Assembly (NCBI GenBank): GCA_023717565.1
Contig: JAMQPI010000510.1
Span: 1 to 52,281, forward strand
DNA length: 52,281 bases
Direction of reading: 5' to 3'
Origin: Pyrinomonadaceae bacterium
GTDB lineage: Bacteria > Acidobacteriota > Blastocatellia > Pyrinomonadales > Pyrinomonadaceae
The notes under the pieces are model-generated. The model worked only from the letters and a program-made list of their open reading frames with translations. It did no database searches and was not told the origin of the DNA. A program made the translations under genes and the position numbers. This document shows positions 1 through 52,281 of this stretch, one piece after another; the first letter of the stretch is position 1; every line of letters begins with the position of its first letter.

Positions 1-305
1 GGTGTCTTGTAGCCGAATACGGAAATTGTTCCCACCGGCGTCAATATTAATTGCGAGAGGGTGCTGCTTGGAGTTGGTGTCACGTTTGCAACAACCTGTT
101 TGCTTGTGGTACCGCCAAAGGTTGCCAAGAAGCTTGCAACGAAGCGGTCGAAGTCGTCCGGTGTGACGTAAACGTGTGTTGAGTCGTATTGCGGTCCAAC
201 AGCTATGTTGGGCGTCTCTTTCTTCTGACCAACGTCGACGCGAACAGTTCCAACGATCAAAAGAATCGTAAAAGCAGTCACCGATAATGCTCGTGTTAAT
301 CTCAT
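1..305 (-). CDS. Secreted protein, N-terminal part, VOC/glyoxalase-like by impression
   Basis: The reading frame is open from an ATG at the right end to the window edge, giving about 101 residues; the C-terminus lies outside the window. The ORF track missed it. A GGAG ribosome-binding site sits 6-7 bases before the ATG. Residues 1-23 form a hydrophobic signal peptide (ALSVTAFTILLIVGTV). The mature part contains YVTPDDFDRFVASFLATFGG and SQLILTPVGTISVFGYKTP, which resembles the start of a VOC-fold (glyoxalase/extradiol-dioxygenase type) protein, but this is an impression and not a motif proof. It follows the aquaporin gene on the same strand with a 67-bp gap, so it may be the last gene of that run. 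Confidence 0.6.
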   Translation of the reverse strand, partial: MRLTRALSVTAFTILLIVGTVRVDVGQKKETPNIAVGPQYDSTHVYVTPDDFDRFVASFLATFGGTTSKQVVANVTPTPSSTLSQLILTPVGTISVFGYKT

Positions 306-372
306 CGCAATCTCCTTGCTCAACCAGGCCAAAATTCAGATCGTTTCTCACTCACAGACCAGGCCGAGGCCT

Positions 373-1179
373 TCACCACAAGGCACCATCAACGAAGCGC
401 TCGTCCAGTCGGGCTCCGTCATGGTCAGTCCCACACAGTCGGTGCGTGAGCACTTGTCGTCGTTTTCGAAAAGCGCGGAGCAGCTGTGCTCCGAGTTCGG
501 CGCCTACCATCGGAGCGATCAGAAACACCCATAGTTTGCCTGTATGTGCTGAAACCACTGCGGGCCCAAATTGGCGCGCAGGATTCAAGCTGCCGCCGCT
601 TTGGGTGCCCAACAGTGCAATCCCGAGTCCGATCAGAATCCCAACCAACCATGGAACCTTTGGGGCGAGCCGCGGATTGGAAAGAAAGTAACCAACCAGG
701 AAAACAATCAGCCCCATACCGATGACTTCCGCTGCAAACAGCGGCGCGGACGACCAGACGGGCGCTGGCTGAATGACGGCAAACAGCACCGGCGGCCGAG
801 CGACGATTGGACCCCAGACTACCCGGGCCGCAAGCACGCCGAGGATCGACCCGATCAACTGCGCGGCGATGTAAGGCGCTATTCCAACTGCGGGAAACAC
901 GCCGAGGCGCCACATAGCAAGCGAGATGGCGGGATTCATGTGTCCGCCGCTGATTTTGCCGGGCCGGCTAACAATCAGCGCGGAAAGCAGCACCGCAACC
1001 AACGCACCAACTAGAAATAATTGGACATGGATCTGCGGAAACCCGCGAGAAATCGGCGAGTCGCCCACCACAAGTCTAACGATGGTCGTGACTCCGAAAA
1101 GCAAGACGCACGTAAGAATCAGCTCAAACATGCTGTTGCGAATCAGAGCGCTTAACTGCAGTTGCGATTTCATACTCAT
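373..1179 (-). CDS. Aquaporin / MIP family channel
   Basis: This 268-residue inner-membrane channel belongs to the major intrinsic protein family, which passes water or small neutral solutes. Both signature half-helix motifs are present: GGHMNPAIS at about residues 78-85 and SGGSLNPARQFGPAV at about 194-208. They lie between six hydrophobic segments in the expected two-fold repeat. A hydrophilic tail of about 30 residues follows the last helix. The gene begins 10 bp after the amidohydrolase stop, so it is very likely in the same transcript. No clear ribosome-binding site precedes ATG 1179 or the internal ATG at 1173, which suggests translational coupling. Whether it carries water, glycerol or urea cannot be read from the sequence. 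Confidence 0.93.
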   Translation of the reverse strand: MSMKSQLQLSALIRNSMFELILTCVLLFGVTTIVRLVVGDSPISRGFPQIHVQLFLVGALVAVLLSALIVSRPGKISGGHMNPAISLAMWRLGVFPAVGIAPYIAAQLIGSILGVLAARVVWGPIVARPPVLFAVIQPAPVWSSAPLFAAEVIGMGLIVFLVGYFLSNPRLAPKVPWLVGILIGLGIALLGTQSGGSLNPARQFGPAVVSAHTGKLWVFLIAPMVGAELGAQLLRAFRKRRQVLTHRLCGTDHDGARLDERFVDGALW

Positions 1180-1188
1180 AAGTCGATA

Positions 1189-3012
1189 TCAGAATGCGAA
1201 ACAATCGCACCCAAGGCTCCACATGCCCGCTTCACCAAAGACCCAGCGATGCTTATGGTCAGCTTCGGGCTCGATCATCGACCGGGCGGCGCGGTCCGCT
1301 GTGCTGACGCTCGAGTCCTGCCGTTCCTGATAGCCGCCGTAATGCTTTATCGGCGACCAGTCTGGACTTACCGGAAGCGGCGGCGGCGCGTGCTTCGAGA
1401 ATGCTCCCGACGCATAAACAACTTTGCCGCCGACCATGGTCAAAACCGATTCGAGTCCTTTGATCTCCTCATCAGGAATGGAAAAGTAGTCGGCCGAGAG
1501 TACGGCGAGGTCGGCTAGTTGACCCGGAGCAATCGCGCCCTTTTTGCCTTCCTCGCTAGAGAACCAGGAACTTCCGACCGTGTAGAGCCGGAGCGCTTCC
1601 ATGCGATCGAGGCGATTGTTTTCGGGGTAAAGGTTCAGACCTCCAACGGTGTTACCCGTGACAAGCCAGTAAAGGGAGACGAATGGGTTATAACTCGACA
1701 CGCGCGTGGCGTCCGTGCCGGCGCCAACGGGAACGCCTAGTTCAAGCATTCGCCTGATCGGCGGGGTTCGTTCTGCCTGCCGACGGCCGTAGCGATCTAC
1801 AAAGTACTCACCCTGAAATGCCATCCTGTCTTGAACCGCAATGCCGCCGCCGAGCGCTCTTACACGCTCGATGTTCCGGTCGGAGATCGTTTCGCAATGA
1901 TCAAAGAACCAGTGCAGACCATCAAAAGGAATCTCGCGATTGACTTCTTCGTAAACATTCAAGACCCGCGTGATTGTCTCGTCGTAAGTCGCGTGCAGAC
2001 GGAAAGGCCAGCGGTTCGCCGCAAGTTGCCGGATTACCGCTTTAAGCTCAGCTTCCATCACGGGCGCTACGTCAGGACGCACTTGAAGAAAGTCCTCGAA
2101 ATCAGCTGCCGAAAAGACAAGCATTTCGCCCGCGCCGTTCACCCGGTAGAAGTCATCCCCTGCGCCGGGCTTCGTCATCTTTGTCCAGTTTTGAAAATCG
2201 GCGAGCTCTCCTCTGGGGTGCTGGGTAAATAGGTTGGCTGCAAATCGGAGAGTAAGTTCGCCGCTGCGATGGAGCTCCTCGATTACCGCGTAGTCGTCGG
2301 GATAATTTTGAAAGCCGCCGCCTGCGTCAATGACACTCGTTAGACCAAAGCGATTTAGCTCACGCATGAAGAGGCGCGTTGAATTTGCCTGATCTGAAGG
2401 TGGCAGCTTTGGACCCTTTGCCAGAGTGGAGTAAAGAATATTCGCGTTTGGCTTGGCGATCAGCAGTCCCGTTGGGTTTCCGTTTTTATCGTGCTGGATT
2501 TCTCCCCCAGGCGGGTTAGGAGTGTTCTTTGTATATCCGACGGCGCGAAGCGCTGCCGCGTTTAGCAGAGCACTGTCATACAAGTGAAGCACAAAGACAG
2601 GCGTGTTGGGCGCGGCGGCATTGATTTCATCCAATGTTGGCAGCCGCCGCTCTGCAAACTGGAATTCTGTCCACCCACCGATCACCCGCACCCACTGTGG
2701 CGCCGGAGTCCGCGCGGCCTGCTCCTTGAGCGTGCGTAGCGCGTCGGCGAGCGAAGGTACTCCGTCCCATCGCAGTTCCATGTTGTAGCTGAGGCCGGCC
2801 CGAATCGGATGCATGTGTGAATCGTTAAGGCCCGGAATCACTGTGCGTCCATTCGCATTGAAGAGGCCGGTAAGGGGACCACGCAGCCTGAAGATCTCGC
2901 GGTCACTCCCGATCGCAGTGATCTTTCCGTCGGTAATAGCAACAGCCTCGACGAAAGACGGGACTCCGTTCGTGGCAATCCTGGCGTTGTACAATATCGT
3001 GTCAGCCGGCAT
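1189..3012 (-). CDS. Amidohydrolase family protein (YtcJ-like, amidohydrolase_3)
   Basis: The 607-residue protein belongs to the metal-dependent amidohydrolase superfamily, YtcJ-like branch. Its members hydrolyse amide or ester bonds of small cyclic or N-acyl substrates. The N-terminal beta-sandwich (DTILYNARIAT, ITDGKITAIG) leads into the metal-binding VIPGLNDSHMHP motif with histidines 66 and 68. Later landmarks are RLHATYDETITRVL, WFFDHCETIS and PVGAGTDATRVSSYNPF, the usual downstream metal and catalytic region. The C-terminal APGQLADLAVLSADYF strand closes the sandwich. GGGAG lies six bases before the ATG. It follows the isochorismatase-like gene and precedes the aquaporin closely, suggesting a small-molecule hydrolysis operon. 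The substrate is unknown. Confidence 0.9.
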   Translation of the reverse strand: MPADTILYNARIATNGVPSFVEAVAITDGKITAIGSDREIFRLRGPLTGLFNANGRTVIPGLNDSHMHPIRAGLSYNMELRWDGVPSLADALRTLKEQAARTPAPQWVRVIGGWTEFQFAERRLPTLDEINAAAPNTPVFVLHLYDSALLNAAALRAVGYTKNTPNPPGGEIQHDKNGNPTGLLIAKPNANILYSTLAKGPKLPPSDQANSTRLFMRELNRFGLTSVIDAGGGFQNYPDDYAVIEELHRSGELTLRFAANLFTQHPRGELADFQNWTKMTKPGAGDDFYRVNGAGEMLVFSAADFEDFLQVRPDVAPVMEAELKAVIRQLAANRWPFRLHATYDETITRVLNVYEEVNREIPFDGLHWFFDHCETISDRNIERVRALGGGIAVQDRMAFQGEYFVDRYGRRQAERTPPIRRMLELGVPVGAGTDATRVSSYNPFVSLYWLVTGNTVGGLNLYPENNRLDRMEALRLYTVGSSWFSSEEGKKGAIAPGQLADLAVLSADYFSIPDEEIKGLESVLTMVGGKVVYASGAFSKHAPPPLPVSPDWSPIKHYGGYQERQDSSVSTADRAARSMIEPEADHKHRWVFGEAGMWSLGCDCFAF

Positions 3013-3057
3013 AAGAATCTCCCTGATCCAACTGCTCTTGTTCGAGCTCTTTGCGAC

Positions 3058-3084
3058 CGGAGGGCTGGCAATTCCAGCCCTCGG
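3058..3084. other. 9-bp perfect hairpin between two operon genes
   Basis: GAGGGCTGG and CCAGCCCTC pair perfectly around a CAATT loop (3060-3082). The structure lies in the short gap between the isochorismatase-like gene and the amidohydrolase gene, about 45 bp upstream of the latter's start. No T-run follows on either strand, so it does not look like a simple intrinsic terminator. An mRNA-processing or attenuating element is possible. Confidence 0.5.
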
Positions 3085-3097
3085 GCCTCCTTATTTC

Positions 3098-3802
3098 TTA
3101 GTGAGCCCCAACAAGCGACGGGATCTCGTATTCAGGAAATTTCGAAGCCGGTGCGCCATGAACCATGGTGTACGCGTATTCCACACCGATGCCATATGCT
3201 CCCATGTGCGTTTTCACGATATCCATAACGGCGTCATAGGTGTCGCGGTGAGCCCAATCACGCTGCCACTCCAGCAGAGTCGAGAGTGCCGTTACCGGTT
3301 TTGCTCCGGCCTGAATCACTCTCTTCATCGCGTTGTCGTGATTGAGTTGGCTAACGTCTCCGCAGCAATCTTCAACGACAAAGATTTCGTAGCCGTCTTG
3401 TAGCGCTTGGACGGAGGGCAGGGCGACGCAGGTCTCGGTCCAGAGACCAGCCAATACGATCTTCTTGCGCCCGGTTCGTTCGATCGCTGCGACGAAGTTT
3501 TTGTCGTCCCAGGAATTCATCGATGACCGTTCAATCGGCTCCTGGTTCGGAAACACGGCTTTGATTTGGGGCCAGATGTTCCCACTGAAGCTCTTCGTCT
3601 CCACCGTCGTGAGTACGACCGGGACGTCGAATACCTGGGTGGCCTTTGCGAGCGCCACGGTGTTATTAATGATCGTTTGCCGATCGAAGTTGCTGACTCC
3701 GAAGAGCATTTGCGGCTGATGGTCAATCAGGGCGACCACGCAGTTGTCAGGGGTGAGCAAGCCTTTCTCACTGAGTTTTACCTTGCCGTTACTTGAACTC
3801 AT
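3098..3802 (-). CDS. Isochorismatase-like cysteine hydrolase (YcaC type)
   Basis: The 234-residue protein has the isochorismatase fold. These enzymes use an Asp-Lys-Cys triad to hydrolyse amides or related bonds. The triad candidates are visible: D27 in VVALIDHQPQM, a lysine in GRKKIVLAGL (113/114) and C125 in LWTETCVALPS. Overall it resembles the YcaC subgroup, whose physiological substrate is not well defined. I placed the start at the internal ATG (MSSSNGKVKL) because AAGGAG lies just upstream, whereas the ORF-track start 60 bp earlier has no ribosome-binding site. It is the first gene of a minus-strand run with the amidohydrolase and aquaporin genes, 85 bp before the amidohydrolase. Confidence 0.9.
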   Translation of the reverse strand: MSSSNGKVKLSEKGLLTPDNCVVALIDHQPQMLFGVSNFDRQTIINNTVALAKATQVFDVPVVLTTVETKSFSGNIWPQIKAVFPNQEPIERSSMNSWDDKNFVAAIERTGRKKIVLAGLWTETCVALPSVQALQDGYEIFVVEDCCGDVSQLNHDNAMKRVIQAGAKPVTALSTLLEWQRDWAHRDTYDAVMDIVKTHMGAYGIGVEYAYTMVHGAPASKFPEYEIPSLVGAH

Positions 3803-4226
3803 ATCCACTCCTTTTCCAAATCTGTTTCGTTCGTTAACTCTGATTTCGATCACATGGTCCACTGATGTGCCCTTGACCGTTTCCTCATCGTTGTACCGAC
3901 GCGTTGCATCTTAGAGATCTGCAACAAAGGGCTCTTTCGAAAATTTGCTTTCGGCAATTGATTTTTGGCGTCGCAGGGGGGAACGCAGCGTTCGCTGAAG
4001 CTCTGCTGGTCGGTGGTGATAAGTGATCGCGACAAAAAGTTGGGCTGTGGTCATTTGTCACCCGGTCGAAACTCCTGGGGCGACGACTTATCGCTGCAGG
4101 CACGAGCGCACTCAACTACCGCAACACACAGAACTTCCCCGCAACAATCGAAAATACTTCGAGCAGTACGCCTATTACTCTCGGTCGGTCTAACTGCTAT
4201 GAGATACAACGGCTAAGGGAGGAAAT
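3803..4226. other. Intergenic region between divergent genes
   Basis: No convincing gene is seen here. The ORF-track entries in it are arginine- and serine-rich shadows without ribosome-binding sites. It must hold the promoter of the minus-strand isochorismatase run and that of the small membrane protein on the plus strand. I cannot point to a confident -35/-10 pair. Confidence 0.5.
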
Positions 4227-4361
4227 ATGGATCAGATTCTGTTTGTTGCTGTGCTGCTGCTCGCATATTTTGCAGCACACTTATTCATCAGGTGGGACAA
4301 CAAGAGAATCGAAGCTGAATGCAAGTTCATGAAACGATCTGACCATACTGATAAGGCTTAA
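4227..4361 (+). CDS. Small single-pass membrane protein, 44 residues
   Basis: This gene is too short for the ORF track. A strong GGGAGGAA ribosome-binding site lies a few bases before ATG. The product begins MDQILFVAVLLLAYFAAHLF, one transmembrane helix of about 20 residues. A charged cytoplasmic-type tail follows (IRWDNKRIEAECKFMK, then RSDHTDKA). I do not recognise a family. The good ribosome-binding site, clean helix-plus-tail layout and TAA stop argue that it is real. It stands alone, divergent from the isochorismatase run and convergent with the AraC regulator. Confidence 0.6.
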   Translation: MDQILFVAVLLLAYFAAHLFIRWDNKRIEAECKFMKRSDHTDKA

Positions 4362-4480
4362 GGTTGTGGCAACTATCTATTTGGAGATTGGAGATCAAGC
4401 GACTATCAAGAACCGCGTAAGCAACGAGGATAAGAAACCGGTTAAGACCTTCATCAAACCCAACCGTGGAAAGTATTCCC

Positions 4481-5476
4481 CTACAGCTTATTTCTAAAAC
4501 CTTTCGGTGTTGTCCAGACAAGCTTGCGGAAAGTGGTCGTAAAATGACTTTGGCTCGCGAAGCCAGCCCGCAATGCGATGTCAGCGATCGGCAGGTCTGT
4601 ATCTGACAACAACTTCTTGGCCCGCCCAATTCGCTGCTCTGTCATATATGCGTTCGGACTGATTCCCATCGATTGTTTGAACGCGCGCGAGAAGTGAAAG
4701 TAGCTCATTTGGACTGCTTCAGCGACCGTGCTCAATGAGACCGTCTCCTCCTGATCGAGATTGTCGTTGATGAATTCGATCGCTTTGCGCAGTTTTCGCG
4801 GCGCCATTCCGCCACGACTTGTTTGCAAATCGTTCAAATAGCTGTATCTCCTGACAAGCTGCATCGCAAGCACCTTAGCCAGGGAATCAGCATACAGTCG
4901 TCCGATTACGTTCGAGTCTTTGAGTTCGTGGTGCAAAGACATGCCGATGTGATGTATATGCTCGTCTCCGATGCCAAACTGAGGCGCGATCGAAACCTGA
5001 CTGTAATCAACATCTATCGACTCGGCCGTCGTCCGCAGAAATTGTGGATCGAGATACAGATGCAGAGTGTGGCTTACGATATCTTCCTGCCGCCAAGCAA
5101 CAGACAAGCCGGCCGGGACAATTGTGATCGCTCCCGGTTCCAAACTCTGCTCAAAGTTCTCGTCACCGATCCGCGCCGTTACCTCGACCGAAGGTCCTAA
5201 TTGAACTACGATGCAGTGATTCTCAAGCGGAGGCATGGTCCATTCCGAGATCGTCTGTCGCATCTCAAGTGCGCGCAGATTTTGCCATCCAAGGGGTTGG
5301 CTTGAGGCCACCACAGCCTCGGGATAGATCAACGACAGATCGCTCACCACTGTGGGTGTGTTAGCCAATCTCTGCCGCCCGCCAAATTTGGCGGTCCGCT
5401 CTGTCACTGGATGCATCGCCGCCGATTGCTGGAAGTACCCGGATGGTTCTGACCGAACTGTTGCTGCGCTACTCAT
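4481..5476 (-). CDS. AraC family transcriptional regulator
   Basis: The protein has 331 residues from the chosen ATG (MSSAATVRSEP), which follows GAAGGGAAG at good spacing; the ATG 21 bp upstream has no such site. The N-terminal two thirds form a cupin-like sensing domain (HCIVVQLGPSVEV, GAITIVPAGLSVAW). The C-terminal 100 residues carry two helix-turn-helix units: LSTVAEAVQMSYFHFSRAFKQ and IADIALRAGFASQSHFTTTFR, ending with TPKGFR. This layout is typical of AraC-type regulators answering small molecules. It lies 42 bp downstream of the AAA+ gene and is probably the last gene of the STAS-AAA+ operon. The ligand is unknown. Confidence 0.92.
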   Translation of the reverse strand: MSSAATVRSEPSGYFQQSAAMHPVTERTAKFGGRQRLANTPTVVSDLSLIYPEAVVASSQPLGWQNLRALEMRQTISEWTMPPLENHCIVVQLGPSVEVTARIGDENFEQSLEPGAITIVPAGLSVAWRQEDIVSHTLHLYLDPQFLRTTAESIDVDYSQVSIAPQFGIGDEHIHHIGMSLHHELKDSNVIGRLYADSLAKVLAMQLVRRYSYLNDLQTSRGGMAPRKLRKAIEFINDNLDQEETVSLSTVAEAVQMSYFHFSRAFKQSMGISPNAYMTEQRIGRAKKLLSDTDLPIADIALRAGFASQSHFTTTFRKLVWTTPKGFRNKL

Positions 5477-5518
5477 CTCAATCTTCCCTTCTCTCATGCT
5501 TATTTACCAACAGATGCT

Positions 5519-6694
5519 TCAGACCGTCGCCCCAACTACTTGACTTGTTGCCGAATCACCAACGAAGCCGGTATATTTCGCCGCCAATGCAGCGAGAGCG
5601 GAGTCGCTCATCGGTCCGTCATCGTAACGTTTCGAGAACTCAACTTCCCTTCCACTATCGTTCAAATCTACATAGACGGCATCGCCAGACGTCACCTGCC
5701 CAGTAGCAACGAGGTTTGATAAAGGCAGCAACAGAAGCCGATCGATCGAACGCTTCAAATGCCGCGCGCCGTATTTGTAGTCGATGCCTTCACGTAACAA
5801 CATCTCTTTCACCGCATCTGAGCACTGAAAGACAAACTTTGAATTAGCCGAGCTCAGGATTCGATCTTGTAACGCCCGCAGCTCCAACTCGAGGATCTGG
5901 CGCAGGTGTTGTTCATTAAGGGAGTGAAAGACCACCACCTTGTCGATTCTGTTCATGAACTCAGGAGAAAAGTTACGGCTGGCCGCTTGAACGGCTGTGC
6001 GTCGGATCTTCTCGTCGATGTAGTTAGCGTCTTCAGGCAAGGCATTCGGTTTTTTCCCCGCAGCGAAGCCGATGTTCCCCCTCACCAGGTCCGATATCTC
6101 ACGCGCACCCAGATTGGAGGTCATTACGATCACTGTCCGCGAAAAATCAACGCGGCGGTTATCGCCTAACGTCAACGTCGCTTTATCCAGTACGCCAAGC
6201 AAGAGCTGCCACAATGCGTCCGAGGCCTTCTCGACCTCGTCAAAGAGAATTAACGAAAGCGGAACCTCGTCCGTGTGAAACCGATTCAGGTTCTCTTGAG
6301 TAAACAATGGCAAGGTCTCGCGGTGGCCCAGGTATCCCGGCGGTGAGCCTATTAACTTGGCGATCTCGTGCGAGTGCTGAAACTCCGCGCAATCCACCTT
6401 GACAATCGATTTGGGATCGCCGAAGAGAACTTCAGCCGCAGCCTCGACTACGCGCGTTTTGCCGGATCCAGTAGGACCAAGAAACAACAACGTGCCGAGC
6501 GGACGGTTCGGTTGATTGAGCCCGGCCAGGAAAAGCTGGTAGAGACTGCTCATATCGTGGATCGCGTTTTCCTGGCCAACTATGCGGGCCGAAAGCTTCT
6601 CATCAAACTCCTGGGCCCGTGAAGATTTGAGCTGGGGATCTAAAAAGAAGGGGGTTTTCAACAAGCCTTGCTCTCTACTCATTTCCGCAAGCAT
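5519..6694 (-). CDS. Single-ring Clp/HslU-type AAA+ ATPase
   Basis: The 391-residue protein resembles only the second AAA+ module of ClpB/ClpC. It has Walker A GPTGSGKT (73-80), a pore-loop-like PGYLGH (119-124), Walker B LILFDEVEKA, sensor 1 VMTSNLGA, arginine-finger region FSPEFMNRID and sensor 2 YGARHLKR. It lacks the N domain and first AAA+ ring of full Clp chaperones (about 800-900 residues), and I see no clear IGF/LGF-type ClpP-docking loop. The start MLAEMSREQ follows AAGGAG; the ORF-track start 51 bp upstream does not. It begins 20 bp after the STAS-like gene. The likely role is ATP-driven remodelling of a protein partner. Confidence 0.88.
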   Translation of the reverse strand: MLAEMSREQGLLKTPFFLDPQLKSSRAQEFDEKLSARIVGQENAIHDMSSLYQLFLAGLNQPNRPLGTLLFLGPTGSGKTRVVEAAAEVLFGDPKSIVKVDCAEFQHSHEIAKLIGSPPGYLGHRETLPLFTQENLNRFHTDEVPLSLILFDEVEKASDALWQLLLGVLDKATLTLGDNRRVDFSRTVIVMTSNLGAREISDLVRGNIGFAAGKKPNALPEDANYIDEKIRRTAVQAASRNFSPEFMNRIDKVVVFHSLNEQHLRQILELELRALQDRILSSANSKFVFQCSDAVKEMLLREGIDYKYGARHLKRSIDRLLLLPLSNLVATGQVTSGDAVYVDLNDSGREVEFSKRYDDGPMSDSALAALAAKYTGFVGDSATSQVVGATV

Positions 6695-6714
6695 GACGTC
6701 TCTCCTTTTGTTAA

Positions 6715-6978
6715 TTACTTTCCGTCCCTTTGTCGTTCCATCCACTCACAAATGTACGGCGCGCAATTTTGAAGCTCGATGCCGTTGGAGACGCATTGCT
6801 CCAAAAATCTGACCGTCTCTTGATCCACTAGCGTTAGATCTCGCAAATTCAAAATGATCCGCCGACTCCCACCTTCTGAGTCGATTAGCTTTTTCAATTC
6901 GGGTAAGTTCTCTCGATCCAATCGACCGCTAATCTTGAGAACAACTTCTCCGTTCGCTTCCCTCTGGATTCTTAACAT
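6715..6978 (-). CDS. STAS-domain-like (anti-sigma-antagonist-like) protein
   Basis: This is a small soluble 87-residue protein. Its beta-alpha pattern (MLRIQREANGEVVLKISGRL, IILNLRDLTLVDQETVRFL) fits the STAS fold of anti-anti-sigma factors. The loop that usually carries a phosphorylatable Asp-Ser reads VDQET, so the classical phosphorylated serine appears absent. The C-terminus, GIELQNCAPYICEWMERQ, is typical of a STAS-like group without known kinases. The start is the ATG after AAAGGAGACCCG; the ORF-track start 24 bp upstream is less good. It is the first gene of an operon with the Clp-type ATPase and an AraC regulator. Confidence 0.8.
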   Translation of the reverse strand: MLRIQREANGEVVLKISGRLDRENLPELKKLIDSEGGSRRIILNLRDLTLVDQETVRFLEQCVSNGIELQNCAPYICEWMERQRDGK

Positions 6979-7521
6979 CGGGTCTCCTTTGAAGCTTCGC
7001 ACAGGAGACAGTGCAATTACTTTGCCGTTTGTAAGTCATTGCGAATCAAGCAACGCATAGTTAAAGCATTGGCGAAGTGTCGGACAATTGGCGAAACTCC
7101 GGTCAATCGCAACTGCCGCTGCCGTTTCAACCACGCGAGTTTTCCTTGCTCTACTTTCTTACCGAGAGCCATCGAGCAACTGTAAGCCGTTCGAAGCATC
7201 ACTCCCCTGTTTCATTTCCTGATTTACGGCCACGAAATCTTCCGCGCCTTTCAATCTGTGATGTGAGTTTGCTCTTATGTCACTTAGTGCGAAACCCTAT
7301 ATGGGGCGACGCGCGAGGCCCTATATGCGGGGGGCGAAAAATCCCTAAATGGTGTTAGGGACTTCTAACCTCCCCTTGTGTTGGTCCCTCAGAACGAACT
7401 TCAGCTGGGTAGTCGTTATGCCCTGTCGCGGCAAAAATCTTGTTCACGCGTGATTGAGCCGTGGAGAGTTTTCGACTCGCGAGGCTCCGTTTGGGTATGA
7501 TCTGTCGCGCCGCTTAGCGAG
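6979..7521. other. Intergenic region upstream of STAS operon
   Basis: About 540 bp without a supportable gene; the listed short ORFs have no ribosome-binding site and atypical composition. It contains the promoter region of the STAS-AAA+-AraC operon and, further out, the three-motif array described separately. The DoxX-like gene ends at its right border. Confidence 0.5.
7295..7361. promoter_or_regulatory. Three CCCTAWATG motifs at 24-bp intervals
   Basis: CCCTATATGGGG, CCCTATATGCGG and CCCTAAATGGTG begin at 7295, 7319 and 7343, exactly 24 bp apart. The third copy is inside a perfect inverted repeat, TCCCTAA-ATGGTG-TTAGGGA, and the first is itself nearly palindromic. The array lies in a non-coding gap about 320 bp upstream of the STAS-like gene and just beyond the DoxX-like gene's 3' end. 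Repeated partly palindromic boxes at fixed spacing look like an operator array for a dimeric DNA-binding protein. The cognate regulator is not identified. Confidence 0.55.
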
Positions 7522-7905
7522 TTAGAGAAAGGGGCTGCTGTTGCGAGAACGGATAGTAGTGACACGGCGGCCGAAAAGTTTGGAGTCGATCGAGTACGCT
7601 CCGGGTCCGAGAAGGCCGAGCGCGATGGCATTGGTTGTAGCGATCACCCATACCACGATGCTGGCGCAGGGGTTGATGATGATATTGCCAATGGAGAACG
7701 CGGCGGCGATCACACAGAGGAGCGGTGTTAGAAGCCCCAGGAGCAGCGACGTCGAAATCAGCAAGATGACGACTAAGATTAGCCGGTGAAAAGGGCCGTC
7801 ATAGTTCACGGCAATGATGATGAGAAAGGCAACGACGGATGTTCGCAGTAACAACAACGCCACGCCGGGCCCCCCTTGAGGAAACATGGAGAACAATCGT
7901 TGCAT
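7522..7905 (-). CDS. DoxX-like small membrane protein
   Basis: The 127-residue protein has four hydrophobic segments: GVALLLLRTSVVAFLIIIAV, LILVVILLISTSLLLGLLTPLL, a CVIAAAFSIGNIII stretch and VVWVIATTNAIALGLLGPGAY. The pattern, with a leading arginine in helix 1 and a closing GPGAYSID, resembles DoxX/DoxD-like proteins. Their function is mostly unclear, with links to quinone or redox metabolism. The start ATG lacks a clear ribosome-binding site. It is divergent from the GH16-like lipoprotein gene and not obviously in an operon. Confidence 0.75.
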   Translation of the reverse strand: MQRLFSMFPQGGPGVALLLLRTSVVAFLIIIAVNYDGPFHRLILVVILLISTSLLLGLLTPLLCVIAAAFSIGNIIINPCASIVVWVIATTNAIALGLLGPGAYSIDSKLFGRRVTTIRSRNSSPFL

Positions 7906-7963
7906 AGAGTGAGTGTGGTGAGGGTTGCCGGAAAGCGGTACTCCATTTTGGGTAGTGCTTCGA

Positions 7964-7979
7964 TCACTCTTTTGAGTGA
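7964..7979. promoter_or_regulatory. Short perfect inverted repeat in divergent promoter region
   Basis: TCACTC-TTTT-GAGTGA forms a 6-bp perfect inverted repeat between the divergent DoxX-like and GH16-like genes. It could be an operator half-site pair or a small hairpin; nothing else supports a function. Confidence 0.25.
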
Positions 7980-8096
7980 GTTAGAGTTTCAAGCGGGCTG
8001 ATAAAATGGCCGATCGAGTGGTCGAAAGAATACGATATGGAGTTTGCAGACGTCATAGATTTGTTTTATCGTCTCAGGCTGAAACCGGGAGTTAAT

Positions 8097-9227
8097 ATGC
8101 TTGCAAAAAGGTACCCTCAAGGAAGATCGGCGGGGGTAGGACGCATGGGGCCGAAAAGGCTCGGACTGGCGCTCATCCTTATTATTTTAGGACTAGGTTT
8201 TGCAGGTCAGGCGTGCCGTTCCCAGAAAAACAGCGCGAGCCCCTCGATCGAGTTCACCCATATTCCGCCGGCGGCGCAAGGTGGAAAAGAAAGACTCGAC
8301 ACGATCTCGGGACGGGTAATGAACGCTCGTCCAAAACAGCAGATTGTTATTTATGCACACAGCGGGCAATGGTGGGTGCAGCCCGATCCGCCTGAGACTC
8401 CCTTCGTTGCCATCAAAGAGGACTCGACGTGGAGCACACAGACTCATCTTGGATTTGAGTATGCGGCGCTGTTGGTGGACCCGGACTATCATCCGCCTCC
8501 CACGATGGATGTGGCACCGACCCAGGGCGGTTCCATTGCACTCGTAACAATCGTGAAAGGAGAAGGAACGCCACAATTAGCACCAACCGGCTCGCTTAAA
8601 TTCAGTGGCTATGATTGGAGTGTTCGCATGATTGAGAGTGACAAAGGAGGCATGAACAACCTCTACGACGCTGAAAATGCATGGACCGATGCGAGCGGGG
8701 CACTCCACATGCAGATCAAGAAGAAATCGGACAAATGGTCTTGTGCAGAAATATTCTTAAATCGCAGTCTCGGATACGGCACATACTCGGTAACTGTGCG
8801 TGATACTTCGCACTTAGAACCCGCCGCGAATTTCAGCATGTTTACCTTCGATGATTCGGCTAGTGAAGAGCACTTTCGTGAGCTGGATGTAGAGGTCAGT
8901 GGTCCAAGTGACGCTGCGAATAGGAACAGTGCGCGATATGTGAAGCAACCGTTATATATGGCGGGTAACCTGTTTGCTTTTGCGGCGTTCTCAGGGACCT
9001 TGACGTATGTCATGCGCTGGGAACCTGGACGTGCAAGCTTCAAGACCTTTCGCGGAAGATCTGCGGGTGGCGGAGCGCAACTGGTTTCTGAACATGAGTT
9101 CACGTCTGCCATACCGGCTCCGGGTAAGGCAGTAATCCGACTGATCTTTTACGCCGTTGCGAGCGAAAAAAATCCTCTGCAGAAGCCAAGCGAGGTTGTG
9201 GTTGAGAAGTTTGAATACCTGCCATGA
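8097..9227 (+). CDS. Lipoprotein with GH16-like (concanavalin-type) domain
   Basis: The product is about 376 residues. The lipoprotein signal sequence GPKRLGLALILIILGLGFAGQAC ends in a lipobox cysteine, so the mature protein should be anchored in the envelope. A beta-rich domain follows (QIVIYAHSGQWWVQP, TWSTQTHLGFEYAALLV). The C-terminal half resembles a GH16/laminarinase jelly roll. FRELDVEVSG matches the ExDxE catalytic pattern, though the rest of the GH16 signature is loose, so enzyme activity is uncertain. I chose the ATG after GGGAG; ATG 8145 directly before the signal sequence is equally possible, while ATG 8037 is less likely. Its 3' end overlaps the kinase reading frame, so the two are probably co-expressed. 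Confidence 0.7.
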   Translation: MLAKRYPQGRSAGVGRMGPKRLGLALILIILGLGFAGQACRSQKNSASPSIEFTHIPPAAQGGKERLDTISGRVMNARPKQQIVIYAHSGQWWVQPDPPETPFVAIKEDSTWSTQTHLGFEYAALLVDPDYHPPPTMDVAPTQGGSIALVTIVKGEGTPQLAPTGSLKFSGYDWSVRMIESDKGGMNNLYDAENAWTDASGALHMQIKKKSDKWSCAEIFLNRSLGYGTYSVTVRDTSHLEPAANFSMFTFDDSASEEHFRELDVEVSGPSDAANRNSARYVKQPLYMAGNLFAFAAFSGTLTYVMRWEPGRASFKTFRGRSAGGGAQLVSEHEFTSAIPAPGKAVIRLIFYAVASEKNPLQKPSEVVVEKFEYLP

Positions 9228-12200
9228 CGATGGTTTTGGAAGGCGCCGGTTACTCAGGTGGGCCATTGCCGGACTCGTGGGTGTCTGCTTCGGTGTTTCA
9301 GCGTCTGCGCTCGATCCGACCCGGAGCGTGTCCCAATATCTCCACGATTCGTGGGGAACTGAGAGAGGTCTGCCGGGCGAATCTATAACGGCTATCGCAC
9401 AGACTTCCGATGGCTATCTCTGGATTGGGACAGATAAAGGCCTTCTTCGTTTCGACGGCTTCAATTTTCACCAGTTCAAGCGGGCGCGGGATGACGCCTT
9501 CCAGGTTGGTCCTGTGCGAAAACTCCTGGTTGATGGAAATGATAGCCTCTGGATCTTGCTGCAAGACACCCAAGTCTTTCGTTACCACAATGGAAACTTG
9601 GAGCTTATCCTCGGCTGGAGTGAGCACGGCACAACCGCAATGGCACGGGGTACGTCGGGTGCGGTTTTGTTCTCATCATTAGCTGTGGGAACTACCAGCT
9701 ACAGTGACAGTCGCTTTCAAACCCTGTCGTCCGCAGCTCTTCTCGCCGACGCTGCAAGAGTCGCGAACAGCGAAGCTCCCGAGCAGCGAGCAACTCCTTT
9801 CAGTTGGTTCGATCGTCTGGAGGCACTCACCTCGGTGGTGATCTCGATGGCCCAGACTGACGACGGAAAGATTTGGCTTGGCACGGAGCGTCGAGGGCTC
9901 TTCTATCTGCAGGAAGGCCGCGTTTGGAGGGCATCGAATGGAGGGGTTGACACAAAGATTAACTGCCTTCTTCCTCTTCTAAACTCAGAATTATGGGTCG
10001 GAACGGCGAAGGGTGTGCTGAGCTGGAATGGAACAAAACTTACGGTGGCAGGTGTACCATCAGCTCTTCTCAATCTCGATGTACTTTCCATTCTTCGCGA
10101 CCGCGACTCAAACATTTGGGTTGGCACGAGTCGCGGTCTGTTTCGGTACAACGCGCGTGGGGTTTCCTTACTGAGTTTTCAAGAAACCACTGAACCGGTG
10201 ACTGCGCTGTTCGAAGATCGCGAGGGAAACATTTGGATCGGTAGCGCGCGTGGCCTCGAGCGACTGCGAGACAGCGCCTTCGCAACCTACTCGCTCCCTA
10301 ATTTGAAATCGCAGAGTATGGGACCAGTGTACGTTGACTCCAGCGACCGCACTTGGATTGCGCCGGTTGAGGGTGGACTGCGTTGGCTGAAGGAAGACAA
10401 AAGTGAGGTTGTCACTGCCGATGGCATCGCCAACGATGTCGTCTACTCCATCACGGGCACTGACAAGGATGATGTCTGGGTGGGACGGCAACAGGGTGGT
10501 CTCACCCATTTGCAGTACTCCGGCAATTCGTTTACAGCCAAGACCTACACGCAGGCAGACGGACTCGCACAAAACAGCGTGTACGCGCTCTATCGGAGTC
10601 GTGATGGTACCGTCTGGTCCGGGACCCTCAGTCGTGGTGTGAGCCAGCTAAAGAACGGTCGTTTCACGAATTACACCACCGCTGACGGGTTAGCGGCGAA
10701 CACAATATCGTCGATTGCCGAGGGCGCTGACGGCACGATGTGGTTTGGAACTCCGAGCGGCCTTAGCGCACTGACGAAAGACGGCTGGCGAACCTATACG
10801 GTCAGCGAAGGATTGGCGTCTCAGGATGTGAACTGTTTGCTGCAAGACTCAAACGGCGTGCTGTGGATCGGAACCGCCGAAGGCTTGGCCTTCTTCACTG
10901 CCGGGCATCTGAAGGTGCCGCAAGTAGCTCCCGACTTGCTGCACGAACCCATATTTGGACTGGCGGAAGACCAAAATGGGGGACTCTGGGTCGCAACTGC
11001 GGGGCACGTGCTACAGGTGAAATGGGCAAACTTGCTGCGCGGCGCTTTGAGCAAGACAGACATTCGAGAGTATGGAGTTTCGGATGGTTTGTTGAGTACG
11101 GAGGGCGTGAAGCGCTCTCAGTCGGTGGTTGTCGATTCACTGGGGCGAGTTTGGTTTTCGACAAACCGAGGCCTTTCTGTCGTGAATGCTTCGCGTGGAA
11201 CCGACAACTCCGTTCCCGCTCTTGTGCATATCGAAGCTGTCTCGGTAGATGGCAATCCGGTCGATCCACGTGGACCGATCCGGCTTCCCGCGGGCGACCA
11301 CCGAATGACGTTTGGCTACGTGGGGTTGAGCCTTGGCAATTCTGACAGGGTGCGCTACCGCTACATGCTGGAAAACTTTGATCGCGGGTGGAGTCAACCC
11401 GTGACGAATCGGGAAGCCACCTACGGCAGTCTCGGCCCAGGTACCTACCGCTTCCGCGTAATGGCCAGTAACAACAGTGGCGTCTGGAACGAGACTGGCA
11501 CGTACTTCGATTTTGCCATCGCGCCGGCTTATTACCAGACCACCTGGTTCCGAGTGTCGGTCGCAGTCGCGTTTTTGATTCTCGTTGGCGCCGCTTATCA
11601 ACTCAGGCTGCGGCGAGTCGCGGCTATATATAAAGGACGCATGGAAGAGCGCATTCGGGAGAGAGAGCGGATCGCCCGCGACTTACACGACACGCTCTTG
11701 CAAAGTGTTCAGGGCTTAATCCTCAAGTTCGACGCAGCCGCCAAACAAATTCCCGCCGAGGAGCCCGCTCGGCAAGCCATGGAGAACGCACTCGATCGCG
11801 CGGATGAAGTCATGGCCGAAGGCAGGGACCGAGTTAGAAATTTGCGAGATACAGCGGTATCACTCAGCGACTTGCCGACGGCTTTTTCACGTGTCGCGGA
11901 AGAAAGCTCAAAGGATCGCAAGGCGACCTTCAAGACTCTTGTCGAAGGCCGTTCGCGGGATCTAAATCCCATCGTACTGGAAGAATCGTACGCCGTTGGT
12001 CGTGAGGCACTCACTAACGCACTTACCCATTCTGAAGGCCGTAACGTGGAGGCAGAGATCAGGTACGATCGCCAGCAGTTTCGTTTGCGAATTCGCGATG
12101 ACGGGCGAGGAATTGATCCCAAGATCCTCAAAGATGGTGGGCGGCCTGGGCACTTCGGCTTGCAGGGGATGCGAGAACGCGCAACTCGGATCGATGCCCA

Positions 12201-12333
12201 ATTGAATTTGTGGAGCGGCATTGGTACGGGAACCGAAGTGGAACTCGTGGTGCCGGCAAAAACGGCGTATCAGACAACCGACACGAAACCAAAGCGATCA
12301 TGGTTTCGTCGACTAGCCAACACCGATCACTGA
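9157..12333 (+). CDS. Two-component propeller sensor histidine kinase
   Basis: The reading frame has up to 1058 residues. A signal/anchor (LLRWAIAGLVGVCFGVSASA) is followed by about 13 Reg_prop repeats of the form DGYLWIGTDKGLLRF, which make a periplasmic double propeller. Then come a Y_Y_Y domain (about 708-788), a transmembrane helix (about 797-817), a HisKA_3 dimerisation helix with ERIARDLHDTLLQ (His about 845), and a HATPase domain with EALTNALTHS and DDGRGID. There is no receiver domain, unlike hybrid systems of Bacteroidota. The ORF-track start is a TTG inside the lipoprotein gene; a TTG at 9202 preceded by GCGAGG may be the true start. It probably phosphorylates the NarL-type regulator converging on it 7 bp away. 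The ligand is unknown; a glycan would fit the neighbour. Confidence 0.93.
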   Translation: MRAKKILCRSQARLWLRSLNTCHDDGFGRRRLLRWAIAGLVGVCFGVSASALDPTRSVSQYLHDSWGTERGLPGESITAIAQTSDGYLWIGTDKGLLRFDGFNFHQFKRARDDAFQVGPVRKLLVDGNDSLWILLQDTQVFRYHNGNLELILGWSEHGTTAMARGTSGAVLFSSLAVGTTSYSDSRFQTLSSAALLADAARVANSEAPEQRATPFSWFDRLEALTSVVISMAQTDDGKIWLGTERRGLFYLQEGRVWRASNGGVDTKINCLLPLLNSELWVGTAKGVLSWNGTKLTVAGVPSALLNLDVLSILRDRDSNIWVGTSRGLFRYNARGVSLLSFQETTEPVTALFEDREGNIWIGSARGLERLRDSAFATYSLPNLKSQSMGPVYVDSSDRTWIAPVEGGLRWLKEDKSEVVTADGIANDVVYSITGTDKDDVWVGRQQGGLTHLQYSGNSFTAKTYTQADGLAQNSVYALYRSRDGTVWSGTLSRGVSQLKNGRFTNYTTADGLAANTISSIAEGADGTMWFGTPSGLSALTKDGWRTYTVSEGLASQDVNCLLQDSNGVLWIGTAEGLAFFTAGHLKVPQVAPDLLHEPIFGLAEDQNGGLWVATAGHVLQVKWANLLRGALSKTDIREYGVSDGLLSTEGVKRSQSVVVDSLGRVWFSTNRGLSVVNASRGTDNSVPALVHIEAVSVDGNPVDPRGPIRLPAGDHRMTFGYVGLSLGNSDRVRYRYMLENFDRGWSQPVTNREATYGSLGPGTYRFRVMASNNSGVWNETGTYFDFAIAPAYYQTTWFRVSVAVAFLILVGAAYQLRLRRVAAIYKGRMEERIRERERIARDLHDTLLQSVQGLILKFDAAAKQIPAEEPARQAMENALDRADEVMAEGRDRVRNLRDTAVSLSDLPTAFSRVAEESSKDRKATFKTLVEGRSRDLNPIVLEESYAVGREALTNALTHSEGRNVEAEIRYDRQQFRLRIRDDGRGIDPKILKDGGRPGHFGLQGMRERATRIDAQLNLWSGIGTGTEVELVVPAKTAYQTTDTKPKRSWFRRLANTDH

Positions 12334-12340
12334 ACGTCGA

Positions 12341-12970
12341 TCAGATTTCAATTATGCCGCGTTTCAAAGCAATAGTTACTGCGTGAGTGCGATCGTTTGC
12401 ATTGAGCTTTGAAAGGATGTTCTTCATGTGGGCCTTGACCGTTTCCTCGGATATCTCGAGGCGCACGGCAATTAGCTTGTTGGCATTGCCTTCGGCCACT
12501 TGCTTCAAAACTTCGATTTCGCGGTTCGTTAAAACGTCATCCATGTGGTGCTCGGCCATTTCAACCGCGATTTCGGGAGGAATTCTTTTCCTGCCTCCGT
12601 GGACGCTGCGAATGGTTTCCACCAATTCCTTCCGCAGCATATTCTTAAGTAAGTATCCGAATGCTCCGGCTTCGAATGCGCGTGTCGCCTGGGTGTCACC
12701 ACTATAGGTCGTTAGAACAATTATTCGCGCATCAGGAAAATCTTTGCGTATGGTTTGTATGGCTTCGATGCCATTCATCTGCGGCATCTGTATATCCATC
12801 AGGGTTACATCTGGACGGTGCAGGCGAAACTTCTCGATCGCTTCGCGGCCGTTACTGGCTTCAGCAACTAGAACTAAGTCCTTTTCGGCTCCTAGTACGG
12901 CAGCAATTCCTTCACGCAGAATCGGATGATCATCGACTGTCAAGATTCGAATTGGACTGTTGCCGTTCAT
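12341..12970 (-). CDS. NarL/FixJ-type response regulator
   Basis: The 209-residue protein has a receiver domain: acidic pocket VDDHP, phospho-acceptor Asp in VTLMDIQMPQMNG, and LTTYSGD and LLKNM for the conserved Thr and Lys. A LuxR-type helix-turn-helix follows (LTNREIEVLKQVAEGNANKLIA, SEETVKAHMKNILSKL). Acting as a dimeric transcription factor after phosphorylation is the family norm. The gene converges tail-to-tail with the propeller kinase gene, whose HisKA_3 module is the kinase type that pairs with NarL regulators. Partnership is therefore likely, although the two are not in one operon. Target promoters are not known. Confidence 0.94.
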   Translation of the reverse strand: MNGNSPIRILTVDDHPILREGIAAVLGAEKDLVLVAEASNGREAIEKFRLHRPDVTLMDIQMPQMNGIEAIQTIRKDFPDARIIVLTTYSGDTQATRAFEAGAFGYLLKNMLRKELVETIRSVHGGRKRIPPEIAVEMAEHHMDDVLTNREIEVLKQVAEGNANKLIAVRLEISEETVKAHMKNILSKLNANDRTHAVTIALKRGIIEI

Positions 12971-13227
12971 TCAGGAGCAAATTATATGCTTGTTTTACTG
13001 CGAACTAAAGACTTCGTTGTTGAATCAACCACTTCGCACGATAGGAAACAAGACCACCTCCCAAACGAGTTGTTGACTAGATAGTTGAGGTATCCGAATT
13101 CAGCAAAACGGCAGTGTCGGAGTTTCTAATTCAGTTCGTGTGCGCCTGCAACCTGGCGACACTTTGGGAGGAAGTCGCGATCTACACTCGGTCAACCCAC
13201 AACCGTCACACTTGATGCGTTGTGAAG

Positions 13228-13412
13228 GAGGATTTGAGATCTTGAACCGGTTCCAAGCTTGGCAGCTGCGCCTGAAGGACCAAAGACTGGTCCGCGCGAC
13301 TCCGTGTGAGTCGATTCAATCGCTTGTTTTTCCTCAGCCGCAACCCGTTGCCGTCGACCGCGAAACGTTCGCTTTCGGAAACGATAAGCGAGGCTTTCCG
13401 TCAGTCGCTGTA
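13228..13412 (-). pseudogene. Decayed Fis-domain fragment of a sigma-54 activator
   Basis: The minus strand reads [14 protein letters not shown] and [14 protein letters not shown]. These match the C-terminal [14 protein letters not shown] and [14 protein letters not shown] of the sigma-54 activator gene about 1.4 kb to the right. The DNA is similar too, including GCAACCCGTTGCCG and CTTTCGGAAACGAT. The fragment lacks about 70 bp found in the intact gene, its recognition helix is scrambled (GTGSRSQILLHN in place of [11 protein letters not shown]), and there is no AAA+ domain. It is a partial duplication or the remains of a second activator gene. The flanking sequence (12971-13227) shows nothing else. 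Confidence 0.75.
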
Positions 13413-13439
13413 TCATTTCTCAGTAGAGATTGTTGTCCT

Positions 13440-14522
13440 TCAGCCCCGCTTAATAATGAAGACTGTTTTGTCGTCAATGTGGTCCTCTTCTCCAATCTGC
13501 CGCAAATGCTCGTCGTCTTTGGTGGCGTGTTCCATCAACGCATTGCAGATGTCTTTTGCTGACTTCGAATAGTTCTCCCGCATCACAGTTTCGAGGTGTT
13601 GGCGTTCTTCATCATCGCTGCCATCATAGACGCCGTCGGTATAGAGGAAAAGAATGTCGCCTGGGCTCATCAGCGTAATTTCGGCAACGTCGGACGAGTT
13701 AGCCGGCCTGGCCCGAAATTGCATTGAGAAATAACGCTTACGGTCCGGATGATCAGCAGGGATCTGTAGGCCCAACGGCAGGAATTGCACCATTCTATCT
13801 TTGTCCAACTCGACGAACTTACGATATTCAGCAGAGAATACCAGCGGCGGCGGGTGTCCAAAATTTACAAATCGGAAATAGCCGTAGGGATGGACTTCGC
13901 CATAAAGCATAATCGCAATCTCGCGCGCATTTTCTCTCTGACTTATCCCCAGTGCGTTACGAGCCGTGACCGAATGCGCTAAACGCAGGTTGAGGTTTTC
14001 AAACAACTCCGGCGTAGTCCTTCCGTGCTGGTCAAGCTCGGAGAGCATCAAAGCATGAAATGTATCGTGTACAGTCGAGGCAATTTTCGCTGCAATAATT
14101 CCGTGTCCCTGGGCGTCCACCAGGAGAACTCCTGCCGTACTAAAGAGCTCGTGGAGGGCTTCGGCTACCCTGACTTGTTCCGAGCTTCGTGCATCTCTGT
14201 ATTCGGCTTCCATTTCGGACTTATGATCCGGCCTGGACCTTAACCATTCCACATGATCGTCTACTGAATTACGCGGCGGTGCGCCTGGCGGGAGCGGATT
14301 AAGAAATTCCTTCGATGACTTTAACGCCTGCCGAATGCGTGCCTCGACGTCATAACGCTGCTGGAAGTTTATGTATTCAAATAGGTCCCCGCCGACCCTT
14401 CCGGCAGGAACAGCCTTCCCGTACATTTCGATGCCGGAGAGATGTGGAATCGCCCCTTCCACCGGCATGAGACGTTCACTCAAGTATTCATCGATACTCA
14501 GATCCGTTTGCCCTGTGGTCAT
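13440..14522 (-). CDS. PP2C/SpoIIE-type serine phosphatase
   Basis: The 360-residue protein is a PPM-family (RsbU/SpoIIE-like) phosphatase. The metal-binding motifs are in place: VGGDLFEYI near residue 46, VLLVDAQGHGIIAAKI, NFGHPPPLVF, DILFLYTDGVYDGSD and DDKTVFIIKRG at the C-terminus. About 60 extra residues (EFLNPLPPGAPPRN and following) sit between the first two motifs. No membrane or sensory domain is present, so it should be cytosolic. Such proteins dephosphorylate anti-sigma antagonists or similar partners; the STAS-like protein at 6.7 kb lacks the usual phosphoserine and is an unlikely substrate. The sigma-54 activator gene lies 51 bp upstream on the same strand. Confidence 0.92.
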   Translation of the reverse strand: MTTGQTDLSIDEYLSERLMPVEGAIPHLSGIEMYGKAVPAGRVGGDLFEYINFQQRYDVEARIRQALKSSKEFLNPLPPGAPPRNSVDDHVEWLRSRPDHKSEMEAEYRDARSSEQVRVAEALHELFSTAGVLLVDAQGHGIIAAKIASTVHDTFHALMLSELDQHGRTTPELFENLNLRLAHSVTARNALGISQRENAREIAIMLYGEVHPYGYFRFVNFGHPPPLVFSAEYRKFVELDKDRMVQFLPLGLQIPADHPDRKRYFSMQFRARPANSSDVAEITLMSPGDILFLYTDGVYDGSDDEERQHLETVMRENYSKSAKDICNALMEHATKDDEHLRQIGEEDHIDDKTVFIIKRG

Positions 14523-14573
14523 TTTCAGGATTTTGTACTCCGTTCAATCACAGCGGTCAGACTTAATTTCTTG

Positions 14574-15875
14574 TTAGGACGGATTGGAGAGTTTGAAACG
14601 ATTCTTGTTGATCTTGAGAGTTTTGATTTTCGACTCCAAGGTAGATCGTGCGATACCAAGCTTTGCAGCTGCGCCCGAAGGACCGAAAACTCGTCCGTGG
14701 GACTCCGTGAGAGCCGTCTCAATTGCTTGTTTCTCTTCAGCGGCAACCCGTTGCCGAAGCTCACGCTCGCTCGTTGGCGATGTGCGCAACGGTTGCCGCG
14801 AAAGCCAACTCTCATCGACCGAGAAACTTTCGCCTTCGGAAACGATGACAGAACGCTCAACAACGTTCTGCAGTTCGCGAATGTTACCGGGCCAGGCGTA
14901 TTGCTCAAACAAAGTGCGGGTTTCTTTGTTTATCTTCCTGATATTCTTTCCTTCTTTTCGGGCGTAGCGATCGATGAAGTATTGCACCAGCATCGGAACG
15001 TCTTCTCGACGCTCTCGCAACGGAGGCATCTCAATGGGAAACACATTCAGGCGGTAGAAAAGATCCTCCCGAAATGCGCCGGCAGCTATTGTCTCTGGCA
15101 AGTTACGGTTCGTCGCGCCTATCACTCTCACGTTTGCCTTGATCGACCTGTTCCCGCCGACACGCTCAAATTCGTGTTCCTGAAGCACACGTAGGAGGGC
15201 GACCTGAGTCTCTGGTGGAAGTTCGCCAACTTCATCAAGGAATATTGTGCCTCCTTCAGCCAATTCGAAACGGCCGAGCCGGCGTTGAGTCGCCCCGGTG
15301 AATGCACCCTTCTCGTGACCGAATAACTCCGACGGAATCAATGAGGGCGGAATGGCCGCACAATTCACGCTCACGAACGCGCGTTCGGAGCGCTTTGATG
15401 CCTTGTGAATGGCGCGCGCAATCAGCTCTTTGCCTGTGCCCGTCTCTCCGGTGATTAGTACGGTTGAGTCTGTCGGGGCCACTTTTGCCACTCGAACGAG
15501 GACCTGTTGCAAAGCAGGCGAGTTGCCGACGATCTCTTCAAACATCGAGGTCTTGATTATCTCTTCACGCAGCGCAATGTTCTCTTTTTGTAGTTCTTCT
15601 TCGGCACGTTTCCGATCCTCGATATCAGTCCCGGTGCCAATCCATCGTGTTATGTCTCCCCGTTCATCTCTGAGCGGAGCGAAGCGGACAAGAAAACAGC
15701 GAAACTGCCCGTCATGTCTCAGCAACCGAGCCCCGTGCTCAAACGGCTGACCCTCGAGAAATCCCTTCTTCCTTTCACTAACAAAATGTTCACGATCCTC
15801 CGGATGAACCAGATCAAGTCGAGACCCAGGCCATGAATGGGTGGCTTCGGGCTGACCCGCATCGGCTCGCCACAC
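14574..15875 (-). CDS. Sigma-54-dependent regulator with truncated PAS domain
   Basis: The frame gives 433 residues from a GTG. The first 100 are the second half of a PAS domain plus PAC ([31 protein letters not shown]). A short coiled coil follows, then a complete sigma-54 AAA+ domain: Walker A GETGTGKE, the GAFTGA loop contacting sigma-54, [13 protein letters not shown] and [16 protein letters not shown] Fis-type helix-turn-helix ends it ([21 protein letters not shown]). A TAA stop lies six codons before the GTG in the same frame, and the first strands of the PAS fold are missing, so the gene seems truncated at its 5' end. It likely still binds DNA and sigma-54, but sensing is doubtful. Confidence 0.88.
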
Positions 15876-15924
15876 GGCGTTGCCGAAATTTTACTTCTTC
15901 GTGGATGTGATGCCCATTCCGTCC

Positions 15925-18462
15925 CTACTTCTTCACAAACGTGATCCTCGTGCCGAACTGCCGGCCCACGCCATTGTAAAAGCCCCCGAAGTTATCACTG
16001 GCCAAGTTGTTCTGAAAATCGCGCGGATTGAAATGATTCGTGAGATTGAAGATCTTAAGACCGAGTTCCACTCGATACTTATTGAATCTGCCCGGCAGAC
16101 TAACAGTCCTCAGAATTTGCAAATCGAGCGAGGCGAAGTTTGGAAACCGGCCGGCGCGGTTTCGGGGTCCCACAAAATTGCGGTTCTCATCGATGATCGA
16201 ATAAGGAAAGCCGGTGCGGATATCCAGCACTGGAATGAGCGTGATTCGATATGGGACGTGTACTTCACCATGAAAGAGAAAACGATTCGGCACGTCCCAG
16301 GGTAAGCGCGAGCGCTCATTTGCCTGGATGATTGGGTTCTGAAAATTACTGAAATAAGAATTGAAGTCGTTCAATTCTCCTTGCGATGAAGAACGCACAT
16401 AGGAAGCCGCAAACTCATCGTTCTCACGGAACTTGTAGCGTGCGGTAATCTCCAACTCCCGGTAACGAGAGCTGCCAGAATTGTCCAAACCAATAATGAT
16501 TCCCCTGGCTGCGGACTCGATTGGGTTCAGGATAAATTCACGCCGGGCCTGCCGCTGCTGGTAACCGACCCTAACGAACAGGTTCTTTAGCCACTCGCGA
16601 TCGAACTCGATGTTCCAGTTTACGCTGCGTGGCGTGCGGAGCTTCGCGCCGGTAAACTCAAAACGCTGCAGATCAGGCAAACCAATCGGGTGCAAGCCAT
16701 CCGCTCCAAAATGAGTAAGAGTGCGATCTTGCAATTGATCAAAAGTTGCCACATTCAGGTTGATATCGTCATAAAAGATGCCGATGCCCCCGCGGATAAT
16801 GGTGCGTCCGTCGACTACCGGTAGAAATGCAAACCCGACGCGCGGAGAGATATCGTTTTCGCGCAGGATGTTGTCGCGGTCATAGCGAACGCCATAATCG
16901 ATCGTCAGGCGCCGGTTCACCGTCCACTTGTCCTGAAAGTAAGCGAGAACTTGCGTCTTGTTACGGCTGAGCACGCCGTTGCCTTCATAATCGAACTGTT
17001 GGCTCCGAGTGCCGTCAGCCCTCAGAATCCGCACTGTACTGCTAGTATTGCGACCACTGAAAGTAACGTAACTGACTCCACCGCCCACCTTAATGAAATG
17101 CGAGCCCGCGAAATTCGGCCCGTTAAAACTGTAGGTTTCCAGCGCTTGGTATCGCTTAGTGCGCCGTGCCTGCCGGTTGAAGAAGCTCCCTGAATTCTGG
17201 TCCGGCGCAAAATTCATCGGCGCTATGCCTGAGTTGGGAAAGACATCAGCATCGAACTGCTTAATGCTGAAGGAAGACTCCAGCACTGATTTGTTGTTTA
17301 TTATCCTCCGCTCGTTGATTGCGACCAGGAAGCCGCGCTGCTTGAAATTCGGCGTCACTTCCTGATGGTTGAAGGTATTCAGCCCGACGTGCCGCAGCTT
17401 TTCCGGAAATAAGGAGACTGTCGCCGTCAAATGATCCTTGCCGCCGATTTCCCAATCGAGTTGGGTCAGAGAGTCGAAGCTTTCGAGATCTGTATCGCGG
17501 CTCAACGGTGGCAGATTCTCTACGGGTGTGCGAATAAAGCGATATTCGAATGACTGGAAAAACTTCAACTTGTCCTTAATGATGGGACCGCTAAACGTTA
17601 CCCGCGGCGTGAAAGCTCCGATACCGACAAATGAATCACCGCGACGTCGCAACCTTGGGAAAAAACTGGTTGCATTGGCGCGGAACTTGTCTGATCCCGA
17701 TCTTGTTTGCACCGAAGTGACTCCGCTGGTGAATTCCCCGTACTCAGCCGCGTAGGGATTGGTCAAAACCTCAACGGATTGGACTGCTTCGATCGGCAGG
17801 TTAATCGCCGACTCGCCGGTCACCGGATCATTTACATTCGCGCTGTCAACGATCATCCCGCTCTGGCTGGAACGGGCCCCTTTCAGGTTAATCAAACCAT
17901 CGGGTCCCCTTACGACTCCGGGAACCAGCGGAATAGCATCCTGAAATCGCTCGTTCACCAGCGGCAAAGTCTCGAGCTTGTTCTGATTGAATGAAACGGG
18001 CGGAGCAGTGTCGTTAGTGTTCAAACCATCACCGTCCTCCACAACCGTAACCGTGGCCGCAACGTCTGCGACCTCAAGGGCAATATCCTTCGTCGTTGCG
18101 GCCGCGCCATCTATCCTGACCGTTTCGGTATGCTCCTTGAAACCGTTAAGAGTCACGTTCAGCGTGTAGACTCCCGGGGCGAGATCGGTAAACTTGTACT
18201 CGCCTTGATCGTTTGTGACCGTCGAGCGCGCAGTCTGCGCTCTGAAGGTTGATGTCAGGTTCAAGCTCGCACCGGGCAATCTCTCGCCTGAGCCAGTGCC
18301 GGAACTGACACTTAGTGATCCTTGCAGAACGCTCGTCTGAGCCAAAGCAACTTGCATGGACGCCGACAATAGCCCAACCAACAGAATGAAACTGAACATC
18401 CAGCGCCGGCCGGTGCCGGGATGGAGCCTCGAGGCTAGTTGTAACTGTTTCTGATATGACAC
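15925..18462 (-). CDS. TonB-dependent-receptor-like outer membrane protein
   Basis: The 845-residue protein has a signal peptide ending near ASMQVALAQT (about 42). A carboxypeptidase-regulatory-like domain follows at about 45-135 (YKFTDLAPGVYTLNVTLNGFKEHTETV), then a plug-like domain at about 150-260 (PLVNERFQDAIPLVPGVVRG, AVQSVEVLTNPYAAEYGEF). A long beta-barrel region ends in RITFVKK, close to the usual aromatic C-terminal signature. No obvious TonB box was seen. Such Oar/CarboxypepD-type receptors are abundant in Acidobacteriota and take up or bind large substrates. GTG is the start, with AGGAG ten bases upstream. It lies 50 bp after the OmpA-like gene on the same strand. Confidence 0.88.
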   Translation of the reverse strand: MSYQKQLQLASRLHPGTGRRWMFSFILLVGLLSASMQVALAQTSVLQGSLSVSSGTGSGERLPGASLNLTSTFRAQTARSTVTNDQGEYKFTDLAPGVYTLNVTLNGFKEHTETVRIDGAAATTKDIALEVADVAATVTVVEDGDGLNTNDTAPPVSFNQNKLETLPLVNERFQDAIPLVPGVVRGPDGLINLKGARSSQSGMIVDSANVNDPVTGESAINLPIEAVQSVEVLTNPYAAEYGEFTSGVTSVQTRSGSDKFRANATSFFPRLRRRGDSFVGIGAFTPRVTFSGPIIKDKLKFFQSFEYRFIRTPVENLPPLSRDTDLESFDSLTQLDWEIGGKDHLTATVSLFPEKLRHVGLNTFNHQEVTPNFKQRGFLVAINERRIINNKSVLESSFSIKQFDADVFPNSGIAPMNFAPDQNSGSFFNRQARRTKRYQALETYSFNGPNFAGSHFIKVGGGVSYVTFSGRNTSSTVRILRADGTRSQQFDYEGNGVLSRNKTQVLAYFQDKWTVNRRLTIDYGVRYDRDNILRENDISPRVGFAFLPVVDGRTIIRGGIGIFYDDINLNVATFDQLQDRTLTHFGADGLHPIGLPDLQRFEFTGAKLRTPRSVNWNIEFDREWLKNLFVRVGYQQRQARREFILNPIESAARGIIIGLDNSGSSRYRELEITARYKFRENDEFAASYVRSSSQGELNDFNSYFSNFQNPIIQANERSRLPWDVPNRFLFHGEVHVPYRITLIPVLDIRTGFPYSIIDENRNFVGPRNRAGRFPNFASLDLQILRTVSLPGRFNKYRVELGLKIFNLTNHFNPRDFQNNLASDNFGGFYNGVGRQFGTRITFVKK

Positions 18463-18512
18463 TTTTTGTTTGCTCCTAAATCTCCGTCTTCTCAGTTGCG
18501 TATCGACAGTTG

Positions 18513-19580
18513 TTAGGGCTGCCGAGACACTTGCGTCTGTTGTCCGCCTGCCTGCGGAGCGATTCCTTTATTGACCAGGACCCTAATCTCGGCGCGACGA
18601 TTCAGAGACCGACCCAGTCTGGTGTTGTTCGCCGCGACCGGATTTGATGAACCGTAACCAAAAGGTTGGACCACTCGGTAAGGTGGTACACCGTGTTTGG
18701 TCACAAGGTAGTCAATAACAGCTTTGGCTCTACGTTCACTGAGCGAGGCGTTTCTTGCCGTTCGGCCGGTTGAATCGGCATAACCCTCAACTGCGACTAG
18801 CCAGCCATTCAGGTTCTCACTCACAACGTCTGCCACCGCATCGATCTCTGCCTTAGCTGCTGGAGAAAGACGAGCGCTTCCGTTCTTAAAGTGCACCGCA
18901 ATTGTTGCTAAGACCTCGTAATCATCGAGCACGTTGATCCGTGTATTCGCTGTGGTTGCGTCCGCCTCGGCCTGGTCAGCCGTTGACTGCGCATTTGCTG
19001 CAGCGGCTGTAGCCGCATTTGCGACGCCACTTACCTCGTCAACTTGCCCTGAGAGTCTTTGCCCATTTTGCTCAGCCTCACCAATGCGTTGTTGATTGTT
19101 TTCGGCCAGCGCCTGCGTTGAATTGGCCAAGCTCTCGACTGGGTCCACGCGCGACTCGAGTGCCTGAGCTGTTCTCAGATCCTCTTCGTCGAAGCGAATG
19201 TTCGTCGCTACAAGTTGGCCATCACCGTTCCCTCGTCCCTCTGCTTCCAGCCTCAGACCGCGCACGATTTCAGTTGCATTGGAAGATCGGTCAGCCCGAA
19301 AGAAGCCTTTGCGCACTAACCTGATTTTTGTTTTTTCCGTTGTGACGACGGTCGTTTCCGAGCCGCTTGAATCACGAATGGTGATTTTGTCGCCATTGCG
19401 ATTGATGACGATGCCGGTGGCCTTCGCCTTGTTTCCATCAGCAATCGCGGTAGTATCCGGCGCCTTTGATACACTGGGCTCCGCAGTCAATGCGGCGCTG
19501 TCCTGGCCTAGCACAAGGCCGGAACAGGCGAGTGTGATCGCCAATGCGACCAACAGAATTTGTGTGTTCTTACTTTTCAT
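18513..19580 (-). CDS. OmpA-family peptidoglycan-binding protein
   Basis: The 355-residue protein has a signal peptide (ILLVALAITLACSGLVLG). Next is a beta-rich segment like DUF5666 (ATGIVINRNGDKITIRD, VRGLRLEAEG). A long Ala/Gln/Asn-rich coiled coil spans about 140-215 (NAATAAAANAQSTADQAEAD). A C-terminal OmpA domain follows (VAVEGYADSTGRTARNASLSERRA, RRAEIRVLV) that should bind peptidoglycan. It probably sits in the outer membrane or periplasm as a tether. The ribosome-binding site GAGGAG is ten bases before the ATG. The TonB-like receptor gene follows directly, so the pair may be co-transcribed under the nearby AraC regulator. Confidence 0.88.
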   Translation of the reverse strand: MKSKNTQILLVALAITLACSGLVLGQDSAALTAEPSVSKAPDTTAIADGNKAKATGIVINRNGDKITIRDSSGSETTVVTTEKTKIRLVRKGFFRADRSSNATEIVRGLRLEAEGRGNGDGQLVATNIRFDEEDLRTAQALESRVDPVESLANSTQALAENNQQRIGEAEQNGQRLSGQVDEVSGVANAATAAAANAQSTADQAEADATTANTRINVLDDYEVLATIAVHFKNGSARLSPAAKAEIDAVADVVSENLNGWLVAVEGYADSTGRTARNASLSERRAKAVIDYLVTKHGVPPYRVVQPFGYGSSNPVAANNTRLGRSLNRRAEIRVLVNKGIAPQAGGQQTQVSRQP

Positions 19581-19748
19581 CTAACTAGCACTCCTCTTGC
19601 TATCTTTCTTCACTCGCGCTTCATCTGTTCTCACCGCGTGTGAAACAAGAGTCGCGCTTCTTAGTTAGTGGATTTTACGTGGAAAGGTGAGAGCTGTTTT
19701 CCGGATTCCTGCTGGAATGTTCTTACTTTTGTGCTTATGCGTGGACTA

Positions 19749-20714
19749 TCACTTGATTTCATATCTTCCGCGATAAGCGTCGGGGGTTAGGCCTGTGCGC
19801 CGTCGGAAGTTGATACGGAAACGCTCTTCACTATCAAGCCCTACGCGGCGTGCAACTTCAGCGATTGAAACCTCGCTCTTCGTCAGGAGAATCTTGGCTT
19901 CCTCAACTCTGCGTTCATTGAGGTAACGATGAATGCTCTTGCCGGTAGATGCCCTGAATGCTCGCGCAAGTCTCACAGGCTCGATGCCAACAGCACGGGC
20001 GATCTCTTGTGTCGAGAGATTCCGATCAAGGCTCTGGTTGATGTAGTCAAGCGTTGTCTCCAGGAGATATTTAGGAAATCCTCCAGCCTCTTTGGTTGCG
20101 CATGTTTCTTCCGCGTAGTACTTGACGAGGTGTGTCGCCAGAGTTTCGATTAGTAAGTTCACGTATTCCCGAGCGCCACGACGGCTCGTCAGCTCTTCCT
20201 CCAACTGATAAATGGTTTGCTCGGCTAGCGAATCAACCGCGCCTAATACCGGGACTATCGCCGTCGGTCTCCCGACTGCACTAGCGGCGCGGTCAATCAC
20301 TGAAGGGCTGAGATGCAGTTGTAGGAATTCGCAGGGCTCGACGTATGCTCCGCCGATTGAAAAGCGGTACGGCGCTATGGTCATGTCGCCGCGACGCAAC
20401 GTTAATCGAGTACGCTTTTCGCCGCACCAGACTTCAACCTTTGACGGGCCGTCAAGCTGAATCGAAATGGAATGCATAAGGAAACTTTGGGGCAAAACAG
20501 CAATGCCGGATTGTCGATGGTGCTCAAATATGAAGTCGAGATGTTGAAGCACTCTGTTCCCTATCATTCGAGGCGTCATTGATCCCATTGAATTCGACAC
20601 CGTCCCGCTCGTCTTAACTATGGTTCGATGCCGACGATTTACATCCAGTTCGATTCGTCGAACGCATCGACCCCTATGATCCCACTCTGAGTAGCAGCAC
20701 TCAACGCTGATCAC
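19749..20714 (-). CDS. AraC family transcriptional regulator
   Basis: The frame codes for up to 321 residues. The ORF-track start is a weak GTG; ATG 20588 (MGSMTPRMIGN) is an equally plausible start because the 42 residues before it look unconserved. A sensing domain (SFLMHSISIQLDGPSKVEVW, GDMTIAPYRFSIGG) precedes the C-terminal double helix-turn-helix: STQEIARAVGIEPVRLARAFRA and IAEVARRVGLDSEERFRINFRR, then TPDAYR. The gene lies upstream of the OmpA-like gene with a 168-bp gap, so it could control that envelope pair, but no binding site is identifiable. Confidence 0.9.
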   Translation of the reverse strand: MISVECCYSEWDHRGRCVRRIELDVNRRHRTIVKTSGTVSNSMGSMTPRMIGNRVLQHLDFIFEHHRQSGIAVLPQSFLMHSISIQLDGPSKVEVWCGEKRTRLTLRRGDMTIAPYRFSIGGAYVEPCEFLQLHLSPSVIDRAASAVGRPTAIVPVLGAVDSLAEQTIYQLEEELTSRRGAREYVNLLIETLATHLVKYYAEETCATKEAGGFPKYLLETTLDYINQSLDRNLSTQEIARAVGIEPVRLARAFRASTGKSIHRYLNERRVEEAKILLTKSEVSIAEVARRVGLDSEERFRINFRRRTGLTPDAYRGRYEIK

Positions 20715-20828
20715 TCTTCATAAAAGCAAAAGCTGGTGATCTTGAGCAACTGCAAGCAAGACGAGGAGACGTAACTTTGTTTATGGTCGCATTTCCATTG
20801 AGGAAACCATTAGAAAAGAGGCAAGCAG

Positions 20829-21035
20829 TTGAAGTCACAGATCAAGGTAATAAAGCGGAACCGGGAGATCATTCCCACTGACGGCCCGGCGCCGGGCGAA
20901 TCAAAGTCGGTTGAACAGAGCGCGCGCGAAATCACAATCGTTATTAAGAACTGGATTGCCGAGTCCAGACAAAGTAAGCGTGACCAGAAACAGTTCTCTT
21001 CACTTTTCCTTTCTCAGATGAAGGTTACCAATTAA
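20829..21035 (+). CDS. Small hypothetical protein, 68 residues
   Basis: The start is TTG, preceded by AAAGAGG seven bases upstream. The product is charged and soluble: KSQIKVIKRNREIIP, then a Pro/Gly linker and a helical half (SVEQSAREITIVIKNWIAESRQ). I do not recognise a named family. The amphipathic helix and good ribosome-binding site make it more than a random frame, but the TTG start keeps confidence modest. It is divergent from the AraC gene. Confidence 0.45.
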   Translation: MKSQIKVIKRNREIIPTDGPAPGESKSVEQSAREITIVIKNWIAESRQSKRDQKQFSSLFLSQMKVTN

Positions 21036-21133
21036 GAGTCAAAAGTTGACTAAGTTGTCAGACAACCCGAGCTCTACCCTTTGTCAAGATATTCGTCTTA
21101 AGGCTCTAATTTGAACCTCAAGTCGAATCGAGC

Positions 21134-21322
21134 TTAAGGACAGCTTAGTCGAGAGTTGGCTTGAAGGTCTTTCGGCTCGTTGTCGGGTATCTTTGTTTTT
21201 TGCGTTTCGTCCTCGGACTGATCCACGTGCGTGGCTTGTTCAATGCCAAGTGTCCAGGATGGCGGGTCGCTCGCTGGAAAAGTATCACTCAGGGTCTTAT
21301 CAATATCCTCTTCACTAATCAT
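21134..21322 (-). CDS. Small protein with FPASDPPSW motif
   Basis: The 62-residue protein from ATG (MISEEDIDKTLSDTFPASD) carries LSDTFPASDPPSWTLGIEQ, a motif I recognise from short uncharacterised proteins in many soil bacteria. The rest is acidic and low in hydrophobic residues (HVDQSEDETQKTKIPDNEP), so it is probably partly disordered. The ORF-track start is a TTG five codons earlier; the ATG is preferred. It follows panB on the same strand with 38 bp between them, so it could be the last gene of the efflux-panB operon. Confidence 0.65.
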   Translation of the reverse strand: MISEEDIDKTLSDTFPASDPPSWTLGIEQATHVDQSEDETQKTKIPDNEPKDLQANSRLSCP

Positions 21323-21360
21323 TCTTGATCCGCCCAATCTCTTCGTCGCCCCGCCGCCTG

Positions 21361-22179
21361 TTATGCCACTTCGCGGTTGACCTGGTGAATCTGAGAATAG
21401 CTCTCGATGTCGTTGGGGAAATTCCCGCTCTTTACATCCTGGTCGTAGGCATTAAGCGCAGTCTGAATAGTATCGAACACTTTCGCGTAGGTCCTCAGAA
21501 ACTTTGGCTTAAATCCTGGATTCATGCCGATCATATCCTGATACACAAGGACCTGCCCGCTCACACCCGGACCGGCGCCGATGCCGATGGTTGGAATCTT
21601 TAGCAGGTTCGTCACTTGTCGGGCAGCCTCGGTGGGTACGCATTCGAGCACCAGCGCGAAACAACCAGCCTGCTCAAGTTCACGCGCCTCTGAAGCAAGA
21701 ATTTTGACCGCAGCGTTGGTGCGCGCTTGCACCTTCATGCCGCCGAGTGCGTGGACTGATTGGGGCGTGAGACCGAGATGGCCCATCACCGGCACTCCGG
21801 AGTCAACGATGTGTCGAACAATGTTAGCATGGCCATGGACGCCCTCAAGCTTGACCGCATGAGCACCTGCGCTCATCAATTCATGCACCGAATGCATGGC
21901 ATCCTTCAATCCTTTGCGATAAGAGAGAAACGGCAAGTCGGCGACAATGAACTTGGACGAAGCACCTCGGGCCACGGCGGCGGTATGCAATGTCATCATT
22001 GATGTAGTGGCCGAGAGAGTATTGGGAAACCCGTGCATCGTCATAGCCAGGCTGTCGCCGACCAGAATGCAATCAATACTCGACTCTGCCACCGCGCGCG
22101 CGCTGGAGTAGTCATAGCAGGTGACCATGGAGATCTTGCGTCCTTCATCCTTCATCTTTTGAAAATCGAGCACGTTCAT
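21361..22179 (-). CDS. panB: 3-methyl-2-oxobutanoate hydroxymethyltransferase
   Basis: PanB catalyses the first committed step of pantothenate (vitamin B5/CoA) synthesis, adding a hydroxymethyl group from 5,10-methylene-tetrahydrofolate to 2-oxoisovalerate. The 272-residue length is normal. Family landmarks include MVTCYDYSSARAVAES, CILVGDSLAMTMHG, GAHAVKLEGV, VMGHLGLTPQS, FALVLECVP and IPTIGIGAGPGVSGQVLVYQD. The gene starts 24 bp after the stop of the MFS efflux gene on the same strand, so it is probably co-transcribed with the drug-efflux operon. No panC, panD or panE is nearby. This biosynthetic gene inside an efflux operon is unusual. Confidence 0.96.
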   Translation of the reverse strand: MNVLDFQKMKDEGRKISMVTCYDYSSARAVAESSIDCILVGDSLAMTMHGFPNTLSATTSMMTLHTAAVARGASSKFIVADLPFLSYRKGLKDAMHSVHELMSAGAHAVKLEGVHGHANIVRHIVDSGVPVMGHLGLTPQSVHALGGMKVQARTNAAVKILASEARELEQAGCFALVLECVPTEAARQVTNLLKIPTIGIGAGPGVSGQVLVYQDMIGMNPGFKPKFLRTYAKVFDTIQTALNAYDQDVKSGNFPNDIESYSQIHQVNREVA

Positions 22180-22203
22180 AGCGGCACCAATCCTTTTCGG
22201 TTG

Positions 22204-23877
22204 TTAACTCACATCAAAATAAATCTTCATTGGTTTCATGCACGCGATCAGAACAATAGCGAACATTGCAACGCAGGCGATCGCCAGATAACCATCGGCA
22301 TACGCCATTGTGTAGGCTTGTAACTTAACCTGGCCTCCCAATAATAAAGCCGCCCGAGCTTGCGCCTCCTCAGCTCCGACCGAACCAGGAAACAACCCCT
22401 GCGTAAGGAGGTGCACTCGTTCGCCTGTTAACCAGTTTCCGGCTTCGACATGCAGACCAATCATGTTGGAATGGAATTGCTCGCGAACTGTGATCAGCCT
22501 TTGCATTATCGCCGTGCCGGCTTCTCCGCCGAACAAACGAATGCAATGAATGAACGAAGCATAAGTAAGCACCTTGATCGGGTTAGAGAGTGCGCTGGTA
22601 TCGAACGCATTCTGCACGAAGGATCCAACCAGTGCAGTGAAGCTCACAGCGAGCCCCAATCCGATGACGATCTGCGAAACTAGGAAGTTGTTACCTGACC
22701 ACGCGCTGGTTAGTTGAGCATTGATCAGGCATGCGATGGCCACGACTGTGAAGCCCGAGGCAAACACTAGTCTGTTATCGAACCGCCTCATCAAGCGCGC
22801 CGCCGTAACTCCGCCGAGCACAAGAGGCAAGATCAACCATAGCAACACGTACCCGGTTTGCAGAGGTCGATAGTTTTGTGTTAGCGCCAGAATCGCAGGC
22901 AGTAGTAAAGCGATTGCCAGCATCACGAAGCGAAAGCAGAACAAAGCGGCACACAAAATGGCGGTGTTCCGGTTAACCAGGAAGATTGGATTCACCATCG
23001 GATTCGGCGAAAGCCATCGCCGAATCACAGTCGCTATTATCAAAAAAGCTGCCGTAGCGACCAACCCAACAATCACGCCGGAGTTCAGCCAATCCAATCG
23101 TTCACCTTGATCGAGGGCGCCGTAGATAAGACTCAAGGCCAGACTGCCATAGAGAAAACCTCTCCAGCTCAAGATGGGCTTAGGTCCCGAACGCGGTGGC
23201 GGATTTGGGATGGCCAGGTAAATGCAAAGCATCATCAACGGAGTTAAGAATGCGCTTTGCCAGAAGATCCAGTGCCACGATAAGTGCTCGACATACCAAG
23301 CTTCGAGTGCTGTTCCTATGCTGGTTGCACCAACTATGTCCATCGAATAGATACCAATGGCAAATACGACGTAGCGCAGCGGTAGCGCTCGGAGGGCGTA
23401 GCTTAGCGTCAATGGATAGAACGTGCCTGACGCCAGCCCGCTGATCACCTGTAAGCAAAGCATCGTCTGCAAGTTTGGCGACAATGGCAGGAGCATCGAA
23501 CAGAGAATAAAAACTGTCGCCGAAGACAACAGCACCCGTCGCGGACCCAGTAAACCGCCGAGGTACACAGAGAACGGCCCCATAAACATCAAGGCCATGT
23601 TGTAAGCGGTGGGGATCCAACTCGCTTCATCGATTCCCAGGCTCAGCGCGCCACGAAGATCCGGCAGACCAACACTGATCAGACGGCCGTTCAAAGTAAC
23701 GATACCGGCACCGAGGAATACTCCAAGAGTTCCAACATAGGGATTTTGACTTAGCGAGCCGACTACACGTACGAGACCCAATCGCCAATCAGCCAGCGTT
23801 GAGTGGAGATTTGAAGTTTGACCCAGTGCTACGCTCATGCTCGAGATCTCAAGGAACCGCTCCCTGTGGGACGTCAC
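22204..23877 (-). CDS. DHA2-family MFS efflux transporter (EmrB-like)
   Basis: The 557-residue inner-membrane transporter has about 14 predicted helices, typical of the DHA2 (14-TMS) drug:H+ antiporters such as EmrB. Landmarks are motif-A-like YLGGLLGPRRVLL, GIDEASWIPTAYNMALM in helix 2 and LGTALEAWYVEHLSWHWIFWQ with the helix 5/6 region. The C-terminal part holds a large periplasmic-loop stretch (EAGNWLTGERVHLL). The GTG start overlaps the TGA stop of the HlyD-like gene, with AAGGAAAA ahead, which indicates translational coupling; ATG 23838 is an alternative. Together with HlyD-like and TolC-like proteins it forms a tripartite pump across both membranes. Confidence 0.93.
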   Translation of the reverse strand: MTSHRERFLEISSMSVALGQTSNLHSTLADWRLGLVRVVGSLSQNPYVGTLGVFLGAGIVTLNGRLISVGLPDLRGALSLGIDEASWIPTAYNMALMFMGPFSVYLGGLLGPRRVLLSSATVFILCSMLLPLSPNLQTMLCLQVISGLASGTFYPLTLSYALRALPLRYVVFAIGIYSMDIVGATSIGTALEAWYVEHLSWHWIFWQSAFLTPLMMLCIYLAIPNPPPRSGPKPILSWRGFLYGSLALSLIYGALDQGERLDWLNSGVIVGLVATAAFLIIATVIRRWLSPNPMVNPIFLVNRNTAILCAALFCFRFVMLAIALLLPAILALTQNYRPLQTGYVLLWLILPLVLGGVTAARLMRRFDNRLVFASGFTVVAIACLINAQLTSAWSGNNFLVSQIVIGLGLAVSFTALVGSFVQNAFDTSALSNPIKVLTYASFIHCIRLFGGEAGTAIMQRLITVREQFHSNMIGLHVEAGNWLTGERVHLLTQGLFPGSVGAEEAQARAALLLGGQVKLQAYTMAYADGYLAIACVAMFAIVLIACMKPMKIYFDVS

Positions 23878-25361
23878 ACTTTTCCTTTAGACGTAGTTTT
23901 GATCTTCGCAATTACTGACATGCCCGGACGAAGTCGCTCGGCTAGGCCGGGACTAGGATCGAGCACTATCTTTACCGGAATTCGCTGAACAACCTTTGTG
24001 TAGTTCCCTGTGGCATTGTCCGGCGGTAGCAGGGCGAATTGTGAACCGCTGGCTGGAGCTATCTCCTCAACGTGGCCTCGCAGAGTAACGCCCGGGAAGG
24101 TGTCTACAGTTATTTCTGCTCCGTCACCTTTTGCGACATTTGTAAGTTGCGTCTCTTCATAATTTGCCTGCACCCAGATGGTATTATCGACAAGCGAAAT
24201 CACTTGCGTACCCGGTGAGACCAATTGTCCAATTCTCACTTTTCGCTCGCCTACTATTCCATCGGTTGGTGCGAGAATTCGTGTGTAGTCAAGATTCGTC
24301 TGCGCGACTTTGAGCGCTTCTTGTTTGGCGTTGAGGTCAGCTTGGAGTTGCTGTTCCTGAGCATCCAAAACCGCACGCTGTTTGATCTGCGCTTCAACTT
24401 CCGCGGTCTTGCCCGATGATTGTGCTAGAGCACGAAGTCGTTCTGCTTGGCGCGATGCTACCCCGGCGTGGGTTTTTGAAACATCTGCTCGCCTGCTTTC
24501 GAGATAAGCTCGCGCCTGCGCTAATTCTGCTTTCCGGCTATCGAGGATGGCTGCAAAGCGTTCCTCATCCGCGACCACCTGCTCCAGTTTCTGTTTGGTG
24601 GCTGAGCCCATCTCAACCAGCGCCTCCTGGCGCTGTCTCTCCAGCCGAGTTCTTTCAGCGTCGGCTTGCGCGGCTGCGACGGCTGCTTCGGCATCAGGAA
24701 TCTTTGCTTGAGCGGCTGCCAATGCGGCTTGGGCATTGTCTACGTCAGCCTCTGCGCCATTGATCGCTGCTCCGCTTTGGAGGATGTCAGCGCTGGCCGC
24801 CTGGATCCCGGTTTGTGCCTGCAAAATTCTCGTGTTCTGCAATTCTTTCTGTTTCGAATTGTTCACCAGAGCCGCCTGTGCCGCTTCCACGCCGGCTTGG
24901 GCCTGCGCAACCTGAGCCTTGAAGTCGTCGTCTTTCAGTTGCACTAGCAGATCGCCGGCCTTCACTCTCTGATAATCGGCGACTGCAACTTGTGCGACCG
25001 TGCCAGAAACCCGAGTACTTAACGGAGTAATATCCGCGCGCAAAAAAGCATCGTCCGTTCTTTGTGTGCTGCCGCCTCCCACGAAGCGATTCCAACCACC
25101 GGTAATCCCAAAAAGAATGCCGGCTGCCAACAAGAGGACCACGAGAGGGACTGACTTTTTGAGGCTAATTCGACGGTTCACGCTCGGATTATCTGCAGTG
25201 ACGTTCGCAGGGCTCTTTTCGGCCGCCCCGGGTTCGCGAGTTGTAACGTCAACTCGATCGCCATTCGGTGAGAGAGGTTTCTTTGCCTCGGTTTGTTCTT
25301 CGACTACGCTCGTCTTCTTAATAGTGGCCGGTTCCGACATGCGTTTGTTCTCGTCAGCCAT
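23874..25361 (-). CDS. HlyD/EmrA-type membrane fusion protein
   Basis: The 495-residue periplasmic adaptor has a polar N-terminal cytoplasmic stretch of about 75 residues. A single membrane anchor follows (VPLVVLLLAAGILFGITGGW), then a lipoyl half-motif (VSGTVAQVAVADYQRVKAGDLLVQL). A long Ala/Gln-rich coiled-coil hairpin comes next (about 150-350), then the returning lipoyl half (ILAPTDGIVGERKVRIGQLVSPG) and the beta-barrel domain. The start is the internal ATG with GGAGAGG nine bases upstream, only 1 bp after the TolC-like stop. It should link the EmrB-like pump to the TolC-like exit duct. The 75-residue N-terminal extension is longer than in most EmrA proteins. Confidence 0.93.
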   Translation of the reverse strand: MADENKRMSEPATIKKTSVVEEQTEAKKPLSPNGDRVDVTTREPGAAEKSPANVTADNPSVNRRISLKKSVPLVVLLLAAGILFGITGGWNRFVGGGSTQRTDDAFLRADITPLSTRVSGTVAQVAVADYQRVKAGDLLVQLKDDDFKAQVAQAQAGVEAAQAALVNNSKQKELQNTRILQAQTGIQAASADILQSGAAINGAEADVDNAQAALAAAQAKIPDAEAAVAAAQADAERTRLERQRQEALVEMGSATKQKLEQVVADEERFAAILDSRKAELAQARAYLESRRADVSKTHAGVASRQAERLRALAQSSGKTAEVEAQIKQRAVLDAQEQQLQADLNAKQEALKVAQTNLDYTRILAPTDGIVGERKVRIGQLVSPGTQVISLVDNTIWVQANYEETQLTNVAKGDGAEITVDTFPGVTLRGHVEEIAPASGSQFALLPPDNATGNYTKVVQRIPVKIVLDPSPGLAERLRPGMSVIAKIKTTSKGKV

Positions 25362-25362
25362 G

Positions 25363-26715
25363 CTATTTGTCCTCTCCGATTGCTTTCTCAAACTCAGTTT
25401 TGGCCGTCCAAAAAGCCAGTAAGGCGCTTTGATATCCGTGAGACGCTTCGGCCAGAGATGCTTGCGACTGGAGTACGTCCGACAACATCACTGCTTGATA
25501 TTTGTAACGACCCGTTGTCACTCGCAAATTTTCTCTCGCTGAACTTTCCGCAACTCTGGCTACCCGAAGTCCTTGACCACTCTGCTGGAGCTTTCTCAAC
25601 TTATCGCCAACATCGATCAGAACCTGATCTTCGGTCTCATTTAGTTCGTTCTTCGCCTGCTCGACCACTTTGTCTTTTTCGGCCAGTTGATGCTTCTTTC
25701 GACCCCAGTCGAAAAACTCCCAGCTCACCACGACGCCGACATTGGCGAAGTTTTTCGGAATCACCGGAGCGTAGTTCCGCGGAGTCAGGTAAACGAACCC
25801 AACACTTACATCGGGTATGTACTCGGATTTCTTAATGCGTCGGTCCAGTGTCGTCTGTTCTATAGCTAGTCTCGCCTGTTGCAGTTCAGGACGGCGCTCA
25901 ACAGCGAGTCTTCTCGCGGCAACCAGGTCGGTTTCAAACGGTGTAAACTCTGGGACACCCGCCACTTCGAATGAAGTGTCTACAGCTCTCCCAAGCAGAG
26001 AGTTCAGTCGTTCTTTTTGCGTCGCCAACTGATTACTCAACTCAAGCTGTTCATACTCGACTTTAGCGAGTCGGGTTTGGACGACGAGTAGGTCCGCTTT
26101 AAGCGACACCTGCTGAATTACGTAATCGCCTGTTACCTTGTCCAACTCACGATATGACTTCAGGGCTTCTTCCACGCTGCTTAAGGCGCTGCTCGTTTGC
26201 AGAATGGAGTAGTACGTCTTCTTCACCTGATCAATCGTATCGTGCTGCTGCTGCCGCAGCTTCGCCTGGGCCAACTCGCGCGAGACTCTCTGTAATTTGA
26301 TGTTAAGTCCGATTCGATATTGCTGCGTCAGCGGTTCAATAACTGAGGTGGCAAAGATTGCAGTAGGTTTACGGCGATCATTCAGTGTGAAGAAAGGTCC
26401 GAGACCGGGAAACACGTTGTTAGCGGGATTCGGGACCCGTAATTCGTTGTTCGCCAGATTGCCTGAAACGCTGGTGTACATATGCAACAACGGAAGGCGG
26501 TAGGTCTTGGCGGCCGAGATATTCTCATCAGTCCTCTCGACCTCTAGCTTTGCGATCTTCATTGCATGATTGTCGCTTAGAGCCAGGTTGATCGCTTGGT
26601 CAAGAAGAAGCGACTCGCCAGAGGCAGGCTCCGCTTGTTGAGCATGAACTACTCCCTGCGCCAAGAATACTAAGAGCAGACCGACAGCCGGGAGGTTCAC
26701 TAGTCTCACAGGCAT
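25363..26715 (-). CDS. TolC-family outer membrane efflux protein
   Basis: The 450-residue protein starts with a signal peptide (LPAVGLLLVFLAQGVVHAQQ). It contains two OEP repeats with the typical long helices (LDQAINLALSDNHAMKIAKLEVERT, LAVERRPELQQARLAIEQTTLDRRIKKSEYIPDVSVGF) and the mid-helix turn SWEFFDWGRKKHQLAEKD. It should form the trimeric outer-membrane exit duct for the pump encoded by the next two genes. It is the first gene of the TolC-HlyD-MFS-panB run, and its promoter should lie in the 440-bp gap that it shares with the divergent NDH-2 gene. Confidence 0.93.
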   Translation of the reverse strand: MPVRLVNLPAVGLLLVFLAQGVVHAQQAEPASGESLLLDQAINLALSDNHAMKIAKLEVERTDENISAAKTYRLPLLHMYTSVSGNLANNELRVPNPANNVFPGLGPFFTLNDRRKPTAIFATSVIEPLTQQYRIGLNIKLQRVSRELAQAKLRQQQHDTIDQVKKTYYSILQTSSALSSVEEALKSYRELDKVTGDYVIQQVSLKADLLVVQTRLAKVEYEQLELSNQLATQKERLNSLLGRAVDTSFEVAGVPEFTPFETDLVAARRLAVERRPELQQARLAIEQTTLDRRIKKSEYIPDVSVGFVYLTPRNYAPVIPKNFANVGVVVSWEFFDWGRKKHQLAEKDKVVEQAKNELNETEDQVLIDVGDKLRKLQQSGQGLRVARVAESSARENLRVTTGRYKYQAVMLSDVLQSQASLAEASHGYQSALLAFWTAKTEFEKAIGEDK

Positions 26716-27154
26716 AAATTCCTCAATCTCCCATAGCCGCTCACCCAGAAACTCGGAGTTGGCCGTTTAGCATTCCTATCCGATTCATCATTAATGTGCT
26801 CACCTCACCTGACCTGAGGATTGTAGTAATCGGTGTAGTTGGCTTCTTTCCAAATTTCGCCAGAACCTGCTTGATTTTGCTTCACTTGCCTCTTCCGTTT
26901 TTTCTTTAGCCGTGAGGATGCTCTTAGGTGTTGCGCGCAGCACGCAGCCTTCGCAGTGTCCGGAAACTTGCGTTTGCCGCAACGCGATCTCAGGCGCGGA
27001 GGAACGCACAGAGCAAAATCAAGTAGGTCTGAGCAGTATTCGGGAAGAACCGCTGAGGCATGTAGGAACAATATTCCTGCTCTGATACATCCGCTCCACA
27101 GCGACCTGGAGAAAAGCACGCGTCGAGCGGGAAAGATTGAGACGAGGACGACGT
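26716..27154. other. Divergent promoter region, efflux operon / NDH-2
   Basis: About 440 bp with no supportable gene; overlapping arginine-rich frames have no ribosome-binding site. Two short palindrome-like strings are seen: AGGAACAATATTCCT (27064-27078) and TGTTGCGCGCAGCA. Either could be an operator, but no repetition supports this. No confident promoter pair was found. Confidence 0.4.
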
Positions 27155-28438
27155 ATGAAGAGTGAAACGAAAAGACTAAAGGTTGTAATTATCGGCGGTG
27201 GCTTTGGCGGTTTGTCCGCCGCCAAGAAACTTTCGGGCAGTCCGGTTGATGTCACGCTTATCGATCGCAAAAATCACCATACGTTCCAGCCGCTCCTTTA
27301 TCAGGTGGCTACTTCCGTCCTGTCAGCGGGTGAGATTGCGTCGCCACTGCGCCATATTCTGCGCCGCGCGCCGAACGTCGAAGTGATCTTAGGCGAGGTC
27401 GCGGACTTCGACGCCGATGCGCGGCGTGTCCTTTTAAAAGATGGATCGGAACTTAGCTACGACTATCTGATCGTGGCTGCCGGTGCACGCCACTCTTATT
27501 TCGGCCACGACGAATGGGAGCACGACGCGCCAGGCCTGAAGACCATTGAGGACGCGCTGGAGATCCGCCGCCGCGTGCTGCTCGCGTTCGAGCGCGCCGA
27601 GCGGGAGGCGTATCTGACCGGTCAACACGGGCCACTCAACTTCGCGATCATCGGCGGCGGGCCCACTGGCATTGAGCTGTCGGGAGCGATCGCCGAGATT
27701 GCACGCCAAGTTCTCGCCAGTGATTTCAAGGCGATAGACGCAACCAAGGCGCGCGTCATGCTCTTCGAAGGCTTGCCCCGTGTGCTGAGCGTCTACCCCG
27801 AGGATATATCCCGAAAAGCGGAAGAGCAGTTGAAAGAGTTGGGCGTCGAGGTGCGCACTAACAGCATGGTCACAGCAGTCGAGTCGAATCGGATCAAGGT
27901 CGGCGATGAATGGATTCGTACGAGCGTGACCTTGTGGGCTACGGGCGTTGCTGCCTCGCCGCTCGGCAAAAAACTCGCCGCGCAGGCTCAAGATGTGCAA
28001 GTCGACAGGGCTGGCCGCGTGCCCATCGCTCCGGACCTAAGCCTCTCCGGGCGTCGCGAGATTTTTGTCATCGGAGACTTAGCTTCGCTCAAGGATGCAA
28101 ACGGAAAACCCGTTCCCGGACTTGGGGCGGCCGCGCTGCAAGAGGGCAGAACGGCAGCGTCCAATATTCTGCGTGACTTGCATGGCGAACCGCGCCTGCC
28201 GTTTAGGTATTTCGACAAAGGAAGCATGGCCACCATAGGGCGCAAACGCGCGGTGGCCCAGATCGGACGCTTGCACGTATCGGGTTATCTCGCATGGCTG
28301 ATGTGGTTGTTTGTTCACCTCATCCTGCTTGTCGGCTTCCGCAACCGGTTAATGGTGATGCGCGAGTGGGTGTGGGCCTTCTTTACGCGCGAGCGCAGCG
28401 CGCGACTCATCACGGGCGAGACGGACACGCCGACCTGA
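27155..28438 (+). CDS. ndh: Type II NADH:quinone oxidoreductase (NDH-2)
   Basis: The 427-residue FAD enzyme oxidises NADH and reduces membrane quinone without pumping protons. Two Rossmann motifs are clear: VVIIGGGFGGLSAAKKL (FAD) near the N-terminus and FAIIGGGPTGIELSGAIAE (NADH) near residue 165. ATGVAASPLG and FVIGDLASLKD are standard for the family. The C-terminus has YLAWLMWLFVHLILLVGFRNR, the membrane-anchoring helical segment. The start ATG follows GAGGA; the ORF-track TTG 18 bp upstream is less likely. It is followed, after a 128-bp gap, by cydAB, so electrons from NADH could pass through quinone to cytochrome bd. Confidence 0.94.
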   Translation: MKSETKRLKVVIIGGGFGGLSAAKKLSGSPVDVTLIDRKNHHTFQPLLYQVATSVLSAGEIASPLRHILRRAPNVEVILGEVADFDADARRVLLKDGSELSYDYLIVAAGARHSYFGHDEWEHDAPGLKTIEDALEIRRRVLLAFERAEREAYLTGQHGPLNFAIIGGGPTGIELSGAIAEIARQVLASDFKAIDATKARVMLFEGLPRVLSVYPEDISRKAEEQLKELGVEVRTNSMVTAVESNRIKVGDEWIRTSVTLWATGVAASPLGKKLAAQAQDVQVDRAGRVPIAPDLSLSGRREIFVIGDLASLKDANGKPVPGLGAAALQEGRTAASNILRDLHGEPRLPFRYFDKGSMATIGRKRAVAQIGRLHVSGYLAWLMWLFVHLILLVGFRNRLMVMREWVWAFFTRERSARLITGETDTPT

Positions 28439-28566
28439 AACGCACGTCGAATTGAAGCCCCCGACGCGATACGCGGAGATTTGCCAGTATGATGCCCGAT
28501 GCGGTTGAGCTGACTGTGAAGATTTCGAAAATCCAAAAGAAATTTGACTGATTGAGAGGGCTGTCA

Positions 28567-29934
28567 ATGGACTCAAATCTCTACGACCCTGCATTTTGGA
28601 GCCGGCTTCAGTTTGCCTTCACAATCATCTATCACTATCTGTTCCCGCAGCTCACCATGGGCCTGGCGGGCTTCCTCGTGTATTGGAAATGGCGCGCGCT
28701 GCGAACGGGTGATGAAAAATACAATCGGGCCGTCAGGTTCTGGGCGAAAATCTTCGGATTGAATTTCGCCGTTGGTGTGGTGACCGGCATTCCCATGGAG
28801 TTTCAGTTCGGAACTAACTGGTCTGAGTTTTCCAAGTATGCAGGTGGTGTAATCGGCCAGACGCTGGCAATGGAAGGTATGTTCGCGTTCTTCCTTGAAA
28901 GTGCGTTCATCGGCGCACTCATCTGGGGCGAGAAGCGGCTCGGTCCGCGTTATCACCTCCTCGCAGCGATCGGTGTTGCCCTGGGCAGTTGGCTGTCCGC
29001 TTTCCTCATATTAGTGACGAACGGTTTCATGCAGCATCCGGTGGGCTATCAGATCGAAGCCAACGGCACGCTCGGCATCGCAAGTCTAAGCGCCTACCTG
29101 TTAAATCCCTGGGCCTTGATACAGTTCGCGCACAATCAGATGGCCGCGCTCGTTACCGGAGCGTTCGTGGTTACCGCGGTGGGCGCCTTTTATGCGCTAC
29201 GCGGAATCCATTCGACCCAGGCTGGCCTTTATCTGCGCACGGGAACCTTCGTGGGCTTAGTCGCCTCTTTACTCGTAGCGTTTCCCACAGGAGATCAGCA
29301 GGCAAAGATGGTAGGCCGCCATCAGCCGGTAACGCTGGCGGCGATGGAGGGCAAGTTCACTGGTGGACCGATGGCCGGTGTTGCCGTAATCGGTCAACCG
29401 AATATCGGGGCACGTCGCTTGGAAAATCCGATTGAGGTTCCTGGCGCACTCAGTTTTCTTGCCTACGGCACTTTTCAAAGTTACGTGCGCGGGCTGGATG
29501 AATTTCCCGAGGACCAGTGGCCGGACAATATTGAACTTTTGTATTACTCGTTTCACTTGATGATCACTCTGGGCACGTTGTTCATCATGCTAATGATGGT
29601 CGCGAATTTTCAGCGGTGGCGCGGACGATTGCAATCCAGTACCTGGCTACTTTGGGTTTTGATGCTGGCATTTCCTTTTCCCTATATAGCCAACACGTTG
29701 GGTTGGATGACTGCGGAGCTTGGCCGGCAACCGTGGTTAATCTACGGCCTCTTTCACACGCGTGACGGCTTTAGCAAGGTCGTAAGTAATGGCGACACGA
29801 TTTTTACCTTGATTGGCTTCACCGGTCTGTATTTCGTGCTCGGCTTGCTGTTTCTATATTTGACTGGTCGAGAAATTGCGCATGGCCCCGATGGAGAAGT
29901 TGTTCCCGGTGCCGGCGAGGAGGTGATCGCATGA
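28567..29934 (+). CDS. cydA: Cytochrome bd ubiquinol oxidase subunit I
   Basis: The 455-residue membrane subunit carries the haems b558, b595 and d and the quinol site. The haem ligand candidates are visible: H23 in TIIYHYLFPQLTMG, a histidine in IQFAHNQMAALV, and the methionine in NTLGWMTAELGRQPW. The quinol-binding loop is of the short type: QQAKMVGRHQPVTLAAMEG is followed by only about 70 residues to ELLYYSFHLMI. The protein is about 70 residues shorter than E. coli CydA. The start ATG follows AGAGGG, and an earlier TTG is less likely. The stop overlaps the cydB start, so the two are translationally coupled. Confidence 0.97.
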   Translation: MDSNLYDPAFWSRLQFAFTIIYHYLFPQLTMGLAGFLVYWKWRALRTGDEKYNRAVRFWAKIFGLNFAVGVVTGIPMEFQFGTNWSEFSKYAGGVIGQTLAMEGMFAFFLESAFIGALIWGEKRLGPRYHLLAAIGVALGSWLSAFLILVTNGFMQHPVGYQIEANGTLGIASLSAYLLNPWALIQFAHNQMAALVTGAFVVTAVGAFYALRGIHSTQAGLYLRTGTFVGLVASLLVAFPTGDQQAKMVGRHQPVTLAAMEGKFTGGPMAGVAVIGQPNIGARRLENPIEVPGALSFLAYGTFQSYVRGLDEFPEDQWPDNIELLYYSFHLMITLGTLFIMLMMVANFQRWRGRLQSSTWLLWVLMLAFPFPYIANTLGWMTAELGRQPWLIYGLFHTRDGFSKVVSNGDTIFTLIGFTGLYFVLGLLFLYLTGREIAHGPDGEVVPGAGEEVIA

Positions 29935-30983
29935 TGATCGCGACGTGGTACGCCATTGTCAGCTTCATGCTGATCACTTATATCGCACTCGACGGCCGCA
30001 ATTTCGGCGCGGGAATGCTCCATTGGTTTGTGGCCAAAACCCCGGAGGAACGACGACAAGTCATAGCGGCGATTGGACCGCTCTGGTCATGGCATGAAGT
30101 TTGGCTTGTTGCTTTTGGCGGCACTCTGCTCGCGATATTCCCAAGGCTCCTCGCTTCGGCCTTTGCCGGCTATTACCTCGCACTCTTTCTGATCTTATGG
30201 TGTTTCATCCTGCGCGGTATTTCGATCGAGGTGGGAGGCCACATCAACGATCGACTATGGCAAGGCTTCTGGGATTTCGTTTTCGTCGTCTCGAATTTCT
30301 TGTTGGCGATTCTGTTTGGGGCCGCAGCAGGCAACGTGGCGCGCGGCGTTCCGCTCGACGCTCAGGGCAATTTCTCGATGGCCTTTTTCACTGACTTTAA
30401 AACGTGCGGCTATGTGGGGTTGCTGGACTGGTACACAGTGTCGATTGCGATTTTCGCGATGGTCATTCTCGCCGCTCATGGGGCCACGTATCTCACTCTA
30501 AAAACGGACGGCGCGGTGAATTATCGGAGTTCGAGGCTCGCAAAGTATCTTTGGATGGCTGTAGTGCCGCTCTTCCTTTTGATCTCGATTGAGACTTTTG
30601 TGGTTCGCCCTGATCTGCCCGGGCACGCGGTCTACAACCCCTTTTGGTATCTAGGACTACTCTTAGTTGCTGCCTCGATAGTCACGCTAATATCCGGACT
30701 CTCAACTGGGCGGGAAAGGCGGGCCTTCGTCGGGTCGAAGCTCATGCTCGTAGGTTTATTGGTAACTGGGGCCGCAGCTATTTTCCCGGTGATGCTTTAT
30801 TCCACCCTGGCTCCCGAAAATTCACTGACCGCTTACAACGTTGCAGCCGGCGTGAACTCTTTTCTGTTCGCGTGCATTTGGTGGCCACTCGGCTTCGCTT
30901 TGACAACCCTCTATTTTGTATTCATTTCGCGGCGCTATGCGGGAAAGGTGAGCGTAAGTCGCGATAGTCAGGGCACCTATTAA
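29931..30983 (+). CDS. cydB: Cytochrome bd ubiquinol oxidase subunit II
   Basis: The 350-residue membrane partner of CydA has about eight or nine helices. Early landmarks are ITYIALDGRNFGAGMLHW and AIGPLWSWHEVWLVAFGGTLLAIFP, the conserved N-terminal region with the catalytic glutamate and Trp-rich loops. Its ATG overlaps the cydA TGA (ATGA). No CydX-sized frame or CydDC assembly transporter follows in the next gene positions. The oxidase gives oxygen reduction with high affinity and without proton pumping, typical of low-oxygen or stress growth. Confidence 0.97.
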   Translation: MMIATWYAIVSFMLITYIALDGRNFGAGMLHWFVAKTPEERRQVIAAIGPLWSWHEVWLVAFGGTLLAIFPRLLASAFAGYYLALFLILWCFILRGISIEVGGHINDRLWQGFWDFVFVVSNFLLAILFGAAAGNVARGVPLDAQGNFSMAFFTDFKTCGYVGLLDWYTVSIAIFAMVILAAHGATYLTLKTDGAVNYRSSRLAKYLWMAVVPLFLLISIETFVVRPDLPGHAVYNPFWYLGLLLVAASIVTLISGLSTGRERRAFVGSKLMLVGLLVTGAAAIFPVMLYSTLAPENSLTAYNVAAGVNSFLFACIWWPLGFALTTLYFVFISRRYAGKVSVSRDSQGTY

Positions 30984-31114
30984 TCTCGATGTGCTTGTTC
31001 AAATGCAGAGATGTCCCTCAAGCTCCAGCTGGCAAAACAAAAGATTCGAATGGCACTTCGAAATGCAAATGTCCCATGACTGAATACGTTTATGGGTATT
31101 GAAGGAATTTTAGG

Positions 31115-31558
31115 ATGGACTCTGGATACATAACCGCCCTTGCCGCCCTCGGTGGCGCAGCACTAGGCGGTCTTACGTCGTTCGCGACCTCTTGGACCAC
31201 CCTGCGCGTTCAAATGAAGGCGCAGCAAAGTGACAGCAGTAAGTCCAAACGACAAAGACTCTATAAAGCGTTCATAGATGACGCTGCCAAGACTTACGGT
31301 GATGCGTTGCTTCATGACAAGCTCGAAACAACTGGTTTGATTGACCTGCATGCGCTCGTCAGCCAAATGCGGATCGTGTCATCTCGGTCGGTTATTGAAA
31401 GCGCAGTCAAAGTCGTCAAGCTCATCACGGAGACTTACAGCCAGCCCAACAAGAGTCCCGACGAGATAGAGTCAATGATCAGCAACGGCAGCGTCGACAT
31501 ACTGCAGAGTTTCAGCGAAGTGTGCCGCGACGAATTTGAGCAGAGTCTTCAAATTTAA
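31115..31558 (+). CDS. Membrane-anchored hypothetical protein
   Basis: The 147-residue product begins with one hydrophobic helix (YITALAALGGAALGGLTSFATSW) as an N-terminal anchor. A basic, helical soluble part follows (KAQQSDSSKSKRQRLYKAF, KTYGDALLHDKLETTGLIDL, VKVVKLITETYSQPNKSPDEI). A GAAGGA site lies ten bases before the ATG. I recognise similar short proteins annotated only as hypothetical. It stands alone between cydB and the thioredoxin-like gene. Role unknown. Confidence 0.7.
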   Translation: MDSGYITALAALGGAALGGLTSFATSWTTLRVQMKAQQSDSSKSKRQRLYKAFIDDAAKTYGDALLHDKLETTGLIDLHALVSQMRIVSSRSVIESAVKVVKLITETYSQPNKSPDEIESMISNGSVDILQSFSEVCRDEFEQSLQI

Positions 31559-31806
31559 TAGCGTCGGGTAGCGCGAAGTGTGTTCATTAGCGGCACTTCT
31601 GTTCAACGCGTGCAGGCTTGAAGATGGTGGCGTGACGGGGGAAAGACCAGCTACGCTATGTCGCGGGTGAAGATGCGAAAGCAACCTATGCATTGAGCAT
31701 CCAGATTGGAGACGAAGCATCCCGCAAGGCCATGAACCAACAATTCTTTGGGAATTAGTACGCTGATTGTTGGATTGTAGAAGAAATCTGAGCTAAGGAG
31801 TTGATA

Positions 31807-32427
31807 ATGAGTACTTCAGAGATTGTGCGACTCAAGAATGCAGTTACGGAAGCGGACCACGCCGCCGGACCCGGGAGCGCGCCAGTGACATTGGTGGAAT
31901 ACGGCAACTTCGAATGCATTCATTGCGGAACCGCCTATCCAGTGATAAAGGAAGTGCACAGACTCCTGGGCGACAATATGCGTTTTGTCTTTCGCCACTT
32001 TCCAACGGTTGGGAATCATCCGCATTCAATGCGCGCCGCCGAGGCGGCAGAAGCGGCCGGAGCGCAAAGCAGGTTCTGGGAAATGCATGATGAGTTGTTT
32101 GCCCATCAACAGGCTCTGGACGATCACGATCTCTTGCGATACGGCAAGCACATCGGCCTTAATGTTGAAAGATTCGGTCGCGACATGGCTGAGAATACAT
32201 TTCTCAAAATTGTCGAAGCCGATTATAACCAAAGTCTTTTTGACGAGCATGTGACCGGTACTCCGACCTTCTACATTAATGAAGTGCGCTACACGGGCGC
32301 GACTGATGTCGAGAGTCTGTTAAGTGCAATCAAGCAAGCCGACTGGGAAGATCGCATCCAGTTGCCGAACAGGGCTAGGGGAATGCGAGGCGCGCTTCAA
32401 CGGCTGCTACGCGGCGCAGTTAGCTGA
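31807..32427 (+). CDS. DsbA-like thioredoxin-fold protein, CIHC active site
   Basis: The 206-residue protein has a thioredoxin fold with the active-site motif CIHC in VEYGNFECIHCGTAYPVI and the cis-proline loop in VTGTPTFYINEVRY. The inserted helical domain (AAEAAEAAGAQSRFWEMHDELFAHQQ) is typical of the DsbA/Thioredoxin_4 group, which is also found fused to NhaA antiporters. No signal peptide is seen, so it acts in the cytosol, probably in disulphide reduction or isomerisation. The start ATG has AAGGAG six bases upstream; the ORF-track TTG is discarded. It is the last intact gene before the decayed stretch to the right. Confidence 0.9.
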   Translation: MSTSEIVRLKNAVTEADHAAGPGSAPVTLVEYGNFECIHCGTAYPVIKEVHRLLGDNMRFVFRHFPTVGNHPHSMRAAEAAEAAGAQSRFWEMHDELFAHQQALDDHDLLRYGKHIGLNVERFGRDMAENTFLKIVEADYNQSLFDEHVTGTPTFYINEVRYTGATDVESLLSAIKQADWEDRIQLPNRARGMRGALQRLLRGAVS

Positions 32428-32479
32428 CTCAACGTGCCTGTTTTTCCAATCTGGCATCTAAAACAGTCTTACCTTGAGT

Positions 32480-32600
32480 CAATTCCCAAGTGGCCAACAC
32501 GTGGACAAGAATAACTGCACGCGACGGGTACTTGATGGTAAAGGAATGGGAAAGAACCCGAAAACCCTCAAAATTTCTTGGTGGCTGCAACTTTAGAAAA
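32480..32600 (+). repeat. Diverged 120-bp direct repeat, copy A
   Basis: Aligned by eye with copy B near 35.4 kb in the same orientation. Shared strings include CAAGTGGCCAA, ATGGTA, GAATGGGAA, GAAAAC and, near the end, GCAACTTTAGAAAA against CCAACTTACAGAAAA. Identity is roughly two thirds by eye, with small gaps. It begins about 50 bp after the thioredoxin-like gene. It may be a remnant of an integration junction. Confidence 0.5.
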
Positions 32601-32740
32601 GGCAATTACTTACGTTTTTGCCGGTAGTTCGATTCGCAATGCGTAGACCAGCGCATCCTCTGCTTCTCTGATAGCACTATTGCTGGCGCAAGCAGGCAGG
32701 GATCGTATTAGGTATTGGTTAACTAGAGGTGGTGCAAGAC

Positions 32741-32929
32741 ATGTCAAATGTGAAACATCCGTCGGTGATTAGAGTGGGCTTTTCTTGGGCTGTTCTAATT
32801 AATGACAAGCCTGTTTTGGGAGCGGCGAAGAGGCATAGGCCGTATTACGTAGACCCACCTTTGACGAACCATCACATTCATTTAAAAGGACTTCGCCAAG
32901 TGGTGGCGCCAGCCGGCGGAATCGTTTAA
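32741..32929 (+). CDS. Doubtful small hypothetical protein
   Basis: A 62-residue frame starts at ATG (MSNVKHPSVIRVGFSWAVLIN). An AGAGG string lies about ten bases upstream. The protein is basic with RHRPYYVDPPLTNHHIHLKG, resembles no family I know and sits in degenerate surroundings. It may be a remnant or chance frame. Confidence 0.2.
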   Translation: MSNVKHPSVIRVGFSWAVLINDKPVLGAAKRHRPYYVDPPLTNHHIHLKGLRQVVAPAGGIV

Positions 32930-33560
32930 GATGCCGAGACTTACGAGTAGATTGGTGAGCTGCGTGGCTCGCGCGAACTCGTAACTCGTTGATAAGAAAG
33001 GGCTTATGTGACGCCCGCTTGGCTCAGCAATTGAGCAATCACTCGCAAGTGAAGCCTTTACAACTAGTTACAGACAGCCCGGAAAATTAGGTTGTGCTCT
33101 TTTTGGGCTGAAATAAATCAGCGCAGCAGGATTTGAAAACGCCGATACTGTCTTGCCCACGGCAGAAGTGGGCAGGGTCTTCCAAATCTTTGCGGGCGCA
33201 GTAGTTGACATACAAGGCACGACCGCTTCAAAAGAATCCTGAAGCAGCCCACAATGGACACTCTTCGCGACTTGTTTTTTAGCCCACGCAGAAATGCTCC
33301 GTTTCTTTCAACCGCTCCAGGCGCTTATAGGTTATCGCGGTTCCTTTTCCTCTTTTGTTGACCGGTTTTCGTTTTTATGAAGGCGGAAGGATGAAGGCCG
33401 TTGAAAACGACTGGACCCGACCTGGACCTCGGCGTTAACTCTCCGATTTCAGCCCTGAGTAGTACGCTAGCCGGCTTCTTGTGAGCGATGATTCACGCAT
33501 GATCCTGAATTGGCACAAGCCTAAGGACAGGCAGAAAGCGGCTATTGATGCCGCACGTTC

Positions 33561-33881
33561 CTAAAGAGCGATCAAAAGAAAGACGAAGAACCCTAACATC
33601 CAGCCACCGGTTAGAAGTAACACCAGGATGACTTTCCAAAGGGGTTGGGTGTCCCCGCCAAAGGCAATGTGTTGCCGTATCTCGCGCCCACTTAACCGTC
33701 GCCAGAGCCAGTAGGTCGTGATGGGAGAGCCGAAGACAACCAAAGTCATAAAAGCCGTGCCCTGCAGCACAAAACCCAGGTCAACAAAGATCGCCATCAA
33801 TACATATCCCACGAAATAACTCACGACGATGACAATGGGTGGCGCGAGCAAGGCAATGGGTGCTACCCACCTGCGACGCAT
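33561..33881 (-). CDS. Small membrane protein, three to four helices
   Basis: The 106-residue frame is rich in hydrophobic segments: WVAPIALLAPPIVIVVSYFVGYVLM, LGFVLQGTAFMTLVVFGSPITTYWLW and VILVLLLTGGWMLGFFVFLLIAL. The linker between the second and third segments is charged (RRLSGREIRQH). The start ATG has no clear ribosome-binding site. The helix layout suggests a real membrane protein, but I cannot name a family. It is on the same strand as, and downstream of, the broken membrane protein to its right. Confidence 0.55.
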   Translation of the reverse strand: MRRRWVAPIALLAPPIVIVVSYFVGYVLMAIFVDLGFVLQGTAFMTLVVFGSPITTYWLWRRLSGREIRQHIAFGGDTQPLWKVILVLLLTGGWMLGFFVFLLIAL

Positions 33882-33989
33882 GGATCCACAAGTTTCTCAA
33901 CATCATTACTCCAGCCGGAAGCCCCCAATCAAATAAAATAAACGCAGACGCGCCGATTGCGCGGTCTCCGTATAACTTTCTTTCTGAGT

Positions 33990-35186
33990 TCACCAGATTC
34001 CGGCGTTCAAGAAAGTCCGTAGCGCCCGAGCGAACGCCCGGCTCCTCCGGGCCGCTTCCAGTCTGTGGCCCAGCAGCGGCATGAGTTTCCCCAACGAGAA
34101 TTTTGACATGTTCAACGATCTGCAAAGAAAAGATTGCCAGTCATCATCGAAGGCAAGAAAGCGACTCGAATCTATCGAGGGAGGCAATACGCTTGAAAAG
34201 ACATCCCGAGTTTGGTTGACGAATTTCTGATACACCTCGTTCAGCTTTGTCGCCTCTATATTCTGGGAAAAATACACCAGCACCTGGTTGGGCCTGAGGG
34301 TCTGGATGGTCTTCCTCATCTGCGAGAGGAAGCCCGCTGTTAGCCGATTATCGATTTGCAGGATCACGAGTGCCGATCGCCGCATGAGTTCGGTTGTTTC
34401 CGCCTGTAAGTCGTTGGTGATTGCGCGGCGGCGTCGAGAGATCCTGATTGCGATGGTTCCTCGCTGTATCCGAAGCTGGCAAACGGTCCCAGCACTTCAA
34501 AAATGGGGCTGAGGAGTTGCTCGTCATGCTGGCCTCAGAAAACATCTTATCCACGAGGCCCACGTCTCTTCTCGATTTTGCTTTTCGGTTTCGAACGATC
34601 GAAGATGAAGCACCGGCGCCCGATTGGGCTGAAGTGCGAGCGATTCTTCAGCCGTCAGTGAGCATTTCCTCTTTCCCGGAAGAATGAGGCCAATTCCCGC
34701 AAGGGCCAAGACCCAGCGACGTTGAATTAGCAGCAAGCCCGGCCCCCAATCCTCCGTCGAATAGAAAAGGAAAAAAAGTCCTACCAGCGCATAAAGACCG
34801 CCAACCTGTAACAGCGTGCCCTGCGCTATTTTGAAACGGGACGCCCAGGATCCCTTCAGAATCCCGTCAGTTGGCACCAGCAGGATCAGAATCAGGCCAA
34901 TTGGCACCCCATGTCGCAGCACCGACGCTGGGGCGCGAACAAAACTAAACAATCCAAAACCAAACAAGACCAATCCGGCAAGAAGTAAGCTGACGGAAAC
35001 GACGAACTTTGATCGCGGCGACTGAAATCGATGCTGAAATCTGTGAACATGAACCCGGAATCTGCGCCAACGAATCCACGAAGGACTTGCTGCTAACCCC
35101 GACTCCCCAGCGCCTCCGACAGCGCCAAACGCAAACGTGAGATAGATGCCTCCAACGGCGAATAGAAGGCCAAGGTATAAAAACAA
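33990..35186 (-). pseudogene. Frameshifted membrane protein with PVLHLRSF-type domain
   Basis: Three frames join into one degraded protein. The first (35186-34524) has four helices and ends NRAPVLHLRSFETE. The second reads DEQLLSPIFEVLGPFASFGY. The third reads AITNDLQAETTELMRRSALVILQID and runs to the end at 33990. These pieces fit, in order, a soluble domain I know from membrane proteins with PVLYLRSF..EEQL..V..PFG..VAIG..L..ARLVIL. At least two frameshifts separate them. The first frame has no ATG and stays open upstream through the tRNA fragment, so the 5' end is lost too. Sequencing error is a weaker explanation, since several faults coincide. Confidence 0.65.
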
Positions 35187-35271
35187 ATGCAGGAGAAGAC
35201 GAAATGTTGCATCGATAAAGAACTTACAAAACGGCCTCTCCTCAGTTGCGGACTTATTGCGGACTTTTCCT

Positions 35272-35304
35272 AGGGAGGGGGTTCGAATCCCCGCTGCTCC
35301 ACCA
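35272..35304 (+). tRNA. Detached tRNA/tmRNA 3' end with CCA
   Basis: GGGGGTTCGAATCCCC forms a T-arm (four G-C pairs around TTCGAAT) and continues through GCTGCTCCACCA, an acceptor 3' strand, discriminator and CCA end. The matching 5' acceptor strand (GGAGCAG) and the D and anticodon arms are absent upstream, so this is only the 3' portion. Such fragments are typical att sites left where an integrase-carrying element used a tRNA or tmRNA 3' end. Confidence 0.6.
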
Positions 35305-35351
35305 ATAACACTCTACGGTTCAATAACTTACAGGCGCAACTCCTCAAGACC

Positions 35352-35471
35352 CAGTTCTCTCAAGTGGCCAATACCTGGCCAAAAAAAACAGCAACAGATG
35401 GTAGAAAACGGTAGAGAATGGGAACTCGTAGGAAAACTCTTAGATACTCGGCGACTCCAACTTACAGAAAA
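35352..35471 (+). repeat. Diverged 120-bp direct repeat, copy B
   Basis: Partner of copy A about 2.9 kb to the left, in the same orientation and of nearly the same length. It begins about 50 bp after the CCA end of the tRNA fragment. Position and pairing suggest the border sequence of an integrated element; no integrase gene remains between the copies. Confidence 0.5.
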
Positions 35472-35615
35472 CAAAGTTCTTAAGTTGTTATGGTGTAATG
35501 CGGAGGGCAGGCGTCCTTTACGCTTACCATCAAACATCTGAACTAGATTCACGATTTGCTCCGCTTGCACACGGATGTGTTGTGAACCCGTTCGCTGAAG
35601 ACGCACTCTGGATTT

Positions 35616-35644
35616 GTTTGAGATGCCAATTCGGCATCTCAAAC
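35616..35644. other. Perfect 12-bp hairpin
   Basis: GTTTGAGATGCC and GGCATCTCAAAC pair perfectly around AATTC. No T-run flanks it on either side. It lies in the non-coding gap before the DUF1592 operon. It could be a terminator-like barrier, an integrase arm site or an inverted-repeat remnant. Confidence 0.5.
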
Positions 35645-36099
35645 CGAAGATTGATAACGTGAGTTAAGTGTGCCAACTGCCAACCGTTAGTCTTGGCCCA
35701 TGTGGCTTCAGCACTCGAACATTCGGTGGTCGCACGGTCCAGCTCACTAGATCAACGTTCGGAGTTTCAGCTTGAGGTGTAAGTCTTTGGGCCTCGGCGG
35801 ATTGTCAGGTTGTAACCTCTGACATTCTGGTAAATGGCCGGGGTTCCCGGCCGAGTTACACATTTGCTCCAGCGGTGGCAATGGCTTCGGCATCAGGAAA
35901 GGGTCGCATCCGATCGCGGAATAGCCGACGAGTCTGCAAGAGTGGTTGGCCGATCTTCAGTTCCTTCCGAAAACCGTGCTAGAAAACCAGCAAAGCAAGC
36001 GCAATGATATGACAATCGCATAATTCGACAATTCGATTCACGGGTACAATCGGGCTTCGTTCCTTTCACCTGTCTGTAACAATCGAGGCTTGAACATCG

Positions 36100-38613
36100 A
36101 TGCGGAGTCAGAACATGGCGCGGCTGCTAGTTGGCACACTACTGCTCCATTGTGTGGCGCTTAGCCAAACCCCGCGACCCGCGTCAGGTCAGCCAGCCGC
36201 GACATCAACGTTCACGCATTCTTTCGATAGTACCGTTCTGCCGTTCGTAACTAAGAACTGCTACGAATGTCACAACGCTACGCGGAAGGCCGGCGGCATG
36301 GATTTGAGGTTGCTTGGCACGGCGGATTCGATCGCGCCCCACCGCGCGACATGGGAGAACGTCGTGCGCAAGGTGAGCAACGGAGAGATGCCGCCGGAAT
36401 CGAGACCAGTGCCGAACGAAGGTGAATTGCAGGCAGCGATGGGCTGGCTCAAGAATGAGTTCGAGCGACTTAATAAGTTGGTGGTTCCCGCTGCGGGACG
36501 GGTCACGGCCAGGCGTTTGAACCGGGCTGAATACAACAACACGGTGCGCGACCTCTTGGGGGTTGATAGCAATCCGGCTGACGCCTTTCCGCAAGATGAC
36601 TCAGGGTATGGCTTCGACAATATCGGCGATGTGTTGTCGTTGTCGCCGGTGCTGCTGGAGAAGTATCTGAGTGCCGGTGAGAAGGTGGCCCGCGCTGCGA
36701 TATTCGGTCCCGAGAATCTGAAGCCGACCCTGGTTCGCTACCAACCTCCCTATCGCAAGAAATCAGATGGCGACGTCATTCGCTTTGATGGGCCGCAGAA
36801 TTACACGCTGTCGAATTATGACGTCACCGGGTTAGCGACGCCGATGTCGATTCACTTGACGCATCGCTTTCCCGTCGATGGCGAGTACCTTTTCAGAGTG
36901 ACGCCGGAAGGACGCCGCCCCGGCGGATCGGATCCAGTGAAGGTAGCTTTGTGGATCGACGGCAGAGTCGCGAAGGTCACCGAAATAGACGCGACAGATC
37001 TGGAAGGACAGACACGGGAGTTCCGTCTGAAAATGGCGGCCGGAGAGCGCTGGCTGGCCGTCTCCTTTCTCCGTCAGTTTGAAGGATTGCCGGCGAAGTA
37101 TGTCGCGTTGAATCCTTCAACGCGACCAATCCCGCCGCCTGAGCCACCGCCAAAGCCGCCCGCGAACGCAACTCCTCAGGAGAGAGAGGCGTTTCAAAAG
37201 AGAATAGAAGCGCGTAAGGGCCGGATCGAGCCGGCAGATGGTTTTCGTATTAACTTCCTGGAGATCGGCGGGCCATATGACTATGCCAAGGGTCCCGCAA
37301 ACGAGAGCTTGAAGAAGGTCTATTCGTGCGGGCACCTGGATGGCCAACACAAACCTGGATGCGCCCGAATGATTGTCGTCGATCTGGCCCGACGTGCTTA
37401 CCGGCGTCCAGTGACCCCGAGTGAAGTTTCCCAGCTCGTCAGGTTGATCACGCTGGCGCGGCAGCAAGGCGATTCCTTTGAAGAGGGGCTCAGCCTGGCG
37501 GTGCAGGCCATGCTGATCTCGCCGCACTTTCTCTTTCGTGTCGAAAGAGATCGCCCCTCGGTTCAAGCTGCGCACACCGCTGCCGCATATCCGATCAGCC
37601 AACATGAACTGGCTTCAAGGCTCTCTTATTTCTTGTGGTCGAGCATGCCTGATGAGCAATTGTTCCATTGCGCCGACCAGCAACTTTTGCGCAGACCAGC
37701 GGTGCTTGCCGGGCAAGTGCGGCGCATGTTGCAAGACCCGAAGTCGCGCGCCCTGGTCGAGAACTTCGGTGGACAATGGCTGGAATTGCGCCGGCTCGAA
37801 TCGGTTAGTCCTGATCGTGATCGCTTTCCCGACTTTGAGGATTATTTACGGCAGTCAATGCGGCATGAGACGGAGATGTTTTTCGCGAGCATTGTGCGGG
37901 AGGACCGCAGCATCATGGATTTTCTTGACGGGAATTATACGTACGTCAACGAAAGAATAGCGCAGCTCTATCATCTGCCTGGAGTGGTCGGGCCAGAGTT
38001 CCGGCGAGTTGATCTGACTGGCAACAAACAGCGAGGGGGAGTTCTAACGCATGCGAGTGTTCTGACTGTGTCGTCCTATGCGACGCGAACGTCGCCCGTC
38101 TTGCGTGGGCAATGGATACTGGAGAACTTTCTCAACGCGGCTTCACCACCACCGCCACCGAATGTCCCGAACCTTAATGAAGCGGCCATTGGCACGGCTG
38201 CATCTCTCCGGAAGCAGATGGAGCAACATCGTCAAAATGCGACTTGCGCTTCCTGCCATGCTCGCATGGACCCGCTCGGGTTCGGGCTGGAGAACTACGA
38301 TGCGATTGGGGCCTGGCGGACCGAGGACGGAAAATTTCCGATCGATCCTTCCGGAGTGCTCCCCGACGGTAGAACCTTCAAAGCACCGCACGAACTGAAA
38401 GCAATTCTGAGATATGATCGCAATGCTTTCGCTCAAGGCCTGACCGAGAAGTTACTCACCTACGCGCTCGGACGCGGCCTCGAAACATATGATAAGCCGG
38501 CGGTGACAAAGATTGCCGGCAGCCTGGCCCATGATGATTATCGCTTCTCCAGTCTGGTGATGAATGTTGTCAGTAGCGTGCCCTTTCAAATGCGTGGAGC
38601 AAAAGGTAAATGA
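36100..38613 (+). CDS. DUF1592 multidomain protein with c-type haem motifs
   Basis: The 837-residue exported protein has a signal peptide (ARLLVGTLLLHCVALSQT) and a haem-type CYECH motif (FVTKNCYECHNATRKAGG). The domain series known from Planctomycetes and Acidobacteriota follows: DUF1587 (ARRLNRAEYNNTVRDLLG), DUF1595 (DLARRAYRRPVTPSE), DUF1592 (RQSMRHETEMFFASIV), DUF1588 (RGGVLTHASVLTVSSYATRTSP) and DUF1585. A second CASCHARMDPLGFGLENYD motif lies before the C-terminus. A carbohydrate-binding-like segment of about 120 residues (LTHRFPVDGEYLFRV) lies between DUF1587 and DUF1595. Function is not established; periplasmic redox or carbohydrate roles have been proposed. It overlaps the DUF1552 start and heads the CAZyme operon. 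The start fits that of the broken paralogue at 50.9 kb. Confidence 0.93.
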   Translation: MRSQNMARLLVGTLLLHCVALSQTPRPASGQPAATSTFTHSFDSTVLPFVTKNCYECHNATRKAGGMDLRLLGTADSIAPHRATWENVVRKVSNGEMPPESRPVPNEGELQAAMGWLKNEFERLNKLVVPAAGRVTARRLNRAEYNNTVRDLLGVDSNPADAFPQDDSGYGFDNIGDVLSLSPVLLEKYLSAGEKVARAAIFGPENLKPTLVRYQPPYRKKSDGDVIRFDGPQNYTLSNYDVTGLATPMSIHLTHRFPVDGEYLFRVTPEGRRPGGSDPVKVALWIDGRVAKVTEIDATDLEGQTREFRLKMAAGERWLAVSFLRQFEGLPAKYVALNPSTRPIPPPEPPPKPPANATPQEREAFQKRIEARKGRIEPADGFRINFLEIGGPYDYAKGPANESLKKVYSCGHLDGQHKPGCARMIVVDLARRAYRRPVTPSEVSQLVRLITLARQQGDSFEEGLSLAVQAMLISPHFLFRVERDRPSVQAAHTAAAYPISQHELASRLSYFLWSSMPDEQLFHCADQQLLRRPAVLAGQVRRMLQDPKSRALVENFGGQWLELRRLESVSPDRDRFPDFEDYLRQSMRHETEMFFASIVREDRSIMDFLDGNYTYVNERIAQLYHLPGVVGPEFRRVDLTGNKQRGGVLTHASVLTVSSYATRTSPVLRGQWILENFLNAASPPPPPNVPNLNEAAIGTAASLRKQMEQHRQNATCASCHARMDPLGFGLENYDAIGAWRTEDGKFPIDPSGVLPDGRTFKAPHELKAILRYDRNAFAQGLTEKLLTYALGRGLETYDKPAVTKIAGSLAHDDYRFSSLVMNVVSSVPFQMRGAKGK

Positions 38614-39971
38614 AACGACTCCCAAGACGGACATTTCTTGGAGGGATAGGAACTCTCATTGCATTGCCAGTTCTGGACGCGATGCTGCCGGCGTTTGCGT
38701 CGGCGAAAGAAACCGCAGCTCTAGCAAAAGCGCCGACGCGAATTTCCTTCAACTACATTCCGAACGGCGCGATCATGGAGCATTGGACTCCCAAAGGTGT
38801 GGGACAGAATTTCGAGTTCACCCGCATCCTCAAGCCGTTGGAAAACTTTCGTGAAGACCTGCTGGTGCTCTCGAAGCTGGCCCACCATCAAGCCAACGAG
38901 TTGGGCGATGGCGGTGGTGATCACGCTCGCGCGGGCGCATGTTTCTTGACCGGCATTCATCCGCGCAAGACGGCTGGTGCTGACATCTCCGCTGGCATTT
39001 CCGCAGATCAAATCGCAGCGCAACAGCTGGCCGCCAACTCGCTGACTCAGACCAGGCTGCCGTCGCTCGAGTTGGGCTGCGAAGATTCCCGCACCGTCGG
39101 CAATTGTGATTCAGGCTACAGCTGCTCCTACACGAACAGCATTTCATGGCGCGGGCCCGCCACGCCCATGCCGCCTGAGACGAATCCGCGCGGCGTCTTC
39201 GAGCGACTGTTTGGCAGCGGCGATGTCAGTCTGGATTCAGCCACGCGCGCGCGTCGCACTCTCTATCGCAAGAGCATTCTCGACCTGGTGCGTGGTGACA
39301 CCCAGCAACTCGTCAAGACTCTTGGCCCCAATGATCGCCGCAAGATTGATGAGTACCTCTCAGCGGTCCGTGAGATTGAGCAGCGAATCGACAGTGCGGA
39401 AAACAGCAACCACGAGTTACAGCCAACGATGGAGAAGCCCGACGGTATTCCGATCGCTTTCTCGGAATACCTGAAGCTCATGTACGACCTGCAGGTCATG
39501 GCCTTTCGATCTGATCTGACGCGTGTGACAACGTTGATGGTCGGTCGCGAAGGCAGTGTTCGGGTCTATCCTGAAATCGGCATTGCCGATCCGCACCATC
39601 CGCTAACGCATCATCGTAACAACCCCGCGATGATTGAAAAGATTGCGCAGATCAACTGCTTTCATGCGCAGCTCTTTGCATATTTTCTAGATCAGCTTAA
39701 GTCCATTCCGGATGGCGACGGGTCCCTGCTCGATCACTCGATGATTGTCTATGCGAGTGCGATCAGCGATGGCAATCAACACCTTCATGAAAACCTGCCG
39801 GTGTTGCTGGCCGGTCGCGCGAACGGTGAGCTAAAACCCGGTCGGCACATCGTCTATCCGGACAAGACACCGATGGCCAACCTGTACCTGTCGTTGTTGG
39901 ATCGGCTCGGTGTGCACACCACGGCCATCGGCGACAGCACCGGCCGACTTGAGCACCTCAACGAGGCATAG
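38610..39971 (+). CDS. DUF1552 protein with Tat-type signal
   Basis: The 453-residue protein begins MKRLPRRTFLGGIGTLIALP, a twin-arginine export signal, with cleavage likely after AFASA. The body is DUF1552: RISFNYIPNGAIMEHWTPKG, LVLSKLAHHQANELGDGGGDHARAGACFLTG, GREGSVRVYPEIG and HPLTHHRNNP, followed by VYASAISDGNQHLHENLP. This fold is related to the alkaline-phosphatase/sulfatase-like DUF1501 group, but no activity is established. Its ATG overlaps the DUF1592 stop; this pair is nearly always adjacent in other genomes. Tat export suggests it folds, perhaps with a metal, before crossing the membrane. Confidence 0.93.
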   Translation: MKRLPRRTFLGGIGTLIALPVLDAMLPAFASAKETAALAKAPTRISFNYIPNGAIMEHWTPKGVGQNFEFTRILKPLENFREDLLVLSKLAHHQANELGDGGGDHARAGACFLTGIHPRKTAGADISAGISADQIAAQQLAANSLTQTRLPSLELGCEDSRTVGNCDSGYSCSYTNSISWRGPATPMPPETNPRGVFERLFGSGDVSLDSATRARRTLYRKSILDLVRGDTQQLVKTLGPNDRRKIDEYLSAVREIEQRIDSAENSNHELQPTMEKPDGIPIAFSEYLKLMYDLQVMAFRSDLTRVTTLMVGREGSVRVYPEIGIADPHHPLTHHRNNPAMIEKIAQINCFHAQLFAYFLDQLKSIPDGDGSLLDHSMIVYASAISDGNQHLHENLPVLLAGRANGELKPGRHIVYPDKTPMANLYLSLLDRLGVHTTAIGDSTGRLEHLNEA

Positions 39972-39974
39972 AGA

Positions 39975-41669
39975 ATGACTGCTCCAAAACGGCTCGTGTT
40001 CTTCGTCATCGCTCTTTGTCTGTTGGCTGGCTCCCTAGTTGTTTCGCGGGTCGGAGCTGAGGGTCAAAAAAAAAGAGCAGTAACGGCAAAGCGTAGGGTT
40101 CTCGAATACGACGTGCGTGAGTTCGGGGCTAAGGGCGATGGCCAGACGCTCGACACCGACGCCATCAACAAGACTATTGAAGCTGCCGCAAGCGCGGGCG
40201 GGGGCACGGTGCGCTTTCCCGCCGGCGCCTATCTGAGTTTTTCCATCCACCTGAAAAGCAACCTCACGCTGTATCTCGATCAAGGGGCTACCATCGTCGC
40301 CGCCGATCCGCAGGAGGCCAAAGGGAACTACGACATGTACGAGCCGAATGAATGGGACCAGTACCAGGACTTTGGCCATAGCCATTGGCAGAACAGTTTG
40401 ATTTGGGGAATCGGACTGGAGAACGTTGCCATCCTCGGACCGGGCCTGGTTAACGGCAAGGGTTTGACGCGCGGCGGTCCCAGACTGCGTCGGCCGGTTC
40501 AGCCTGGAGACCGGCCCGCCAGTTTGGGCGATCGCCCAGCCAGCACTTCGGCGCCGTCTCCCTCCCCGCCGCCGGGAAGCACTCAGGCAGCGCCGGATAG
40601 TTTCGGCAACAAGACGATCTCGCTCAAACTCTGCCACAACGTGCTGCTGCGCGACTTCTCGATCTTGAATGCCGGGCACTTTGGTCTACTGGCTACGGGG
40701 GTGGACAATCTCACGATTGACAACGTCAAGGTCGACACTAATCGAGATGGCTTTGACATCGATTCTTGTCGCAACGTGCGTATCTCGAATTGCAGTGTTA
40801 ACTCGCCCAATGACGATGCGATTGTGCTCAAGAGTTCCTACGCCCTCGGTTACGCCCGCGCAACTGAGAACGTGACCATTACCAATTGCCTCGTCAGTGG
40901 CTACGATATCGGCTCGTTGTTGGATGGTACGTTCAAGCGCAACGTGAAGCAGGCGCCGGACCGCGATGGACCAACCGGGCGCGTCAAGTTCGGCACCGAA
41001 TCAAATGGCGGCTTTAAGAACATCACCATCTCAAACATTGTTTTTGATCACTGTCGCGGGCTGGCGCTGGAGACGGTTGACGGCGGGCTGCTCGAAGATA
41101 TAAGCATCAGCAACATCACCATGCGCGACATTGTAAACTCCCCGATCTTTCTGCGTTTGGGAAGCCGCATGCGAGCGCCCGCGGGCACGGCGATCGGCCA
41201 ACTGCGGCGCGTCCAGATTAGCAACGTGGTGGTCTATAACGCCGACCCTCGCTATGCTTCAATCATCAGCGGCATCCCGGGCCACGACATCGAAGACGTG
41301 AAGCTCAGCAACATCCGCATCTTCTATCAAGGCGGCGGCACGCTGGCACAGGCGGCGCTGTCTCCGGCCGAGAAGGAAGCGGGCTATCCTGAACCTTCAA
41401 TGTTCGGCGACACTCCCGCGTACGGCTTTTTCATACGTCACGTAAAGGGCATCGAGTTAGACAATGTCGAGGTCAGCTACGCGCAGGAAGATCTGCGCCC
41501 TGCCTTCGTCCTCAACGACGTAAACGGTGCGGACTTTTTTCACGTTAAAGCCCAGCTGGCGAAAGATACGCACGCCTTCGTGTTGCAGAATGTTTCTGAT
41601 TTCAGCACTTACCAATGCAAAGGCGTGCCGGACATGCGGCTTGAGCGCGTGGAACAGAAGAAGTTTTAG
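39975..41669 (+). CDS. GH28 polygalacturonase/rhamnogalacturonidase
   Basis: The 564-residue secreted protein has a signal peptide (LVFFVIALCLLAGSLVVSRVGA) and the pectin-lyase-like N-terminus YDVREFGAKGDGQTLDTDAIN. The right-handed beta-helix carries the GH28 catalytic motifs: NRDGFDIDSC (for NTDGID), PNDDAIVLKS with the paired aspartates, and FGTESNGGFKNI at the place of the GHG motif. This pattern is seen in bacterial exo-acting polygalacturonases and rhamnogalacturonidases. A Pro/Ser-rich insertion (PASTSAPSPSPPPGSTQ) sits in the helix before the catalytic rungs. It begins 3 bp after the DUF1552 stop, so it shares that operon. Confidence 0.93.
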   Translation: MTAPKRLVFFVIALCLLAGSLVVSRVGAEGQKKRAVTAKRRVLEYDVREFGAKGDGQTLDTDAINKTIEAAASAGGGTVRFPAGAYLSFSIHLKSNLTLYLDQGATIVAADPQEAKGNYDMYEPNEWDQYQDFGHSHWQNSLIWGIGLENVAILGPGLVNGKGLTRGGPRLRRPVQPGDRPASLGDRPASTSAPSPSPPPGSTQAAPDSFGNKTISLKLCHNVLLRDFSILNAGHFGLLATGVDNLTIDNVKVDTNRDGFDIDSCRNVRISNCSVNSPNDDAIVLKSSYALGYARATENVTITNCLVSGYDIGSLLDGTFKRNVKQAPDRDGPTGRVKFGTESNGGFKNITISNIVFDHCRGLALETVDGGLLEDISISNITMRDIVNSPIFLRLGSRMRAPAGTAIGQLRRVQISNVVVYNADPRYASIISGIPGHDIEDVKLSNIRIFYQGGGTLAQAALSPAEKEAGYPEPSMFGDTPAYGFFIRHVKGIELDNVEVSYAQEDLRPAFVLNDVNGADFFHVKAQLAKDTHAFVLQNVSDFSTYQCKGVPDMRLERVEQKKF

Positions 41670-41701
41670 CAAGTTGCCGAAAAACCAATTCGGAGACCAA
41701 T

Positions 41702-44686
41702 ATGAATTCAGTGCTGCGATTGCTCGTCCGCTTGATTGTCGCGCTGGCATTTTCGACTCTGGCCGTGTCGTATAGTCCACCAAAGAGTGCGCGGGCAAAG
41801 TACAACTTCAATTCCGGCTGGAAGGTGCTGGTCGGCGACCCGACAGCCGCGCAAGCAGTGGACTTCGACGACGCCGGCTGGAAGGATGTGACTACGCCCT
41901 ACGCCTGGAACGAAGACGACGCGTTCAAAAAGAGCATCCACGACTTGCCTACTGGCATCGCCTGGTATCGCAAGCACTTCAAACTCCCGCCTCAAAGCAA
42001 CGGCCAGAAGATCTTCCTGGAGTTTGAAGGCATCCGGCATGGTGGCGAGTTCTACCTCAACGGCAAGTTCGTCGGGCGGCATGAGAACGGGGTGATGGCG
42101 TTTGGTTTTGACATCAGCGACCAGGTGAAACCCGCGCGCGAGGAGAACGTCCTCGCCGTGCGCATTGATAACGCATGGGATTACCGCGAGAAGGCTACCA
42201 ATTCGACCTACCAGTGGAGCGACAGAAATTTCTACACCAACTACGGCGGCATCAACAAGAACGTCTACCTTCACGTTACTGATAAGCTCCATCAGACGCT
42301 GCCCCTCTACTTGAACCTCGGCACGACGGGCGTTTACGTTTATGCGCAGGACTTTGATATCAAGGGCAAGAGCGCGAAGCTCACCGCCGAGTCCCAGGTA
42401 AAGAATGAATCCGGCGCGGCTCGCACCTTCAGTTACGAAGTCGGCATTGAAGACCCGAACGGCAAGATCGTGAAGACGATTAGCGGCGGGCGATACACGC
42501 TGGCTCCGGGTGAAACCAAGACAGTCAGCGCCAGCGCTCGCGTCACCGGTCTGAATTTCTGGAGTTGGGGTTACGGCTACCTCTACAACGTCTATACCTC
42601 GCTGATGGTTGGTGACCTATCGGTCGACACCGTCAGAACGCGCACCGGTTTTCGCAAGACTGAGTTCGGCCAGGGACTGGTAAAGCTGAATGACCAGGTT
42701 ATTCAACTCAAGGGCTACGGCCAGCGGACCACCAACGAATGGCCTGCGGTGGGGCTGTCAGTGCCGGCGTGGCTGAGCGATTTTAGTAATCGTCTGATGG
42801 TTGAGAGCAATGCCAATCTCGTTCGCTGGATGCATGTGACGCCCTGGAAACAAGACGTCGAGTCGTGCGATCGGGTGGGCTTGATTCAGGCAATGCCCGC
42901 CGGTGATTCGGAAAGAGACGCAACCGGCAGGCAGTGGGAGCAGCGAGTCGAAGTGATGCGCGATGCGATCATCTACAATCGCAACAACCCGAGCATTCTC
43001 TTTTACGAATCCGGCAATAAGGGTGTGAGCGAAGATCACATGCGCCAAATGAAGGCCGTGCGCGACCAGTACGATCCGTTTGGCGGACGTGCCGCCGGCG
43101 CGCGCGAGATGCTCAATAGCAAGGTCGCCGAGTACGGCGGCGAGATGCTCTACGTCAACAAGAGCGCCACCACACCGTTCTGGGCGATGGAGTATTCCCG
43201 CGACGAGGGCTTGCGTAAGTATTGGGATGAGTACTCGCCCCCCTTTCACAAGGATGGTGATGGCCCGCTTTACCGAAATCAGGATGCCCGTGTCTACAAT
43301 CGCAACCAGGATTCCCACGCCATCGAGAACGTGGCCCGCTGGTATGACTACTGGCGGGAGCGGCCGGGCACAGGCGCGCGAGTCAGTTCGGGTGGCGTGA
43401 ACATAATTTTCTCGGACACGAACACCCACTTCCGCGGTGCGGAGAACTATCGTCGCAGCGGTGAGGTCGATGCGGTCCGCATCCCCAAGGACGGATTCTT
43501 CGCCCATCAAGTGATGTGGGACGGCTGGGTGGATGTCGAACATCAGCGCATGCACATCATTGGCCATTGGAATTACCAGCCAGGAACCAGGAAGAACATC
43601 TACGTCGTGTCGAGCGCCGAGAAGGTTGAGTTGTTCGTCAATGGCGTGTCGAAGGGGTTTGGCGAACCGAGCAATCGGTTTCTTTTCACCTTTAAGGACA
43701 TCAAGTGGCAGGCCGGTACAATCCGCGCGGTGGGTTACGACGCGAGGGATCGGAAGGTCAATGAAGCCGTCAAGAAGACTGCCGGAAAGCCGTTCGGCAT
43801 TCGCCTAACGACCCATGTCAGCCCCAAAGGCTTGCGCTCTGATGGCGCTGATTTGGCCTTAGTCGATGTCGAAGTAATTGACGCTGAGGGAAACCGCTGC
43901 CCGACGGCTTTGAACCTAATCAAATTCAGCCTTTCCGGTCCATCTGAGTGGCGAGGTGGCATCGCCCAGGGGCCGGACAATTACATCCTTTCCAAAGAAC
44001 TGCCGGTCGAAGGCGGTGTGAATCGGGTCATTGTTCGCTCTGCGCGGCAGGCCGGCAAGATCATCCTCAACGCGGCCGCGGAAGGCCTCAAGCCGGCGAC
44101 CGCTAAGATCGTCTCTCAGCCCGTAGTTGCGGCTGACGGCTTGTCGCTTGAGATGCCCGATGCCGGGCTTTCGTCCAACCTGGGCCGGGGGCCGACGCCT
44201 CCAGCGGCGCCTCTCGTTTTGACACGCAGGCCGGTGGCTATCGTGCGCGCCGCAGCCGGATCCAATGCGGATCAGGTGACGAAGACCCTCGACGATGATG
44301 AGACCACCGACTGGTCCAGCGACGGTATGCTCCAGACGGCGTGGATCAAGTACGAATTCGAGCGGGCAGTTGACATCGATGAGGTGGTCATCAAGTTCGT
44401 CTCGTGGAGAACGAAGGCATACCCCATCCGTATCACGGTGGATGACCAGGTGGTCTTCGCTGGTCCAACATCGCCGAGCCTCGGCTATGACACGATCAAA
44501 TTCCATTCGGTGAGCGGTAAGAGTTTGAAGATAGAACTCACCGGCTACGTCCGCAACAGAGATGCTTTCGGGAATATTGTGGAGCTGGCCGCGACGCCAA
44601 ACCCACAGTCCATTGCGAGCGCCAAAACCGGACAAGCGACACTAGGAATTGTGGAAGTGGAGATCTATCAGCCACCCATCAGATGA
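41702..44686 (+). CDS. GH2 family glycosidase with DUF4982 and F5/8-type C-terminal domain
   Basis: The 994-residue secreted enzyme has a signal peptide ([15 protein letters not shown]). A GH2 sugar-binding sandwich follows ([30 protein letters not shown]), then an immunoglobulin-like domain and a TIM barrel. In place of the canonical acid/base Asn-Glu it reads [16 protein letters not shown]. The nucleophile may be the Glu in [15 protein letters not shown]4982 domain follows ([14 protein letters not shown]) and a discoidin-like C-terminal domain ([23 protein letters not shown]). It probably removes beta-linked galactose or a related sugar. GGAG precedes the ATG. It ends just inside the upstream frame of the GH106 gene. 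Confidence 0.88.
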
Positions 44687-44757
44687 CCTTTAGGAAAAGA
44701 CAACCCGCTCGTCGGCAAGCAGATTTGACACCGGAATCCGATTCTTCAAAGGAAAGC

Positions 44758-47556
44758 ATGAGAACCGTTTTTGGAAAGCGATTCACAGTCTGTGCGTTCG
44801 TGCTTGTTTTTGTTCTAAGCGGCTTCTGCTCTTCAGGGACCGCGCAGACAAGAACCATCAATGAGCTTCAACGTTCGTTTGAGCATCCACCCGATGACGC
44901 CCGGATCATGGTGCGTTGGTGGTGGTTTGGTCCGGCAGTGACCAAGCCGCAGCTCGAACGTGAGATGCGTTTGATGAAGGAAGGCGGCATCGGCGGCTTT
45001 GAGGTACAGCCTGTTTATCCGGTCGTTCTTGATGACGTGAACGCGGGCGTCAAGACCTTGCCATTTCTCTCCGATGAGTTTATCGACGCGCTACGCTTCA
45101 CATCTGAGAAGGCGCGCGAGTTAGGTTTGCGCTTCGACCTCACGCTTGGCAGCGGCTGGCCTTTCGGTGGTCCATCGGTTCCGCTCAGCGAGGCTGCCGG
45201 TCGTTTGCGTTACGAGCATGTGAAGGTCAGCGCCGGTTCGACTCGGGTCAAAGTTCCGGACATCGGCGTGGCAGAAAAGCTACTGGCGGTCTATCTCGCA
45301 GAAACGAAAGGCGAGGCCATCGCGCCCGAGAGCCTGCGCGAGATCACCGACATCAAGGACGGCGCGGTATGGCTTCCCGCCGGATTGGCAAGCGCGCATG
45401 AATTGCTATTCTTTATTTCCGGCCGCACCGGAATGCAAGTTAAGCGTCCGGCAGTCGGCGCCGAAGGGTTCGTGCTTGATCATCTTGACCGCAAAGCCAC
45501 CGAGAATTATTTGAAGAATGTCGGCGACCGTCTAATGCAAGCGTTTGCGGCCAAAGGGGCAAACCGTCCGTACTCGATCTTCTGCGACAGCCTCGAAGTC
45601 TATGGCCAGGATTGGACGGCTGACCTGCTTGATGAGTTTCAAAAACGTCGTGGCTATGATCTCAAGCCCCATCTACCGGCGCTGGTGATGGACGTCGGCT
45701 CTGACACTTTGAATATCCGGCACGACTGGGGATTGACGCTGACTGAGTTGCTGAACGAACGATTCCTGACGCCGATACACGACTGGTCGAAGAAGAATCA
45801 AACGCTGTTTCGCATGCAGAATTACGGCGTTCCCGCGGCGACTATTTCTAGCAACGCCTACGACGATCTGAGTGAAGGCGAAGGCTCGCAGTGGAAAGTT
45901 TTGCGCGCCGCGCGTTGGGCTTCTTCCGCGAACCATTTGTACGGGCGGCCAGTGACATCTTCCGAGACGTGGACGTGGCTTCACTCTCCTGCATTCAGGG
46001 CGACGCCGTTAGATATGAAAGCAGAAGCGGACCGGCACTTCCTCCAGGGGATCAACCAATTCATCGCGCACGGTTGGCCGTACACTGCGCCAGGCGTTGA
46101 ATATCCGGGTTGGCGTTTCTATGCCTCGGCAGTCTTTAACGAGAAGAATCCATGGTGGCCGGTCATGCCGGATGTGACTTCGTACCTGCAACGGCTCAGT
46201 TACTTATTACGGCAGGGACAACCGGCCAACGATGTGGCGTTGTATCTCCCGAACGATGATGGCTGGGCGCATTTCACCAGTGGGAACACCCAGATGATCG
46301 AACTGCTGCGCGAGCGGGTCGGACCGAATGTGATACCGAAAATTCTTGAGTCGGGATACAACCTCGACTTCTTTGACGACGGTTCGCTCAAGCAAGTCGG
46401 TCGCGTCGACAAAGGTTCGCTGGTCATGGGTGGAAACAAATACAAGATCGTGATTCTTCCCGGGGTCGAGCGCATCCCGGTTGTAACGTATCGCAAGCTT
46501 GAAGAGTTCGTGCGCGGCGGCGGCATTCTGATCGCTACGCGCCGCATCCCGGAACTTCCACCGGGCCTGAAGGCGACGGACGCCGAAACCGCGGAAGTGC
46601 TCGGAATCTCGCGCCGACTTTTTAGTGAATCGACTTCGCCTGCGTACTTAGTGACGGATGAAGCAGCTCAACTCGCTGGCAAGCTAAACAGCATATTGGT
46701 TCCGGATGTCGCGCTCTCGCCAGCGGTAGCTGACATTGGCTTTGTTCATCGCAGTACGGTGGATGCGGAGATCTACTTTTTGGCTAACACTTCTAACGCG
46801 CGCCAGAATGTGAAAGGTACATTTCGCCAACAAGGGCTGAAGCCTGAATGGTGGGACCCTTTCTCCGGCAGCGTCACACTCGCGAGTGTTGTCGCGACAG
46901 TTGCGGCAGGGACGACAAAAGTCTCGATTGATTTTGAGCCGTACGGATCGCGCGTGCTGATCTTCACGAAACGCACGGTGTCGAGCACCCCAATGAATAA
47001 CCCCGCCGCAGCGCAGGAGCCAATTGATTTGAGCACTGGCTGGCGTGTGTCTTTCGGCGCGAATGGGCCTGTGGTGCAAATGGATAAGCTTCGCTCGTGG
47101 ACTGATGACGCACAGACGCGCTACTTCTCAGGCGTTGCTACTTACGAAAGGCAAGTCATAGTTCCTGACAACCTGTTGCAAAACGGTTTGCGTGTTGCGT
47201 TGGATTTCGGCGAGGGTCGAGCTGATGAATCTCGACCCAGCCGCTCCGGGATGCAGGCGATGTTTGAAGGGCCGATCCGCGAAGCAGCACTGATCTATGT
47301 CAACGACCAACGCGCGGGCTCGGTTTGGTGTCCGCCGTATGCGCTGGACATCACTCGGTTGCTGCGACGCGGCGTGAACAAGATTCGCGTCGAGGTCAGC
47401 AACACGGCGATCAATTACATGGCCGGGCATAGCCTGCCGGATTATCGCTTGCTGAATTTACGTTACGGCGAGCGGTTCCAAGCGCAGGAGATGGAAAAGG
47501 TGCAACCCGTCGCTTCGGGCCTGTTCGGGCCGATCCGCCTGGTCTCAACTCGGTAG
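44758..47556 (+). CDS. GH106 alpha-L-rhamnosidase
   Basis: The 932-residue protein starts at an ATG with AAGGAAAGC directly before it. A signal peptide follows ([20 protein letters not shown]). The ORF track begins 75 bp earlier, overlapping the GH2 stop, but that start adds only a polar leader. GH106 landmarks are [56 protein letters not shown] and [14 protein letters not shown]-terminal beta-sandwich domains contain [19 protein letters not shown], a galactose-binding-like end. GH106 enzymes remove alpha-L-rhamnose from rhamnogalacturonan and similar glycans. It is the last gene of the plus-strand operon and converges with the broken GH28 gene 1 bp away. Confidence 0.92.
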
Positions 47557-47557
47557 C

Positions 47558-49020
47558 TTACTGCTTCGCAACTGAGGGTGTGTCGACGTTCGTGTTGTTT
47601 GAGGTTCGAACCGCCAGCCCGTCGCGGGTTTGCAGTTTGACGTTGGTCATACTCCAGTCTGGGGCGAATTCGATCACGCCGGCCGCCTCTCCCTGCGCGT
47701 TCACGTTGATCCATTTCACATTTCTGATCACCTTGTCCGGCAGGCCGGTGGCGGAGAATATCTGCCGCGCGCCAGTGACCTCGACATCTTCGATTGTGAT
47801 ATTGCGAAACTCGCAAAGTCCTCGCTCCGGAGGCAACACCGGCGTCGCCAACACCACCCAGTGCCTGGGAATGTTTTGGATGCCAGGGGGAATCGTCGCG
47901 TAGCTGAAGCTCGGGTTCCAATCCAGGGTGAACGTGAACGGCAGTCGCACCTTGTCCAGCTTCAGACCGCGAATCAGCACGTCGGACACAAAGCCGCCGC
48001 GCGTCTTGGCAGACTTGAAACGGATCCCTTCGTTAGTGCCAATCCCGCGGTTGTCGTAGGCAACCACCATCCGGATGCCTCCGGAAGTTTCGCTCCCGAA
48101 TGAGAGCACGCCACCGCCTGACCTGATGGTGTTTTGTCGAATCACGATGTATTCCGTTGGACGATTCACGCGGAGCCCGTCGGAATCGCGTCCGGCTTTG
48201 AGGCAAATATCATCGTCGTTGTTGTCGATGTCGCAGTTCTGCACCAACACGTGATCGGAAGAGTCGATATCAACTCCGTCGGTGCTCGGGCCTTTGTTGT
48301 CGCTGATCTGGCGGCGTCCACGGTCACATGATCAGAATAGACAACCTGCACGGTCCAGAAGCCGGACCGCTTCAGACTCAGGTTTTCCACGGTGACATCG
48401 GCAGCTTTCCAAATGACCATCAGGCGTACGCGCTCAGCGTCATAGTCCGAGGCCCACCGCAACCCGCGTGGTTCGTAGTCCTCGCGCCGCAGTTTCCAAT
48501 ATTTCGCCCACCACTTCTCCCCATGGCCGTCGATGGTCCCGCCGCCGGAAATTTTGACGTTCCTTTGCCCGTTCACATTGATCAGCGCGGCGGGCCAGTT
48601 CATCTCGATGCCTGAAATTCTGGTCGCGATGGAAGGGTAGTCGGAATCTTCCTGACTACCGAGGAGCGTGACGCCCTGATCGATGCGCAGGTGAACGTTG
48701 CTCTTTAGAAAAATGGCCCCCGTGAGATAGGTTCCGGGTTTGAAGCTAATGAGACCGCCGCCCGCTTTCGCACAGGCGTCAATCGCTTTCTGGATCGGCT
48801 GAGTGGAGTTCGTGACGCCGTCCGGCACAGCTCCATATGCATTCGCGGGAAACGTCCTGCGCCCGCCGGGTGAACGCCGCGCACCCACCTGGTCCACCCA
48901 GGCGGGCAGCGCATCCGAACGCAAAGGAAATGTTGCCTGACCAAGTGCTGGTCCAACGAAATAACAACTTGCCAGGAATAAGAAACAAGGTAACTTCCAT
49001 CTGCGGGCTGCCGTTCCCAT
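47558..49020 (-). pseudogene. Second GH28 enzyme, broken by one frameshift
   Basis: Two frames together encode about 487 residues. The first (49020 leftwards) has a signal peptide (FLFLASCYFVGPALGQ) and reads through ANAYGAVPDGVTNSTQPIQ to YSDHVTVD. The second continues ISDNKGPSTDGVDIDSSDH, with NNDDDICLKAG and FGSETSGGIRMV as catalytic motifs, to the end. The fault is in 48310-48318: minus-strand GACGCCGCCAG would be in frame if one G were restored. Both catalytic halves are otherwise intact. A recent inactivating deletion or a sequencing/assembly error in a GC-rich run are equally possible. It is distinct from the intact GH28 gene at 40 kb. Confidence 0.85.
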
Positions 49021-49077
49021 TTTCCCCTCCGTCGCAACCTGCCTTACCGTACTGACGTTCCTATCCCTCTATTTTTT

Positions 49078-50160
49078 TCATGGTCTGGGTGGCGCCGTCG
49101 AGCCCCGCTTGACTAGATAGGTCGGAATGCGAACTTCCTTGCCCTGTGCGCCTGGCTGCGCAATATTCTTCATCAATGCTTCTACGGTTCTGCGGCCGAG
49201 CTCAGCACGCGACAGGCAGACAGTAGTCAGCGCTGGCTCGCTCAATTCAGCGAATGCTGTGTCGTCGAAGCCGATGAGTGAAATATCGCGCGGAATTGAC
49301 AGACCGGCCTTGCGCATTTCTTTCATCAGCCCGAACGCCATCATGTCATTGGCTGCCAGGACGGCCGTTGGCAACTCTGCAGCTGCCAGGATTTCGATGG
49401 CCGCCCGCTGGCCACTTTCAAATCTGAAGTCGCCTTCGTAGACGGCCGTCCTGGCGTTCGGCACGTGCCGGGCGACCGATTCGAGAAAAGCATCACGCCG
49501 CACATTGGTCCCATCGGGCTTGTCAGAAGCGGCGACGTGAACAATATGTCGATGGCCAAGCGAGGCCAGATGCGCCACAGCTTCATCGACTCCAACGGCG
49601 TAGTCGATGACAACGTTACTCATGTGCTCGCTCACCTTGTCCAGGTTTTGACTGACCACAGAGATGTTTCTTCCAATCAGTTCGTGAATCAGACCCGGAT
49701 CGAGTTTAGCGGTCATCAGGGCCACGCCCGCTACCTTCAGCCCGATCAGACGCCGCACGTGATCGGCGGCCCGATGAGGGTCATAGTTTGTGTTGAGCAA
49801 GACGGTATTATAGCCGCGCTCAAACGCGTTCATTTCAAAGCTCTTGACGAGCTCGGGAAAGAGCGGGCTAGCAAAGTCCGAGGACAAAAGGCCGATGATC
49901 CTGGTGCGTCCTGATGCTAATGAGCGAGCCTGAGCATTCGGGTAATAGTTGCAGCGCTCGATTGCGTCCAAGACGCTCGCACGTGTTGTTGCGGCCACTC
50001 TCTTCGTTTCATTGATGACATTCGAGACTGTGGCAGTCGATACGCCTGCCGCGCGCGCCACGTCATCGATTCGCGTCGCTTTAGCCCTGTCGGTTTTCTC
50101 GCGCGTCACTGCCACTAGGTCACCGCCGCGCGGTGCTTCTTCAAGGTCGATACTAATCAT
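49078..50160 (-). CDS. LacI family transcriptional regulator
   Basis: The 360-residue protein has an N-terminal helix-turn-helix after a 28-residue polar leader (TRIDDVARAAGVSTATVSNV, then the hinge YYPNAQARSLASGRT). A periplasmic-binding-protein-like sugar-sensing domain follows (RIIGLLSSDFASPLFPELV, GHRHIVHVAASD, AVLAANDMMAFGLMKEM, SLIGFDDTAFAELSEPALTTV). LacI regulators usually repress sugar-degradation genes until an inducer binds. Placed inside the GH28/GH2/GH106/esterase locus, it is the most likely controller of that locus. The ATG lacks a clear ribosome-binding site. Confidence 0.95.
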   Translation of the reverse strand: MISIDLEEAPRGGDLVAVTREKTDRAKATRIDDVARAAGVSTATVSNVINETKRVAATTRASVLDAIERCNYYPNAQARSLASGRTRIIGLLSSDFASPLFPELVKSFEMNAFERGYNTVLLNTNYDPHRAADHVRRLIGLKVAGVALMTAKLDPGLIHELIGRNISVVSQNLDKVSEHMSNVVIDYAVGVDEAVAHLASLGHRHIVHVAASDKPDGTNVRRDAFLESVARHVPNARTAVYEGDFRFESGQRAAIEILAAAELPTAVLAANDMMAFGLMKEMRKAGLSIPRDISLIGFDDTAFAELSEPALTTVCLSRAELGRRTVEALMKNIAQPGAQGKEVRIPTYLVKRGSTAPPRP

Positions 50161-50363
50161 GATGGTCGCAAAAAAGCAGGACGCTCATCGAGCCGAGCGG
50201 GAACTTTCCCTAGCAAACGCTTAACTAATTACGCCCAAGCTGAATGCGGCTGATCGTAATTTACGAACGGACCTTTGTCATTGGACGGCTGTCATTGCGG
50301 ACCCTATGCACACCGCAAAGCGCTATGCGAAGGGCATATGAAGTGGCAACTTTATCGGCATGA

Positions 50364-50895
50364 CTAGAGTGGGCTGACCAGATGTTGCGGAAGCGAACCG
50401 GGTTGTTGTGATCCTGTAAAACCAGCGGCACCAGCCGGATTTTTGTCGACTCCCAACAAATCGCGCACGGTGTTGTTGTACTCGGTCCGATTCAAGCGCC
50501 TGGCCGTGACCCGTCCCTCAGCAGAAACAACCAGGCCATTAAGGCGCGCAAACTCGCCTTTGAGCCAGCCAATCGCTGCCTGCAATTCGGCTTCGTCGAG
50601 CTGCGGCGCTGATTCCGGCGGCATCTCGCCGCAGCTCACTTTCCGCACCACGTTCTCCCTGGTCGCCCGGTTTTGCATAACCGAAACCGGCGTGTTGAGC
50701 AACATGAGATCCATGCCTCCGGCCTTTCGGGTCGCGTTATGACATTGGTGGCAGCTCTTGGTTACAAAGCGCAAAACTGGATTGTTGAAGGAGGGTGTTG
50801 CTGTTTGCATGCGAAGCGGAGTCCTGGCTAACAGCCACACAATGAAGCACCAGAGTAACGATCAGCACGCGTCCTATGATCTCAAATCGCATCAT
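50364..50895 (-). pseudogene. Truncated, frameshifted DUF1592 paralogue
   Basis: The first frame gives a signal peptide almost identical in plan to that of the intact DUF1592 protein (GRVLIVTLVLHCVAVSQ). Near 50.82 kb the frame changes to one reading FVTKSCHQCHNATRKAGGMD and TARRLNRTEYNNTVRDLLGVDKNPA. This matches residues 50-160 of the intact protein, with the haem motif kept as CHQCH. After NPA at about 50430 the similarity ends and an unrelated tail runs to a stop. The remaining 80% of the gene is missing. It is inverted relative to the intact copy, both reading inwards over the CAZyme locus. Confidence 0.85.
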
Positions 50896-50993
50896 TATTA
50901 AAGTCGCACTTCCACTCACGGGGCGGGGCGGAGAGATTGTGCTCGCGAATTGATTTTCCGATTTAGACGATTTCAATAGTGTTCAGTGTGCGA

Positions 50994-51863
50994 TCATCGT
51001 TTACGCAAGAACTGCAGGTCGGCCAACCACTCTTGCAGCCTTGAGGGCCACTCAGCAATCGGGTGTGGTCCCTTTCTGATGCCAAAGCCATGCCCACCGT
51101 TAGAGTAGATATGCAGCTCGGCGGGAACACCGGCCTTTTTCAAGGCGATGAATAACGTGGCCAAGTGTTCCGACATCGTGGGCCGGTCATCATAAGCACA
51201 GACAAGAAAGGTGGGTGGCGTGTCCTTCGCTACGTTTATGCCTTTCCCTTCTCCCGGATAGATCAAGATCTGAAAATCGGGACGCGACTTCTGGCGCTCA
51301 ACCGGGTCAGCGGCAGTTTCGTTTCCGGCATCGTAGTTGGTCGAGGCCAATGAAGCTACTTCACCGCCCGCTGAGAATCCCATGATGCCGACCCGCGCGG
51401 GATCAATACCCCATTCCGGCGCGCGGCAGCGCACCAGCCGGAGCGCGCGCTGCGCATCTTGCAGAGCGTGTACCTCGACTTTGTAGGTCGAGCCTTCGGA
51501 TCGGGCCAGCCGATACTTGAGCACAAAGCTCGCCACTCCGCGATCGCTGAACCACTTGGCGACGTCGTAGCCTTCGTGATCAATCGAGAGGAAGCGATGC
51601 GCCCCACCGGGCAAAATGATTACGGCGGCGCCGGTGGCTTTTTTCTTCTCAGGGAGATAAACAGTGATGCTCGGGTTATGAATGTTTGAGACCACCGGGA
51701 ACGAGAGACCTGGCTCGGTCCTTACCGTGATTACCTCTTTCGAGGTCTGGCCCTCGGAACCGGGCGCGCCGTTGGGCCACAGCGGAACCACCAGAGGTTG
51801 ATCCGCGGCCGCCACGATAGTGATTGACATCACGCATAGGAGGAGAAACGTTTTCCAAAGCAT
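50994..51863 (-). CDS. Secreted alpha/beta hydrolase, acetyl/xylan-esterase-like
   Basis: The 289-residue protein starts at the ATG that has AAGGA eight bases upstream (ORF-track start nine bases earlier). A signal peptide follows (MLWKTFLLLCVMSITIVAAA). The alpha/beta hydrolase core is clear: AAVIILPGGAHRFLSIDHEG (oxyanion region), GIMGFSAGGEVASL with the nucleophile serine, an aspartate in FLVCAYDDRPT and the catalytic histidine in YSNGGHGFGIRKG. It resembles BD-FAE/acetyl-xylan-esterase-type enzymes that remove acetyl groups from plant polysaccharides. Acetylated pectin would fit the neighbouring CAZymes; this is inference from context. Confidence 0.87.
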   Translation of the reverse strand: MLWKTFLLLCVMSITIVAAADQPLVVPLWPNGAPGSEGQTSKEVITVRTEPGLSFPVVSNIHNPSITVYLPEKKKATGAAVIILPGGAHRFLSIDHEGYDVAKWFSDRGVASFVLKYRLARSEGSTYKVEVHALQDAQRALRLVRCRAPEWGIDPARVGIMGFSAGGEVASLASTNYDAGNETAADPVERQKSRPDFQILIYPGEGKGINVAKDTPPTFLVCAYDDRPTMSEHLATLFIALKKAGVPAELHIYSNGGHGFGIRKGPHPIAEWPSRLQEWLADLQFLRKR

Positions 51864-51988
51864 AAGTGACATCCTTTTTTGAACGGATAAAACCTTAACT
51901 AACCGAAGCCGAGAGACCTCTCGACGAATAACTCTGACTCAGTCAGTGCCGGCAAGCCATGGCCGCTACTGTTCTCGCGCAAGAGAAC

Positions 51989-52281
51989 CTAGTCCCGCAC
52001 CAGCGTTACGCCCATCAGACCGATAACGACTTCATTGGCCAGAGTGCGCACGGTCAGTGACTTCAATTCCCTGCGCCGGTCCAGCGGTAGGTCGAGGACC
52101 GTCGCCGCACCACCCGGCACCTTGCCGCCCTTACCTTTGAACTCCGTTGGATCAAGCACGCGCACCGCGCCGGTCTTCAAGTCCACCCGGGGTGGAATCT
52201 GCTCTGGGCGCCGGAAGGCAAAGTCGTCAATGAAGTAGTCCTGATCGATCGGCCACCAGTTCGTGGGATTAACGAGCGCCA
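51989..52281 (-). CDS. C-terminal part of a large protein, probably carbohydrate-active
   Basis: The frame enters from the right edge (ALVNPTNWWPIDQDYFIDD) and ends with ANEVVIGLMGVTLVRD, 97 residues. Most is beta-like with RVDLKTGAVRVLDPTEFKG. The ORF-track GTG start at 52186 is internal and not real. The family cannot be named from this end; the location after the esterase suggests another enzyme of the locus. The gap before the esterase start (51864-51988) is plain intergenic. Confidence 0.65.
   Translation of the reverse strand, partial: ALVNPTNWWPIDQDYFIDDFAFRRPEQIPPRVDLKTGAVRVLDPTEFKGKGGKVPGGAATVLDLPLDRRRELKSLTVRTLANEVVIGLMGVTLVRD

Follow-up and report, generated by a model that had tools for sequence, protein, structure and literature searches.

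A rare but conserved operon of a STAS-like protein, a single-ring Clp-type ATPase and an AraC-family regulator in Pyrinomonadaceae, preceded by a sigma-54-type promoter element

Introduction

Several described bacterial systems share parts with the locus analysed here. MlaB, a STAS protein, binds and stabilises the ABC ATPase MlaF, and the change Thr52Glu in MlaB weakens binding to the ATPase (PMC7367683). Among Clp-type ATPases, an xGF-type motif tells the partners of ClpP from ClpB (PMC10149685). In the sigma-54-dependent Psp response, an operon product, PspA, is known to inhibit the AAA+ activator PspF (PMC3128695).

The three genes considered here (Table 1), referred to as the trio, lie in a stretch of 52,281 nucleotides from a Pyrinomonadaceae bacterium, the whole of which is called the window. 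Like MlaB, the STAS-like protein of the trio is short, consists of four strands and three helices, and is encoded near an ATPase that it possibly regulates; unlike the MlaB-MlaF case, the putative partner is an AAA+ Clp ring and not an ABC ATPase, and no other mla gene was seen among the neighbours examined. The STAS fold is also shared with the anti-sigma antagonists SpoIIAA and RsbV, which gave the best Foldseek and phmmer matches, but the trio protein has a shorter C-terminus and lacks the phosphoserine. The ATPase has in common with the unfoldases ClpC, ClpA and ClpX a D2-type AAA module and an [IML]GF loop between sensor 1 and the arginine finger, and differs from them in being a single D2-type ring without an N domain. 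ClpX is likewise single-ring and belongs to a different subfamily. With the second ring of ClpB/Hsp100 the ATPase shares about 35-41% identity over the D2 module, but ClpB has no xGF loop, and the trio protein has neither the first ring nor the M domain. Human CLPB (Skd3) is single-ring as well and carries an ankyrin part that is missing here. The Psp response offers a parallel: a stress operon stands beside a sigma-54 activator, and its first gene may encode a regulator of an AAA+ ring. The difference is that a STAS protein takes the place of PspA.

Table 1. Features of the trio and its surroundings in the window (coordinates of the whole stretch).
Feature	Coordinates	Strand	Remarks
STAS-like gene	6978-6715	(-)	87 aa; first gene of the trio
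Codon of STAS Glu54	6817-6819	(-)	SpoIIAA phosphoserine position
Single-ring Clp-type AAA+ ATPase gene	6694-5519	(-)	391 aa; AAA_2 + ClpB_D2-small
IGF tripeptide, ATPase residues 208-210	6073-6065	(-)	at the ClpP-docking loop position
AraC-family transcription regulator gene	5476-4481	(-)	331 aa; alternative start 5497
Sigma-54-type -24/-12 element CGGCAAAGTAATTGCA	7012-7027	(-)	starts 49 bp before the STAS start codon
Two tandem TG[TA]CCG-N4-TTCG copies, 19 bp apart	7073-7105	(-)	about 50-80 bp upstream of the -24/-12 element
Small membrane protein, DoxX-like by eye	7522-7905	(-)	directly upstream of the promoter; no Pfam match
LuxR-type response regulator	12970-12341	(-)	block 12341-15875
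SpoIIE-type phosphatase	14522-13440	(-)	block 12341-15875
Sigma-54 activator	15875-14574	(-)	block 12341-15875

Layout and conservation of the operon

The first-pass annotation described three genes on one strand, with gaps of 20 and 42 bp and ribosome-binding sites, and this layout stands: a plausible ribosome-binding site precedes each gene, STAS gene and ATPase gene are separated by 20 bp, and the second gap measures 42 bp with the AraC start common to the orthologues and 21 bp with the upstream ATG. The same three genes were found intact in two further Blastocatellia/Pyrinomonadaceae genomes, UBA11740 (locus L109; 91, 89 and 89% identity for STAS, ATPase and AraC) and Pyrinomonadaceae SH2 (L110, matching L047 in genome G012; 77, 73 and 77%). 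The contig of L109 appears to be the same as L113/L179 in genome G152, and the window's own genome, an assembly of 6.9 Mb in 735 contigs with 89% completeness, is G000. Comparison of the window with the two orthologous trios gave dN/dS values of 0.08-0.32 for the three genes, which points to purifying selection on the trio in all three genomes.

The exact trio is rare (3 of the 162 genomes of the class). A second arrangement of a STAS gene with a Clp-type ATPase gene occurs at L051, in the order ATPase, LuxR regulator, sigma-54 activator, STAS; the co-occurrence of the pair in other genomes, on which the module suggested in the first-pass annotation depended, was thus observed. The pairing of AraC and ATPase genes also recurs in differing arrangements. 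Our literature search found no paper on a STAS/Clp-type ATPase/AraC trio. We regard the trio as a true operon, conserved and fairly uncommon, built of known kinds of parts in a combination for which no report was found.

The PADLOC models gave no match to a complete anti-phage system, and the reading of the trio as a defence system was dismissed on account of the merely generic AAA-type similarities. Spread by plasmids was likewise set aside, as none of the plasmid relatives exceeded 40% identity; a Burkholderia match in that search proved to be a protein of two-ring size (2844-bp gene).

The single-ring ATPase and its family

Domain searches revealed one AAA_2 and one ClpB D2-small domain (Pfam) in the ATPase, which corresponds to an AAA module of the ClpB/ClpC D2 type without an N domain, in agreement with the earlier description of a protein holding only the second Clp AAA+ module. 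The best curated model was ClpB (3.6e-75), matched only at model positions 558-848 of 853, i.e., in the second ring, and the top Foldseek match was the NBD2 of ClpB. The score against the ClpB model TIGR03346 reached 254 bits for a cut-off of 1232, and of the two AAA rings, N domain and M domain that characterise ClpB the domain search gave only the one AAA_2 with its D2-small part. The functional residues were all present in the alignment (A3): Walker A (GPTGSGKT), Walker B (LFDE), the GYLG pore loop, the GAR of sensor 2 and the MNR of the arginine finger.

Members of this ATPase family (E <= 1e-90) were detected in 145 of the 162 class genomes and in 97 of the 101 good Blastocatellia genomes, usually as one copy; outside the class they were few in the phylum sample (7 genomes at E <= 1e-80). 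In the window's family, the core copy belongs to a conserved block with SmpB, an M17 aminopeptidase, a DnaJ-domain protein and a HEAT-repeat protein. This block (989-7358 of L053, syntenic in L041, L052 and L058-L062) also holds an inositol-phosphate synthase. An AraC gene by the synthase, about 2 kb from the core ATPase, encodes a different AraC protein and was taken as a coincidence, not as a meaningful pairing.

G000 carries three further paralogues and G012 several. The trio ATPases group with those of L040, L048 and L051 in an accessory clade (SH-aLRT 99, in a quick tree without bootstrap), so that the ATPases of both STAS-ATPase arrangements fall into one clade. Within it, the L040 ATPase sits behind a sigma-54 activator, and that of L051 lies near the LuxR-type regulator, sigma-54 activator and STAS gene mentioned above. 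A further pair of paralogues, L042 and the first copy in L047, lies in divergent orientation to a pair of response-regulator and AraC genes, whose AraC protein is 52% identical to that of the trio. The suspicion that the ATPase might be truncated ClpB debris was rejected in view of the intact family in 97 of 101 good genomes and the distinct clade. Most family members, the core copy included, have no adjacent STAS gene.

Contrary to the first-pass annotation, which saw no clear ClpP loop, the ATPase carries the tripeptide IGF at the corresponding position, and [IML]GF was found there in 37/37 family sequences while the residues downstream vary. The segment between sensor 1 (TSN) and the arginine finger (PEFMNR) spans 41-47 residues in the family. 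In the ClpB-like protein of the same or a related genome it spans 27 residues and contains no xGF, and ClpA-like and ClpC-like proteins of the same or related genomes have xGF at that position. Given the motif in all 37 sequences and its absence from the ClpB-like protein, the claim of a missing ClpP loop is unsupported. Exactly one copy of ClpP was present in each of the five genomes checked, and the IGF loop would be expected, from its position and conservation, to dock on ClpP. The AlphaFold model of the ATPase has only moderate confidence (71) and is poor at residues 197-257, which include the loop position, and the loop geometry was therefore left unused.

The STAS-like protein

The Pfam match to STAS lies below the threshold (E 2.6e-4). 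The AlphaFold model, built with 20 relatives, reached a pLDDT of 85 with the order E E H E H E H, and Foldseek matched it to TM1442, SpoIIAA, RsbV and MlaB (6xgy_B); the predicted STAS fold is thus supported by AlphaFold and Foldseek despite the sub-threshold Pfam score. The minimal fold, without the fifth strand and last helix, and the size of the protein agree with the description of MlaB (PMC7367683).

Glu54, within the sequence VDQET, aligns with the phosphoserine of SpoIIAA (phmmer alignment to 1th8/1tid) and is common to the window, L109 and L047 (alignment A2); in the STAS family at large, E, D, A or S prevail in this column. The first reading of VDQET as lacking the usual phosphoserine was therefore correct, and so, it appears, was the view that the locus is unlike classical partner switching, since with Glu54 in place of the serine the protein cannot use the classical serine switch. 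The same residue corresponds to the MlaB phosphosite Thr52, and because Thr52Glu weakens ATPase binding in MlaB, Glu54 could mean weak binding here.

STAS relatives were found in 27/162 class genomes. In many of the inspected cases the STAS gene directly follows that of a sigma-54 activator equipped with sensor domains such as GAF or PAS, and in several an HtrA-like protease gene comes after the STAS gene; sigma-54 activators are more frequent neighbours of the STAS relatives than the trio-type ATPase is. The proximity of STAS proteins to motor ATPases seems to be a repeated pattern in soil Acidobacteriota. Two of the activators are a 1188-aa protein with SnoaL, GAF and several PAS domains directly before the STAS gene (L117, 2591-6157), and a 1900-aa protein in which a protein kinase part is fused to AAA_16, GAF and sigma-54 activator domains, with the STAS gene after it (L127, 1-5703).

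The promoter region and sigma-54

The -24/-12 element of the window keeps 9 of the 12 positions of a general sigma-54 consensus, GG and GC among them. A similar element likewise starts 49 bp before the STAS gene in L109, and L047 has TGGCAGCGTAATTGCA at -51. Between the window and L109 a single base differs in the 60 bp ahead of the STAS start; further upstream the sequences diverge. Elements with at least 9/12 positions were found at -38 to -63 in 17 of the 21 STAS loci, and with at least 10/12 in 11 of them; a random stretch of the same size would contain them in 0.7% and 0.16% of cases, respectively, and as the 21 loci are related and include a few near-duplicates, binomial significance would be overstated. 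The element is retained even where the STAS proteins are only 25-40% identical. Elements at a similar distance precede the STAS genes of L046, L051, L112, L114, L116, L117, L119-L121, L123, L124, L127, L128 and L130. HtrA-like protease genes located 3' of several STAS genes also carry a -24/-12-type element, and a sigma-54 stress regulon of Blastocatellia is possible. Genome-wide, a loose sigma-54 pattern showed no enrichment (45 occurrences against 63 in the reversed control); hence the element is informative only at STAS starts.

The window and UBA11740 (L109) share the tandem repeats, at comparable distances from the STAS gene; the pair was not found in the other loci examined, apart from overlapping copies of the window and L109. 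By their position they are candidate activator-binding sites.

The gene rpoN was found in G012, G144 and G152; an apparent splitting by insertions in G152 was attributed to N stretches in the assembly and discarded. It was not found in the window's own assembly (89% complete), in which sigma-54 activators with intact GAFTGA are present. From these elements we infer that the trio operon would be under sigma-54 control.

Proposed function and alternative explanations

The explanation that we favour, at slightly under an even chance, is that of a sigma-54-induced proteostasis operon whose small STAS protein serves an AAA+ ring as a regulatory subunit. Stress would act through a sigma-54 enhancer-binding activator, on which sigma-54 RNA polymerase would transcribe the operon and yield an extra, inducible copy of the one-ring Clp unfoldase. 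The conserved IGF loop would dock the unfoldase on the single ClpP of the cell, and the docked enzyme could then unfold selected proteins and have them degraded; the ATPase may thus degrade or remodel a subset of proteins. The STAS protein, without a phosphorylatable serine, would be a permanent regulatory or specificity subunit, most likely of the trio ATPase, acting as MlaB does for MlaF and not as a phospho-switch, and the AraC protein encoded at the operon end would pass the signal on and adjust a downstream gene set. With MlaB-MlaF as precedent, a role of the STAS protein as adaptor of the ATPase is plausible.

At the level of sequence, operon conservation, family membership, fold, missing serine, xGF loop and promoter-like element are in place; the steps beyond the promoter element are read from the anatomy of the locus, and both the contact between STAS protein and ATPase and the role of AraC we infer. 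In favour of this explanation we count the trio in three genomes, the pairing at L051, the xGF in all 37 sequences, the one ClpP, the element in 17/21 loci, the core paralogue near SmpB, M17 and DnaJ genes, rpoN in three genomes, the intact GAFTGA and the MlaB-like size and fold. Against it we count the occurrence of the trio in only 3 of 162 genomes, the many STAS genes by activators without a trio-type ATPase, the many family ATPases without an adjacent STAS gene, and the failure to find rpoN in the window assembly.

The frequent position of STAS genes directly behind a sigma-54 activator and a -24/-12 element would also suit a feedback regulator that binds the AAA+ ring of the activator, as PspA does with PspF, with ATPase and AraC as mere target genes. 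No activator adjoins the STAS gene in the trio loci, the nearest in the window being 7.6 kb away, and the STAS-ATPase pairing recurs in two arrangements, and such feedback, for which PspA-PspF provides a known example, is possible but on the whole unlikely. Classical partner switching, in which an unlinked kinase and the nearby SpoIIE-type phosphatase would act on the STAS protein and thereby on an anti-sigma-like partner, draws on the SpoIIE relatives: 5 of the 162 genomes have such a gene, the three trio genomes among them, and in SH2 it comes immediately after the trio. Since Glu54 leaves no phosphorylatable residue at the site, no adjacent anti-sigma HPK-like kinase gene was seen among the labelled neighbours of the three trio loci, and SpoIIE also occurs without the trio (G006, G145), this explanation is very improbable.

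Concerning the ATPase, the ClpB matches of curated model and Foldseek, together with the ability of ClpB-type enzymes to act without ClpP, would fit a ClpP-independent remodeller or disaggregase whose xGF loop is vestigial or has a part in ring assembly. The preservation of the tripeptide in every family sequence amid varying loop residues, and its absence from the ClpB of the same or a related genome, speak against such an enzyme, to which we assign a minor though appreciable likelihood. Plain co-transcription of three stress genes from one promoter, with products that make no physical contact, would agree with a small accessory set present in few genomes and with many recombined neighbours; the recurrence of both STAS-ATPase and AraC-ATPase pairings in different arrangements is harder to reconcile with it, and we regard it as rather doubtful.

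If the proteostasis explanation is true, STAS proteins would be subunits of AAA+ machines, a role beyond anti-sigma switching and transporters, and an additional family of ClpP-type unfoldases, represented by a core copy in almost all genomes, would be present throughout a bacterial class. Through sigma-54 the trio would be connected to a stress regulon of STAS, HtrA and unfoldase. The most interesting idea, put forward as a proposal, is that Blastocatellia STAS proteins serve AAA+ rings generally: in Acidobacteriota, stand-alone STAS proteins that cannot be phosphorylated would as a general class be regulatory subunits of such rings, both those of sigma-54 activators and those of one-ring ClpP unfoldases, and the trio would be a ClpP protease induced through sigma-54 and controlled by its STAS protein. 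In this broad form the idea is a long shot.

The AraC regulator and neighbouring genes

The AraC protein matched HTH_18 of Pfam (2.4e-24), and strong matches to its subfamily were confined to the three trio genomes. Other copies of the subfamily accompany a stand-alone receiver protein and, in two loci, also histidine kinases. The latter paralogues, L174 and L175 (G000:C345 and G000:C347), possibly represent a phosphorelay-AraC module.

The gene of the small membrane protein upstream of the promoter is probably outside the trio transcript; relatives of it also lie near STAS genes in L046, L051 and L109. The SpoIIE-type phosphatase gene of the window is located 6.5 kb upstream of the STAS gene, and in SH2 (L047/L110) the relative directly 3' of the trio is 84% identical. 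The SpoIIE protein in G152 (L176) is 98% identical to that of the window, an identity above that of the trio proteins (89-91%).
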